Origin: Gammaproteobacteria bacterium
Lineage (GTDB): Bacteria > Pseudomonadota > Gammaproteobacteria > Steroidobacterales > GCA-2729495
Length of the DNA stretch: 46,165 bases
Reading direction: 5' to 3'
NCBI GenBank assembly: GCA_021773815.1
Contig: JAJFJS010000103.1
Coordinates: forward strand, 1 to 46,165
In this document: piece after piece, positions 1 to 46,165 of the stretch
How positions within the stretch are numbered: the stretch's first letter is position 1
Layout: each line of letters opens with the position of its first letter
Made by a program: the position numbers and the translations under genes
The notes under the pieces: model-generated
The model's database searches: none
What the model was told of the DNA's origin: nothing
What the model saw: the letters and a program-made list of their open reading frames with translations, nothing else

Positions 1-85
1 CCATCAATGGATCGGGCGCATCGACCTGAACACCATGACCAAACGTAATGGTAAACGCGCCAAAAAGGCCTACACTGATGCTTAG
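1..85 (+). pseudogene. 3' end of a probable transposase (partial)
   Basis: An open frame enters from the left edge and stops at TAG 83-85. The last 27 codons are basic (ending KKAYTDA). That tail and the sequence right after it resemble the C-terminal end of DDE transposases/integrases that carry YTDA-type tails in proteobacteria; I cannot assign the IS family. Read through the stop, the same frame gives KLLPMSPN and KLLPICPVYT, as if longer homologues continue there, so the TAG may be a truncating mutation. Only the extreme C-terminus is visible, so whether the gene is intact is unknown. Confidence 0.4.
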
Positions 86-133
86 AAACTGTTACCCATG
101 TCTCCGAACAAACTGTTACCTATCTGTCCGGTC
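86..133. repeat. 24-bp imperfect tandem repeat at IS end
   Basis: Two adjacent 24-bp units (86-109 and 110-133), both beginning AAACTGTTACC, agree at 19 of 24 positions. They follow directly on the transposase-like stop codon and probably belong to the end of that insertion element. The 134-333 stretch after them holds no convincing gene. Confidence 0.5.
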
Positions 134-333
134 TATACACACGGACGTGTTCACGGCGTGTCTCGGAAAGGTGCCGCTCCGTCATGTCGGCCCGTTCTCG
201 ATCTTTACGCATGATCGATTCCAGCTATGTTCCAGGTGAAACGCCGGTGACTTGATGGGACAGCAGTGGTCTGACACCAATTTCGCGTGCCGGACCGGCG
301 CACGTGGCCCGGTTCATGCGCTGTTGGCCCGCT

Positions 334-362
334 GAATTAAGGGGACAGAATTAAGGGGACAC
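334..362. repeat. Tandem REP-like end motif (AATTAAGGGGACA x2)
   Basis: The motif AATTAAGGGGACA occurs twice back to back (336-348 and 349-361). The same motif forms the ends of the longer palindromic elements at 14297-14384 and 14800-14888, so this is probably a fragment of that family. It lies in a gene-free stretch (86-508) that otherwise holds only the terminator at 407-434. Confidence 0.6.
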
Positions 363-406
363 CCGAATACCCGCCGATTCCACAATTCCGGCCGCGACGG
401 ATCGAC

Positions 407-434
407 AAAAAAAAGCCCGGCACTAAGGCCGGGC
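407..434 (-). terminator. Rho-independent terminator for the 65-aa gene
   Basis: On the minus strand, a 7-bp perfect stem (GCCCGGC at 415-421 against GCCGGGC at 428-434, 6-nt loop) is followed by eight T residues (A-tract 407-414 on plus). It lies about 75 bp past the stop of the minus-strand gene 509-706 and supports that small gene being expressed. Confidence 0.85.
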
Positions 435-508
435 AATACAGGGGGAAGCCACTACAATTCCGACGTCCAGCACAATCTGTATTCGACAGTCGGTTAGTAA
501 TTCGGGAA

Positions 509-706
509 TCAGTGCAGGCGTGACCAGTTCAGCAACTCGACATTCTCCGCATCCAATTCAAAATTCTGCGCCAGCAAAGCCTCGATCTCATCCGGTTCCA
601 GCACTTGGCCGCTCGTGTGCTTGACCTCGACCACGCCGCTGTACTCATCCGCGTCGCATTCCTCGGCGGAACGAAGCAGGAACCGGGTATAGAACTTCGT
701 GCGCAT
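509..706 (-). CDS. Small acidic hypothetical protein (65 aa)
   Basis: A 65-residue acidic protein starting MRTKFYTRF, with no membrane segment, no signal peptide and no recognised domain. The C-terminal half is rich in Glu, Leu and Ala and probably helical. The frame is supported by a clean intrinsic terminator downstream on the same strand (407-434). Overlapping longer frames on both strands have arginine-rich, low-quality translations and look spurious. It is divergent from the OmpA-like gene (ATG at 878), leaving about 170 bp for promoters. Function unknown. Confidence 0.6.
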   Translation of the reverse strand: MRTKFYTRFLLRSAEECDADEYSGVVEVKHTSGQVLEPDEIEALLAQNFELDAENVELLNWSRLH

Positions 707-877
707 GGTCCAAGACTATGTTGCCGCCCCCGGGAAAACTGTGATCGGGACCACAAAACGGCCACCGGCCAGAATCGGACCCCACGACGCGCCGCCGGCC
801 GGCGGCGGCCGGTTGCACCCGGCAACGCCCGTGCGCTAACGTTCTCCCGTTGCAACAGATGCCCCCGAACGCTGCCG

Positions 878-2344
878 ATGCATAACTCCAGAAAAACCAT
901 TCTCGCCGCCATGTTCTGGTGCTGCGCGATCGCCGCATCCGCCCCGGCTATCGCTCAGGGAATCACTGCGGATCTCGAGAAGAAGCTTTTCGGTGACGTC
1001 GATGCGGCCCGGGCACAGGCCGAGCAGGTCGAGGCCGATCTGTTGTCGCCCAGAACGTACGGGCAGGCGATGGCCAACCTGGACGATGCACGCAACGACC
1101 TCGCGAAGGGCCGGGACCTGGAGCGTGTGCAGGAAAATGCCGCGCGCGCCGCGGCCACCTTTCGGCAGGCCACGGAGAACGTCAAGCTCGCGCGACTGAC
1201 GCTGTCGGACGCTATCGAGAGCCGGCTGGCAGCCGGATCCGCCGAGGCGTCGCGACTGGCGCCGGGCGACTGGGCCGCAGCCGAAAAACTGTTCAATGGG
1301 GCGGCCATCGCGCTTGAACGCGGCACGCTCGGCGGTGCCGACAAGCGTCAGGCCGAGGCCAGCGTGCAATACCGCACGGCCGAACTGAACGCAATTCGGG
1401 CACGCGTGTTATCTGAATCATGGCGACTGATCGCCGCCGCAGAGTCCGCCAGGGCCGAAAAATATGCGCCGCTGACCTTCGGCCGCGCGCGACAGCTCAC
1501 GCAGCGCGCCGATGACCTGATCGCCGCCGACCGCTATGCGCTGGACGAACCGCTGGCAATCGCCGGGCGCGCTGAGTACGAAGCCCGTCACGCAGCGCAC
1601 ATCGCGGCGCTCATCCGGCGGATAGACGACGACGAACAATCGGTCGAGGCACTGCTTCTCGATTGGGAATCGACATTCGCCGAGATCGCGGACGCGGCCG
1701 AGGTCGAATCCGACTTCTCCGCCGGACCGCGGGACACCGGCGCACGGATTATCGCACTGCTCGAAGAACTGCCGGGCCTGCGCAACGACCTGCGGGATCG
1801 CGACGCGCTGATCATCGGCCTGGAAGATGAGATCCGCGATCTCGATGCCGCACTCGGCGGCGCATCGGCCGATCGCTCGCGATTGATTCGCCGGCTCGAA
1901 CAGCAAGCCCGCGTGCGCGAACAATTTCGCCAGATCGAGGACATGTTCACGCCCGACGAGGCCGTGGTCCTGCGCGACGGCAACAACCTGATCATCCGGC
2001 TCATCGGCCTGAGTTTTGCGCCGAATGCGGCCGAACTCGATACCGGCGCGCCGCCGCTGCTGGCCAAAGTTCAGTCCGCCATCGGCGTGTTCCCGCAATG
2101 CGAGCTACGGATCGAAGGCCACACCGATGCTCAGGGCAACGCCGACGGGAACCTCGCGTTGTCGGAACGACGCGCCCAGGCGGTCAAGACCTACATGACC
2201 GACGTCATGCGCATTGCCGCCTTCCGGATCGCCGCCGCCGGTTTTGGCGACACCCGGCCGATCGCCAACAACAAGACGTCAGAAGGGCGCACCCGCAATC
2301 GGCGCATCGACCTGATCATCATCCCGAACGCAGATTCCCTCTAA
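878..2344 (+). CDS. OmpA-family envelope protein with DUF4398-like N-terminus
   Basis: An exported protein of 488 residues. The start at 878 is chosen because it puts a signal peptide (hydrophobic stretch ending SAPAIAQ) at the N-terminus; the frame is open upstream but that extension is arginine-rich and implausible. Residues about 30-360 are Ala/Glu/Arg-rich and predicted helical, with a DUF4398-like pattern near residues 60-110. Residues about 370-488 are an OmpA C-terminal peptidoglycan-binding domain with GHTD near 412 and NRRIDLIII near 473, the Asp and Arg that contact diaminopimelate. It probably tethers the outer membrane or periplasmic complexes to the cell wall. No clear Shine-Dalgarno sequence is seen. 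Role inferred from family. Confidence 0.9.
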   Translation: MHNSRKTILAAMFWCCAIAASAPAIAQGITADLEKKLFGDVDAARAQAEQVEADLLSPRTYGQAMANLDDARNDLAKGRDLERVQENAARAAATFRQATENVKLARLTLSDAIESRLAAGSAEASRLAPGDWAAAEKLFNGAAIALERGTLGGADKRQAEASVQYRTAELNAIRARVLSESWRLIAAAESARAEKYAPLTFGRARQLTQRADDLIAADRYALDEPLAIAGRAEYEARHAAHIAALIRRIDDDEQSVEALLLDWESTFAEIADAAEVESDFSAGPRDTGARIIALLEELPGLRNDLRDRDALIIGLEDEIRDLDAALGGASADRSRLIRRLEQQARVREQFRQIEDMFTPDEAVVLRDGNNLIIRLIGLSFAPNAAELDTGAPPLLAKVQSAIGVFPQCELRIEGHTDAQGNADGNLALSERRAQAVKTYMTDVMRIAAFRIAAAGFGDTRPIANNKTSEGRTRNRRIDLIIIPNADSL

Positions 2345-2382
2345 CCCCCAACCATCAGGAATCGAGCTCTTATTTCTCATGG

Positions 2383-2471
2383 GAATAACTGGGGGTCAGA
2401 CCCCAAATTACCCGAGGGGATATGGGGAACCGTTGGATAACTGGGGTCGGAATAACTGGGGGTCAGACCCC
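2383..2471. repeat. 22-bp direct repeats (GGGGGTCAGACCCC core)
   Basis: Identical 22-bp units at 2383-2404 and 2450-2471, each containing the palindromic core GGGGTCAGACCCC, separated by 45 bp holding further degenerate copies (GGATAACTGGGGTCGG). This is typical of REP-like elements spread by RAYT transposases, though no transposase is nearby. The right unit overlaps the end of the hydrolase gene and supplies its stop codon. Confidence 0.75.
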
Positions 2472-3383
2472 TGCGTCGCCGCCCGCATCGCCGAACCAGG
2501 CCGCGATGGCGGCGCCGGTTTTTTCATTCGCCATGTAGCCGTAGCATTTGTGGACGTTGAGGCCGTCGGGACCGCGAAACCAGGTCACCAGGTCGGTATG
2601 GTCGGTGATGCTTTCGACCAGTCCCAGCGTGACCATCTTCCGATAGTCGTCGGCGAATGTGCGGTCGAGGGCGGTCATCTCGCCGATGGCCGCCAGGTTC
2701 ACCCAGCGGCGGATGTTGGTCGGGTATTTCTCGATCCCGGTTGCCGTCGCGTTGAGCATGCGGTGACGCATGAAGTTCAGGCCCAGCGGGCTGCCGATGG
2801 TCAGGAATTGATCGACGCGGATCTCGCTGTCGGCCCGTCGGCTCAACTCCCACAGCACGTCGAACGCAATCACCGAACCGAGACTGTGTGCGATCACGAG
2901 CAACCGTGAATCGGGTGTCCAGGAGGCCAGCAGTCGATCCGCGACAAGGCGACGAATGCGCGTCGCCACGCCGTCGTGGTTCTGAAAATACCGGCGGGTA
3001 TCCTGCAGCATTGCCTTGACGTTCGGGTTTGCGACCCAGTCGATCAGGAACGGAAACGTATCGCTGGCCAGGTACATCAGCTTGGCGATCCGCTTGTGCC
3101 AGTGACGCGCCTCCTCGATATCCCGCGGTTCCGGACCATCGAGCGACAACAGCCGTTCGACGCCGGGCAGGTCGGGTGCGATATCCGTGTACTCGTCGTA
3201 AAAAAGCCGCGACCAGGGCGCGACGCGAAACGACTCACGGCGCCAAGCCAGCTCTCGCGCAACTGCCGGATCCGCTCGCTCGACGCCGTTCAGCAGGCAA
3301 CGCCACAGCATGTCCTCGTGCGCCTCGACGGGCGGCTTCGGCTTCATGCCCGGCACATAGACAATTTGCGTTTTCCCCGTCAT
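2463..3383 (-). CDS. Alpha/beta-hydrolase-fold protein
   Basis: A cytoplasmic protein of about 306 residues. The ATG at 3383 (MTGKTQIVYVPGM) is preferred over the upstream in-frame start at 3449, because the latter would overlap the divergent VOC gene and adds a non-conserved basic extension. The sequence LLVIAHSLGS (nucleophile Ser about 167) is the GxSxG elbow of lipase/esterase-type hydrolases, preceded by a beta-strand. A late His in HKCYGY could complete the triad. Substrate unknown. The last codons and stop lie within a mobile repeat (2450-2471), so the native C-terminus may have been altered. Confidence 0.75.
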   Translation of the reverse strand: MTGKTQIVYVPGMKPKPPVEAHEDMLWRCLLNGVERADPAVARELAWRRESFRVAPWSRLFYDEYTDIAPDLPGVERLLSLDGPEPRDIEEARHWHKRIAKLMYLASDTFPFLIDWVANPNVKAMLQDTRRYFQNHDGVATRIRRLVADRLLASWTPDSRLLVIAHSLGSVIAFDVLWELSRRADSEIRVDQFLTIGSPLGLNFMRHRMLNATATGIEKYPTNIRRWVNLAAIGEMTALDRTFADDYRKMVTLGLVESITDHTDLVTWFRGPDGLNVHKCYGYMANEKTGAAIAAWFGDAGGDAGV

Positions 3384-3417
3384 CCGCTGATAGTAACCGC
3401 GTCGGGAGTACAAAAAA

Positions 3418-3837
3418 ATGAGATATCTGCACACGATGGTTCGCGTCACGGACGTCGACGCTTCTCTGGACTTCTACTGCAACCAGCTCGGGCTCATCGA
3501 GGTCCGTCGCATCGATCACGAACCGGGTCGGTTCACGCTGATTTTCCTGGCCCCGCCCGACGATACGTCGAACTGCATCGAACTGACGCACAACTGGGAT
3601 CCGGAAACCTACACCGAGGGCCGCAACTTCGGCCACATCGCCTACGAGGTCGAGGATATCTATGCCGTGTGCGAACGGCTGCGCGCGGGTGGCGTCACGA
3701 TCAATCGCCCGCCGCGCGACGGCCGCATGGCGTTCATCCGGTCCCCGGACAATATCTCGATCGAACTGTTACAGGCGGGCGACGCACTGGCACCGGCGGA
3801 GCCGTGGTCATCGATGCCGAGCACCGGCCACTGGTAG
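3418..3837 (+). CDS. gloA: Glyoxalase I-type VOC protein
   Basis: A 139-residue lactoylglutathione lyase family protein that would isomerise the glutathione-methylglyoxal hemithioacetal to S-lactoylglutathione. It aligns with E. coli GloA from the start (MRYLHTMVRV). All four metal ligands are present at the expected places: His5, Glu55 (IELTHNW), His73 (FGHIAYEV) and Glu116 (IELL). It is divergent from the hydrolase gene with 34 bp between starts. It converges on the diguanylate cyclase gene with only 3 bp between stop codons and no terminator. The short form without the eukaryotic insertions points to the Ni/Co-dependent class (family knowledge). Substrate specificity is inferred. Confidence 0.85.
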   Translation: MRYLHTMVRVTDVDASLDFYCNQLGLIEVRRIDHEPGRFTLIFLAPPDDTSNCIELTHNWDPETYTEGRNFGHIAYEVEDIYAVCERLRAGGVTINRPPRDGRMAFIRSPDNISIELLQAGDALAPAEPWSSMPSTGHW

Positions 3838-3840
3838 CGG

Positions 3841-5091
3841 TTAACCCGCGGCGACGCTGGCGCGGAATCGGCCGGTCTGAATATGCGCGTCCGATTCCTT
3901 GACGATGACGCAATTGCGCCCTTCTTCCTTGGCCTGGTATAGCGCCTCGTCGGCCATCTGGATCGCGCCGGCCAGGCTCCGCTGCGAACCGGGCATTACC
4001 AGCGCGACGCCGACGCTGACCGTCAGGTATTGATCGGTCGGCGATGCGGCATGGGGGATCTTCAGGCTGCGCACGGACTGGCGCAGTTGTTCCGGCAATT
4101 CACGGCCATACTCGTGGGCCGGCCCGTACAGGATCAGCGCAAACTCCTCGCCGCCGTAACGGGCCGCAAAATCGAGCGGGCGCTGGGCGCTCAGCGAGAT
4201 CACGTTGGCGACTTCGCGCAGCGCATCGTCACCGGCCTGGTGGCCGTAGTGATCGTTAAACGGTTTGAAGTGGTCGATGTCCACGAGCATCAACGTCAGC
4301 TGCGCACTTTCTCGACGCGACTGGCGCCAGATCCGCTCGGCGTAATGGTCGTAGCTGCGGCGGTTATAGAGCCCGGTTAACCCGTCACGTTCGGCGAGTT
4401 GGCTCAATACGCGCGAATCCAGAAACGATCGGCGCACCGCGCGTTCCAGCTGGTAACAACAGACCGCGCCCATGCAATTGACGAAGACCAGCATCAGCGT
4501 CGTGAATATGACCTCGTTCAGCGGCAGGCCCCACATGAAACTGCCGAACATGTACATGCCGGAAATCGTCATGGCCGTGACCGCTGCATGCCGGAACGGC
4601 AGGCCGAGAATCAGCCAGACGACAAAGACCCAGGCAATTATCGCCGCGAAATAGTACGGCGTGCCGTGCAGACTCGCACGCGTGACGATCGACGATATCC
4701 ACATGCCAATCAGCAGCGCACTGACGGCGAGCAGAAACTGGTACAAACGATGATGGGCCGGACTCGTCGAAGCCCAGAGCGCAGCGGCGAGGATCGGCAG
4801 CATGACAAGGACATCAAACCCCAGCATCAAGGGATGCGCGCCCTGGTTGGCCACCATGATGCCGATGCTGATCAGCGTCGCGGCGATCGCCATGATGGGC
4901 AACAGCCGTGAACGCTGCAAACTGGACTTCGCGTAGTAAGACAGGAATTCTTCTTCGACAAAGTCGGAGAATCGCAGCCAGATGAACCCATTCCTGAGTT
5001 GATCGGCAAACGGAGAATTCAGGTTTTCACTGGCAGTGCGGCTCACCGTGGACCCATGACAACAGGCGCAATTCGCCCATGGAAGGCCCAC
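3841..5091 (-). CDS. Membrane diguanylate cyclase (GGEEF)
   Basis: A 416-residue protein making the second messenger c-di-GMP from two GTP. Residues about 64-215 form roughly five to six hydrophobic helices, an N-terminal membrane sensor of unassigned type. Residues about 232-400 are a GGDEF domain with DGLTGLYNRRSY at the start and active-site GGEEF at 313-317, so it should be catalytically active. An RxxD inhibitory site (RPLD, 304-307) lies five residues before GGEEF, suggesting product feedback. The first 30 residues are Cys-rich and not hydrophobic; an in-frame GTG at Val16 could be the real start. It converges with the glyoxalase gene. Confidence 0.9.
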   Translation of the reverse strand: MGLPWANCACCHGSTVSRTASENLNSPFADQLRNGFIWLRFSDFVEEEFLSYYAKSSLQRSRLLPIMAIAATLISIGIMVANQGAHPLMLGFDVLVMLPILAAALWASTSPAHHRLYQFLLAVSALLIGMWISSIVTRASLHGTPYYFAAIIAWVFVVWLILGLPFRHAAVTAMTISGMYMFGSFMWGLPLNEVIFTTLMLVFVNCMGAVCCYQLERAVRRSFLDSRVLSQLAERDGLTGLYNRRSYDHYAERIWRQSRRESAQLTLMLVDIDHFKPFNDHYGHQAGDDALREVANVISLSAQRPLDFAARYGGEEFALILYGPAHEYGRELPEQLRQSVRSLKIPHAASPTDQYLTVSVGVALVMPGSQRSLAGAIQMADEALYQAKEEGRNCVIVKESDAHIQTGRFRASVAAG

Positions 5092-5208
5092 ACGTTAGTG
5101 ACGGCGGTCGGAGCGCACCATGCGATGAATCACATTTCCGGACATAAGACCGCCAATGGGCCGACCAGGTCCGGCTCAGACGTTACATATGGTCGGATTC
5201 GGCGCTCT

Positions 5209-5751
5209 TTAGTGGGCCCGGCTCGACGGCGATGCCGCACCACATTCCCAGTCGAGCAGCGCCGCCTTGCGATCTACACCCCACCGATACTTGCCGAGCG
5301 ATCCGTCCGAGCGGATCACGCGATGACAGGGCACGAGTACCGCAATCCGGTTCCGCGCGACTGCGTTGGCGACCGCACGCGTCGCGGTCGGTCGCCCGAT
5401 GCGGCGCGCGAGCGTCTGGTAGCTCACGGTTTCGCCGCGGTCAATCTGCCGTAACGCACTCCATACATCGATCTGGAATGTCGAACCGGCAAGGTCGAGC
5501 ACGGGCGCAACCGGCCGGGACGCAAACAGCGCCGCGCAGATTGCCGTAAATCGGCCCGGCGCATGGACAACAGAACAGTCAACGTGATGCTCCGTCAGCG
5601 CCGGCAACGGATCGACGGTCGAGCGATCGGCAAACACGAGATCGCAGATGCCCGTCGTCGTGCCGGCAATCAGCCCGTCACCGAAAGGACTGGTAAAAAA
5701 ATCGTACTCGACGACCCCGGCGGGGATGTTCGTGTTGATATCGATGGTCAT
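5209..5751 (-). CDS. ogt: Methylated-DNA--protein-cysteine methyltransferase
   Basis: A 180-residue suicide repair enzyme that moves alkyl groups from O6-alkylguanine to its own cysteine. The C-terminal half has the Ogt/Ada signature: FQIDVWSALRQI near residue 92, the RAVANAVARN helix-turn-helix arginine-finger region, and the active site PCHRVI with Cys142, followed by G.Y.WG..RK. The N-terminal half is a weakly conserved ribonuclease H-like lid. Length fits stand-alone Ogt, and there is no AdaA zinc/HTH domain, so it should not be an adaptive regulator. It is divergent from the exported protein gene at 5955 with about 200 bp between them. Confidence 0.92.
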   Translation of the reverse strand: MTIDINTNIPAGVVEYDFFTSPFGDGLIAGTTTGICDLVFADRSTVDPLPALTEHHVDCSVVHAPGRFTAICAALFASRPVAPVLDLAGSTFQIDVWSALRQIDRGETVSYQTLARRIGRPTATRAVANAVARNRIAVLVPCHRVIRSDGSLGKYRWGVDRKAALLDWECGAASPSSRAH

Positions 5752-5954
5752 GATGCGCTCCTCTGGCGGGGCCGAATCGACCGGTGACGACCGACCGGCA
5801 ACAGGCGACCGATGGTCCGGATGCGGCTGTCCGGTTTGCAGACAACGGGTGCCACTGCCGGGCGCCCGGTGTTAAGTTATCGTTCTGCCGTCCGGTGTCA
5901 CGGTACCGTAACACCGGCATCCAACACCGATCAATTAACGCAACGAATCTCACC

Positions 5955-6578
5955 ATGCCACGAACGAAAATGCTCACCTTGCCGCACCGGGCCATGATCT
6001 GGCTGCTCACGATCGGTCTTGCGCCGGGCCTGACGTGGAGCGCCGGCGGCGCCGATGATTTGCCGCCGGCCGATGACCCGCAAACAAACCCATTTGCCCT
6101 GGCGCCGATGGATCTGTGCGCACGCGGTGACGACGCCTTCCTGTCCGGCCGCCTGCACGGCGCCCTGGATCTGCAGGTTGACTGGCACGGCGGCGACATG
6201 GATTGTGGCGGCATGCTGCGCCCTGACGACGGCGGCATCCGCCTGGTCTTTGCCGCTCCGCGGACCGGCGAACGACTGCTGATCGTGCTCGGCATAGCGG
6301 GCCGGCTCGATGAACTCGACACGGGCGAGCGGGCGACGAACATCACGATCGTCGACGAGTCCGGCAAGCGTTTCTTCAGCACCGGCGGGCGGCGTCTGTG
6401 CTGGTCGGTCATCGAGAAGGTCCGGCCGGTGGCTGATCTCGATGCCCGGGTCGTGCAGGTCGACGGCGAGGTGTACTGCTCCGCCAGCTTGCCATCGCTG
6501 TCCGACAACGGCTCGGTGGCGCTGCGCGACATGCACTACTCCGGCCGCGTGCTACTGAATGCAGCCGGGCCGGGCTGA
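5955..6578 (+). CDS. Exported hypothetical protein
   Basis: A protein of 207 residues. ATG 5955 is chosen because it places a signal peptide (basic start, then MIWLLTIGLAPGLTWSA) at the N-terminus. The mature part is acidic with several Asp/Gly turns, Cys residues in pairs (LCARG, DCGG, LCWSV, YCSAS) and a beta-rich look; a disulfide-bonded periplasmic protein is plausible. I do not recognise the family. The stop is immediately followed by the DUF192 gene (GTG at 6583, or ATG at 6559 overlapping by 20 bp), so the two are probably co-transcribed. Confidence 0.7.
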   Translation: MPRTKMLTLPHRAMIWLLTIGLAPGLTWSAGGADDLPPADDPQTNPFALAPMDLCARGDDAFLSGRLHGALDLQVDWHGGDMDCGGMLRPDDGGIRLVFAAPRTGERLLIVLGIAGRLDELDTGERATNITIVDESGKRFFSTGGRRLCWSVIEKVRPVADLDARVVQVDGEVYCSASLPSLSDNGSVALRDMHYSGRVLLNAAGPG

Positions 6579-6582
6579 CCCC

Positions 6583-7047
6583 GTGCGGCGCTGGCGCAGC
6601 GCGGCCTGTGCAATCGGGCTCACGGCCGCCGCCGCCGTGTCGGCCGCGCAGCCGACGCGCTACCTCACCGGGTTCGCAACGGCGACCGCGATCATCGAGA
6701 CGTCGGCGCTGCGGTGTATTGCGCTTGACGTCTTCATCGCCGACAGCAATGCACAACGCTCACAGGGACTGATGCGTATCGAGCGCCTGGAGGAATTCGA
6801 GGGCATGCTGTTTTTTTTCAATCCGCCGGCCCTGATCGCGATGTGGATGAAAAATACCTATATCCCGCTCGACATGTTCTTCATTCGCGATGACGGGTCG
6901 ATCGCCGCCATTGCCGAACGCACGACGCCGATGTCGACAGCCCGCATCGCCTCGCCGGTCCCCGTCTCGATGGTGCTCGAACTCAATGCCGGGTTCGCCG
7001 CAAGCAAATCGCTGCGGGTCGGCAACCGCCTGCTTGCAGTCGACTAA
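6583..7047 (+). CDS. DUF192 family exported protein
   Basis: Encodes about 154 residues from GTG 6583 (basic residues then AACAIGLTAAAAVSAA, a signal peptide). The alternative ATG at 6559 overlaps the upstream gene. The DUF192 hallmarks are clear: QGLM, GMLFFF and MWMKNTYIPLDMFFI, followed by the I..I.E.T.P pattern and a hydrophobic VLELNAG near the end. DUF192 proteins are small beta-barrel-like proteins of uncertain function, often exported. It is co-directional and nearly contiguous with 5955-6578 and converges with the zinc peptidase gene, leaving 17 bp. Confidence 0.88.
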   Translation: MRRWRSAACAIGLTAAAAVSAAQPTRYLTGFATATAIIETSALRCIALDVFIADSNAQRSQGLMRIERLEEFEGMLFFFNPPALIAMWMKNTYIPLDMFFIRDDGSIAAIAERTTPMSTARIASPVPVSMVLELNAGFAASKSLRVGNRLLAVD

Positions 7048-7064
7048 ACCGTCGATGGGCAGCC

Positions 7065-7748
7065 TCAGCGACGCAGTATCGCCCACCATCGCGCGATATT
7101 GACCAGGCTCATCAACGAGGCCGCGACGTAGGTCATCGCCGCGGCCCGGAGCAGTCGACGCGCATGCGGTTCGTCACCCGGCTTCAGGTAGTTGCCTTTT
7201 TCGAGCATCGGCATGGCGCGGCCGAAACTCGCATCGAGTTCCATCGGCAGCGTGACGAAGTGAATGATGGTCCCCAGCCCGAGCACGAGGAATCCGCCGA
7301 GAAACATCAGCAACCCGGCCAGCGGCGCGCGCGTGGCCAGTGTCACGAACGGCGCCAGCATCAGCACACCGGCGCCGATCTTTTCACCGGGGGCCGCCCA
7401 TTTGACGAGACGCGTGCGCCATTGCAAGGGACCGTAACCGCTGGCGTGCTGGTGCGCGTGCCCTACCTCGTGAGCGGCCACCGCGACCGCCGTCAGCGAG
7501 CGGCCGTTGAACTTGTCTTCGGTCAAACGCACGACACGCGCGTCCGGATCGTAATGATCCCCCTGCTCGGTGACCTCGGCGCCGACATCCTGCAGGCCGA
7601 GGTTATCGAGCAGGTGCCGCGCCAGTTCGCCGCCGGTGCCCGGGTAACGATCCGGCGGATCGCTGTAGCGAGTGAGCACCCGGCTGACCCACAGGCTCGG
7701 ACCGACGATCGCGACGAGCAATAGCACCACCAGTATGACGACGATCAT
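7065..7748 (-). CDS. YugP-type membrane zinc metallopeptidase
   Basis: A 227-residue integral membrane protease family protein (Zn_peptidase_2). It has an N-terminal membrane helix (IVVILVVLLLVAIVG), the zinc-binding and catalytic motif HEVGH at residues 93-97 within AAHEVGHAHQH, then two or three hydrophobic helices around residues 125-165 and a C-terminal helix. The third zinc ligand is probably in the ELDAS segment near 170. The family is widespread but its substrates are unknown. The lipoprotein gene ends 10 bp upstream, so the two are likely transcribed together. Confidence 0.88.
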   Translation of the reverse strand: MIVVILVVLLLVAIVGPSLWVSRVLTRYSDPPDRYPGTGGELARHLLDNLGLQDVGAEVTEQGDHYDPDARVVRLTEDKFNGRSLTAVAVAAHEVGHAHQHASGYGPLQWRTRLVKWAAPGEKIGAGVLMLAPFVTLATRAPLAGLLMFLGGFLVLGLGTIIHFVTLPMELDASFGRAMPMLEKGNYLKPGDEPHARRLLRAAAMTYVAASLMSLVNIARWWAILRR

Positions 7749-7758
7749 GACAACGTCG

Positions 7759-8136
7759 CTACGGTGCAGGACCGGTCCGGCATTTCACTTCGTAGCGAAT
7801 ATCGTGTCGCGCCGGATTGTGCTCGAGCATGTCGAACGGCCGACGCTCGACGATATCGAAACCCGCCGGGCACATCTTGCGCTTTTCGAGCCAGACGCTC
7901 AGCCACTGCATCCGCGTCGCTTCGGCCACCGGATCGTTGTCCGGATACGCCGGATCGAGAGTGACGTCGAAGTACAGCACGTCCTTGCGGTCGAACGGCT
8001 CGGCCAACTGGCTGAGGCGATGGCGATGGAAGTCCGGAGATTCATGCGCGGACGTGCATGCCGCCAGCACGGCGGCCGCAACGACCACGGCCCATGCACG
8101 GCAGCGGGTCGAATTAAACGATCTGGTCTGTCGCAT
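7759..8136 (-). CDS. Small lipoprotein upstream of the zinc peptidase
   Basis: A protein of 125 residues. Start ATG 8136 is preferred over ATG 8142 because the Shine-Dalgarno-like GAGGTG then sits 8 nt upstream instead of 2. The N-terminus is a lipoprotein signal: basic residues, AVVVAAAVLAAC, giving a lipobox LAAC with lipidated Cys. The mature part contains an aspartate-rich segment and two Cys (KMCPAG, VKCRTG). No family recognised. It is separated by 10 bp from the metallopeptidase gene, so it could be a partner or substrate adaptor of that enzyme (inference). Confidence 0.7.
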   Translation of the reverse strand: MRQTRSFNSTRCRAWAVVVAAAVLAACTSAHESPDFHRHRLSQLAEPFDRKDVLYFDVTLDPAYPDNDPVAEATRMQWLSVWLEKRKMCPAGFDIVERRPFDMLEHNPARHDIRYEVKCRTGPAP

Positions 8137-8312
8137 CAACATATCACCTCTGTCATACACCATGGTGCACCCACCGGGATCCAATCGACACCCAGGGTCG
8201 AATACGTTGCCAGACGCATCGCTGCGATACCAGTCTGAGCGGGACCCCGGTCGGTCCAGAGGGTCACAGATGATACGCTGCATGTGCGGCGCACGTTCGA
8301 GGGACCCGGCCC

Positions 8313-9494
8313 ATGTTCAAAAATACCTTCGAGTCATTCTTCCGGTTGGAGTCTGCCGGCGGCATTTTGTTGCTGGTCGCCGCCGGTATGGCCATGGTCC
8401 TGAGCAATTCGGCGCTGGGTCCTGTCTACGATGCGCTGCTTAATGTGCCGATACAGATCCGCGTCGGCCCGCTGAATATCAACAAGCCCCTGTTCCTGTG
8501 GGTCAATGACGGCCTGATGGCGTTGTTTTTCTTCACGATCGGTATGGAAGTCAAACGCGAAGTCATGGTCGGCGAGTTATCCGACATCCGCCAGATCATT
8601 CTGCCCGGGATGGCCGGACTCGGCGGTATTATCCTGCCCGCGATCGTCTATTTCGTGCTGAATGCGGACAACGAGGTCGCGATGCAGGGCTGGGCGATCC
8701 CGACGGCCACCGATATCGCTTTTGCCCTCGGCATCCTCGCGCTGGTCGGCAACGTGCCGACCGCACTGAAACTGTTTCTGATGACGCTGGCCATCATCGA
8801 CGACCTGGGCGCAATTCTGATCATTGCCGCCTTCTACACGACGGACCTGTCAATCGGCTCGCTGATCGTGGCGCTGCTGGCAGTCTGGGGTCTGGTCTGG
8901 CTGAAACTTCGCAAGACAACGCGCGCGCTGCCCTTTGTGCTCGTCGGCATCGTATTGTGGGTCGCTGTACTCAAGTCCGGCGTACACGCAACGATCGCGG
9001 GCGTCATCGTCGGCCTGTTCATTCCGATGACCGCCGAGTCGGCGGGCCAAGAACCCGCACTAGAAAGACTCCTGCATGCGCTGCACCCGTGGATCGCGTT
9101 CGCCATCCTGCCGTTGTTTGCATTCGCCAACGCCGGGGTCGACCTGACCGGCATGTCACCGGCCTCGCTGGCCGAGCCCGTCCCGCTCGGCATCATGCTC
9201 GGACTGATCGTCGGCAAGCAGCTTGGCGTGTTCGGCGCGGCGTGGCTGTGCATCCGAACCGGGATTGCGCAGCTGCCATCCAACACGTCGATGGCACAGA
9301 TGTACGGCGCGGCCATACTGGCCGGCGTCGGATTCACGATGAGCCTGTTTATCAGTAGCCTCGCATTCGAGCAGACCGGCCAGGGCTTCGGCCAGTCGGA
9401 TCGGCTCGCGATCATTGTCGGATCGCTCGTGTGCGGCACGCTCGGCTATCTCGTACTCAAGATCGTGACGCACAGGGCGCCAACCCGGGACTGA
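8313..9494 (+). CDS. nhaA: Na+/H+ antiporter NhaA
   Basis: A 393-residue inner-membrane antiporter that expels Na+ (and Li+) in exchange for protons, for sodium and alkaline pH tolerance. It is full length for the family, with about 12 hydrophobic segments. Family landmarks: FFFTIGMEVKREVMVGEL near residue 75, IPTATDIAFALGIL near 130, the paired ion-binding aspartates in IIDDLGAI near 163-164, and a conserved Lys in the later discontinuous helix region (VGKQLGVF). The ATG follows GAGGGA by 8 nt. Divergent from the lipoprotein/peptidase pair. Confidence 0.96.
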   Translation: MFKNTFESFFRLESAGGILLLVAAGMAMVLSNSALGPVYDALLNVPIQIRVGPLNINKPLFLWVNDGLMALFFFTIGMEVKREVMVGELSDIRQIILPGMAGLGGIILPAIVYFVLNADNEVAMQGWAIPTATDIAFALGILALVGNVPTALKLFLMTLAIIDDLGAILIIAAFYTTDLSIGSLIVALLAVWGLVWLKLRKTTRALPFVLVGIVLWVAVLKSGVHATIAGVIVGLFIPMTAESAGQEPALERLLHALHPWIAFAILPLFAFANAGVDLTGMSPASLAEPVPLGIMLGLIVGKQLGVFGAAWLCIRTGIAQLPSNTSMAQMYGAAILAGVGFTMSLFISSLAFEQTGQGFGQSDRLAIIVGSLVCGTLGYLVLKIVTHRAPTRD

Positions 9495-9612
9495 ACCGAA
9501 CCGCGCAGTCGTCGGGCATCGACGTCCGAGCGCGTTCAGTCGAGTGTCGTGAATACGGCCGGCCCGTCCGTGGCAACATTCGTTCCCGCCGACCAACAAC
9601 GGGTCACGGCCG

Positions 9613-12600
9613 TCAGCCGCTGACGCTCACCGGCACCGCTTTACGCAACAGGCCGCGGATATCCGTGCCGATCCCCAGCAGTGACGGCACGAAGAACAGG
9701 ATCAGCAACGGCGAAAACATCAGCCCGAATATCAGCGTGACGGCCAGCGGCTGAATCAACTGCGCCTGCATGCTGCGCTCGAACAGTAGCGGCGTCAGAC
9801 CGCCGATTGTCGTCAACGTCGTCAGGATGACCGGCCGCAGTCTTTCGCGCGCGCCGGCCATGACCGCCTCGCGCAGCTCGGTGCCGTCACGGAGCCGTCG
9901 TTTGACGCTCGAGACGATGATAATCGCATCGTTGATGATCACGCCGGACAGGCCGAGCAATGCCTGCAGGCTCAGCATGTTCAGCCGGTAGCCGAGTAAC
10001 CAGTGACCGACAAATGCACCGACGAGCCCGAACGGGATGATCGCCATCACGACCATCGGCGTCGTGTAACTGGAAAAGACCCAGGACAAAATGATGTACA
10101 TCGTCAGGACCGCAATCAGCAACGCGACGAGGGTGTCGCCGATTGCTTTGCGCTGTTCTTCGGCTTTACCCTTGAACTCGACACTGATGCCGTACTTCTC
10201 GCGTATGTTCGGCGCGATGTCACGGCCAACAATCGCGAGCACCTGGTTGGTCGTCGTCAACACCGGATCGACATCGCCCGTGACCGAAATCTGGCGCAGC
10301 CCGTCCTCGCGGCGGATCTGCGAGTAACCGACAGACCGGGTCAGCGTCACGACCTCGGGCAGCGGGACTTCTTCTCCGCCCGGCGCACGCAGATAGAGAT
10401 CGCGCAGGCTGCGGTCGCCCTGTGTCGGCCCTTCGGGGAGCTTCACGCGCACGATGACCTCTTCCTGATCCTGGGCAAACCGCTTGGCGATCGCCCCCTC
10501 GAATGAATCGCGCACCTGGCGTGCCACCGACTGCGTTGTGAAGCCCATCGCCAGACCCGCGGGCGTCACTTCCATGATGATCTCCTGCTTGCCGTGCGGC
10601 AGGTTGTCTTCAATCGCGGTGACGCCGGGAATGTTCGCCAGTTCCGCGCGAATCGCCATCGCCGCGGACTTCAGCACGTCGAGGCCGGCGCCGTGCAAGC
10701 GGATATCGAGGTCGCGCCCCGGCGGCCCGCCCGCGCTGCGCTCGTACATAACCAGGCTCTCGACGCCGGCGATCGGCTCGACCTCCGACTCCCAGGCCCC
10801 CATGAATTCGTAGGTGCGCACCTTGCGGTTATCGCCCGGCACGAGTTCGATCGTGTACGCACCGGCATGGTCCCCGGACTGCAGGCCTTCTCCCGGTCGC
10901 CCCTCCGTCGTGCCGATGGTGCCGAACTCGTAGTTGATCAGCCCGCCTTCACCGCCGGTCAGTTCCTGCTCGACCTTGCGTGCCGCACGGCGCAGTTCGT
11001 CGACCATTCGCGCGCTATCATCTCGCGATGCCCCCGGAGTCAGCGAGAAATTGCCGTAGACCATATCCACCTCGGGCGAGGCAAAAAATTCGAAGCCGAC
11101 CCGCCCGGACGTCAGCAGCGTCAGCGCGAAGATGAACGCGCAAGCCGCGGCCAGCGCGGTGCTGTAGCGATGGTCGAAGCTCCAGCCGACCGCTCGATTG
11201 AATCGCGCGTCGCGAAACCGGACGAACAATCGATTGAATCCGTGCGGTTCCTTCGGCGTGCTGTTCGCTTCCATGCGCTCCAGCGACTTGCGCAGGTGCA
11301 TCGGCAACACGAGGAAACACTCGGCGAGACTGGCGATGATGACGAGGATGATCGTCAACGGCAGCTCGCGCACGATGCGGCCGATCTCGCCGCCGATGGT
11401 CAGGATAGGAAAAAACGCGGCGATCGTTGTCAACGACGCGGCGAGGACCGGCGCAAACATCGTCTTCGCCGCGGTCATCGTCGCCTCTTCGGGCGACATG
11501 CCGTGCCGGTGCAGCATTTCGGTATGTTCGCCGACGACGATGGCATCGTCGACGATAATGCCCAGCCCCATGATGATGGCGAACATGCTGATCATGTTCA
11601 GCGTCATGCCGAGCATGGCCATGCCGCCGAGGGCTCCCATGATCGCAATCGGGATACCCATCGCGACCCAGAATGCGATGCGCCCGTTCAGGAACACGAA
11701 CAACACAATGAGCACCAGCACGAGGCCGCCGAAACCGTTGTTGACGAGCATCCGGACACGCTTCGTCGCCTGATCGGCGAATACGTCGAACATGTCGATG
11801 TTCAGCGTCGCCGGGTACTCGGACTTGATCCGCGCGACGTAATCAACGAGCAGCTGCTGCGCTTCGATCGAATCGACACCCTGCCCGCGACCGACAATCA
11901 GGCCGACCGACGCCCTGCCGTCACGGACATGGGAGATCGCGCTGTCCTCGAACGTCTCGTAGATCCGCCCGATATCCTTGATCCGCAGCTTCTGGCCGGA
12001 CGTTTCGGACACCACCTCGATCTGGCCGACCTCACGCGCAGTACGGGCCAGCGCCTCACTGCGAATCTGCCGCGACAACCCGCCGCTGTCGATCGACCCC
12101 GACGGCAGATCGAGGCTGAAGCGCTCGATACGCTGGGCGACGTCGCCGAGCGTCAGGTCGAGCTGGCGCAGCGTATCGGCCTCAATCTCGACCCAGATCT
12201 CGCTGTCACGAATGCCGGACAGCGTGATCTTGCTCATCCCCAGATCCATCAGGTCATCACGAATCTGCTTCGCGACGACCTTCAGCGCCTGCTCGGAGAA
12301 CGGTCCGGATATCTCGAGGCGGCAGACCTCGTCAGATTCGGCAATTTGCGTGATCATCGGACGTTCGATTTCGGTCGGGAACGTCGTGATGCGCGCGATG
12401 GCGGCCTGCACGTCGGTCAGTGCACGGGACATGTTGACGCCGTCCTCGAAACGAATCGTGACGCTCGCCCGGCCTTCGAACGCGACGGCCTCGACGCGGT
12501 CGACCGAATCGATGAACCGCACTTCGGGCTCGATGGCGGCGACGATATTGGCTTCGACATCCTCGGGGCTGGCGCCGGGCCAGGGCACCGTGATCGTGAT

Positions 12601-12750
12601 GATGTCGATCTCAAAGTCCGGCAGGATCTGCCGATTGAGCTGCGTCAGGCCCCAGGCGCCGAACATCAGCAACAGCAGCATCAGCAGGTTGCCGGCCACC
12701 GGATGTTCGGCAAACAGCCTGATCACGCCGCCGGCCGTCCCGCGACTCAT
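9613..12750 (-). CDS. RND efflux pump permease
   Basis: A 1045-residue inner-membrane pump of the resistance-nodulation-division superfamily, AcrB-like. It has the repeated architecture of 6+6 membrane helices with two large periplasmic loops. TM4 contains the proton-relay pair in GIIVDDAIVVGEH, with a matching GVIINDAIIIVSS in the second half. Strongly hydrophobic first and second halves flank DNA coding for the porter domains. The start ATG overlaps the adaptor stop (ATGA at 12747-12750), so expression is translationally coupled. No outer-membrane channel gene is present nearby, so it probably uses one encoded elsewhere. Substrate unknown. Confidence 0.95.
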   Translation of the reverse strand: MSRGTAGGVIRLFAEHPVAGNLLMLLLLMFGAWGLTQLNRQILPDFEIDIITITVPWPGASPEDVEANIVAAIEPEVRFIDSVDRVEAVAFEGRASVTIRFEDGVNMSRALTDVQAAIARITTFPTEIERPMITQIAESDEVCRLEISGPFSEQALKVVAKQIRDDLMDLGMSKITLSGIRDSEIWVEIEADTLRQLDLTLGDVAQRIERFSLDLPSGSIDSGGLSRQIRSEALARTAREVGQIEVVSETSGQKLRIKDIGRIYETFEDSAISHVRDGRASVGLIVGRGQGVDSIEAQQLLVDYVARIKSEYPATLNIDMFDVFADQATKRVRMLVNNGFGGLVLVLIVLFVFLNGRIAFWVAMGIPIAIMGALGGMAMLGMTLNMISMFAIIMGLGIIVDDAIVVGEHTEMLHRHGMSPEEATMTAAKTMFAPVLAASLTTIAAFFPILTIGGEIGRIVRELPLTIILVIIASLAECFLVLPMHLRKSLERMEANSTPKEPHGFNRLFVRFRDARFNRAVGWSFDHRYSTALAAACAFIFALTLLTSGRVGFEFFASPEVDMVYGNFSLTPGASRDDSARMVDELRRAARKVEQELTGGEGGLINYEFGTIGTTEGRPGEGLQSGDHAGAYTIELVPGDNRKVRTYEFMGAWESEVEPIAGVESLVMYERSAGGPPGRDLDIRLHGAGLDVLKSAAMAIRAELANIPGVTAIEDNLPHGKQEIIMEVTPAGLAMGFTTQSVARQVRDSFEGAIAKRFAQDQEEVIVRVKLPEGPTQGDRSLRDLYLRAPGGEEVPLPEVVTLTRSVGYSQIRREDGLRQISVTGDVDPVLTTTNQVLAIVGRDIAPNIREKYGISVEFKGKAEEQRKAIGDTLVALLIAVLTMYIILSWVFSSYTTPMVVMAIIPFGLVGAFVGHWLLGYRLNMLSLQALLGLSGVIINDAIIIVSSVKRRLRDGTELREAVMAGARERLRPVILTTLTTIGGLTPLLFERSMQAQLIQPLAVTLIFGLMFSPLLILFFVPSLLGIGTDIRGLLRKAVPVSVSG

Positions 12751-13898
12751 CGCACGGCAACCCGCGCGCCGGGCCCGCCCTCCCGGATCTGGGTCGTGAC
12801 GATCAAGTCGCCATCGAGGATCGGTTCGTCACCGGCGTTGCGAAAGATAATGTCGTTGCCGGCATAACCGATAACCGCGATGCTCCGGGGCGCGAGGCGC
12901 TCATCCTTGATCACGAAGACCGTGTCCTCGCCGTACAACGCGGTGTCGGGCGCCTGCATCGCGTCCGTATAGGCCTGGTCCGGCAGTTCGACGGCCACGA
13001 AGGCGCCGGGCCGCAACATCGATTGCTTGCCGTCGGTATCGATGCCGGCATAGACGTCCACGCCGCCGGTTGTCGAGGCGATTTCCGCACCGACCCGCCC
13101 GACAACGGCCGCGAACGACAGCGCGCGGCCGCCGACATTCCACGTCACGGCGACCGGCAGGCCGATGATGGCCTTACCGGTCTCCAGCAACCGACCGTAT
13201 TGATCATTGCTCAAGGAAAACCGGACCTCGACACGACTCGTATCGATGAGCTCGCCGACCATATCGGCCCCGAACCCGCTGAACTGTTTGCCGAGTGCGG
13301 CATTGACGGCATTGACGACGCCGTCGAACGGCGCAACCAGGCGGGCATCGGCCAGATCGCGCGCGGCACGGCGCACCCCGATCTCGCGCTGCTCGACGAT
13401 CGCCTCCTGCTGCAACACGTCCAGCTCCGCGCCGTCGAGAAACTGCTCCGAGACGTTCTTGGCCGCGAACAATTCTTTGGCCCGCGCCAGGTCGCGGCGC
13501 AACATCTCGAGCTTGACCTGACTCTCCTTGAGCATCGAACGTTGTTCGGCCAGATCCGTCTCGTAATCGAACGGATCGATCTGTACGAGCAATTCACCCT
13601 TGCGCACGATGCCGCCGTCGTGAAAATTTTCGCCGATCTCGACCATGACGCCGGCGACCGCCGGTCGCAGTTCACTGCGCCGCCCGGCCACGACCTCACC
13701 AAACAAGTTCAGTTTCGGTTGAATCGTGCCGCGCCGGACTTCGACGACGTCGACGTTCCAGACGCGTTCGGGCGCTTTTACCGCCTCGAGTTCGGGGCGC
13801 GTCGCCATCAGAATAAAGATAATGGCCGCCGTCGCGCCAACGATCAGCAACGGCAACAGGGCGGAGCGGATTTTTCCGGGGGATTCGGCGACGTTCAT
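12747..13898 (-). CDS. RND periplasmic adaptor (membrane fusion protein)
   Basis: A 383-residue HlyD/AcrA-type adaptor that would join the pump at 9613-12750 to an outer-membrane channel. Residues 12-32 form an uncleaved or signal-anchor helix (ALLPLLIVGATAAIIFILMA). Next comes a biotinyl-lipoyl half (GVMVEIGENFHDGGIVRKGE), a helical hairpin at about 110-170 and the second lipoyl half (RLVAPFDGVVNAV), then beta-barrel and membrane-proximal domains. First gene of a two-gene operon with a 4-bp overlap. Possible operator repeats lie about 120 bp upstream (14019-14037). Confidence 0.93.
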   Translation of the reverse strand: MNVAESPGKIRSALLPLLIVGATAAIIFILMATRPELEAVKAPERVWNVDVVEVRRGTIQPKLNLFGEVVAGRRSELRPAVAGVMVEIGENFHDGGIVRKGELLVQIDPFDYETDLAEQRSMLKESQVKLEMLRRDLARAKELFAAKNVSEQFLDGAELDVLQQEAIVEQREIGVRRAARDLADARLVAPFDGVVNAVNAALGKQFSGFGADMVGELIDTSRVEVRFSLSNDQYGRLLETGKAIIGLPVAVTWNVGGRALSFAAVVGRVGAEIASTTGGVDVYAGIDTDGKQSMLRPGAFVAVELPDQAYTDAMQAPDTALYGEDTVFVIKDERLAPRSIAVIGYAGNDIIFRNAGDEPILDGDLIVTTQIREGGPGARVAVR

Positions 13899-14018
13899 CA
13901 GGTGCTGTTTCTCGTTTTATACGCTTCGCGCGCCGACCGGCCGAGCACGAAGCGGGGAATCTCCGTGCAGACGCCCGGCGAACTAGTTTACACGGGTAAT
14001 ATCCGGTCGCGTAGCCAA

Positions 14019-14037
14019 AAATGTAACCAAATGTAAC
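14019..14037 (-). promoter_or_regulatory. Direct-repeat operator candidate upstream of RND operon
   Basis: Two copies of AAATGTAAC (14019-14027 and 14029-14037), which also read as GTAAC-N5-GTAAC on the plus strand. The layout resembles the CpxR-type direct repeat (GTAAA spaced by about five bases). It lies about 120 bp upstream of the adaptor start. The rest of 13899-14296 shows nothing else I can name. Short motif, so chance occurrence is possible. Confidence 0.3.
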
Positions 14038-14296
14038 GCCGACAACGGAGCCGGGGCCGCACAATTAGCTCAGCCCGCCGCCGGGACATTCGACCGCCGG
14101 CGATCGAGATCGAATACTGCCGAGCGGTCAACTCGCGCTCCACGCGGCGCGAGGCGCGGAATACCCGGCGATTCGGCACCAACGCCGCAATGCCACCAGG
14201 GCCGCCGGGAACTTCCCGATCGAGACCCGGTCTATCTTCCCGATTGCCGCACGGATGTGAGTCCGGCGTCATGTGGATATCATCCTGCCCATGGCG

Positions 14297-14384
14297 AATT
14301 ACGGGGACAGTAACTTATCTCCCGCCTGGGTCCTGTAAGTTATGGATAGAGTGCAAGGGAGACAGGTTAACTGTCCCCTTAATT
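14297..14384. repeat. Palindromic mobile element, copy 1 (88 bp)
   Basis: Ends are AATTACGGGGACAG and its near-inverse CTGTCCCCTTAATT. An inner inverted pair (TATCTCCC / GGGAGACA) surrounds a shared core containing ATGGATAGAG. It matches the element at 14800-14888 along nearly its full length. The arms could fold into a long imperfect hairpin, as REP/RAYT-mobilised or MITE-like elements do. It ends 39 bp before the start of the DUF2282 gene. Confidence 0.85.
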
Positions 14385-14423
14385 CTTTCCCCTTGATTCC
14401 TCAATTTTCATAAGGAGCGCAAT

Positions 14424-14687
14424 GTGAACGAAAGAAAAACGCTGATCAACGTCGCAGTAGCGAGCGTTATTGCCCTCGGCCTCGGTGCCATCGCCCAGCC
14501 CGCGTCCGCGGCAAAGGAGGGCGCCGAAAAGTGCCAGGGTGTCGCCAAAGCCGGCATGAATGACTGCGGCACGAGCCAGCATGCATGCGCGGGCCAGGCC
14601 AAGGCCGACAACGGTGCCGAAGAATGGATCTATGTGCCGAAGGGCACCTGCGCGAAGATTGCCGGCGGCAAGGTCAAGGGCGCCTGA
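14424..14687 (+). CDS. DUF2282 (BufA1/bufferin-like) precursor peptide
   Basis: An 87-residue peptide starting at GTG 14424, which has AAGGAG 7 nt upstream; the overlapping ATG at 14422 runs straight into TGA. Residues 1-30 are a signal peptide ending QPASAA. The mature part carries the four family cysteines: Cys37 (EKCQGV), Cys48 (NDCGT), Cys55 (HACAG) and Cys76 (GTCAKI), followed by a Gly-rich end. Some DUF2282 members are copper-binding bufferins whose central cysteines are modified by DUF692 (MNIO) enzymes with DUF2063 partners (family knowledge). Neither partner is encoded in this window, so this is an orphan precursor. A strong terminator follows. Confidence 0.9.
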
Positions 14688-14723
14688 TAGCGGCCTGTCC
14701 GTCACTGGCGGACGAAAAACAAA

Positions 14724-14757
14724 CCCGGCATGGCAGCGCGCCGTGCCGGGTTTTTTT
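14724..14757 (+). terminator. Rho-independent terminator after the DUF2282 gene
   Basis: CCCGGCA (14724-14730) pairs with TGCCGGG (14744-14750), with extra GGC/GCC pairing inside, then seven T residues (14751-14757). It ends the bufferin-like transcript, implying a monocistronic unit. Confidence 0.9.
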
Positions 14758-14759
14758 AT

Positions 14760-14783
14760 GGTGCCGGTGTGAAGATTCTTAAG
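14760..14783. repeat. Half copy of the GGTGCCGGTGT inverted-repeat element
   Basis: Begins GGTGCCGGTGTGAAG and continues TTCTTAAG, closely matching the left arm of the 113-bp element at 15683-15795. It is abutted by poly-T/TTAAG sequence and then directly by the second AATTAAGGGGAC element, so two repeat families are nested here. Confidence 0.6.
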
Positions 14784-14799
14784 TTTTTTTAAGTTTCTG

Positions 14800-14888
14800 A
14801 ATTAAGGGGACGGTTTACTTATCTCCCGCTGAGTTCCGGCAAATCATGGATAGAGCGCAAGGGAGATAAGTTAACTGTCCCCTTAATT
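14800..14888. repeat. Palindromic mobile element, copy 2 (89 bp)
   Basis: Same family and orientation as 14297-14384: ends AATTAAGGGGACGG and CTGTCCCCTTAATT, inner arms CTTATCTCCC / GGGAGATAAG, core containing ATGGATAGAG. The two arms form an almost continuous stem of about 28 bp with an unpaired centre of about 30 nt. The two copies bracket the DUF2282 gene and its terminator. Confidence 0.88.
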
Positions 14889-14902
14889 CCCTACACACTC
14901 CG

Positions 14903-15586
14903 TCACTCTCGCAACTGGATCGCCAGCCTGCCCTCTTCGACCCGGATCCAGTCGACACCGGCCGCGAATGATTTCCAGAAACCATCGCGTCCGCCAAACT
15001 CGCGCACGAGATCGACATTCTTGAGATTGCCGAGCCATGCGTTGGGCACCGGCACGCCCATGATGCTGACGCCGCGGAGTCGGACGATCGGCCGACCGTC
15101 GGCATAACTCAGCTCGAGGCCGGCATTCACGCGTATCGTCCGGCCGGCCATGACCGGAAAATCCGGCGGCACGGCCACGAGCATGCGTGCACTGGCCAGG
15201 TTATCGGACAGGTCCAGCGCAACGCGGCGACCCAGTTCGGGATCCCGGCCGATCAGGCCGTTGAGTTCGCGCTCGGACAGTGTGACGCGCCGGTCGGCAT
15301 CGGCCTCGCTGTATGGCGCCTCGCGCAGCCACTGCCGGTCGGTTTCCGACCCGTCGGTTTCAGCCTCGTCGCTGCGCTTGAAGCCGCCGAGCCGGTCCAG
15401 CTTGCCATCGAGCGCCTGCCGCTCATCGACCGTCAATTGCACGGGCGCGAAATCGGCAGGGTATATATAAGTGCGAACGACCCAGAAAGTGACCGCGATA
15501 GCGGCCGCGACGGCAACGAGCATGACGACCAGGACGGTTCGCCCGGAATATCCTCGCTTCTGCTGCGGCTCAGAGGTCGGCTCCAT
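14903..15586 (-). CDS. Membrane-anchored hypothetical protein
   Basis: A protein of 227 residues. Residues 18-40 form a single membrane helix (VLVVMLVAVAAAIAVTFWVV) after a short cytoplasmic tail; the rest should be periplasmic. The conserved-looking part includes SERELNGLI near residue 105, LALDLSDNLASA-like sequence near 125 and VSIMGVPVPNAWLGNLKNVD near 185, then an acidic, amphipathic C-terminus. Homologues in databases are sometimes labelled arginine N-succinyltransferase, but I see no acyltransferase fold or motif. Stand-alone; it lies between two repeat elements. Function unknown. Confidence 0.8.
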   Translation of the reverse strand: MEPTSEPQQKRGYSGRTVLVVMLVAVAAAIAVTFWVVRTYIYPADFAPVQLTVDERQALDGKLDRLGGFKRSDEAETDGSETDRQWLREAPYSEADADRRVTLSERELNGLIGRDPELGRRVALDLSDNLASARMLVAVPPDFPVMAGRTIRVNAGLELSYADGRPIVRLRGVSIMGVPVPNAWLGNLKNVDLVREFGGRDGFWKSFAAGVDWIRVEEGRLAIQLRE

Positions 15587-15656
15587 GCGGCCATCGTGAC
15601 GGATTCAGTACAAAAATCAACGTCACGCCGGCGCGCCCGCAATGCCGCGCCGCATC

Positions 15657-15688
15657 CGCGGGGCCTGGTGCCCGCGGGGCCTGGTGCC
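15657..15688. repeat. 16-bp perfect tandem duplication
   Basis: CGCGGGGCCTGGTGCC is repeated exactly twice (15657-15672, 15673-15688). The right unit runs into the left arm of the inverted-repeat element (GGTGCC shared), so it may be a duplication made when that element inserted. Confidence 0.7.
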
Positions 15689-15795
15689 GGTGTACAGTTT
15701 CTTAAGTTATTGCTTGAAGTACCTATATGTTGGCACCAAGTTAGAACCAATAACTTAAGAAACTTAAGAAACTTAAGAAACTGTACACCGGCACC
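15683..15795. repeat. 113-bp inverted-repeat element with CTTAAGAAA tandem
   Basis: The left arm 15683-15711 (GGTGCCGGTGTACAGTTTC then TTAAGTTATT) is matched by the right arm 15749-15795 in inverse. The right arm holds three tandem 9-bp units CTTAAGAAA where the left has one. The centre contains a further GGCACCAAG. It resembles a non-autonomous mobile element and lies in the otherwise gene-free gap 15587-16020, upstream of the Fe-S flavoprotein gene. Confidence 0.8.
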
Positions 15796-16020
15796 AAATC
15801 GGTACCCGGCCGTCGATGCCGAAGGCCCGTTCGCCGGCGGAGTTGTCACGACAATCAACGGTGTCACGCGGCTACCCGACGTCGGGCGCGACCAATGAAT
15901 TCGCTTGGATCTCCGGCCCGGACGAACTTTCGATCCATCCGTAATAACCCTGATGAACACGCTATGCCCCGGGCCTATGATCAGGCTGCCTCTTTGCATC
16001 CGTCATTTTCGGGCACCACG

Positions 16021-17667
16021 ATGACGACCAGAGACCTGACAACCAGCGCAGACCTGACCGGGCACGACAAGGGCACGGGCGCCCTGCGTTCCCGGCGGCC
16101 CGAGTATGTCGACTACCTGCCACCGTGCAACGACGCGTGTCCGGCGGGCGAGAATATCCAGGCCTGGCTGGCGCTGGCCCAGAACGGCGAGTACGAGCAG
16201 GCCTGGCATGAACTCGTGAAGAACAATCCGTTGCCGTCGGTGCACGGCCGCGTCTGCTATCACCCGTGCGAGAGCGTCTGCAACCGGGCACTGACCGACA
16301 GCGCGGTCAGCATCCGCGCCGTCGAACGGTTCCTTGGCGACCTGGCGATGGAGAAAGGCTGGACGTACGAATGCCCGACGGAAAAGTCCGGCAAGAAGGT
16401 CCTGGTCGTTGGCGCCGGCCCCAGCGGGCTGTCGGCCGCCTACCACCTGACGCGACTCGGCCACAGCGTCGAGATTCGCGAGGCCGGCCCGGTCGCCGGC
16501 GGCATGATCCATTTCGGCATTCCGGCCTACCGCATGCCGCGCGCCGAATTGCAGGCCGAGATCCAGCGCATCGTCGACATGGGCGTGACAATCACACTCA
16601 ACCATCGCGTCGATGATGTACTGGCCGAAAAAGAGGCCGGCGGTTTCGCCGCGGTGTTCGTCGCCGTCGGCGCCCATATCAGCAAGAAGATCGATATTCC
16701 GACGCGTGTCGCCGGCAAGATCTTCGATGCGGTCAGCTTCCTGAGCGACGCACACAGCGGCGAACCGCTGAAGATCGGCCGGCGCGTCGCGATATACGGC
16801 GGCGGCAACACGGCGATGGACGCCGCACGCACGGCCAAGCGGCTCGGCGCCGAAGAGGCAATGATCATCTACCGCCGTGACCGCGGCAGCATGCCCGCCC
16901 ACGACTTCGAAGCCGAGGAGGCGATCGAGGAAGGCGTCAAGATCAACTGGCTGCGCACGATCAAGGAAATCGACCGGACGACGTTCAAGGTCGAGGTCAT
17001 GAAGCTCGACGATGACGGCCGGCCGACGCCGACCGGTGAGATCGAAACGCTGGAGGCCGATTCCTTGATTCTGGCCGTCGGCCAGGATACCGATACCGCC
17101 TTTCTCGAAAAGGTGGCCGGCATCGAGTTCAAGGATGATCATACGGTCATCGTCGATCCGAACATGATGACCGGCCATACCGGCATCTTCGCCGGCGGCG
17201 ACATGGTGCCGAGCGAACGGTCCGTCACGATCGCCGTCGGTCACGGCAAGCATGCGGCCCGGCATATCGATGCCTTCCTGCGCCGTTCGGTCTACGCTCG
17301 GGGGCCGCGCCACGAATTGATCGGCCACGAGAAGCTGCACCTGTGGTTTCGCACCTATGCGCCGAAACGCGAACAAACCAAATTGCCACTGGATGAACGC
17401 GGCAGCGGCTTCGATGAAATCGTCAAGAACCTCAGCGAGGCCGAGGCCCAGTTCGAGGCGAAGCGCTGCCTGTCGTGCGGCAACTGCTTCGAGTGCGACG
17501 GCTGTTACGGCGCGTGTCCCGAAGATGCCATCATCAAGCTCGGTCCCGGCAACCGTTATCGGTTCAACTATGATGCCTGCACCGGCTGCGCGGTCTGCTA
17601 CGAACAATGCCCGTGTCACGCGATAGACATGGTGCCCGAACCGGGATTCGACGAGCACGGCCGCTGA
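16021..17667 (+). CDS. GltD-like Fe-S flavoprotein, NAD(P)H oxidoreductase
   Basis: A protein of 548 residues from ATG 16021; a longer in-frame start at 15964 or 15895 is possible but adds non-conserved sequence. The N-terminal Fe-S helical domain has CNDACPAG and CYHPCESVCNR. Next come an FAD-binding motif VLVVGAGPSGLSAAYHL and a second nucleotide-binding motif YGGGNTAMDAARTAKRLG, as in the glutamate synthase small subunit, and GIFAGGD closing the FAD site. The C-terminus adds two ferredoxin-type clusters (CLSCGNCFECDGCYGACP and CTGCAVCYEQCP). It probably passes electrons between NAD(P)H and the oxidoreductase encoded next, whose start overlaps this stop by one base (TGATG). Direction of flow is unproven. 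Confidence 0.9.
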   Translation: MTTRDLTTSADLTGHDKGTGALRSRRPEYVDYLPPCNDACPAGENIQAWLALAQNGEYEQAWHELVKNNPLPSVHGRVCYHPCESVCNRALTDSAVSIRAVERFLGDLAMEKGWTYECPTEKSGKKVLVVGAGPSGLSAAYHLTRLGHSVEIREAGPVAGGMIHFGIPAYRMPRAELQAEIQRIVDMGVTITLNHRVDDVLAEKEAGGFAAVFVAVGAHISKKIDIPTRVAGKIFDAVSFLSDAHSGEPLKIGRRVAIYGGGNTAMDAARTAKRLGAEEAMIIYRRDRGSMPAHDFEAEEAIEEGVKINWLRTIKEIDRTTFKVEVMKLDDDGRPTPTGEIETLEADSLILAVGQDTDTAFLEKVAGIEFKDDHTVIVDPNMMTGHTGIFAGGDMVPSERSVTIAVGHGKHAARHIDAFLRRSVYARGPRHELIGHEKLHLWFRTYAPKREQTKLPLDERGSGFDEIVKNLSEAEAQFEAKRCLSCGNCFECDGCYGACPEDAIIKLGPGNRYRFNYDACTGCAVCYEQCPCHAIDMVPEPGFDEHGR

Positions 17668-20600
17668 TGAGCAGACAGCAGACGATCGACGCGAACGAGG
17701 CGGTGGCCCACGTCGCCTATCAGGTCAGCGAGATCTGCTCGATTTATCCGATCACGCCGTCATCGCCGATGGCCGAACACGCCGATGTCTGGGCCGCGGA
17801 ACGGCGGCCGAATATCTGGGGCCAGGTACCCGATATCATCGAATTGCAGAGCGAGGGCGGTGCGGCAGGCACCGCCCACGGCGCATTGCAGACGGGCGCG
17901 TTGACGACGACATTTACGGCATCGCAGGGCCTGATGCTGATGCTGCCGAACATGTACAAGATCGCCGGCGAACTGACATCCGCGGTATTTCATGTCGCGT
18001 CCCGGTCGCTGGCCGCCCAGGCACTGTCGATTTTCGGCGATCACCAGGACGTCATGGCCGCGCGCACGACGGGGTTTGCCATCCTCGCGGCCTCATCGGT
18101 GCAGGCCGCCCAGGACATGGCGCTGATCAGCCACGCGGCGACGCTTGAGGCGCGCGTGCCGTTCATCCACTTCTTCGACGGCTTCCGCACCTCGCACGAA
18201 GTCAACAAGATCGATGTCGTGTCGGACGAGCAGATCCGGTCGATGATCAATGCGGAGCACGTGTACGCACATCGCCGGCGCGCACTGAACCCGGATAATC
18301 CGTTCATCCGCGGCACGGCACAGAACCCGGACGTGTATTTTCAGGGCCGCGAGAGCGTCAATCGTTTCTATCGCGACATGCCGCAGATTGTGCAGCGAAC
18401 CATGGACCGCTTCGCCGAACTGACCGGCCGGTCGTATCGGCTTTTCGACTACCACGGGCACCCCGAAGCCGAGCGCATCATCGTGATCATGGGTTCGGGC
18501 GCCGATACCGTGCGCCAGACCATAGATGCCTTCGCCGACGAGCGCATCGGCGTCATCGACGTGCGGCTATTCCGGCCGTTTTCCGCCGAACACCTGTTCG
18601 CCGCCCTACCGGCGACCGTGCGTTCAGTCGCCGTGCTCGACCGGACCAAGGAAATCGGCGCGACGGGCGAACCTCTGTACCAGGATATCGTCACCGTGCT
18701 GGCCGAAGCGCTGGCCGCAAAGCGGATCGATACGCTACCGTCGGTTGTTGGCGGGCGCTACGGCCTGTCGTCAAAGGAATTTACGCCGGCCATGGTCCGG
18801 GCGATCTTTGCGGAACTCGACACGCCGCAGCCGAAGAATCATTTCACGATCGGCATCAACGACGATGTCACGCACACGAGCCTGCCGTTCGACCCCCGAT
18901 TCCATATCGAGAGCGACGACGTCACGCGGGCGCTATTCTACGGGCTCGGTTCGGACGGAACGGTCGGCGCGAACAAGAACAGCATCAAGATCATCGGCGA
19001 GAACACGGACCTGTATTGCCAGGGCTATTTCGTCTACGACTCGAAGAAGTCCGGCTCACAGACCGTCTCACACCTGCGCTTCGGGCCGGAACCGATTCAT
19101 GCGCCGTACCTGATCCAGTCCGCGAATTTCATCGCCTGCCACAAGTTCAACCTGATCGAGAAGGTCGAGGTGCTACGCCATGCCGCCGCCGATGCCGTAT
19201 TCCTGCTGAACAGTCCCCATTCGCCGGATGAGACCTGGGACCGGCTGCCGGCGCCGATGCGCCGGGCGATCCGCGCGCTGAACATCCGGCTGTTCATCAT
19301 CGATGCGTCACAGGTCGCGCTCGATGCCGGCATGGGCAAGCGCATCAACACGGTCATGCAGGCCTGCTTCTTTGCGCTGTCCGGCGTATTGCCGCGTGAC
19401 GCCGCGATTGAACAGATCAAGCAGGCGATCGAGAAAACCTACCGGAACAAGGGCGCGGCGGTCATCGAACAAAACTTCGCAGCCGTTGATGCCGCGCTCG
19501 ATCACCTGGTCGAAGTCGCGGTACCGGGTCGGGACGGGCAAGATCACGAGGAACCAACCGACAACCTGCCGACGGACGAAGAGCTGCCCGCCCTCGTGCC
19601 GGCGCACGCCCCGCCGTTCGTCCATGAGGTCACCGTACAGATGATGCGCGGGCACGGCGACGATCTGCCCGTCAGCAAGCTGCCCGTCGACGGCACCTGG
19701 CCGAGCGGCACGACGAAATGGGAAAAGAGCAACGTCTCGGATCTCATCCCGGCATGGGAACCGGACCTGTGCATTCAATGCGGCAACTGCGTATTTGTCT
19801 GCCCGCACGGCGTCATCCGGTCGAAGTTCTATCACGAGAGCGCACTGGACGGCGCGCCGGTCTCGTTCGAATCGGCGGAAATCAGCGCACGCGGATTTCC
19901 GGAAACCCGTTACACGCTGCAGATTTATCTCGAGGACTGCACCGGATGCCGCCTCTGCGTCGAAGCCTGCCCGGTCCGCAGCCCGGCTGATCCTGCGGTT
20001 CGCGCGATCAATATGGCCGACAAGGCGCCGGTCTTCGATGAGGGCCGGGCCAACATCGAGTTCTTCGAGCGCCTGCCGATCAACGACCGGGCCAAAGTCG
20101 ATTTCTCGTCGGTACGCGGCGCCCAGTTTCTCGAGCCGCTGTTCGAGTTCTCCGGCGCGTGTGCCGGATGCGGCGAAACGCCGTACATCAAACTGCTGTC
20201 GCAGTTGTTCGGACCGCGGCTGCTGGTCGCCAACGCGACCGGCTGCTCATCGATCTACGGCGGCAACCTGCCGACAACGCCGTGGAGCAAAAACGCCGAG
20301 GGCAGTGGCCCGGCCTGGTCCAACTCGTTGTTCGAAGACAACGCCGAGTTCGGCCTTGGCATGCGCATCGCGGCGGATCATCACATGCAGATCGCCCGTG
20401 AACTCGTCGCCGAACTCGCCCCGGAGATCGGCCCGGAGTTCGCCGGTGCGCTGGTCAACTCGGGACAGCAAGTCGGCAGCGAGGTCCGCGCGCAGCGCGC
20501 GCGGGTCGCACAGCTCAAGATAAAGCTTGAAGAAATGCAGGCCGCCGGCGACGACCGGGCTCCCGCCTTGTTATCGATCGTCGACCACCTGATTCGCCGC

Positions 20601-21302
20601 AGCATCTGGCTCGTCGGCGGCGACGGCTGGGCCTATGACATCGGCGCCGGCGGACTCGATCACGTGCTCGCCAGCGGACGCAACGTCAATGTGCTCGTCA
20701 TGGACACCGAGGTCTATTCGAATACCGGCGGACAAATGTCGAAGGCGACGCCGCTGGGCGCATCGGCAAAGTTCGCCTCGGCGGGCAAACGTATCGGCAA
20801 GAAAGATCTGGCGCTCCAAGCGGTGTCTTACGGCAATGTCTACGTCGCACAGGTGGCAATGGGGGCCAACCCGCAGCAGACGCTGCTCGCGATGCGCGAG
20901 GCCGAAGAGTATCCCGGCCCGTCGCTGATCCTCGCCTATAGCCATTGCATCGCGCATGGCTATGACATGGCCAAGGGACTGGAGCAGCAGAAGCTGGCGA
21001 CGGCCAGCGGCTACTGGCCGCTGATTCGCTACAACCCGGCCCTGCGCGCTGCCGGCAAAAAGCCGTTCGTGCTCGATTCCCCGCAACCGAGCATCCCGCT
21101 GCGGGATTACGCGTATAACGAGATGCGCTACAAGATCCTGCAACGCACGCACCCCGAAGACGCCGAACGGCTGATGCAGAGCGCACAGGAACTCGTCGAG
21201 TTGCGCTGGCAGACCTACGAGCATATGGCCAACCAGGCGCCGGCCAGGTACCAGCCGGCCGGCCGGGACGCAGGCGGCGCCCCCATCCCCGACGCGCTGT
21301 AA
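17667..21302 (+). CDS. nifJ: Pyruvate:ferredoxin (flavodoxin) oxidoreductase
   Basis: A single-chain homodimer-type enzyme of 1211 residues: pyruvate + CoA to acetyl-CoA + CO2, with electrons to ferredoxin or flavodoxin; it can run in reverse. Landmarks in order: IYPITPSSPMAE near the start (pyruvate/TPP domain I), a CoA-binding middle, two ferredoxin clusters near residues 700 and 757 (CIQCGNCVFVCP, CTGCRLCVEACPV), then the TPP domain with proximal-cluster cysteines in GACAGCGETP (about 829), NATGCSS and SHCIAHG, and GDGWAYDIG...DTEVYSNTGGQ. An Asp/Pro-rich linker lies before the clusters. Translation is coupled to the upstream flavoprotein. In a presumed respiratory bacterium its role (anaerobic pyruvate use or CO2 fixation) is open. 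Confidence 0.96.
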   Translation: MSRQQTIDANEAVAHVAYQVSEICSIYPITPSSPMAEHADVWAAERRPNIWGQVPDIIELQSEGGAAGTAHGALQTGALTTTFTASQGLMLMLPNMYKIAGELTSAVFHVASRSLAAQALSIFGDHQDVMAARTTGFAILAASSVQAAQDMALISHAATLEARVPFIHFFDGFRTSHEVNKIDVVSDEQIRSMINAEHVYAHRRRALNPDNPFIRGTAQNPDVYFQGRESVNRFYRDMPQIVQRTMDRFAELTGRSYRLFDYHGHPEAERIIVIMGSGADTVRQTIDAFADERIGVIDVRLFRPFSAEHLFAALPATVRSVAVLDRTKEIGATGEPLYQDIVTVLAEALAAKRIDTLPSVVGGRYGLSSKEFTPAMVRAIFAELDTPQPKNHFTIGINDDVTHTSLPFDPRFHIESDDVTRALFYGLGSDGTVGANKNSIKIIGENTDLYCQGYFVYDSKKSGSQTVSHLRFGPEPIHAPYLIQSANFIACHKFNLIEKVEVLRHAAADAVFLLNSPHSPDETWDRLPAPMRRAIRALNIRLFIIDASQVALDAGMGKRINTVMQACFFALSGVLPRDAAIEQIKQAIEKTYRNKGAAVIEQNFAAVDAALDHLVEVAVPGRDGQDHEEPTDNLPTDEELPALVPAHAPPFVHEVTVQMMRGHGDDLPVSKLPVDGTWPSGTTKWEKSNVSDLIPAWEPDLCIQCGNCVFVCPHGVIRSKFYHESALDGAPVSFESAEISARGFPETRYTLQIYLEDCTGCRLCVEACPVRSPADPAVRAINMADKAPVFDEGRANIEFFERLPINDRAKVDFSSVRGAQFLEPLFEFSGACAGCGETPYIKLLSQLFGPRLLVANATGCSSIYGGNLPTTPWSKNAEGSGPAWSNSLFEDNAEFGLGMRIAADHHMQIARELVAELAPEIGPEFAGALVNSGQQVGSEVRAQRARVAQLKIKLEEMQAAGDDRAPALLSIVDHLIRRSIWLVGGDGWAYDIGAGGLDHVLASGRNVNVLVMDTEVYSNTGGQMSKATPLGASAKFASAGKRIGKKDLALQAVSYGNVYVAQVAMGANPQQTLLAMREAEEYPGPSLILAYSHCIAHGYDMAKGLEQQKLATASGYWPLIRYNPALRAAGKKPFVLDSPQPSIPLRDYAYNEMRYKILQRTHPEDAERLMQSAQELVELRWQTYEHMANQAPARYQPAGRDAGGAPIPDAL

Positions 21303-21415
21303 ACGGCGCGGCGCCCCGGCGACGACCTCATCGGGCGGTGCTATGATCGGGCCGCGCAACAACACAACAGTTCACGCCCGGCCCTCACCGCCGGACCAGG
21401 AACAAAGGGGGCACT

Positions 21416-22174
21416 ATGCGACGAGTAACGATTTGTTTCGCGACCGCACTGTTGGTTCTCTCATCAGCGGCTTTCGCGGTCGACGCAGCGGGCAGCCGCT
21501 ATATTTCCCAGCTGGCCAACGGCGGACCGTCGTCGATCCGGTCGGCGGCCGAGAGCATGTACCATACCGGCGTCGATGACCGCGAAGTTCTCGACGTTGC
21601 GGCCGAGGTCCTGCTGACCAACTACGAGGAACGCACGACCAGCGGGTCTTACATGGATGCACTGGCCTGGGTCTGCAAGGCCATCGGTCAGTCGGGCGAC
21701 AGCCGCTATTACGCAACGCTCGATCAGGTCAGTTCGAACGCGAGCCATCGGTCACTGAAGAAACACTGCACGAAGGCCGCCAGAAGCCTGCCCGAGGAAA
21801 CGGACGCGCCGTATCAACTCGGCGGCGTCAACCTGGCCGCCTATGCCGAATCGGCAGAACCTGCCCAGCCGCAGGCGGAACTGCTGTCGGACACCGGCAA
21901 GAAGACGCTGGCCGCGGGCAAGCACCCGTTCAGTGTCCTGGCCGCAGGTATGAGCATGGAGGAGATCACCGACCTCGTCGGCCAGCCGAGCAATATGACC
22001 GGACGGGTCACCGGCAAGGCATTCATCCCGTTCTACCAGGGCGGCGACTCATCGCAGATGATCGCGCTGTACAAGGGACTCGGCCGAATTGTCTACAACC
22101 GGACCAATGCCTATTCCCAGACCTGGCGGGCGGCGGAGATCATCGAGGACAGCCAGGAAAGCGGCTACCCCTGA
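21416..22174 (+). CDS. Exported hypothetical protein with BamE-like C-terminus
   Basis: A protein of 252 residues. ATG 21416 follows a purine-rich GGGGG tract by 4 nt. It has a signal peptide (LVLSSAAFAVDA). Residues about 25-120 look like short alpha-helical repeats (SIRSAAESMYHTG, EVLDVAAEVL, DALAWVCKAIGQSGD), HEAT-like in spacing. Residues about 170-235 contain GMSMEEITDLVGQPSN and a strand-rich end (FIPFYQGGDS, ALYKGLGRIVYN), which resembles the SmpA/BamE fold (GMxxxQVxxLLGxP). Family not recognised; the BamE resemblance is inference. It stands alone, with a hairpin 49 bp past its stop. Confidence 0.75.
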   Translation: MRRVTICFATALLVLSSAAFAVDAAGSRYISQLANGGPSSIRSAAESMYHTGVDDREVLDVAAEVLLTNYEERTTSGSYMDALAWVCKAIGQSGDSRYYATLDQVSSNASHRSLKKHCTKAARSLPEETDAPYQLGGVNLAAYAESAEPAQPQAELLSDTGKKTLAAGKHPFSVLAAGMSMEEITDLVGQPSNMTGRVTGKAFIPFYQGGDSSQMIALYKGLGRIVYNRTNAYSQTWRAAEIIEDSQESGYP

Positions 22175-22222
22175 TACGCACCGAATGAGGTCGGCGCCTC
22201 GAGGCCGACGACCGAACCGGTA

Positions 22223-22252
22223 CCGGTGACACGCCTGTCGCGTGATCACCGG
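22223..22252. terminator. Hairpin between convergent genes, possible terminator
   Basis: CCGGTGA-CACGC (22223 on) faces GCGTG-ATCACCGG (ending 22252) in an interrupted inverted repeat, located between the convergent ends of 21416-22174 and mscL. There is no T-tract, so intrinsic termination is only a possibility. Confidence 0.4.
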
Positions 22253-22266
22253 CGCCGGTGTCTGGC

Positions 22267-22716
22267 TTAACCCAGTTCCGCCGTGCAGTGTGGGCAGCGC
22301 GTCGCCTTGATCGGGATCGACGTGCAGCAGAACTGACAATCCTTGTCGGTCGGCTCCGCCGGCGCGGCTTGCTCCTCCCGCTTCATGCTATTGATGCCCT
22401 TGATCAACAGGAAGACGGCAAACGCAACTATCAGAAAACTGATCAGCGCGTTCAGAAAGACGCCGTAGTTGATCGTCACGGCGCCGGCCGCCTGTGCTTC
22501 GGCGAGGGCCGCATACGGACCCGCCGCAGCCCCGTCCTTGAGCACCGCGAAAAAGTTGGCAAAGTCGACCCCGCCGAGCAGCAGTCCGATCGGCGGCATC
22601 ATGACGTCACTGACGAGGCTCTTGACGATGGTGCCGAAGGCGCCGCCGATGATGATGCCGACAGCCATGTCGACGACGTTCCCACGCATTGCAAATTCTT
22701 TGAATTCTTTGAACAT
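22267..22716 (-). CDS. mscL: Large-conductance mechanosensitive channel with zinc-ribbon tail
   Basis: A 149-residue homopentameric inner-membrane channel opened by membrane tension, the emergency valve against hypo-osmotic shock. The N-terminus ([19 protein letters not shown]) is the conserved amphipathic helix and TM1 start, with [16 protein letters not shown] as the pore-lining segment; TM2 is at about 86-106 ([20 protein letters not shown]). In place of the usual charged C-terminal bundle helix, residues 127-144 are CQFC...CPHC, a small zinc-ribbon-like motif followed by TAEL. This extension occurs in part of the family. It converges with the exported gene at 21416. Confidence 0.95.
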
Positions 22717-22970
22717 ATGCTTCTCTCCCGGGCCCGGAGGCTCTGGCTGATGGGACTGCCATTATGCAACATGGGCCGGATTTGGCCGATATCTGGGCCG
22801 AAATCCGGCAAGGCCCTTCAGAGGCGGCGGCTACAGCCGCTCTCCGACCCGGGCCGCAGACCAAAAGTGCGGCCGGCGGTATTGTTGTGCCGGCCGGAAC
22901 ATGACAGAGTCCAGCGCCGAATTTTTGCTCTGACGCGCCGCCGGCCGGCGCCTGCCCGGAGGCAGACAAC

Positions 22971-23549
22971 ATGGAATTCCTGAACGCTTACCCGTGGCTG
23001 CTGGCACCGGCGATCTTTTTCGCGCGGATGCTGGATGTCACCCTGGGCACGTTTCGTTCCATCGTCGTGTTTCGCGGTTATCCCGCGCTCGCCGCCGCCA
23101 TCGGATTCGTCGAGATACTGATCTGGCTCGTCGCCGCCAGCCAGGTGCTGCGCCAGATCGATAACGGTCCCCTGCTGTTCGCCTACGCCGGCGGATTTGC
23201 GTGCGGCAACTACGTCGGCATCTGGCTGGAATCGAAGGTTGCGATGGGCAAGGAACTCGTGCGGATCATCTCCCACCGCGGCAACGGCTGGCTGGCCACA
23301 CGCCTCAAGGACGCCGGTCACCAGGTCGTTTCGCTCAATTGCGAGATGGACGGGCGCCCCGCGGAAGTCCTGCTGGTCACCGCCAATCGTCGTCGCACGA
23401 CGAGGATGCTTGCGGCCATCCGGGAACTCGACCCGGATGCGGAGTACACCGTTTCGGACATCAAGAGCCTGCGAAATCCGGGGTCGGAGCTGACCGGGCA
23501 CTGGCCCCTCGTTCCAACCGGCTGGAGAGTCCGCGGCAAGCGCAAGTGA
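22971..23549 (+). CDS. UPF0316/DUF2179 membrane protein
   Basis: A 192-residue protein with three N-terminal hydrophobic helices (residues about 8-80, including FARMLDVTLGTFRSIVVFRGY, the most conserved part) and a cytoplasmic DUF2179 domain at about 100-170 (GNGWLATRLKDAGHQVVSL ... EVLLVTANRRRTTRML). The family is of unknown function. In Firmicutes the same DUF2179 fold occurs in YitT-type proteins and in a c-di-AMP/ion context (family knowledge, weak). The gene stands alone with a 254-bp gap to mscL, which diverges. Confidence 0.88.
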   Translation: MEFLNAYPWLLAPAIFFARMLDVTLGTFRSIVVFRGYPALAAAIGFVEILIWLVAASQVLRQIDNGPLLFAYAGGFACGNYVGIWLESKVAMGKELVRIISHRGNGWLATRLKDAGHQVVSLNCEMDGRPAEVLLVTANRRRTTRMLAAIRELDPDAEYTVSDIKSLRNPGSELTGHWPLVPTGWRVRGKRK

Positions 23550-23598
23550 CCGGCGGTAGCCGCTGCCGTGCCGCCGGAACCACCGGAAAAACGCGCAA

Positions 23599-23681
23599 TA
23601 ATTTTTCTGATTTCAATCGGTTACAATCCGTCTCCAGAGGCGCAAAAAATTCTTGACAGAGCCCTGGTTTCGGCGCTCAAT
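23599..23681 (+). promoter_or_regulatory. Possible promoter(s) for the methyltransferase/ATP-grasp operon
   Basis: An AT-rich island in a GC-rich gap. TACAAT (23622-23627) is a good -10 but lacks a clear -35. TTGACA (23653-23658) is a perfect -35, with CTCAAT 17 nt downstream as a weak -10. Either would start a leader of about 130-180 nt before the ATG at 23810. Confidence 0.3.
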
Positions 23682-23809
23682 TCGCGCGATTTTGATGCCC
23701 GCCGTGCAAGCCCCCTCGCGGCGACCCGGCGGCAATACCTGCATGATCCAGACCCCCGATTCGACAGTCGGCACATACCTCGCACGTCACGTATTTCGGA
23801 GATCACACG

Positions 23810-25774
23810 ATGCCAGCCAAGCCCAACCGGCAAAACAAAAAGTCGACCACCAAAACCCGCGGCAAAGCCTCGGTGCCGGCATCGATCGGGCCGGTCGAAG
23901 ACCTCGAGAGTTACGTTAAGGCGGACTGGTGGCGAAATATCTTCAACGCCAATTACCTGCGTACCGATGGGGATGTCGTCGAGGATCCCGAGATCACGGC
24001 GGTCGAGATTGACGCGTTCCTCGCCATGCTGGATGCCCCGCAGGACAGCTGCATTCTCGATGTCTGCTGCGGCCAGGGCCGGCACGTGCTCGAACTGGCC
24101 CGCCGCGGCTACCGGAACCTGTTCGGTGTGGACCGATCGCACTACCTGATCTCCAGGGCGAAGAACATTACCCGCCAGCAGGGCCATGCGGTGACCTTTC
24201 GCGAGGGCGATGCGCGCAAGCTGCGGTTCCCGGACGACAAGTTCGACATCGTCTATCTGGCCGGGAACAGTTTTGGCTATTTCGAAACTGTCGAGGACGA
24301 TATCGCGCTACTCAAGGAGATGCGTCGCATACTGCGCCCCGACGGCCAGCTGCTGATCGACTTCACCGACGGTGACTATTTGCGGGCCCATTACGATCCG
24401 CGCAGCTGGGAGTGGATCGACAAGAACTATTTCGTGTGCCGCGAGCGATCCCTGTCGAAAGCCGGGGATCGGCTGATTTCACGAGAAGTCATTACGCATA
24501 CCAACAAGGGCGTCGTGGCGGATCAGTTTTACGCCGAACGACTCTACAACGAACAGGAACTGACGGAGCTGCTGGAGACCAACGGGTTCCAGCCATCGGC
24601 CGGCCAGCAGATGGTGACCGACTCCAAGCGCAACCAGGATCTGGGCATGATGGCGCAGCGCATCGTCATGACCGCGCGCTCCGACAAAGCCGAATCATCC
24701 CGGCGTGAGGAGCCGACCAAGGCGCGGAACGTCACCGTACTGCTGGGCGATCATCGCCGGGCGGACACGGTCAAACCCAGCGGCGCCTTCGATGAAGACG
24801 ACTTCCATACAATCGATGAACTGAAAAAAGCCCTGGCGCAGATCCCGGACTATCAGTTCTCGTATCTCGATAATCACGACAGCCTGATCGCTGACATACA
24901 GAATAAGGCAGACAAGACGGACTTCTTCCTCAACCTCTGTGATGAGGGCTTTAACAATGACGCGACGAAGGAGCTGCACATCCCGGCCCTGCTCGAGTTC
25001 CTGAACGTGGACTACTCGGGCGGCGATCCGCAATGCCTCGCGTACTGTTACGACAAGTCGCTGGTACGCGGTATCGCGACGGAAATGGATATTCCCGTGC
25101 CCGCCGCTTTCTCGATCGCTCCGGAGGATGTGACGTTCATTTCTCTGTCGCTTGATTTTCCGGTCATCGTGAAACCGAACTTTGGCGATTCGAGCGTCGG
25201 CATCACGACGGCCAGCGTGTGCCACGATGTGCAGCAGCTCGAGCAGGCTCTCGCGACGGTGCGCGAATCGGCCGGGTTCGATCAGCCCGTCCTGGTCGAA
25301 CAGTTTCTGACCGGCAAGGACATCAGCGTCGGCATTATCGGTAATCCCCCCGATGCCTATACCGTGCTGCCAATCATCGAGGAAGACTACTCGGGTCTCC
25401 CGGAAGGCCTGCCGCGGATCTGCGGCTACGAGGCAAAATGGGATCAGGAGTCAATCTACTTCAAGACCATCAAATCGGTGCAGGCGGACTTGCCGGCGGC
25501 GACTGTCGGCTTCCTGACCGCGAGTTGTATCAAGTTATTCCAGCGCCTGGGGTGCCAGGATTACGCGCGCTTCGACTGGCGTCTGGACGCCAACAACACA
25601 CCGCGACTCCTTGAGGTCAACCCGAATCCCGGCTGGTGCTGGGACGGCCACCTGGCACGCATGGCCGAATTCGGCGGCATGTCATACGCGAAGATGCTGC
25701 AGGAGATACTGCGCGCCTGCGATGAACGGCTGGTCGCACGCCGCGGCCGGGTTCGCCCGCGCCGCGCGGCCTGA
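23810..25774 (+). CDS. SAM methyltransferase / ATP-grasp ligase fusion
   Basis: A cytoplasmic protein of 654 residues. ATG 23810 is preceded by GGAG at 8 nt. A basic, disordered N-terminus (1-30) leads to a class I methyltransferase domain (about 40-270) with motif I ILDVCCGQG at 82-90, GVD with acidic Asp108, and RILRPDGQLLIDF. After a charged linker (about 285-300) comes a D-Ala-D-Ala-ligase-like ATP-grasp (about 300-640): LCDEGF, DYSGGD, nucleotide-binding Lys in FPVIVKPNFGDSSVGI, EQFLTGKDISV, and metal ligands in LLEVNPNPGW. It probably joins a carboxylate to an amine and methylates the substrate or product. The next gene is a deacylase 38 bp downstream. Product unknown. Confidence 0.9.
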   Translation: MPAKPNRQNKKSTTKTRGKASVPASIGPVEDLESYVKADWWRNIFNANYLRTDGDVVEDPEITAVEIDAFLAMLDAPQDSCILDVCCGQGRHVLELARRGYRNLFGVDRSHYLISRAKNITRQQGHAVTFREGDARKLRFPDDKFDIVYLAGNSFGYFETVEDDIALLKEMRRILRPDGQLLIDFTDGDYLRAHYDPRSWEWIDKNYFVCRERSLSKAGDRLISREVITHTNKGVVADQFYAERLYNEQELTELLETNGFQPSAGQQMVTDSKRNQDLGMMAQRIVMTARSDKAESSRREEPTKARNVTVLLGDHRRADTVKPSGAFDEDDFHTIDELKKALAQIPDYQFSYLDNHDSLIADIQNKADKTDFFLNLCDEGFNNDATKELHIPALLEFLNVDYSGGDPQCLAYCYDKSLVRGIATEMDIPVPAAFSIAPEDVTFISLSLDFPVIVKPNFGDSSVGITTASVCHDVQQLEQALATVRESAGFDQPVLVEQFLTGKDISVGIIGNPPDAYTVLPIIEEDYSGLPEGLPRICGYEAKWDQESIYFKTIKSVQADLPAATVGFLTASCIKLFQRLGCQDYARFDWRLDANNTPRLLEVNPNPGWCWDGHLARMAEFGGMSYAKMLQEILRACDERLVARRGRVRPRRAA

Positions 25775-25812
25775 CCCGTGCGCGACGATTGCGCGCGAAG
25801 CCTGCCGCGACG

Positions 25813-26766
25813 ATGAAAATTACCCGGCGACTCATCGACATCACCGGGATGCGGGACATCATCCAGCGCCGCATCCCCGTGCTGACGCTCGACAGCAAGA
25901 TACCCGGTCCGACCGTCTGGCTGACGGCATGTCTGCATGGCGACGAGGTCGGCGGCACCGTGATCGTGCACGAGGTATTCCAGCGACTGAAGCAAGCGGG
26001 TCTGCTAAACGGTGTGATTCACGCGCTGCCGCTGATCAACTCGATGGGTTTCGAGAACATTTCCCGTTTCGTCAATACGGACCGTGAAGACCTCAATCGC
26101 TGCTTTCCCGGCAATGCCAGCGGCAGCATGGGTGAACGCATCGCCGGGCGGCTGTTCGATACCATCACCAGGACCGGGCCGGACCTGGTGATCGATCTGC
26201 ATAACGACTGGATACATTCCGTTCCCTATATCCTGATCGAACCGGACGTGCACTATTCATCGAAAAAGATCAGGCAACGGACGTTTTCCATCGCCCGCGC
26301 TGCCGGACTGTTACTGGTCGAGGACTCCGATGCCTATCATGCATTGAGCAATACGCTGACCGGCGCCATCGTCGAGACCGGCGTGCCGGCGTTCACGATC
26401 GAGGCGGGCGGATCCTACGGCATCGTCGAACAGAGCGTTGCGGCCGGCCGGGATGCCGTGCTGGCGACGCTGCGCAAACTCGGCATGACCGATCTGCCGG
26501 ACCAGCGATCGACGCGCTCGCCGAACCGCGAGCTGCTGACCTACTCCAACCGTCCGCTCTGCGCGACCAGCGGACTGGTCCGATTCGCCGTTGCGCCGGG
26601 CGAGAATGTAAAAGCAAACCAGGTGCTCGCCCGCGTCTACAGCGCATTCGGCTCGTGTGAGGAGACGCTGCGTGCCCGGGGCCCGGGCTATGTTCTGGGT
26701 CTGGCCGATCACGCCCGCGTCCTGCCCGGTTGCGAAGTGATCGCCATTGCCGAACTGAGTGCCTGA
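25813..26766 (+). CDS. M14-type deacylase (succinylglutamate desuccinylase/aspartoacylase-like)
   Basis: A 317-residue zinc-dependent N-acyl amino acid hydrolase family protein. ATG 25813 is chosen over a TTG at 25789. Zinc ligands are visible: HGDEVGG near residue 43 and a later His in DLHNDW near 140; the substrate-arginine region is in NTDREDLNRCFPG (about 93-105). A catalytic Glu is likely in FTIEAGGSYG. The C-terminal 80 residues form a small beta-domain with a lipoyl-like look (GLVRFAVAPGENVKANQVLARVY). The gene follows the methyltransferase/ATP-grasp fusion by 38 bp in the same direction, so it should act on a substrate or product of that ligase. True substrate unknown. Confidence 0.88.
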   Translation: MKITRRLIDITGMRDIIQRRIPVLTLDSKIPGPTVWLTACLHGDEVGGTVIVHEVFQRLKQAGLLNGVIHALPLINSMGFENISRFVNTDREDLNRCFPGNASGSMGERIAGRLFDTITRTGPDLVIDLHNDWIHSVPYILIEPDVHYSSKKIRQRTFSIARAAGLLLVEDSDAYHALSNTLTGAIVETGVPAFTIEAGGSYGIVEQSVAAGRDAVLATLRKLGMTDLPDQRSTRSPNRELLTYSNRPLCATSGLVRFAVAPGENVKANQVLARVYSAFGSCEETLRARGPGYVLGLADHARVLPGCEVIAIAELSA

Positions 26767-27008
26767 TGCGCACCGAATCCGGCATTGGCCGACGGCTTAT
26801 CCGCGCCACCGGCCCGTCCCCCGGCGGCGGCACCGCCAAAGGCCAATGATAGGATGAACCGGGACGGTTGCCGCCCGGTTCGTCGGGCCTCAGGTCGTCG
26901 TGCCTCAGGTTGTCATGCACCGGGGCGAACATTGCCAATGACGGCCGATCGTGCAAACAATAGGTCGCCTCCCGGATGTCAGTCACGCGCCGAATGAACG
27001 CCGGCAGT

Positions 27009-27054
27009 GGCCGGGAATCGGCCCCGACGTGGCGCCGTCGCCAGGCTCGCCACG
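27009..27054 (+). promoter_or_regulatory. Possible structured leader of mgtE
   Basis: Two adjacent hairpins: GGCCG/CGGCC (27009-27013, 27019-27023) and CGTGGCG/CGCCACG (27028-27034, 27048-27054), about 90 nt before the mgtE start. They fit a folded 5' leader, but they do not match the M-box or yybP-ykoY consensus that I know. The remainder of the 26767-27143 gap shows nothing else. Confidence 0.25.
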
Positions 27055-27143
27055 AAGATTTCGGCGGGGACCCTGGGCAACCGTGAGCTGAAGCCCTGCC
27101 GGGACGAAGACGCGGGAGCGACAAGCGCAAGAGGAAAACGCCT

Positions 27144-28499
27144 ATGGAAAACAACGACACCAGGCATCGCATTCGCGCACTGCTGCGCTCGGACAGCCCG
27201 CCACAAGCGCTCGAATCCCTGCTCGACACACTGGATTCCGGCGAACTGGTCGAATTAGTACTGCACCTGAGCGCCGACGAGCAGCGCGCGCTGCTGTCGC
27301 TGATCTCACCCGACCGGGCCGCAGATCTGATCGAGGATCTGCCGGACGCCCATGCCGCAGACCTGCTCGAAGAAATGCCGGCCCGGGACGTGGCGCCGAT
27401 CGTCGGCGAGATGGCCAGTGACCAGCGCGTCGATGTGCTTGCCGAGCTCGATGAACGCGACAAGGAGGCCATTCTCGAGCAACTCGACGAGGAGGATGCG
27501 GACGAGATCAGGGAGCTGATCGCCTACCCGCCAAACGTGGCCGGCGGCCTGATGATGACCGAGTTTGCCACCTATCCGATGAGCACGACGGTCCGCAACG
27601 CCGTCGACGACCTGACGGGGCGCGAGGGTGACTATGAGTTTCTGACGGTCCACTACGTCTATGTCGTCGTCAAGAAGCACAAGCTCAAGGGCGTCATCCG
27701 ACTCCGCGACCTGGTGTTCGCAAATCCCGAGATGAAGATCGGCGCGATTGTCCGGCCGGCGCTGACCGTATCGCCGGAAACCGACCTGACCGAACTCGAT
27801 CACTTTTTTGACGAACACGATATTGCCGCCGTGCCGGTCGTCGACGGCAAGTACAACCTGCTCGGCATCGTTCGCCGCCGCGCCGTTCTCGAAGCGCTGG
27901 CGGACAAGGCGGAAGCCGACAGCCTGAAGGTCGCCGGTATCGTCGGCGGTGAAGAATTGCGCAGCATGCCCATCATGGTTCGCTCCCGGCGGCGCCTCGC
28001 GTGGCTCACGATGAATATCGGTCTCAATGTGATCGCGGCCAGCGTGATTGCGCTCTATGAAGACACGCTCAGCGCGGTCATCGCACTGGCGGTCTTTTTG
28101 CCGATCGTCTCCGACATGAGCGGCTGCTCCGGCAACCAGGCGGTCGCCGTGAGCATGCGCGAACTGACGCTCGGCGCCGCACAGCCACGGGATGTCTTCC
28201 GCGTCTGGGTCAAGGAGATCGCCGTCGGCATCATTAACGGGCTGGCGCTCGGCACCCTGCTCGGGCTTGCCGCGTGGCTGTGGAAAGGCAACGCGGTACT
28301 CGGCCTCGTCGTCGGCGGCGCCCTGGCGGCCAACACGGTTATCGCCGTATCTATCGGCGGCACGGTGCCGCTCGTCCTCAGGCGCTTTAATATCGACCCG
28401 GCGGTTGCCTCCGGCCCGCTGCTTACGACAATCACCGACATGTGCGGCTTCTTCCTCGTGCTGAGCCTGGCGAGCCTGATGCTGCACCGGCTCGTGTAA
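27144..28499 (+). CDS. mgtE: Magnesium transporter MgtE
   Basis: A 451-residue inner-membrane Mg2+ channel. ATG 27144 follows AGAGGA by 9 nt. Order: acidic N-domain of alpha-helical repeats (about 10-125, DRAADLIEDLPDAHAADLLEEM), two CBS domains (about 130-255, including GGLMMTEFATYP and AAVPVVDGKYNLLG) that sense cytoplasmic Mg2+ and gate the pore, the plug helix, then five membrane helices (about 285-451) with the selectivity region around SGNQAVAVS. Full length and typical. A weak terminator-like hairpin follows. It may or may not be co-transcribed with the next two genes (211-bp gap). Confidence 0.95.
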   Translation: MENNDTRHRIRALLRSDSPPQALESLLDTLDSGELVELVLHLSADEQRALLSLISPDRAADLIEDLPDAHAADLLEEMPARDVAPIVGEMASDQRVDVLAELDERDKEAILEQLDEEDADEIRELIAYPPNVAGGLMMTEFATYPMSTTVRNAVDDLTGREGDYEFLTVHYVYVVVKKHKLKGVIRLRDLVFANPEMKIGAIVRPALTVSPETDLTELDHFFDEHDIAAVPVVDGKYNLLGIVRRRAVLEALADKAEADSLKVAGIVGGEELRSMPIMVRSRRRLAWLTMNIGLNVIAASVIALYEDTLSAVIALAVFLPIVSDMSGCSGNQAVAVSMRELTLGAAQPRDVFRVWVKEIAVGIINGLALGTLLGLAAWLWKGNAVLGLVVGGALAANTVIAVSIGGTVPLVLRRFNIDPAVASGPLLTTITDMCGFFLVLSLASLMLHRLV

Positions 28500-28521
28500 T
28501 GACGCTGCCCACCGGAATCGA

Positions 28522-28546
28522 CCGGCCGGATTGTGTCACCGGCCGG
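28522..28546 (+). terminator. Terminator-like hairpin after mgtE
   Basis: Perfect 8-bp stem CCGGCCGG (28522-28529 and 28539-28546) with a 9-nt loop, followed by only CTTT. It is placed 22 bp after the mgtE stop. It may end the mgtE transcript or attenuate read-through into 28711. Confidence 0.45.
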
Positions 28547-28710
28547 CTTTGGCGACACTGGTCCATATGCACGGGGGGTGCATCGAGTCGCCTGCGACGG
28601 CCGGTTCGGCGATACGCGGCCCCGTTGATCACGGCGTGCGACTCGACTGCCCCATCTGCACGGGGCGCCACCGTCGTGCACAACCCATCACCAGCCAGGG
28701 AGCGCATTCG

Positions 28711-29574
28711 ATGAGCCTGTTGGGCCGAATCAAGGGAATCATCAAACGGCCGCCGGGCCGCAACGGCGACGCTGCGCAATGGCCGTTCCAGCGCGGGCCA
28801 TATCGCGTTGTCGATGCAACCGCCACCGTCGTCGTGGCGACGCTCGACAACGCAAAGCTGGCCGATGACCTCGCCGCTCTGGCGCCCGCCGGCCTGTGCA
28901 TGACCTGCCCATTGACGGGCGGGCGCGGCGATATCGAAAAACTCGCGCACACGTTGATCAGCAATATGTCGATTCAGCACCTGGTCTGCGCCGGAGAAGA
29001 GCCGCGTAAACCGGCGACACTGGCGGCGCTGCGGGCGTTATTCACGGCATCCCCCGACGAGCTCAGCGATGCGATGAACGGGGCCGGCGCATCCAAAATT
29101 CGCCTCACGGCCACTGACGTGGCAGCGCTGCGCAAACAGGTGCAGTTCAGCGACATGAACGGCTGCGACCAGATCGACACGATCATATCCCGCGTGCGTG
29201 ATCTGTCCCTCGACACGCGGCTGCGCACGACCGGGTTCGTCGCCCCCGACGGCAGCGATCTCGTGCCGGAGAACCGCGTCATCGCGGCCAATAACATTAC
29301 GCATGCACTGGTCAATGACAAGGCCGGCTACTTTCGGATCACCATCGGCGAACGCGGCATCACCGCCGAGCACTTTAATAGCAAGGATGAGCCGTTGCGC
29401 GTGATCGAGGGTTCCGGTGCGCGCAGCATCTGCCTGACGCTGATACGCAACGGCTGGGTCAGCAAGCTCGACCATGCGGCCTACCTCGGGCGCGAACTGA
29501 CGCGCGCCGAGCTCGCCTTGCGCAACGGCAACGAGTTCGTCCAGGACGCTGACGGCTACCACGCCGAGCCCTGA
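28711..29574 (+). CDS. MtrA-like protein with DUF4346 C-terminus
   Basis: A protein of 287 residues. ATG 28711 follows AGGGAG by 9 nt. Residues about 24-165 match subunit A of tetrahydromethanopterin S-methyltransferase (MtrA): QWPFQRGPYRVVD, AGLCMT, GDIEKLAHTLISN, LVCAGEEP, LRKQVQFSDMNGC. Residues about 185-285 match DUF4346 (GYFRITI, AEHFNSKDEP, WVSKLDHAAYLGRELTRAE, FVQDADG). The position of the cobalt-ligating His84 of methanogen MtrA (within GSEVQGH) is here Lys100 (GEEPRK), so a His-on cobamide is unlikely. No C-terminal membrane anchor and no methanogenesis genes are present. It lies 20 bp upstream of the cotransporter gene. Function unknown. Confidence 0.82.
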   Translation: MSLLGRIKGIIKRPPGRNGDAAQWPFQRGPYRVVDATATVVVATLDNAKLADDLAALAPAGLCMTCPLTGGRGDIEKLAHTLISNMSIQHLVCAGEEPRKPATLAALRALFTASPDELSDAMNGAGASKIRLTATDVAALRKQVQFSDMNGCDQIDTIISRVRDLSLDTRLRTTGFVAPDGSDLVPENRVIAANNITHALVNDKAGYFRITIGERGITAEHFNSKDEPLRVIEGSGARSICLTLIRNGWVSKLDHAAYLGRELTRAELALRNGNEFVQDADGYHAEP

Positions 29575-29594
29575 CGTCTCACCCGGCAGCAAGC

Positions 29595-31805
29595 ATGGCA
29601 AACCACTCCAACACCCCCGCAAGTAGCGGCCGGTTCGGTACATTCGGCGGCGTATTCACCCCGAACGTGCTGACGATCCTCGGCGTCATCATGTTCCTGC
29701 GCTTCGGGCAGATCACGGGACAGGCCGGCGTGGTACACACGCTGCTGATCCTGCTGCTGGCCAAGTCGATCACGACGCTGACGGCCGTGTCACTCGCGGC
29801 GATCGCCACCAACACGCGGGTTAAGGGCGGCGGCGCCTATTACCTGATCAGCCGCAGTCTCGGTGTGGAATTTGGCGGCGGCATCGCGTTCGTGTTTTTT
29901 ATGGCGCAGGCGGTGTCGGTGGCCATGTACGTCATCGGTTTTTCCGAGGCGATCACGGCCGCGTTCCCGGAACTGGGCCAGAACCTGGGCATAGGCCAGC
30001 GCAGCGTCGCCACGATTGCGAACATCGGCGTTTTTGCGACCGTGATCGTCGGCGCCGGCTGGGCGATCCGTATCCAGTACGCCATTCTCGCGATACTGGT
30101 ACTCGCAATCGTGTCCTTCACGCTCGGCGCGGCCGATCACTTCACGTGGACGCGGCTGGCTGCAAACATCGGCCCGGGCTATACGTCCGGGCAGGGATTC
30201 CTCGTCATGTTCGCCCTGTTCTTTCCCGCGGCCACCGGCATCATGGCCGGCGCCAACATGAGCGGCGACCTGCGCGATCCGGGAAAATCTTTGCCAATCG
30301 GCACCTTTGCCGCGATCCTGACGACCGGCGCCGTCTACCTGGGACTGATCTTTCTGCTCGGCGGCAGCGTCGAACGCGGCGAACTCATCGCCAATAATTT
30401 CATCATGAACGATATCGCCGCATGGCCGGCCCTGATCGTCGCCGGCGTGCTCGCGGCGACATTATCATCTGCGCTGGGCAGCATGATGGGCGCGCCGCGC
30501 ATCCTGCAGGCCTTCGCGCGCGATAACATCTTCAAGCGGCTGCGTTTTCTGGGCAAAGGCAGCGGCGACGCCGGCGAGCCGCGGCGGGCCATCATCCTGA
30601 CGGCCATTGTCAGCCAGGCGGCGATCCTGCTCGGCGATCTGAACGCCATCGCGCCAATCATCACGATGTTTTTCATGGTGACCTACGGCACGCTGAATCT
30701 CGCCTGCTTTTACGAACTGTATTCACGCAACCCGAGTTTCCGGCCGCGATTTCGTTTTGCGCACTGGGGTCTCGCGTTGGCCGGAACCGTGGGCTGCGGC
30801 ATCGCGATGCTGCTGATGGACCCGCTGTGGGCGGTCGTATCGGTACTGGCCATCGCCGGCCTGTACTGGCTCATCCGCCGCGCGGGCATTGAGGCGCGCT
30901 GGGGAGACGTGCGCAGCGGGCTGGCATTCGAGAGTGCGCGCAAGGCGCTGCTGCGGCTCGAGGCCGAACCGATGCACCCGAAGAACTGGCGGCCGATCGT
31001 ATTGGCGCTCAGCGGCGGCAGCGCCGGTCGGCGGCAACTGGCGGAATTCGGTTACTGGCTGACGGCCGGCCACGGTGTGCTGTCGCTCGGCCAGGTCATC
31101 AGCGGCGATGTCGAGGACCGGCTCGAACGCACGCAGCAGGCCGAACGGTTACTGCGCCAGTCCATCGCCGAAGAAGGTCTGGCGGCATTCCCGGCCGTCG
31201 TCGTCGACGAGGATCTGCTCGAAGGCATCAAGTCTCTGCTGCAATGCCATGGCGTCGGCGGCATTCGGCCCAACACAGTATTGCTGGGCTGGGGCGACGA
31301 TCCCGACGAACTCGAACGCTTCTCCGATATCCTGCGGCTCAGCACCCGGCTGCAGCGAAACATCGTGATCGTCAAGAGCGAACAGCAGGGTGAACACTGG
31401 ACGATGCCGGACGGTGAGATCCACCTGTGGTGGCACGGGCGGCAGAACGGCCCGCTAATGCTGATCCTCGCGCACCTGCTGGTGCAGAATCCGGAGTTCC
31501 GACGCCGCAAGGTACGACTGATCTATGTCGTACCCGATGAAGCGGGCCGCCAGCATGCCTACGAGCACCTCGTCGACGTCACGCGGCGTGCGCGTGTCAA
31601 CGTCGATCCGATGATCATGGTGACCGAGAACCAGCGCGAGGCCATGATCAGCATCTCCGGCAACGCCGCCGTCGTCATGCTCGGCTTCACGGTGCCGACG
31701 CCAGGCGAGCACATCGAGTTCTTCCAGGAGATCGAGGTGCTGACCGACGGTATCGCCAATACAGTACTAGTCAGCAGCGCCGGGAACGTGGATCTCGAGG
31801 CCTGA
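29595..31805 (+). CDS. Cation-chloride cotransporter-like (SLC12/APC) permease
   Basis: A 736-residue member of the APC superfamily closest in look to the cation-chloride cotransporters (Na-K-Cl type). About 12 membrane helices fill residues 20-430, starting with TPNVLTILGVIMFLRFG, which is the conserved unwound TM1 of this family, then VKGGGAYYLISRSLG and FFPAATGIMAGANMSGDLRDP. Residues about 440-736 form a cytosolic regulatory domain of alternating strands and helices (LALSGGSAGRRQLAEF, TVLLGWGDDP, HLWWHGRQNGPLML) as in SLC12 C-termini. It probably moves K+ and/or Na+ with Cl-; ion choice cannot be read. Likely operon with the MtrA-like gene. Confidence 0.88.
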   Translation: MANHSNTPASSGRFGTFGGVFTPNVLTILGVIMFLRFGQITGQAGVVHTLLILLLAKSITTLTAVSLAAIATNTRVKGGGAYYLISRSLGVEFGGGIAFVFFMAQAVSVAMYVIGFSEAITAAFPELGQNLGIGQRSVATIANIGVFATVIVGAGWAIRIQYAILAILVLAIVSFTLGAADHFTWTRLAANIGPGYTSGQGFLVMFALFFPAATGIMAGANMSGDLRDPGKSLPIGTFAAILTTGAVYLGLIFLLGGSVERGELIANNFIMNDIAAWPALIVAGVLAATLSSALGSMMGAPRILQAFARDNIFKRLRFLGKGSGDAGEPRRAIILTAIVSQAAILLGDLNAIAPIITMFFMVTYGTLNLACFYELYSRNPSFRPRFRFAHWGLALAGTVGCGIAMLLMDPLWAVVSVLAIAGLYWLIRRAGIEARWGDVRSGLAFESARKALLRLEAEPMHPKNWRPIVLALSGGSAGRRQLAEFGYWLTAGHGVLSLGQVISGDVEDRLERTQQAERLLRQSIAEEGLAAFPAVVVDEDLLEGIKSLLQCHGVGGIRPNTVLLGWGDDPDELERFSDILRLSTRLQRNIVIVKSEQQGEHWTMPDGEIHLWWHGRQNGPLMLILAHLLVQNPEFRRRKVRLIYVVPDEAGRQHAYEHLVDVTRRARVNVDPMIMVTENQREAMISISGNAAVVMLGFTVPTPGEHIEFFQEIEVLTDGIANTVLVSSAGNVDLEA

Positions 31806-31995
31806 CGGGATCCCGGTGCCGGGCCGCCGCCGCGGTGCACCGCGCGGCATTGTTTGTCCGCACTTCCGGCAGCGATTCAATACCTGAAAACAGGCCGCCT
31901 CGTTAGTACGATTCTTTGCGGAATTTGCCGACCGACGTCGCATGCTGCACGGCCGAAAACCGCGGCCGTCCATAGCGCCGACTTAACTTAACACC

Positions 31996-32031
31996 GTGAT
32001 GCTTGTCACATTCGGCGCCATTTGCTACCAA
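31996..32031 (+). promoter_or_regulatory. CRP-like site and promoter candidate upstream of the CTERM gene
   Basis: GTGA-N6-TCAC (31996-32009) is the core of a CRP/Clp-type site, one base short of TGTGA-N6-TCACA. It overlaps TTGTCA (32003-32008), which is 17 nt from TACCAA (32026-32031), a possible -35/-10 pair. Transcription from here would give a leader of about 200 nt. The 31806-31990 stretch shows no gene or motif. Confidence 0.35.
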
Positions 32032-32120
32032 TAGCCGCGACTACCCGGCTGACTGCCATGGTCTTCAGCCGATGACGCAACAAACTAACTCGAAGAGACC
32101 AGACCGGGGGTAAATCCGGG

Positions 32121-32143
32121 CAGGCCTGTTGCCTGTTTCTTTT
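32121..32143 (+). terminator. Leader hairpin with T-rich tail
   Basis: CAGGC-CTGTT-GCCTG (32121-32135) followed by TTTCTTTT. It lies in the 5' leader about 105 nt before the first CTERM gene and just after another imperfect stem (GGTCTTC ... GAAGAGACC, 32060-32103). It could work as an attenuator. The 5-bp stem is short. Confidence 0.35.
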
Positions 32144-32248
32144 GTACGTCGTTCGCCAGTTCGTGGAGAGCGGCTCGGTGCGCCCTTGTGCGCCCGGGTT
32201 GTCGAACTGCCGGGTCTATTTTAATGAGCCAATGTAAGGGGATTTGCC

Positions 32249-32905
32249 ATGAAAAAACTAATCGCAATCGCAGTGCTTCTGCTGATCGGGTCCGCCGCTT
32301 CGGCCGCCACGGTCCAGTACGACCTTGAGAAGATCACGTACACCAACACCTTTCTGGGCGGCGCCCAGTGGACGGTGACGAACGACGCAACCGTGAACCC
32401 GAAGTTCCCGGGCGCCTGCACGACCTGCTACGGCACGCTCGAGGGCACCGGTAACCCGGCCACGGCCGCCAAGGCGACGGTCAATACCATCAGCAACGCC
32501 GTGACGGTGACCGGCGCCGGCTGGCACGGCGGTCCCCAGCAGGGCAACGAGTACGACGTGCTCTGGGACCTGACGACGACGGTCGGCGGCAATTCGGTGA
32601 CCAAGACATCGCAGACCTGCACCCAGATCGCCGGTGCTTTCTGCGGTACGACGATCTCCGAGTTCGGCGCCGCGGTGCTGGGCACCGGTACCGATCCGAA
32701 CGGTCGCGACCTCGTGACAGTCGGCATCGCCGGTTCGGCGCTGACGATCTACATCCAGCGGGCGCTGAGCGAGAGCCCAACCAGCCCGTTCACGCAGGGC
32801 TACACGCTGCAATTCACCGCGTCACCGGTGCCGGTGCCGGCAGCCGTCTGGCTGTTCGGTTCGGCCCTCGGCCTGATGGGCTGGATGCGCCGCAAAGCGA
32901 GCTGA
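32249..32905 (+). CDS. VPVPA-CTERM sorted exported protein
   Basis: A protein of 218 residues. ATG 32249 starts MKKLIAIAVLLLIGSAASA, a signal peptide. The mature part is Thr/Gly/Val-rich and beta-strand-like with two Cys pairs (ACTTCYG, TCTQIAGAFCG). The C-terminus VPVPAAVWLFGSALGL plus a basic WMRRKAS is a PEP/VPLPA-CTERM sorting tail: motif, membrane helix, Arg-rich end. Such tails are cleaved by an exosortase on the way to the surface or to extracellular matrix; no exosortase gene is visible here. The next gene has a near-identical tail. The mature domain is not recognised. Confidence 0.88.
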   Translation: MKKLIAIAVLLLIGSAASAATVQYDLEKITYTNTFLGGAQWTVTNDATVNPKFPGACTTCYGTLEGTGNPATAAKATVNTISNAVTVTGAGWHGGPQQGNEYDVLWDLTTTVGGNSVTKTSQTCTQIAGAFCGTTISEFGAAVLGTGTDPNGRDLVTVGIAGSALTIYIQRALSESPTSPFTQGYTLQFTASPVPVPAAVWLFGSALGLMGWMRRKAS

Positions 32906-33022
32906 GTACGGATGGGTGACAACCCCATGGACGCAGGGGCGACCGGGATTCTGTCCGGACTCCTGCGATCCACCGTTCAGCTTTGCACATGCGGCCGGTA
33001 AGGCCGCGCGAGGACAAACAAA

Positions 33023-33724
33023 ATGAAAATTCTTACTGCAATAATGCTACTTGCCGTCAGTGCGGCGTCACAGGCAGCGCTCATCGGCCGGGCACCGGCT
33101 ACGTCCGGTGGCACCGACTATCAGGCCTACTGGGATGACGCGCTGAACATCACGTGGCTCGCGGATGCGAACTATGCGGCGACGACCAATTATGACGCCG
33201 ACGGCCGCATGACGTGGGACAACGCGATGACCTGGGTCGGCACGCTCAACACGAGCTCGCTCCTGAACATTACCGGCTGGCGACTGCCGACGATGATCGA
33301 TGTCGGCAACGACGGATGCGCCGATCCGCTCAATACCAGTGGCGGCGACTGCGGCTACAACATCGACACGGCCAACGGTGAGATGGTCGATATGTTCTAC
33401 AACACGCTCGGCAACGTCGCGTTCTATTATCCGAACGGCAGCTTCCCGCAGCCCAATTTCGGACTGGCAAACTCCGGGCCGTTCACGAACCTCATCGAGT
33501 TCCTGTACTGGACCGACAGTGAGGTCGTGACCGACACGAGTTCAGCCTGGTACTTCGGCTTCCCGTCCGGCGCCCAGCGCCCGAACGGCAAGTCCGAGCT
33601 CTACCACGCCTGGGCCGTCGTCGACGGTGACCCGCTGGCAGCGCCGGTACCGGTACCGGCCGCGGTCTGGTTGTTCGGTTCCGCACTCGGCCTGCTCGGC
33701 TGGGTGCGGCGTCGCGCCGGCTAA
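33023..33724 (+). CDS. DUF1566-like VPVPA-CTERM protein
   Basis: A protein of 233 residues with signal peptide (MKILTAIMLLAVSAASQA). The mature part has the DUF1566/Lcl-type pattern: DYQAYWDDALNITWLADANY, MTWDNAMTWV, GWRLPTMID, FLYWTDSEV, AWYFGF and YHAWAVVDGD. It ends VPVPAAVWLFGSALGL then GWVRRRAG, a sorting tail almost identical to that of the gene 117 bp upstream, so both should use the same exosortase. RBS GAGGA precedes the ATG. A 14-bp-stem hairpin follows. Lcl-type domains often mediate binding or adhesion (family knowledge). Function here is inferred only. Confidence 0.9.
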   Translation: MKILTAIMLLAVSAASQAALIGRAPATSGGTDYQAYWDDALNITWLADANYAATTNYDADGRMTWDNAMTWVGTLNTSSLLNITGWRLPTMIDVGNDGCADPLNTSGGDCGYNIDTANGEMVDMFYNTLGNVAFYYPNGSFPQPNFGLANSGPFTNLIEFLYWTDSEVVTDTSSAWYFGFPSGAQRPNGKSELYHAWAVVDGDPLAAPVPVPAAVWLFGSALGLLGWVRRRAG

Positions 33725-33744
33725 GGCGTAACGCAGGCAATACA

Positions 33745-33780
33745 GTGCATCCCGGCCGAAAAACGCCGGCCGGGATGCAC
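33745..33780. terminator. Strong 14-bp hairpin after the CTERM pair
   Basis: GTGCATCCCGGCCG (33745-33758) pairs perfectly with 33767-33780 across an A-rich 8-nt loop. No T-tract follows on either strand. It lies between the CTERM gene and the convergent serine hydrolase gene and probably ends or protects transcripts. Confidence 0.6.
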
Positions 33781-33912
33781 GTCCTGTCCCAAGGCTTTTA
33801 AAAAGCGCCTCAGAATGAGGCTGCTGAGTGCCGACCGTACCGCGGGAAGTTTGAATCCAGGCTGTCCACCTCCGGCTTGAACCATTCGCATTGCCGATAT
33901 CGTCGCCCGGCT

Positions 33913-35235
33913 TCAGTCGCTTTTTCCGGCGTCCGATATTTCCCTGTCAGACGCGGATTCCCGCAGTTCCTGAGGCTGCCTGGTACGAACGATATTGTGC
34001 GTCGCCGCCGCAATCCGCGAATGGTCCCAGGCCGAATTGAAGCGCAACACGTTGGACATCAAGACGGCGATATAGCGCGGATCCGAGGGCGCAGCGCCCT
34101 CCACCAGGGCCACGGAATTCATCAGGTTTTGCACGTTGCCCATGTACTTGCCGCAACGAAATCCTTCCTCCGGACGGCAGGAATAGAGCGACCCGCTCTT
34201 GAAGAACAATGCGGAATCTGCAAGTTCGGGCGCATAACCATACCGATAGCGACGCTTGGTCAGGTACATGTACTTTTTCATCTGCAGGCTGGACCATGAG
34301 TCAACCAAACGCCCCTGCTCGATACGGAACAACAGGCGAGCCAGTTCCCGCGGCGTTGAATAAGACGTAACGCCGGGAACCTTGCGCTTGGAATTTCCGG
34401 TAAAGAACGATCCCTGCCGAAGATTCGCCACATCGATGCCAGCTTCCGTCAACGGCTCCGTCACGACCGCGCTCGCCAGCACCGCCAGTTCGGATTTGGG
34501 TGTCTGCAAAAAAAATCGCGTACGCTCAGCCTCCGTGAGTTCGGAATAGGCGCTGCCGAAATGCCGCAGCAACATCGCCTCCCGCCAGATGATCGTTCCG
34601 GCGCCATTGGCGGACGCGGATATCGCGTGGTCAATCCATTCGCCCAGTCGAAACTGATCGTTCTCGTTCAGTACGGAAAACAGGTTCCGCTGCTGATCCG
34701 CGTCCCACTTGGGTACCTGGTGAATTTCATCGTTGACCCAGTCGCCTGCTCTCGATTCGACACCAGCGAGGACGGCCGCACGAACATCGGTGTCCGGATA
34801 GGCCTGCGCTAGCGCATGAAACAGACCCGCCATGCACAGAAGTTTTCCGATACTGCCGGGATTCTGCTTCAGGTCAGGCCGCAGCCCTGCCCAGCGTATA
34901 TCCGTTGCGTCGGAAAAATCGACCAGCACCATGCTGTAGCTCGGGTCTCTCCGGCGCAACATCTCGGACAACGCCGCCGCAAGTTCCTCGTCCTGCTCAA
35001 GCACATCGAAATCCGGCCCGTCATAGTCCACCAGGTGCAGGCGGATGCGTTCGCTGCTCCACAACGCACCGCTCGGCAGCTTCGGCCCGGTCGGCGCCTG
35101 CTGAACGAGTGCGTAGCCTTCGAGGCGACGGATGCCAGCCTCCGGCTCACCGTATAGCGGATACGGGTGTGCCGTACCGAATGGCAGCCCCGCACAACAA
35201 ATAGTGCTGACCAAAACACCGCTGACCTTATTCAT
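33913..35235 (-). CDS. Exported serine hydrolase A (beta-lactamase/PBP fold)
   Basis: A protein of 440 residues. ATG 35235 is preferred (AAGG 7 nt upstream) over the GTG directly before it. Signal peptide MNKVSGVLVSTICCAGLPFG. The three active-site elements of the penicillin-interacting serine hydrolases are present in order: SIGK (Ser128, Lys131), SAN (208-210) and KSG (346-348). The region between SAN and KSG contains STPRELARLLFRIEQGRL, as in class A-like enzymes. It should act on peptidoglycan, beta-lactams or another ester/amide outside the cytoplasm; substrate unknown. The start lies 4 bp after the stop of the dikinase-like gene, so it is the second gene of that operon. Confidence 0.82.
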   Translation of the reverse strand: MNKVSGVLVSTICCAGLPFGTAHPYPLYGEPEAGIRRLEGYALVQQAPTGPKLPSGALWSSERIRLHLVDYDGPDFDVLEQDEELAAALSEMLRRRDPSYSMVLVDFSDATDIRWAGLRPDLKQNPGSIGKLLCMAGLFHALAQAYPDTDVRAAVLAGVESRAGDWVNDEIHQVPKWDADQQRNLFSVLNENDQFRLGEWIDHAISASANGAGTIIWREAMLLRHFGSAYSELTEAERTRFFLQTPKSELAVLASAVVTEPLTEAGIDVANLRQGSFFTGNSKRKVPGVTSYSTPRELARLLFRIEQGRLVDSWSSLQMKKYMYLTKRRYRYGYAPELADSALFFKSGSLYSCRPEEGFRCGKYMGNVQNLMNSVALVEGAAPSDPRYIAVLMSNVLRFNSAWDHSRIAAATHNIVRTRQPQELRESASDREISDAGKSD

Positions 35236-35239
35236 CACA

Positions 35240-38185
35240 TTACCTTTCAGGCAGGCTTGTCATGTCGACAGAAACGCCGGTCGTGCTGCGGGTCCCGCCA
35301 GCGGGCCTGAGAGTGCTAATGATCTGGGTCGCGCGCTCATTGGATCTCTCTACGAGGGGACGAATCTGAAACAACGTCAACTCGCCTTCGACGAATCCAA
35401 ACTCGATATCCCACGGACGCTTGCGCCCATGTTCGTCGGTCACCGGCTCGAGCATGCGATCGACCTCGGCAGCGAGCTCTCGCAACTGCACGATGTCACT
35501 ATTTGTCAGGACAGCGCCCGACACCGCCGGCAACCACTCGACGCCGCCGGTCGCGGCGATTCGACGCTGATAGGGCGCCTTCGCCTCGGACATCAATACC
35601 GTTTGCCCGGCTGGCGTAACGACCACGCCCTCGGCAGCTTCTCCCGCAACGGCCCCGCCGACGCCCCAAGCGGTAGACACCGTTAATCCGGGTTCGTTCG
35701 GCGTCATCAGGTTCGCCGTCACCAGCACGCCGGATTTTTCCGACGGAACGCTTTGCATCAACAGCACCGAGGCAAAAATCTGCTCCGGGTTCGTCAACAG
35801 GCTGGAGCGCCACGCGAGCGCACGCGGACTCAGGACCGACGCCCAGACCCGTGGGATGCTCGCAAGCTGTGCATCGAGGTCGACCACGTTTGGGATCGTT
35901 TCCGACAGCCCAGCCCCGGTAAACTGCGGCAGGTCCTCGACGTTCGTATCGGAGCGGATAAACACCCCGTAACTGCCCGGCTCACCGAACTCTCGCTCCA
36001 TGGCCTCGGTCAGCTGCGCGCGAGTTTCGGGCATCAGGGATAATGCGGCGACCGCCGCGCGGACCTGTGCGAGTTCGGCGTCCAGTTCCTGCCGGCTCAT
36101 ATCACCGCGAGCGAGCGCCGCATACGCAGACCGAATGCGCGGCATCAGTCCGCTGTGTTCCATGTGCGCGGCATAGATCCCGAAAGGGATGGCCAGTGCG
36201 GGCGCGATCCGTCTCGGGAACATTTGATTGAGTTCACCGAGGTTGGCCGCCTTCGGCCCGATAATCCGGCCCGACATCTCGCGTCGGATGTCAGCCAGGT
36301 GCAAAATGTCGACGAGTTCAAGATCCGGCGCAGGCACGGTAATACGCACCTCATCGCCCGACCGCTGCGCCGCGCTCAGCAGGTGGGCGACGCCCGCCGC
36401 CTCGTCGGCGGAACGAAGAATGACATCGCCGCTCGAGCTCGCAACCAGTATCACGTCGCGTCCCGCCAGCGGCCTGATCAGATCGATGGTTTCCATGTCG
36501 ACCGCGACATTGGGAATACCGAAATTGCGCGCCAGCAACTGAACGTGTGAAAGCGCATTGCCCTCGCCCAACGTCAGGATCCCGGCGACCGGCTGTAGCT
36601 CCGCGATGGTCTCAGGCAACACTACGATATCGCTCGAGGCTATGTTGGCGGATTCTGCGGCATCAATGGTTTCGAAAATCCTCAATCGTCCGCGGGCAAT
36701 ACCCGGATTCAACGCGATAGCGGTATCAATTTTCTGACCTGCGATCTCGACCTCGCTGCCGGTCAGCGTACTGAGGTCACGATTGAGAACCCGCAGGACA
36801 TCACCCAGCATCCAGACCGGCGAACCGCGCAACAGGTCATCCGTAAAACGGACCGCGCGCGCATCTAGTGCAACGTAGTCGACCAGCGCTTCGGCAAACG
36901 TGTAGCGCACGGTACCGGCGGCCCAGCCGGGAACGCGCCTTAGTTGAGACAGCCCGTTTTCATACCGGGCCAGCGCAACGCGCGCGTCGCCGGCAAAGTT
37001 GAGGGCCGCGGCGGCCGATGTTCGTTCGCGATCTGACACCAGGCCTGAACCATATGCGCAATTCAGGAGCGCGCGGGTCAGACTGATCAGGTCCGCCCGG
37101 GGCAGTTCACGCTCCGCACGCATTTCACCAAAAGAGAGTCGAACCTCGGTATCCAGTCCCGCCAACGAATCCAGCAACGATAGCCGATGCAGCGGTTCGA
37201 GCGTGGCCAACAACGAAGCGCGGGCGCGATCGGACGCCGCGCACAGCCCGAGGACCCGGTCGTAAGGGACCGCATCCAGATGTCGTACTACGTCGTCGCG
37301 CCAGTCCGTCGCTTGCGGGGTCGGACCAAGCCGCCCGAGTTGGTTATGCAGTCGTGCACGACGCCCGCTCGCGCCATAGAGCTGATCCAGGTCATCGGAC
37401 AGACTGTTCGCCAGCGCCGCGACCTCTGCTTCGTCGACGCCGCGCGCCCAACCGCGCAACCTGTCGGCTGTTGTGGAACTGGGCGCCGTATGGATTTCAA
37501 CGCGCCAGACTTCCGCCCCGGCAAAGCGCTCGGCAAGCTCGACCGCTTCGCGCCTTACCCGTCGTGACAGGTCTGTTTCTTGTCCGTGTGGCACCACCCT
37601 GACGAGCTCGCGCATCAGCAGGTAGCGGTCCCCAGCCCAGTTCCAATCCGACAGCGCGTCCAGCAATATCGCCTGCCCGGCGACAATTTCATCTTCGACC
37701 TGAACCCGACCGCGGTATGTCTGCGCCCGACGCAGCACCCATCCGTCGTCGGTATCGACAAGATAGCGCTCCAGTGCGAGCTCGCGAAAACGCTGCTCCC
37801 TCGGCTGCGAGTCGAGCATGCCGGCAAAATTTTCCGCAGCAAAAATCGTACCGACGGACCAACCCAACTCGGCCAGCCGATTTCTCTGGGCGGAGTACTC
37901 CGCGTGCTGTTTGCCACCGCCTCTTTCGCTGCAGGCATACGCTACGGGGCTTTGCGTAGTACCGTCGTTGCAATACCAGAGTATGCGACTGTAAGGCCCG
38001 CGAGGATTCAACATCATCTGCTGGACAATATTCCTCGCCTCGTTCAATACTACCGACGAAGGCGAGTCGAGAGGACCTGCCTGAGCCGCGGTCTGGCCGA
38101 ATGAGACGCCAAACAGCGCCCATGACAACAGCAGAGGCGCTATCCCCGTAAAATCATGCCTACTGATTCCGACAGCGCGGAACAC
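35240..38185 (-). CDS. Exported glucan/water-dikinase-like phosphotransferase
   Basis: A protein of 981 residues from GTG 38185 (AAGGA 7 nt upstream). Hydrophobic signal sequence at about 13-35 (APLLLSWALFGVSFGQTAAQA). Residues about 40-490 are helical and unrecognised. Residues about 500-610 form a swivelling phospho-histidine domain (NALSHVQLLARNFGIPNV, His near 545). Residues about 630-945 form a PPDK_N ATP-grasp (IGPKAANLGELNQMF, IPFG, FIRSDTNVEDLPQFTGAG, WDIEFGFVEGELTLFQIRPL). The PEP/pyruvate barrel of PpsA is missing, and the order His-domain then ATP-grasp is that of glucan, water dikinases. The predicted reaction uses ATP to phosphorylate a substrate and water, giving AMP and Pi. Periplasmic location would need exported ATP. 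Confidence 0.85.
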   Translation of the reverse strand: MFRAVGISRHDFTGIAPLLLSWALFGVSFGQTAAQAGPLDSPSSVVLNEARNIVQQMMLNPRGPYSRILWYCNDGTTQSPVAYACSERGGGKQHAEYSAQRNRLAELGWSVGTIFAAENFAGMLDSQPREQRFRELALERYLVDTDDGWVLRRAQTYRGRVQVEDEIVAGQAILLDALSDWNWAGDRYLLMRELVRVVPHGQETDLSRRVRREAVELAERFAGAEVWRVEIHTAPSSTTADRLRGWARGVDEAEVAALANSLSDDLDQLYGASGRRARLHNQLGRLGPTPQATDWRDDVVRHLDAVPYDRVLGLCAASDRARASLLATLEPLHRLSLLDSLAGLDTEVRLSFGEMRAERELPRADLISLTRALLNCAYGSGLVSDRERTSAAAALNFAGDARVALARYENGLSQLRRVPGWAAGTVRYTFAEALVDYVALDARAVRFTDDLLRGSPVWMLGDVLRVLNRDLSTLTGSEVEIAGQKIDTAIALNPGIARGRLRIFETIDAAESANIASSDIVVLPETIAELQPVAGILTLGEGNALSHVQLLARNFGIPNVAVDMETIDLIRPLAGRDVILVASSSGDVILRSADEAAGVAHLLSAAQRSGDEVRITVPAPDLELVDILHLADIRREMSGRIIGPKAANLGELNQMFPRRIAPALAIPFGIYAAHMEHSGLMPRIRSAYAALARGDMSRQELDAELAQVRAAVAALSLMPETRAQLTEAMEREFGEPGSYGVFIRSDTNVEDLPQFTGAGLSETIPNVVDLDAQLASIPRVWASVLSPRALAWRSSLLTNPEQIFASVLLMQSVPSEKSGVLVTANLMTPNEPGLTVSTAWGVGGAVAGEAAEGVVVTPAGQTVLMSEAKAPYQRRIAATGGVEWLPAVSGAVLTNSDIVQLRELAAEVDRMLEPVTDEHGRKRPWDIEFGFVEGELTLFQIRPLVERSNERATQIISTLRPAGGTRSTTGVSVDMTSLPER

Positions 38186-39574
38186 TATTCGTCCTTCGAG
38201 CGAGTTCTGCGAATATTCGCGGACGTCCAGCCCCGTGAGGGGGTTACCTGCGCTATTCTCATTGGCAACATTTTTCTGATTCTCACTGCCTATTATCTGA
38301 TCAAGCCGGTTCGCGAAGGCTGGCTCGCTATCTCCGATATCCAGGGACTTTCAAAACTGGAAATCAAGGCCTATTCGGCTTTCGCACAAAGTCTTTTGCT
38401 GGTAGGCATTATGCCCTTTTACGCGTTGCTTGCCGCTACGCTGTCCCGCCGAAAACTGATATCGGCGGTCGGCGGGACCTTTGCCTTCATACTGGTCCTT
38501 TTCTGGCTGACGCAACCGGGCCTGCCCTTTGAAATGATGCCGTACGCCGGTGTCGTGTTTTATTTGTTTGTCGGCATCTTTAGCGTCACGCTGGTTGCTC
38601 AGTTCTGGGCCTTCTGCTCGGATCTTTACGGCGCCGAGCGCGGTAAAAGACTTTTTCCGATCGTGGCGGTCGGCGCGGCCAGTGGCGCCGTCGTCGGGTC
38701 CTGGCTCGGCGAGCAATTGGTCTCTCTGGAGGCCGTCAATGCGTTCGATCTGACACTGTTCGCCATCGCACCCCTGGTTGCCGCCATTGCCCTGGCCAAC
38801 TGGTCGGACCATCGAGGCACATACGGCAGCCCGTCGGAATGGACAACCAATCGCTGGAACGAACCGGCCGCCCCCACGAACGAGGGAGCCTATCAGCTGA
38901 TATTTCGCCATCGATATCTCACGGCAACGGCGTTCATGATTCTTATTTTTAGCTGGGTCGTCGCAAGCGGCGATAACATTCTGTTCGGAGTCGTACAGGA
39001 AAGTCTGAGCAATAGTCTTGCTGACCTGAATACTACGCCGGAAGGCTTCGGCAAGGCCCTGCAGGAAGCCACGACGGTATTCTACGGCGACCTGTATTTC
39101 TGGATTAATCTTTTTACCCTGGTCATTCAGGCGTTTTTCGTGTCGCGAATCTTGCGGTTTGGCGGCATGCGCATGCTACTGCTGGCAACCCCGTTCGTCT
39201 CTCTCGCCGCCTATGCGACGATGGCGATCGCGCCGATTCTCGGGCTCATCAAAATCGTGAAAGTGGCGGAGAATTCGAGTAACTATTCTGTCAATAACAC
39301 CGCGCGACATATGCTCTGGCTGCCAACTACCAAGGAAATGCTGTACCAGGCCAAACCCACGGTAGATACTGTATTCGTGCGACTGGGCGACGGCCTTGCG
39401 GCATTGACGATCCTGATCGGCACCCGGGTGATACATTTGGACAACAAGGGATTTATCGTGGTCAATATTTTCCTGGTGCTGGCGTGGATAGGCTTGAGCA
39501 TGTACCTGTACCACGAACATAAACGCTGGTCCGCAGCCTATGTCGAGAACTCGCCGCTACCGGTGCCGAAATAG
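38156..39574 (+). CDS. NTT-like nucleotide transporter (ATP/ADP translocase family)
   Basis: A 472-residue inner-membrane carrier with about 12 hydrophobic helices. The first helix and loop, ILIGNIFLILTAYYLIKPVREGW, carry the KPxRE motif typical of NTT/Tlc nucleotide translocases and their free-living bacterial relatives; LYGAERGKRLFPIVAVG and the KEMLYQAKPTVD segment also fit. Classic members exchange ATP for ADP. Whether this one carries ATP, another nucleotide or something else is not readable. ATG 38156 has no clear Shine-Dalgarno, and no other start lies before the first helix. Its first 30 bp overlap the 5' end of the divergent dikinase-like gene. The serine hydrolase B gene follows by 9 bp. 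Confidence 0.83.
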   Translation: MPTDSDSAEHYSSFERVLRIFADVQPREGVTCAILIGNIFLILTAYYLIKPVREGWLAISDIQGLSKLEIKAYSAFAQSLLLVGIMPFYALLAATLSRRKLISAVGGTFAFILVLFWLTQPGLPFEMMPYAGVVFYLFVGIFSVTLVAQFWAFCSDLYGAERGKRLFPIVAVGAASGAVVGSWLGEQLVSLEAVNAFDLTLFAIAPLVAAIALANWSDHRGTYGSPSEWTTNRWNEPAAPTNEGAYQLIFRHRYLTATAFMILIFSWVVASGDNILFGVVQESLSNSLADLNTTPEGFGKALQEATTVFYGDLYFWINLFTLVIQAFFVSRILRFGGMRMLLLATPFVSLAAYATMAIAPILGLIKIVKVAENSSNYSVNNTARHMLWLPTTKEMLYQAKPTVDTVFVRLGDGLAALTILIGTRVIHLDNKGFIVVNIFLVLAWIGLSMYLYHEHKRWSAAYVENSPLPVPK

Positions 39575-39583
39575 GTATTCATT

Positions 39584-40501
39584 ATGAAATTCCAGAATTT
39601 TCTCCCCGTGTTGGCCTTGTTGGCAACAATGACTGCCAGCGGCGCGGCAGAAGAATGGAAGCCACTGTACGATCGCATCGACCCCGAGTTCCAAACCGCT
39701 CTCGAGACGCGACTGAACGAGAACGCGCAATGGCGGAAGCTGATCAAGAACAGAAAAATGGCTATTTGCGTGGTCGACATGGGCAGCGAACCTGTGCGTT
39801 TCGCCCGTGTCAACGGCAACCAGATGATGTATGCGGCGAGCTTGCCCAAGATCGCGATCCTGGTTGCCGCCTACGTTTCGTTCGAGGACGGGTCGCTCGT
39901 GGAAACGGATGCGATCAATAAAGACCTCAACGACATGATTCGCGTGTCCAGTAATTCGGCCGCAACCCGCATGATCGAAAGAATCACCATGAAAAAGATT
40001 CAGGCTGTCATGCGCGATCCGCAATACGGCTTTTACGACGAATCGCGCGGGGGTGGCTTATGGGTGGGCAAACGATATGCATCGTCGGGTCCACGGGTAG
40101 GCGATCCGATGCACAATATCTCGCACGGCGCGACAGCTACCCAGGTATGCCGGGTGTTCTATCAGCTTGCGAACGGGAAGTTGATAAACCAGGAGCGTTC
40201 CAATCAGATGCTGGAGAAACTCGTCGACCCGAGACTGCACCACAAATTCGTTTCGCAGATCGATGAACGGGCACCAAAAGCCAAGCTGTTTCGAAAATCC
40301 GGAACCTGGCGACAGTGGCATTCCGACGCGATCATGGTGCAGGGCATCCGGTGGCGAAACTACATCCTGGTCGGATTGGTGGAAAGCGAGGATGGTGAGG
40401 CCATACTGAGAAACGTCCTGCCTGCAATCGAGGATTTACTGGTTCCATCTGAGTATGCAGAGGGCGGCTACGATATTCCGGGCAGCGATCCGCTTCCATA
40501 A
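39584..40501 (+). CDS. Exported serine hydrolase B (class A beta-lactamase-like fold)
   Basis: A protein of 305 residues with signal peptide (FLPVLALLATMTASGAA). Active-site elements: SLPK (Ser86, Lys89) in MMYAASLPKIAILV, SSN (122-124) and KSG (238-240) in FRKSGTW. It lacks an obvious Glu166-type deacylation motif at the expected omega loop, so it may be a DD-peptidase or esterase instead of a beta-lactamase. It shares the SxxK...SxN...KSG plan and a similar helical stretch (ATQVCRVFYQLANGKL) with hydrolase A on the other arm. The gene lies 9 bp after the NTT-like transporter gene, in the same operon. Confidence 0.85.
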   Translation: MKFQNFLPVLALLATMTASGAAEEWKPLYDRIDPEFQTALETRLNENAQWRKLIKNRKMAICVVDMGSEPVRFARVNGNQMMYAASLPKIAILVAAYVSFEDGSLVETDAINKDLNDMIRVSSNSAATRMIERITMKKIQAVMRDPQYGFYDESRGGGLWVGKRYASSGPRVGDPMHNISHGATATQVCRVFYQLANGKLINQERSNQMLEKLVDPRLHHKFVSQIDERAPKAKLFRKSGTWRQWHSDAIMVQGIRWRNYILVGLVESEDGEAILRNVLPAIEDLLVPSEYAEGGYDIPGSDPLP

Positions 40502-40841
40502 GGTTCAATCAGACAGTCACCAATTGCAGGTAACTGCGGTCGGGCAGGTTAGTTCCGAGACATCGCACTGACAGGCCGTTGAGACGGGCAGTTGCTCCCC
40601 GTGTCCCTTGATCGCTTCGCACCAGCGGCCCGGCATGGCGCAGTTGATCTTCAGATCGGTCCGCAACCCGCTGGATATCGGCCCCGGCAATCGCGTCAAC
40701 GCGCCTGCATCCCGCGTGATGCGCGGCAGACGCGTTCGCGTTTCGTTATGGTAAGGAGGATTGCGCATCGGAGCGGAATGAAACGGTTACCGGAGCAGCG
40801 CAATCAATCCGCAGGCCCGGGGAGGCCAGAAAATCATCGTG
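40502..40841. other. Gap with one doubtful minus-strand frame
   Basis: This 340-bp gap holds a minus-strand frame 40517-40768 (83 codons, Cys-rich, ending CPTAVTCNW) and several plus-strand frames. None has a recognised domain or good start context. I see no repeat, tRNA or terminator. The plus strand near 40819-40825 has GGGGAGG, the likely RBS of the next gene. Confidence 0.3.
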
Positions 40842-41399
40842 ATGAACACCCTGTCTGCATGGCTATATCGCCTCTCGAGCGCCTACACGATCGTGGGGTC
40901 GATCGCGCTATATGCCGCATTCATCACGTGGGTCATGATCCCGGAAAGCGAGCTCGTACAAACCTATGCCGGCGACTGGGGATCCCCCGACGGCCATCTT
41001 TTTTATACGCCCGATGAGTTCTACACGCAGATCGCCACCTGGGGCGACGCCGGCCGGGCGCACTACGTCGATTTCCGGCTGGGGCTGGATCCCCTTTGGG
41101 CGCTGGTCTACACCGGGTTTCTGGTCGCGGTAACCAGCGTCGCACTGCGCCGGGCATGCGCGGCGGACGACCCGCGCCGGCTGCTGAACCTGGCTGCATT
41201 GATCCCGATGCTTGCCGATCTCACGGAGAATGCGCTCGGCATCACGCTGATCAGCGCCTTCCCGACGCGCCTCGATCCTCTGGCACGGACCACAGCCGCG
41301 GTCAGCGCGCTCAAATGGATAACATTGATACTTGCTCACGCCATCATGCTGTATGCGATGGCACTCCGGTGTCGGGGATGGTGGTCGGGGGAAAAATGA
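40842..41399 (+). CDS. Multi-pass membrane hypothetical protein
   Basis: A protein of 185 residues starting MNTLSAWLYRL at ATG 40842 (GTG 40839 just before it is an alternative); GGGGAGG lies 16 nt upstream. Four hydrophobic segments: about 13-33 (IVGSIALYAAFITWVMI), 82-102 (PLWALVYTGFLVAVTSVAL), 115-137 and 152-172 (ITLILAHAIMLYAMA). Between the first two is a polar loop of about 45 residues (YAGDWGSPDG...FYTPDEFYTQIATWGDAGR), probably periplasmic. Family not recognised. It stands alone, with 225 bp of featureless DNA to the next gene. Confidence 0.7.
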   Translation: MNTLSAWLYRLSSAYTIVGSIALYAAFITWVMIPESELVQTYAGDWGSPDGHLFYTPDEFYTQIATWGDAGRAHYVDFRLGLDPLWALVYTGFLVAVTSVALRRACAADDPRRLLNLAALIPMLADLTENALGITLISAFPTRLDPLARTTAAVSALKWITLILAHAIMLYAMALRCRGWWSGEK

Positions 41400-41624
41400 A
41401 TTATCTGCATACGGACTTTCAGCGACTTGAATTGACGATTCAATATGACGAAATGTAGCGCGACACGCCGTTCTGCATTTGATTCCGAATGCCGCAGATT
41501 CTTTTCGAGGACGACAGATAACCAGGGATTCGACACGAATGCAGGCGCCCCGGAGCGCCGGCCAATCCGGCATGTATATTGTGGTCGGTAAACCCGGTTC
41601 GAACCCATTAATCCCGGTTAGAAT

Positions 41625-42632
41625 ATGATCAATGAATACGGCCGGTTAATGACAATGTCATCTCGCGGACCTTTCTTGCTCGCATTGATCGCTCTGGGTA
41701 TCTGGCTTGGTCTTGCCGACAACAGTTTTGCCGAACCGGCAATCAACAGTGAATGGCAACTGGATCCGGGGCGCGTCGGCTGGACGCATATCGGCCTGAA
41801 AGCCACCAAATTTTTTCTGACTGCTTCGACCGAGGTCCGCGTGTCCGTAGCAGAAACCCCGTGCATGGCTTTCTTGTCACCGGATCAGGGAACTCCGGTT
41901 TTGGCAGGCCCGGACACCGCTGTCCTGACAATCGACTCAGAGGGTCTGGGCATCCGCTCGACGGCTACGCTATGGATGGACGCGCAGAGCGGTGCGGCAC
42001 TACAGTACAGCGTACTGGACCAGGGGCGTCGGCATCGTCAGCGCTCCTATCGCTATACCGACACAGGCGCATTTCATTGGACGCGTCACCCTGACAGGGG
42101 CGAGGAAGATGCCGCTGCCGAGACATGGTCAAAGACGGAATCCGGCATGCGCGACTATCCGCCGACCGCTTCCGGTGAAAGAATTATTGACCCGATCGGA
42201 CTGCTGTACATCATCTCGGCTTCAGACATGAGCCAACCGGGGGACACCATTGAATTGGTCGTTTATGCTCGTCGGCGGATCGCCCGTCTGACGATCACCG
42301 CCGACAGATTCGTCAGCTTTGATGATGCGATAAAAGGGAATGATTTCGCCAGAACGCTGACTGCCGGCCGGCATCCAAAGGAAGCGCTGCTGTTTCGCCT
42401 TACCCCCAGGGCGATGTCCGCGAACGACGACATGGAATTTGATTTCCTCGGTCTCAGTCGCGATATAGAGATTTTACTCGACCCGAATACTCGCCTGCCC
42501 CTGCGCATCTCCGGAAAAGCCAGAATAGTCGGAAAACTCTCCATCGAATTGCAGGCGGCCACACTGAAAAGCGAACCGGGGACGGCTAATACTGCAGGCT
42601 GCCCCGTTGACCAGGAACCGACGGTTCACTGA
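41625..42632 (+). CDS. Exported hypothetical protein
   Basis: Up to 335 residues. ATG 41625 begins MINEYGRLMTM; internal ATGs at 41649 or 41655 would give a tighter signal peptide (FLLALIALGIWLGLADNSFA). The mature part looks beta-rich (ATLWMDAQSGAALQYSVLD, ITIELVVYARRRIARLTIT-like strands, IEILLDPNTRLPLRISGK, ending in a strand before TLKSEPG), suggesting a lipid-binding or DUF3108-like beta-sheet protein; this resemblance is weak. It converges on dgkA with 68 bp between them. Base composition is somewhat less GC-rich than the core genes, like the neighbouring lipid A operon. Confidence 0.7.
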   Translation: MINEYGRLMTMSSRGPFLLALIALGIWLGLADNSFAEPAINSEWQLDPGRVGWTHIGLKATKFFLTASTEVRVSVAETPCMAFLSPDQGTPVLAGPDTAVLTIDSEGLGIRSTATLWMDAQSGAALQYSVLDQGRRHRQRSYRYTDTGAFHWTRHPDRGEEDAAAETWSKTESGMRDYPPTASGERIIDPIGLLYIISASDMSQPGDTIELVVYARRRIARLTITADRFVSFDDAIKGNDFARTLTAGRHPKEALLFRLTPRAMSANDDMEFDFLGLSRDIEILLDPNTRLPLRISGKARIVGKLSIELQAATLKSEPGTANTAGCPVDQEPTVH

Positions 42633-42700
42633 ACAGCCTGCGCGCTATCTTCCTGATACCGGCAACAAAATGGCGTATCAATCGATAGATACCAAGACCG

Positions 42701-43081
42701 CTATTGGAAAAGGGTGTACAGCGCATAGCACCACAATAAGATTGCAGCGAAAAAGGTTAACAATACCGCCGCACTGGCCATGTCCTTGGCCTGCTTGATC
42801 AACGGATCAATATCCTTGCAAACCTTGTCAGCCAACACCTCGATCGAAGAGTTCAGCAGCTCAACGATCAAGACAGCGATATTCATCAGCAACAACTGTA
42901 CTTTGAGATAGACGCCAAACGGCAGCGTTATGGCGATCAGCGACAATAACGCGATCAGGATCAATTCTTGTTGAAATGCCGCCTCTCTGCTTGCAGCATG
43001 ACGCAACCCGTCCAGAGAATAGAAAAAGGCTCTGCCTATTCTTCTGATTGACCGAAACTGTTGCTTTTGCATGGTCTGCAC
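42701..43081 (-). CDS. dgkA: Diacylglycerol kinase
   Basis: A 126-residue inner-membrane trimeric enzyme that phosphorylates diacylglycerol to phosphatidic acid. Three membrane helices and the family motifs are present: RHAASREAAFQQEL, the catalytic region VELLNSSIEVLADKV, and AKDMASAAVLL. GTG 43081 or ATG 43072 (MQKQQF) may be the start. It is the last gene of an eptA-PAP2-dgkA operon. Phosphoethanolamine transfer from phosphatidylethanolamine leaves diacylglycerol, and DgkA recycles it (established logic of such operons). Confidence 0.96.
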   Translation of the reverse strand: MQTMQKQQFRSIRRIGRAFFYSLDGLRHAASREAAFQQELILIALLSLIAITLPFGVYLKVQLLLMNIAVLIVELLNSSIEVLADKVCKDIDPLIKQAKDMASAAVLLTFFAAILLWCYALYTLFQ

Positions 43082-43107
43082 CGAATTAGTACCCCTGCGC
43101 GCCCAGC

Positions 43108-43818
43108 TCAGGGTATCTCCAGAGCAATCAAGTCACGCGGGAATAGCCGGATATCCACCAGAACGATTGCATGAACAATCAGCCATGCCAACAACATCGT
43201 TGTCACGGTATGACTGATAAAATGATCCCCTATCAGCATCTTGTATATGCCCATTGTCCAGCCGAGCGCCAGAGTTGCAAACAAGGCCTGGCGCCGGTTG
43301 CGCCTGCTCTTGAACAGGAGAGATATGGATAGCAGAGCGAATCCTCCGCTGGCGTGTCCCGCCGGGAAACATCTCTGCTTCGGGACCGGGTTTTCACGCG
43401 GAGAATACGCTCCAAGGATCCCGACATATTCAATTTCGCCACCGAATTGAACAAGGTTTCGGGGGCACGCGACGTTGGTCACATTTTTCAGCAAGCCGAC
43501 GCTCCCCGGAAGCAGTGCCAGCGACAGAAGTACGATCCGAATTTGTCGGGTGTATGGACTCAGGGCCGGAGAAAAACGCGCAACAATGAGGCCGATGACC
43601 AGTCCTGCGCCCAGCACAACAAGACACGCCCGCGGCCCGTCATAAACCAGCAACCGGGTCACCGGTTCCGTGCGACTCCAGACCCACTGCTGTGCATTGC
43701 TGTCAAAAAGCAGCTGTTGCAGAAACATATCGAATGGCGTGAGTTCAAACCAGAACAGGCAGACGATGAGTCCGCACAATGCCCCTAAGATATTTCTGCG
43801 GCTGTTAGCCGCGCTCAT
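43108..43818 (-). CDS. PAP2-family membrane phosphatase
   Basis: A 236-residue integral membrane protein with about six helices. The three-part PAP2 signature is visible: KNVTNVACPR (motif 1, K-x6-7-R-type), CFPAGHASGGF (motif 2, PSGH-like with catalytic His) and GIYKMLIGDHFISHTVTT (motif 3, nucleophile His). PAP2 proteins beside phosphoethanolamine transferases act on lipid A phosphates or on isoprenoid/phosphatidyl phosphates; which one is not readable. Its start overlaps the eptA stop by 14 bp, and dgkA follows by 26 bp. It is translationally coupled to eptA. Confidence 0.9.
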   Translation of the reverse strand: MSAANSRRNILGALCGLIVCLFWFELTPFDMFLQQLLFDSNAQQWVWSRTEPVTRLLVYDGPRACLVVLGAGLVIGLIVARFSPALSPYTRQIRIVLLSLALLPGSVGLLKNVTNVACPRNLVQFGGEIEYVGILGAYSPRENPVPKQRCFPAGHASGGFALLSISLLFKSRRNRRQALFATLALGWTMGIYKMLIGDHFISHTVTTMLLAWLIVHAIVLVDIRLFPRDLIALEIP

Positions 43819-45415
43819 TAATCACAAACAGGGTCTTTTTCGCCGACAGAACTTCGGTATCCACCTCGAATGCAGAAAGCAATGAATGGAAAGCGGCATC
43901 GTGAGAATTTTCCACATGTCTGACATCCAGCGCACTGGTCAACTCGATGTCGGAGGTATCTCCCACCCATACGATGACCGGCACTTCGGTCTGCTCGTCA
44001 GGCGCCAGCATATTGGGCATTCCGTGCAGATACAGCCCCTTTTCACCCAACGACTCACCATGGTCGCTGACATAGAGCATGGCCGTTTCATACTGCGGCG
44101 TATTTTCTTGCAGCAAGCGGATGACCTGAGCGAGAAAATGATCGGTATAGAGAATGGCATTGTCGTAGGCATTGCCAATCTCCTCATCCGTACAGCGGGA
44201 CAGTTCTTCATACTGGCAGGCCGGTACAAATCGCTCATATTCCGCCGGATACCGCTTGAAATACGCCGGCCCGTGATTGCCCATCTGGTGCAGCACGATA
44301 AGAATATCGCCACGCGTCCCATCGATGAATTCCTGCAGGCCATTCAGCATTCCGATGTCGCGGCATTCGCCGTCACAAACCGGATTTCGGTCCGGATGTG
44401 AGAAGTCCTCGAAAACTACTCGTGTCGCCACACCTTTCGAACCGGAATTGTTATCTCGCCACAGGACACTGACTCCGGCGCGCGTCAGGACATCAAGAAC
44501 ATTTTCCGTATTCTTTGCCCGGCGAAGATCGAATTCTTCATAACCATCCAACGCAAACATACACGGCACGGATACTGACGTAGACGTTCCGCACGCAGAA
44601 ATATTAGTATAGCTGACCAGGCCCTGCTCTTTGGCCAATTCCGGATTCGTTTCACGCCCGTAGCCGTTCAGCGAAAACCTGTCGGCACGCGCGGTTTCCC
44701 CGACTACCATGATGATCAGTTCACGGTCTGTATCGGTAACCGGAATCGCTGCATCCTCAGCCACCAGAATCAATGGACCCGACTCAGCGACTCCACCGGC
44801 GCTCATCAGCATTCTCCCGGCAGAGTACAGAGCGAAGGTCGGATTGCTGTAGTACCGCAAGGGTTTATGCAGACGAAAAAACCCCGAGTACGCGTCACTG
44901 AAAGAAAACAGGCAGATTACAATGATGGCAACCGCACCACCGGCAGCTTGAATCTTGCGAAACAGTTCACGGCCACGGGCGGCACGGGAAAATGGCAGGC
45001 GCCACAAAACAAAGACCGGCAAGGCGCCGAGAAACAGAACTCGAAGTATTAATCCGCTATTGAAAAGATCCGCAGCCTCGGCAGTATCTGTCTCGAGAAT
45101 ATTCTGAATCATTCCCGTATCGATCACGGCACCGAACTGGTCCGAAAAATAGCCCAACATTGCTGTGATCAGGATGAATGCACTGGCGACGACCCGTACC
45201 GGAACGATACTGCCGAGCAGCGTCATCAGAACGATCAGCACACAGGTAAACCCCACGCTGACAGATAACAGAAAACCGAAGTTGCCCACACTCCAGGGAT
45301 ACACCTCCAGCATTTTCACGAAGAAGGCATGGTTACCGGTAAGCACCAGAAAGATTGCGGTGAAAACCACGATCGTGGTGGCGGACAACGTAAACGGAGA
45401 ACGCAGACTTGGCAT
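43805..45415 (-). CDS. eptA: Lipid A phosphoethanolamine transferase
   Basis: A 536-residue inner-membrane enzyme that moves phosphoethanolamine from phosphatidylethanolamine to lipid A phosphates, lowering surface charge. Five N-terminal membrane helices (about 10-175) are followed by a periplasmic alkaline-phosphatase-fold domain. Metal and catalytic sites: VGE with Glu240, the nucleophile Thr277 in SACGTSTSVSVPC, HQMGNHGPAYF, and DHGESLGEKGLYLHG. Cysteines for the usual disulfides are present (ACGT, VPCM, VCDGEC, ACQYEELSRC). Same family as chromosomal EptA and MCR proteins. First gene of an eptA-PAP2-dgkA operon; a PmrA-type box lies 63 bp upstream. No mobile-element genes flank it directly. 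Confidence 0.95.
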   Translation of the reverse strand: MPSLRSPFTLSATTIVVFTAIFLVLTGNHAFFVKMLEVYPWSVGNFGFLLSVSVGFTCVLIVLMTLLGSIVPVRVVASAFILITAMLGYFSDQFGAVIDTGMIQNILETDTAEAADLFNSGLILRVLFLGALPVFVLWRLPFSRAARGRELFRKIQAAGGAVAIIVICLFSFSDAYSGFFRLHKPLRYYSNPTFALYSAGRMLMSAGGVAESGPLILVAEDAAIPVTDTDRELIIMVVGETARADRFSLNGYGRETNPELAKEQGLVSYTNISACGTSTSVSVPCMFALDGYEEFDLRRAKNTENVLDVLTRAGVSVLWRDNNSGSKGVATRVVFEDFSHPDRNPVCDGECRDIGMLNGLQEFIDGTRGDILIVLHQMGNHGPAYFKRYPAEYERFVPACQYEELSRCTDEEIGNAYDNAILYTDHFLAQVIRLLQENTPQYETAMLYVSDHGESLGEKGLYLHGMPNMLAPDEQTEVPVIVWVGDTSDIELTSALDVRHVENSHDAAFHSLLSAFEVDTEVLSAKKTLFVINERG

Positions 45416-45477
45416 TGCTGAAGCCCGAGCGAATTAGCCGATCACCGGCGGAGGCGACACGAGGCTAGCTGGGCATT

Positions 45478-45494
45478 CTTAAGGCATGCTTAAG
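45478..45494 (-). promoter_or_regulatory. PmrA (BasR)-type box upstream of eptA
   Basis: CTTAAG-GCATG-CTTAAG: two exact hexamers spaced by five bases, the spacing and sequence known for PmrA binding sites at eptA promoters (CTTAAT/G-N5-CTTAAT/G). It lies 63 bp before the eptA start. No pmrAB genes are in the window. I see only a weak -10 (CTAATT near 45433-45438), so the promoter itself is unclear. Confidence 0.6.
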
Positions 45495-45523
45495 GAGAAA
45501 TGCACCCATTTCGACATCGGAAA

Positions 45524-45568
45524 TGGTGGCCAGGGGCGGAATCGAACCACCGACACGCGGATTTTCAG
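45524..45568 (-). other. tRNA-Phe 3'-half fragment, probable attachment site
   Basis: The minus strand reads as the 3' half of a tRNA-Phe: anticodon loop CTGAAAATC (GAA anticodon), variable loop, the T-arm GGTTCGATTCC, acceptor strand and CCA. The 5' half does not follow: the sequence beyond 45568 has no GGCCAGG acceptor strand and no proper D-arm. Fragments like this are left at the ends of integrated elements that use tRNA-Phe 3' ends. No integrase gene is visible. The gap to 45856 also holds a 12-bp palindrome CCAACATGTTGG (45726-45737). Confidence 0.75.
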
Positions 45569-45856
45569 AACAGAAAATCCGTATACCAACCTGATCCATC
45601 GTAATGCAATCAACCCTTTACCAGTGATTTCTTAACACCGTAGGTTTCCATAGATGGCGGTAGATGATCCTGGATCGGGCACCAATATGGGCACCAAAGT
45701 CGTTCTCAAAATGAATATTTTCTAGCCAACATGTTGGAGGGTGTTGGGGCTCAATATGTCCAACAACTCTTACAAGGTTAACCGCCGGTTTTTATTACAC
45801 TTTGCCTCTGCACTCCGCAAGGTGTTGGGGTTGTTGGAGCTATTGGATATAGACGG

Positions 45857-46165
45857 TCAATTGGGTTTTTCAAAAGGCAATGCGAACCGATCTGTGTTGC
45901 CAGTCACTGAGTGTCGCCCAACTTCGTATCGAAGTTCATCGTCTGGCCGATAGTGCAGCCCGGAAAAATCCAATAGCATGAATCCGGCAGCCTGAACCTC
46001 GCGTATAACCAATACCGGATCCATACGGCGCCAGTTCTCGACTGTCGTTGGCTCATTGTGACGGCGAGTATGATCGATAATCCCATAAAGCCCGCCCGGT
46101 TTTAATGACTCGAATACCGCATCATTAATGGCGGCGCGCCCAGTTTCTGAAAAATTATGGTAATT
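45857..46165 (-). CDS. COG4798-like methyltransferase, C-terminal part (partial)
   Basis: An open frame enters from the right edge and ends at TGA 45857-45859 (102 codons visible). It reads YHNFSETGRAAINDAVFESL, then KPGGLYGIIDHTRR, RRMDPVLVIREVQAAGF and, at the end, FALPFEKPN. This order (NYHD-like start, LKPGG..G..DH, RIDP..V..EVEAAGF, F..KF.KP) is that of the predicted SAM methyltransferases of COG4798. The SAM-binding motif I lies outside the window. Its substrate is unknown. It is on the far side of the tRNA fragment, so probably on a different segment from the eptA operon. Confidence 0.75.
   Translation of the reverse strand, partial: NYHNFSETGRAAINDAVFESLKPGGLYGIIDHTRRHNEPTTVENWRRMDPVLVIREVQAAGFMLLDFSGLHYRPDDELRYEVGRHSVTGNTDRFALPFEKPN

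Follow-up and report, generated by a model that had tools for sequence, protein, structure and literature searches.

By textbook account no ATP is available in the periplasm, where the known envelope chemistry draws on lipid carriers, acyl enzymes or the membrane potential. In eukaryotes, the kinases of the secretory pathway are fed by ATP importers of the endoplasmic reticulum (ER) and Golgi. Among dikinases, the phospho-histidine domain of glucan water dikinases (GWD) precedes a C-terminal ATP-binding domain, GWD and the phosphoglucan water dikinases (PWD) carry a starch/glucan-binding module (CBM45 or CBM20), and the dikinase reactions of PPDK are reversible. PBP-A of Thermosynechococcus is a DD-peptidase with the class A β-lactamase fold, and an excerpt from the literature gives the ω-loop glutamate as the key difference between class A β-lactamases and PBP-A (PMC11189452). 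Nucleotide carriers of the NTT family that have been characterized from intracellular bacteria import host ATP, and those of free-living bacteria are largely uncharacterized, according to an excerpt from Major et al. 2017 (PMC5381601).

The window, which is the whole analysed stretch of 46,165 nucleotides from a gammaproteobacterial contig, encodes a dikinase-like protein, an NTT family carrier and two serine hydrolases (hydrolases A and B). A preliminary description had proposed four open reading frames in two back-to-back pairs, and all four are present where it had placed them (Table 1). The carrier and hydrolase B genes are separated by 9 bp, as proposed. The 4-bp gap proposed between the dikinase and hydrolase A genes holds if an ATG codon is the start, and the gap is 1 bp when counted to the GTG codon immediately before it. 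The divergent overlap of the dikinase and carrier genes recurs in relatives when the first start codons are used, with a length of 29–30 bp at loci L014, L016, L019 and L022 and 81 bp at locus L015. Curated NCBIfam cut-offs are reached by none of the four window proteins, nor by seven homologues from loci L050 and L078. The reading as a defence system is rejected, as none of the four proteins matches a PADLOC defence model at an E-value of 0.1. We assign a probability of roughly 50% to the reading that the four genes constitute one extracytoplasmic ATP-using system, in which the carrier feeds a periplasmic dikinase and the hydrolases process its acceptor.

Table 1. Features of the four-gene locus, with positions in the window.
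Feature	Position	Strand	Description
Hydrolase A	33913..35238	-	ORF, 441 aa; predicted exported serine hydrolase, PBP-A/class A β-lactamase fold in the model; closest partner of the dikinase
SxxK motif of hydrolase A (Ser129, Lys132)	34843..34854	-	35/35 alignment rows
Dikinase-like protein	35240..38185	-	ORF, 981 aa; predicted exported
Dikinase C-terminal ATP-binding domain	35330..36319	-	Residues 623-952; K645, R744, E928, Q940, R942
Dikinase phospho-histidine (PEP-utilizers-like) domain	36386..36748	-	Residues 480-600; Pfam and model
Codon of His547, catalytic-histidine equivalent	36545..36547	-	His in 43/43 homologues
Dikinase N-terminal region without Pfam family	36749..38053	-	Residues 45-479; small α/β part, then long helical part
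Predicted Sec signal peptide of dikinase	38078..38185	-	Residues 1-36, ...TAAQA|GPLD; sequence and family-wide rule
Dikinase/carrier divergent gene overlap	38156..38185		30 bp, first possible start codons used
NTT (TLC) family carrier	38156..39574	+	472 aa, 12 hydrophobic segments; PF03219, PDB 9j3n/9j3j matches
Hydrolase B	39584..40501	+	305 aa; predicted exported serine hydrolase, superfamily in common with hydrolase A
SxxK motif of hydrolase B (Ser86, Lys89)	39839..39850	+	34/34 alignment rows

Domain matches assign the dikinase-like protein to the PPDK/PEPS/GWD superfamily, with both an ATP-binding domain and a phospho-histidine domain. The window protein matches PPDK_N (PF01326) with an E-value of 1.4e-32 and PEP-utilizers (PF00391) with an E-value of 7.7e-4 (19.5 bits, under the cut-off of 23.1), and both families are matched in all 43 homologues at an E-value of 0.1. 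In an AF2 model (pLDDT 88.7), built as the preliminary description had proposed, the best fold match of the ATP-binding domain is rifampin phosphotransferase (5hv1; VIA Z 32.9, rmsd 2.4, 308 aligned residues), and PEP synthase and PPDK give VIA Z values of 30.3 and 21.3, respectively. The five ATP-binding domain residues in Table 1 are invariant in 43/43 homologues, and in an alignment with PEP synthase 8a8e, His547 falls on the SH motif. The N-terminal region contains conserved Q93 and H232 residues and a Cys72/Cys85 pair that is kept in 42 of the 43 alignment rows, with a gap in the remaining row. This region is presumed to bind the acceptor; no acceptor-binding domain was recognized in the dikinase, for which the Pfam search covered the 43 homologues and the VIA rows spanned residues 517–950.

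The domain order of the module dikinase, with the phospho-histidine domain followed by the C-terminal ATP-binding domain, resembles that of GWD and PWD, and GWD1_pHisD is weakly matched in 7/43 homologues (E 0.1). The module protein differs from GWD and PWD in that it is bacterial and predicted to be exported, has another N-terminal region and lacks a detected carbohydrate-binding module (none among the 11 families matched in the 43 homologues at E 0.1). It shares the ATP-binding domain fold and the catalytic histidine motif with rifampin phosphotransferase, PEP synthase and PPDK, but its ATP domain is C-terminal rather than N-terminal, a signal peptide is predicted, and the PEP/pyruvate barrel is absent from the same 11 families.

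The export signal that had been proposed for the dikinase is predicted to be conserved across the family. A simple signal-peptide rule is passed by 70 of 76 testable family N-termini, compared with 0/8 cytosolic PEP synthases and 33/410 internal windows as controls. With this relaxed rule, which left out open reading frames without the anchor motif, the counts are 67/74 for hydrolase A and 34/43 for hydrolase B, and several failures appear by eye to be wrong start codons. An earlier, stricter rule gave 61/79 for the dikinase, 47/74 for hydrolase A and 46/54 for hydrolase B.

The carrier was proposed to belong to a nucleotide transporter family, and its profile agrees with this assignment by matching two solved NTT ADP,ATP carriers over nearly the whole length (9j3n, ADP,ATP carrier protein 1, E 2e-35; 9j3j, plastid NTT1, E 1.7e-28), with no other convincing match in the PDB. 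The invariant Lys400 and Asp404 residues are aligned with the KGKAAID motif of the solved carriers. The position of the LRDTKD motif of solved NTTs is not kept in the module carriers, and Lys50 is invariant nearby. In a tree of 70 NTTs, several deep lineages, separate from 16 of the 18 non-module NTTs, occupy the carrier slot of the module; the tree, which is midpoint-rooted only, suggests that the module carriers are polyphyletic. The module carrier differs from the known ADP,ATP carriers in its linkage to an exported enzyme and in its presumed outward direction, which would be unusual because in intracellular bacteria NTT carriers take nucleotides up.

The carrier may alternatively have a substrate other than ATP/ADP, such as NAD, a different nucleotide or the acceptor, in which case the dikinase would use a donor other than carrier-supplied ATP. 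The TLC (PF03219) match of the window carrier, at 21.1 bits, is barely above the cut-off of 21, and the excerpt from Major et al. reports that PamNTT4 carries NAD and that the NTTs not belonging to the classical clade are mostly uncharacterized (PMC5381601). We regard this alternative as unlikely given the near-full-length match to two ADP,ATP carriers, the invariant Lys400 and Asp404 residues and the intact ATP site of the partner dikinase. Nucleotide scavenging, with a carrier that imports external ATP or other nucleotides, a periplasmic dikinase that uses or regenerates environmental nucleotides and hydrolases that free nutrients, would accord with the import of host ATP by characterized NTTs and with the reversibility of PPDK reactions. 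Scavenging is nonetheless improbable: no group recognized as obligately intracellular is named among the 80 homologous loci, two DD-peptidase-like enzymes would be a poor fit to nucleotide salvage, and no fifth conserved partner joins the set, the next commonest neighbour family being present at 9/80 loci in a family-level count.

Both hydrolases match Beta-lactamase2 (PF13354), with E-values of 6.2e-6 for hydrolase A and 5.3e-15 for hydrolase B. The sequence of hydrolase A has no PDB match at an E-value of 0.1. Its AF2 model (pLDDT 92.7), also proposed beforehand, adopts the PBP-A/class A β-lactamase fold, with VIA Z values of 25.4 to 8eo5 and 24.9 to PBP-A 2j7v. Like the SxxK motif, the SxN and K(S/T)G motifs and a Cys pair are each found in 35/35 rows, and the sole invariant glutamate in the alignment, E307, aligns beyond the ω-loop. 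Hydrolase A is probably DD-peptidase-like because the modelled fold is combined with the absence of the β-lactamase glutamate. It resembles PBP-A of Thermosynechococcus in fold, in the SxxK/SxN/KSG motifs and in the missing ω-loop glutamate, and differs from it in its greater length, a candidate disulfide and its tie to the dikinase. Stop codons are reported inside 5/18 hydrolase A matches; the four that were read are all the natural gene end, and the fifth is in a contig-edge fragment of genome G096. Hydrolase B is PBP-A-like by sequence, with a weak profile match to PBP-A 2j7v (E 7.5e-4) and a profile–profile probability of 98.8% to hydrolase A. Its SxN and KSG motifs and residues H181, H220, H246 and D248 are present in 34/34 rows, and no glutamate is conserved after SxN in the alignment.

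The rifampin phosphotransferase-like fold of the ATP domain and the β-lactamase fold of hydrolase A could also suggest a periplasmic antibiotic-inactivation island that combines a drug kinase with β-lactamases. Such an island is highly improbable: the ω-loop glutamate that sets class A β-lactamases apart from PBP-A is not conserved in either hydrolase, the dikinase domain order differs from that of rifampin phosphotransferase, 72,556 plasmid records contain no match at an E-value of 1e-20, and resistance genes would not typically be retained as a strict four-part set.

The grouping of the four genes is far beyond chance. A co-occurrence search, as the preliminary description had suggested, reveals a conserved neighbourhood: among 36 loci flanked by 5 kb or more in each direction, 23 hold all four genes (hydrolase A in 35, hydrolase B in 31 and the carrier in 24). 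Hydrolase A is near the dikinase at 65 of the 66 loci where the sequence continues for 1.5 kb or more downstream of the dikinase gene. Across all 80 dikinase loci, clustered counts are 72 for hydrolase A, 53 for hydrolase B and 45 for the carrier, or 74, 55 and 46, respectively, when any profile hit is counted. The 38 loci with all four genes, including the window, exhibit 21 different arrangements (family hits below 90 bits omitted), and several phyla are named among the 80 loci. Co-occurrence was also compared between 17 dikinase genomes and 149 other genomes in a set of 166 genomes of the class. Hydrolase A is present in 17/17 versus 1/149, hydrolase B in 16/17 versus 1/149 and a carrier of at least 350 bits in 16/17 versus 2/149, with any NTT hit found in 17/17 versus 25/149. 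The unrelated periplasmic protein MdoG, used as a control, is present in 3/17 versus 21/149.

Partners that are absent nearby are mostly found elsewhere. Hydrolase B, missing near 25 loci, is encoded elsewhere in 7/7 genomes searched, and the carrier, missing near 34 loci, has a counterpart of at least 340 bits in 10/12 genomes searched. Exceptions on the carrier side are the L035 genome without an NTT hit, L025 with weak types only (∼220 bits) and L045 with a long 731-aa type only. Genome G068 (98% complete), which encodes hydrolase A and the dikinase, lacks hydrolase B and any full-length carrier, and the reading frame of its dikinase is broken by a stop codon that is real in that record; genome G179 contains the carrier type without the other three families. 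That the genes are mere neighbours whose co-location was inherited within one clade is scarcely credible. The relatedness of the sampled genomes speaks for it and makes Fisher p-values overstate independence, but the 21 arrangements, the several phyla, the co-occurrence when unlinked and the unassociated MdoG control all contradict it. At the sequence level, the data establish that the four families are inherited and kept together, that three have predicted export signals, and that the signatures of a dikinase, an NTT and serine-acyl-enzymes are intact. The interpretation in the preliminary description is partly supported: independent occurrence of the families, a missing export signal and a non-nucleotide carrier family, the three outcomes it had named as counter-evidence, were each contradicted by the data.

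In the proposed extracytoplasmic ATP-using system, the NTT carrier would sit in the inner membrane and let ATP out of the cytoplasm in exchange for AMP/ADP from the periplasm. After binding ATP with its C-terminal domain, the periplasmic dikinase would move the β-phosphate first onto His547 in the swivelling middle domain and then onto an acceptor bound at the N-terminal region, with release of AMP and Pi. Both DD-peptidase-like hydrolases would prepare or process this acceptor, for which a peptidoglycan derivative or another molecule of the envelope is the likeliest candidate. The glycan acceptor of the preliminary description gains no specific support from the domain matches of the 43 dikinase homologues or from MdoG/OpgG, whose presence in only the 3 dikinase genomes counted above rules out osmoregulated periplasmic glucan as a general acceptor. 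The system would be analogous to the ATP-fed kinases of the eukaryotic ER and Golgi, in that phosphorylation would take place in a compartment supplied with ATP by a carrier, but the proteins are unrelated to those of the module. A more specific version is somewhat less probable: in free-living Gram-negative bacteria, the NTT carrier would export ATP against AMP, and the periplasmic dikinase, partnered by two DD-peptidase-like enzymes, would phosphorylate intact or fragmented peptidoglycan in a dedicated extracytoplasmic ATP economy.

The authors of the preliminary description knew of no system with these parts, and no description was found in the open-licence literature searched. The presence of the four-gene set in many bacteria suggests an undescribed use of ATP outside the cytoplasm. 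The widely kept combination of an exported dikinase and a nucleotide carrier makes ATP use in the periplasm directly testable, offers a concrete role for the NTT carriers of free-living bacteria and gives context to two families of PBP-like hydrolases. Peptidoglycan phosphorylation, if true, would constitute a new envelope modification and would assign a role to NTTs in free-living bacteria.

Every part of the four-gene module belongs to a known superfamily, and the combination of the parts and their cell location match no system found. None of the four module proteins of the window reached a curated NCBIfam cut-off or was matched by PADLOC, and a search of 72,556 plasmid records at an E-value of 1e-20 returned no dikinase relatives. 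No description of an exported dikinase paired with an NTT carrier was found in the literature searched. The module consists of two back-to-back gene pairs with spacings of 1 bp (dikinase and hydrolase A) and 9 bp (carrier and hydrolase B). When the first possible start codons are taken, the dikinase and carrier genes share a head-to-head overlap of 30 bp (38156–38185), and the same reading yields divergent overlaps of 29–30 bp at four related loci in other genomes (L014, L016, L019 and L022). If these start codons are right, the promoter of each arm would lie inside the opposite gene. The hydrolase A start overlaps the dikinase ORF by 4 bp in 39 of 70 cases.

Genes of the module in the window
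Gene	Position	Strand	Order
Dikinase-like gene	35240–38185	-	First in minus-strand pair
Serine hydrolase A	33913–35238	-	After dikinase-like gene
NTT-like carrier	38156–39574	+	First in plus-strand pair
Serine hydrolase B	39584–40501	+	After NTT-like carrier

Elsewhere in the window, near the module, an EptA-type phosphoethanolamine transferase (NF028537, 588.8 bits; cut-off of 500), a PAP2 phosphatase and a diacylglycerol kinase are encoded by consecutive minus-strand genes (42701–45415) and constitute a lipid A modification set. The adjacent proteins encoded at 32249–32905 and 33023–33724 both end in VPVPAAVWLFGSALGLxGWxRRxAx, which by eye resembles a PEP-CTERM-like (VPxPA) sorting tail. The protein encoded at 28531–29574 combines an MtrA domain (tetrahydromethanopterin S-methyltransferase subunit A) with a PterinBD-DUF4346 domain and is flanked by an MgtE transporter on one side and an SLC12-like permease on the other. 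Methyltransferase and D-Ala-D-Ala-ligase-type ATP-grasp matches are joined in a single ORF at 23810–25774.

The composition and linkage of the module are established by its relatives. A genome scan identified 308 dikinase relatives, and the best 80 of the 308 were taken as loci. ORF clusters around these loci contained hydrolase A at 72, hydrolase B at 53 and the carrier at 45 loci (74, 55 and 46, respectively, when any nearby profile hit was counted), and the fourth-ranked neighbour family occurred at 9. Many locus contigs are short, and counts were restricted to loci with enough flank. Among the 36 loci whose contigs extend 5 kb or more in both directions, hydrolase A is present at 35, hydrolase B at 31, the carrier at 24 and all four genes at 23; hydrolase A is found at 65 of the 66 loci with at least 1.5 kb downstream of the dikinase. 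The neighbourhood is conserved by these counts, the opposite of the outcome that would have refuted the preliminary description. Gene order is variable, with 32 arrangements in 81 loci (truncated contigs counted) and 21 in the 38 loci that display all four genes (window counted), and the four-gene set has therefore been reshuffled yet kept. Hydrolase B was located elsewhere in all seven genomes searched from the 25 loci without it nearby. An NTT of at least 340 bits was found elsewhere in 10 of 12 genomes searched from the 34 loci without a nearby NTT; the exceptions are L025, with weaker NTT types only, and L035, with no NTT. Hydrolase B and the carrier are adjacent at a second site in three of the five genomes searched for both (L041, L067 and L092). 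The titles of the 80 locus records name Gammaproteobacteria, Desulfobacterota groups, Zetaproteobacteria, Magnetococcales and Beta-/Burkholderiales, along with single records named Acidobacteria, Gemmatimonadetes and Eisenbacteria, and such MAG names can be wrong. The module is also observed at L080, in a record titled Klebsiella pneumoniae MAG, which is probably mislabelled.

The four families also co-occur across genomes. A single set of 166 genomes from the class, covering 165 genera, was used for all four counts: 17 genomes have the dikinase, 18 have hydrolase A, 17 have hydrolase B and 18 have the carrier (at least 350 bits). Hydrolase A occurs in 17/17 dikinase genomes versus 1/149 others, hydrolase B in 16/17 versus 1/149 and the carrier in 16/17 versus 2/149. 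Any NTT hit occurs in 17/17 versus 25/149, and MdoG, a periplasmic family used as a control, in 3/17 versus 21/149. The p-values are indicative only because the genomes are related; the contrast with MdoG stands. Hydrolase A without the dikinase is found in G096, a genome that is 81% complete and has this gene at a contig edge. The carrier occurs without the other three genes in G179, where the module-type carrier is locus L105 (G179:C1:91280-92533). Of the dikinase genomes, only G068 lacks both hydrolase B and a full carrier, and a stop codon interrupts its dikinase gene (L118, G068:C52:34900-38000), possibly because the module is decaying or through an error in sequencing. The hydrolase B match in G211 is a fragment of 57 positions.

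Export signals are predicted for most members of the dikinase and the two hydrolase families. Among N-termini that could be tested, 70 of 76 from the dikinase, 67 of 74 from hydrolase A and 34 of 43 from hydrolase B satisfy a simple rule (a hydrophobic 9-mer, net positive charge ahead of it and small residues at -3/-1). As controls, none of 8 PEP synthases passed, and 33 of 410 windows taken from inside the dikinases did. The counts depend on the rule, and a previous version gave 61/79, 47/74 and 46/54, respectively. The export signal attributed to the window dikinase is thus kept family-wide. Cysteine pairs in the dikinase and hydrolase A would fit an oxidising compartment.

The dikinase contains a PPDK/PEPS ATP-binding domain (residues 641–958) and a weakly matched phospho-histidine domain (residues 524–561) in Pfam. 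Both domains are present in all 43 aligned homologues, each scanned singly at an E-value of 0.1; in these scans, a weak GWD1 phospho-histidine match was obtained for seven homologues, and a carbohydrate-binding module and a PEP/pyruvate barrel for none. The signatures are intact, with K645, R744, E750, D751, E928, Q940, R942 and H547 invariant in 43/43. The AlphaFold2 model is of good quality (mean pLDDT of 88.7), and its C-terminal domain resembles rifampin phosphotransferase (Z of 32.9, rmsd of 2.4, 308 aligned), PEP synthase (30.3, 2.7, 302) and PPDK (21.3, 2.7, 233). The N-terminal region is followed by the His domain and then the C-terminal ATP domain. Glucan water dikinases have the same order of His and C-terminal ATP domains, unlike PEP synthase. 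The histidine is described as essential in GWD (PMC12892837). Residues 45–479 matched no Pfam family; in this region, Cys72 and Cys85 are present in 42/43 rows (a gap in the remaining row), Q93 and H232 in 43/43 and H94 in 40/43. The dikinase would use ATP as its donor and may phosphorylate an acceptor in the envelope.

Hydrolases A and B both contain PF13354, with SxxK, SxN and K(S/T)G fully conserved in both families, and are related by profile–profile comparison (98.8% probability). The hydrolase A model (pLDDT of 92.7) matches the class A beta-lactamase 8eo5 (Z of 25.4, rmsd of 2.8, 258 aligned) and PBP-A 2j7v (24.9, 2.7, 257) in a tie, and hydrolase B shows a weak profile match to PBP-A (E-value of 7.5e-4). 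No glutamate is conserved in the omega-loop stretch in the alignment of either family, and the invariant E307 of hydrolase A aligns past it. Because the omega-loop glutamate is described as the key difference between beta-lactamases and PBP-A, a DD-peptidase (PMC11189452), a putative DD-peptidase-like activity is the better guess for both hydrolases, which would prepare or process the acceptor.

The assignment of the carrier to the nucleotide-carrier family holds. When 31 module carriers were combined into a profile, it matched two solved NTT carriers nearly full length, 9j3n (E-value of 2e-35) and the chloroplastic 9j3j (1.7e-28), and the third-ranked PDB match is a designed coiled coil (0.009). 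Lys400 and Asp404 (31/31) align with the KGKAAID motif of the solved NTTs, and positions 273 (20 Glu, 11 Asp) and 156 (24 Asp, 6 Ser, 1 Thr) align with acidic residues of these NTTs. The LRDTKD motif of the solved NTTs is not retained in the module carriers, which have an invariant Lys50 near there. We infer that transport is directed toward ATP export. Long NTTs (660–752 aa) lie beside the dikinase at seven loci (L040, L045, L046, L057, L066, L074 and L089); the long NTT was the only one found in the L045 genome, and L074 and L089 have a short carrier as well. Pfam HEAT repeats are present in the L040 and L066 long NTTs (some below cut-off), are clear in a 925-aa NTT of L022 and were not detected in the L074 long NTT. 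NTT–HEAT fusions have been described, with function given as unknown (Major et al. 2017, PMC5381601). Speculatively, the second, long NTT of L074 and L089 could bring back AMP or Pi. In a tree of 70 carriers, one clade holds 16 of 18 non-module NTTs, and the module members are spread over several deep lineages (the window, L050, L034, long and L022/L090 types). This distribution, in a tree that is midpoint-rooted only, suggests that different carriers were recruited to fill one role.
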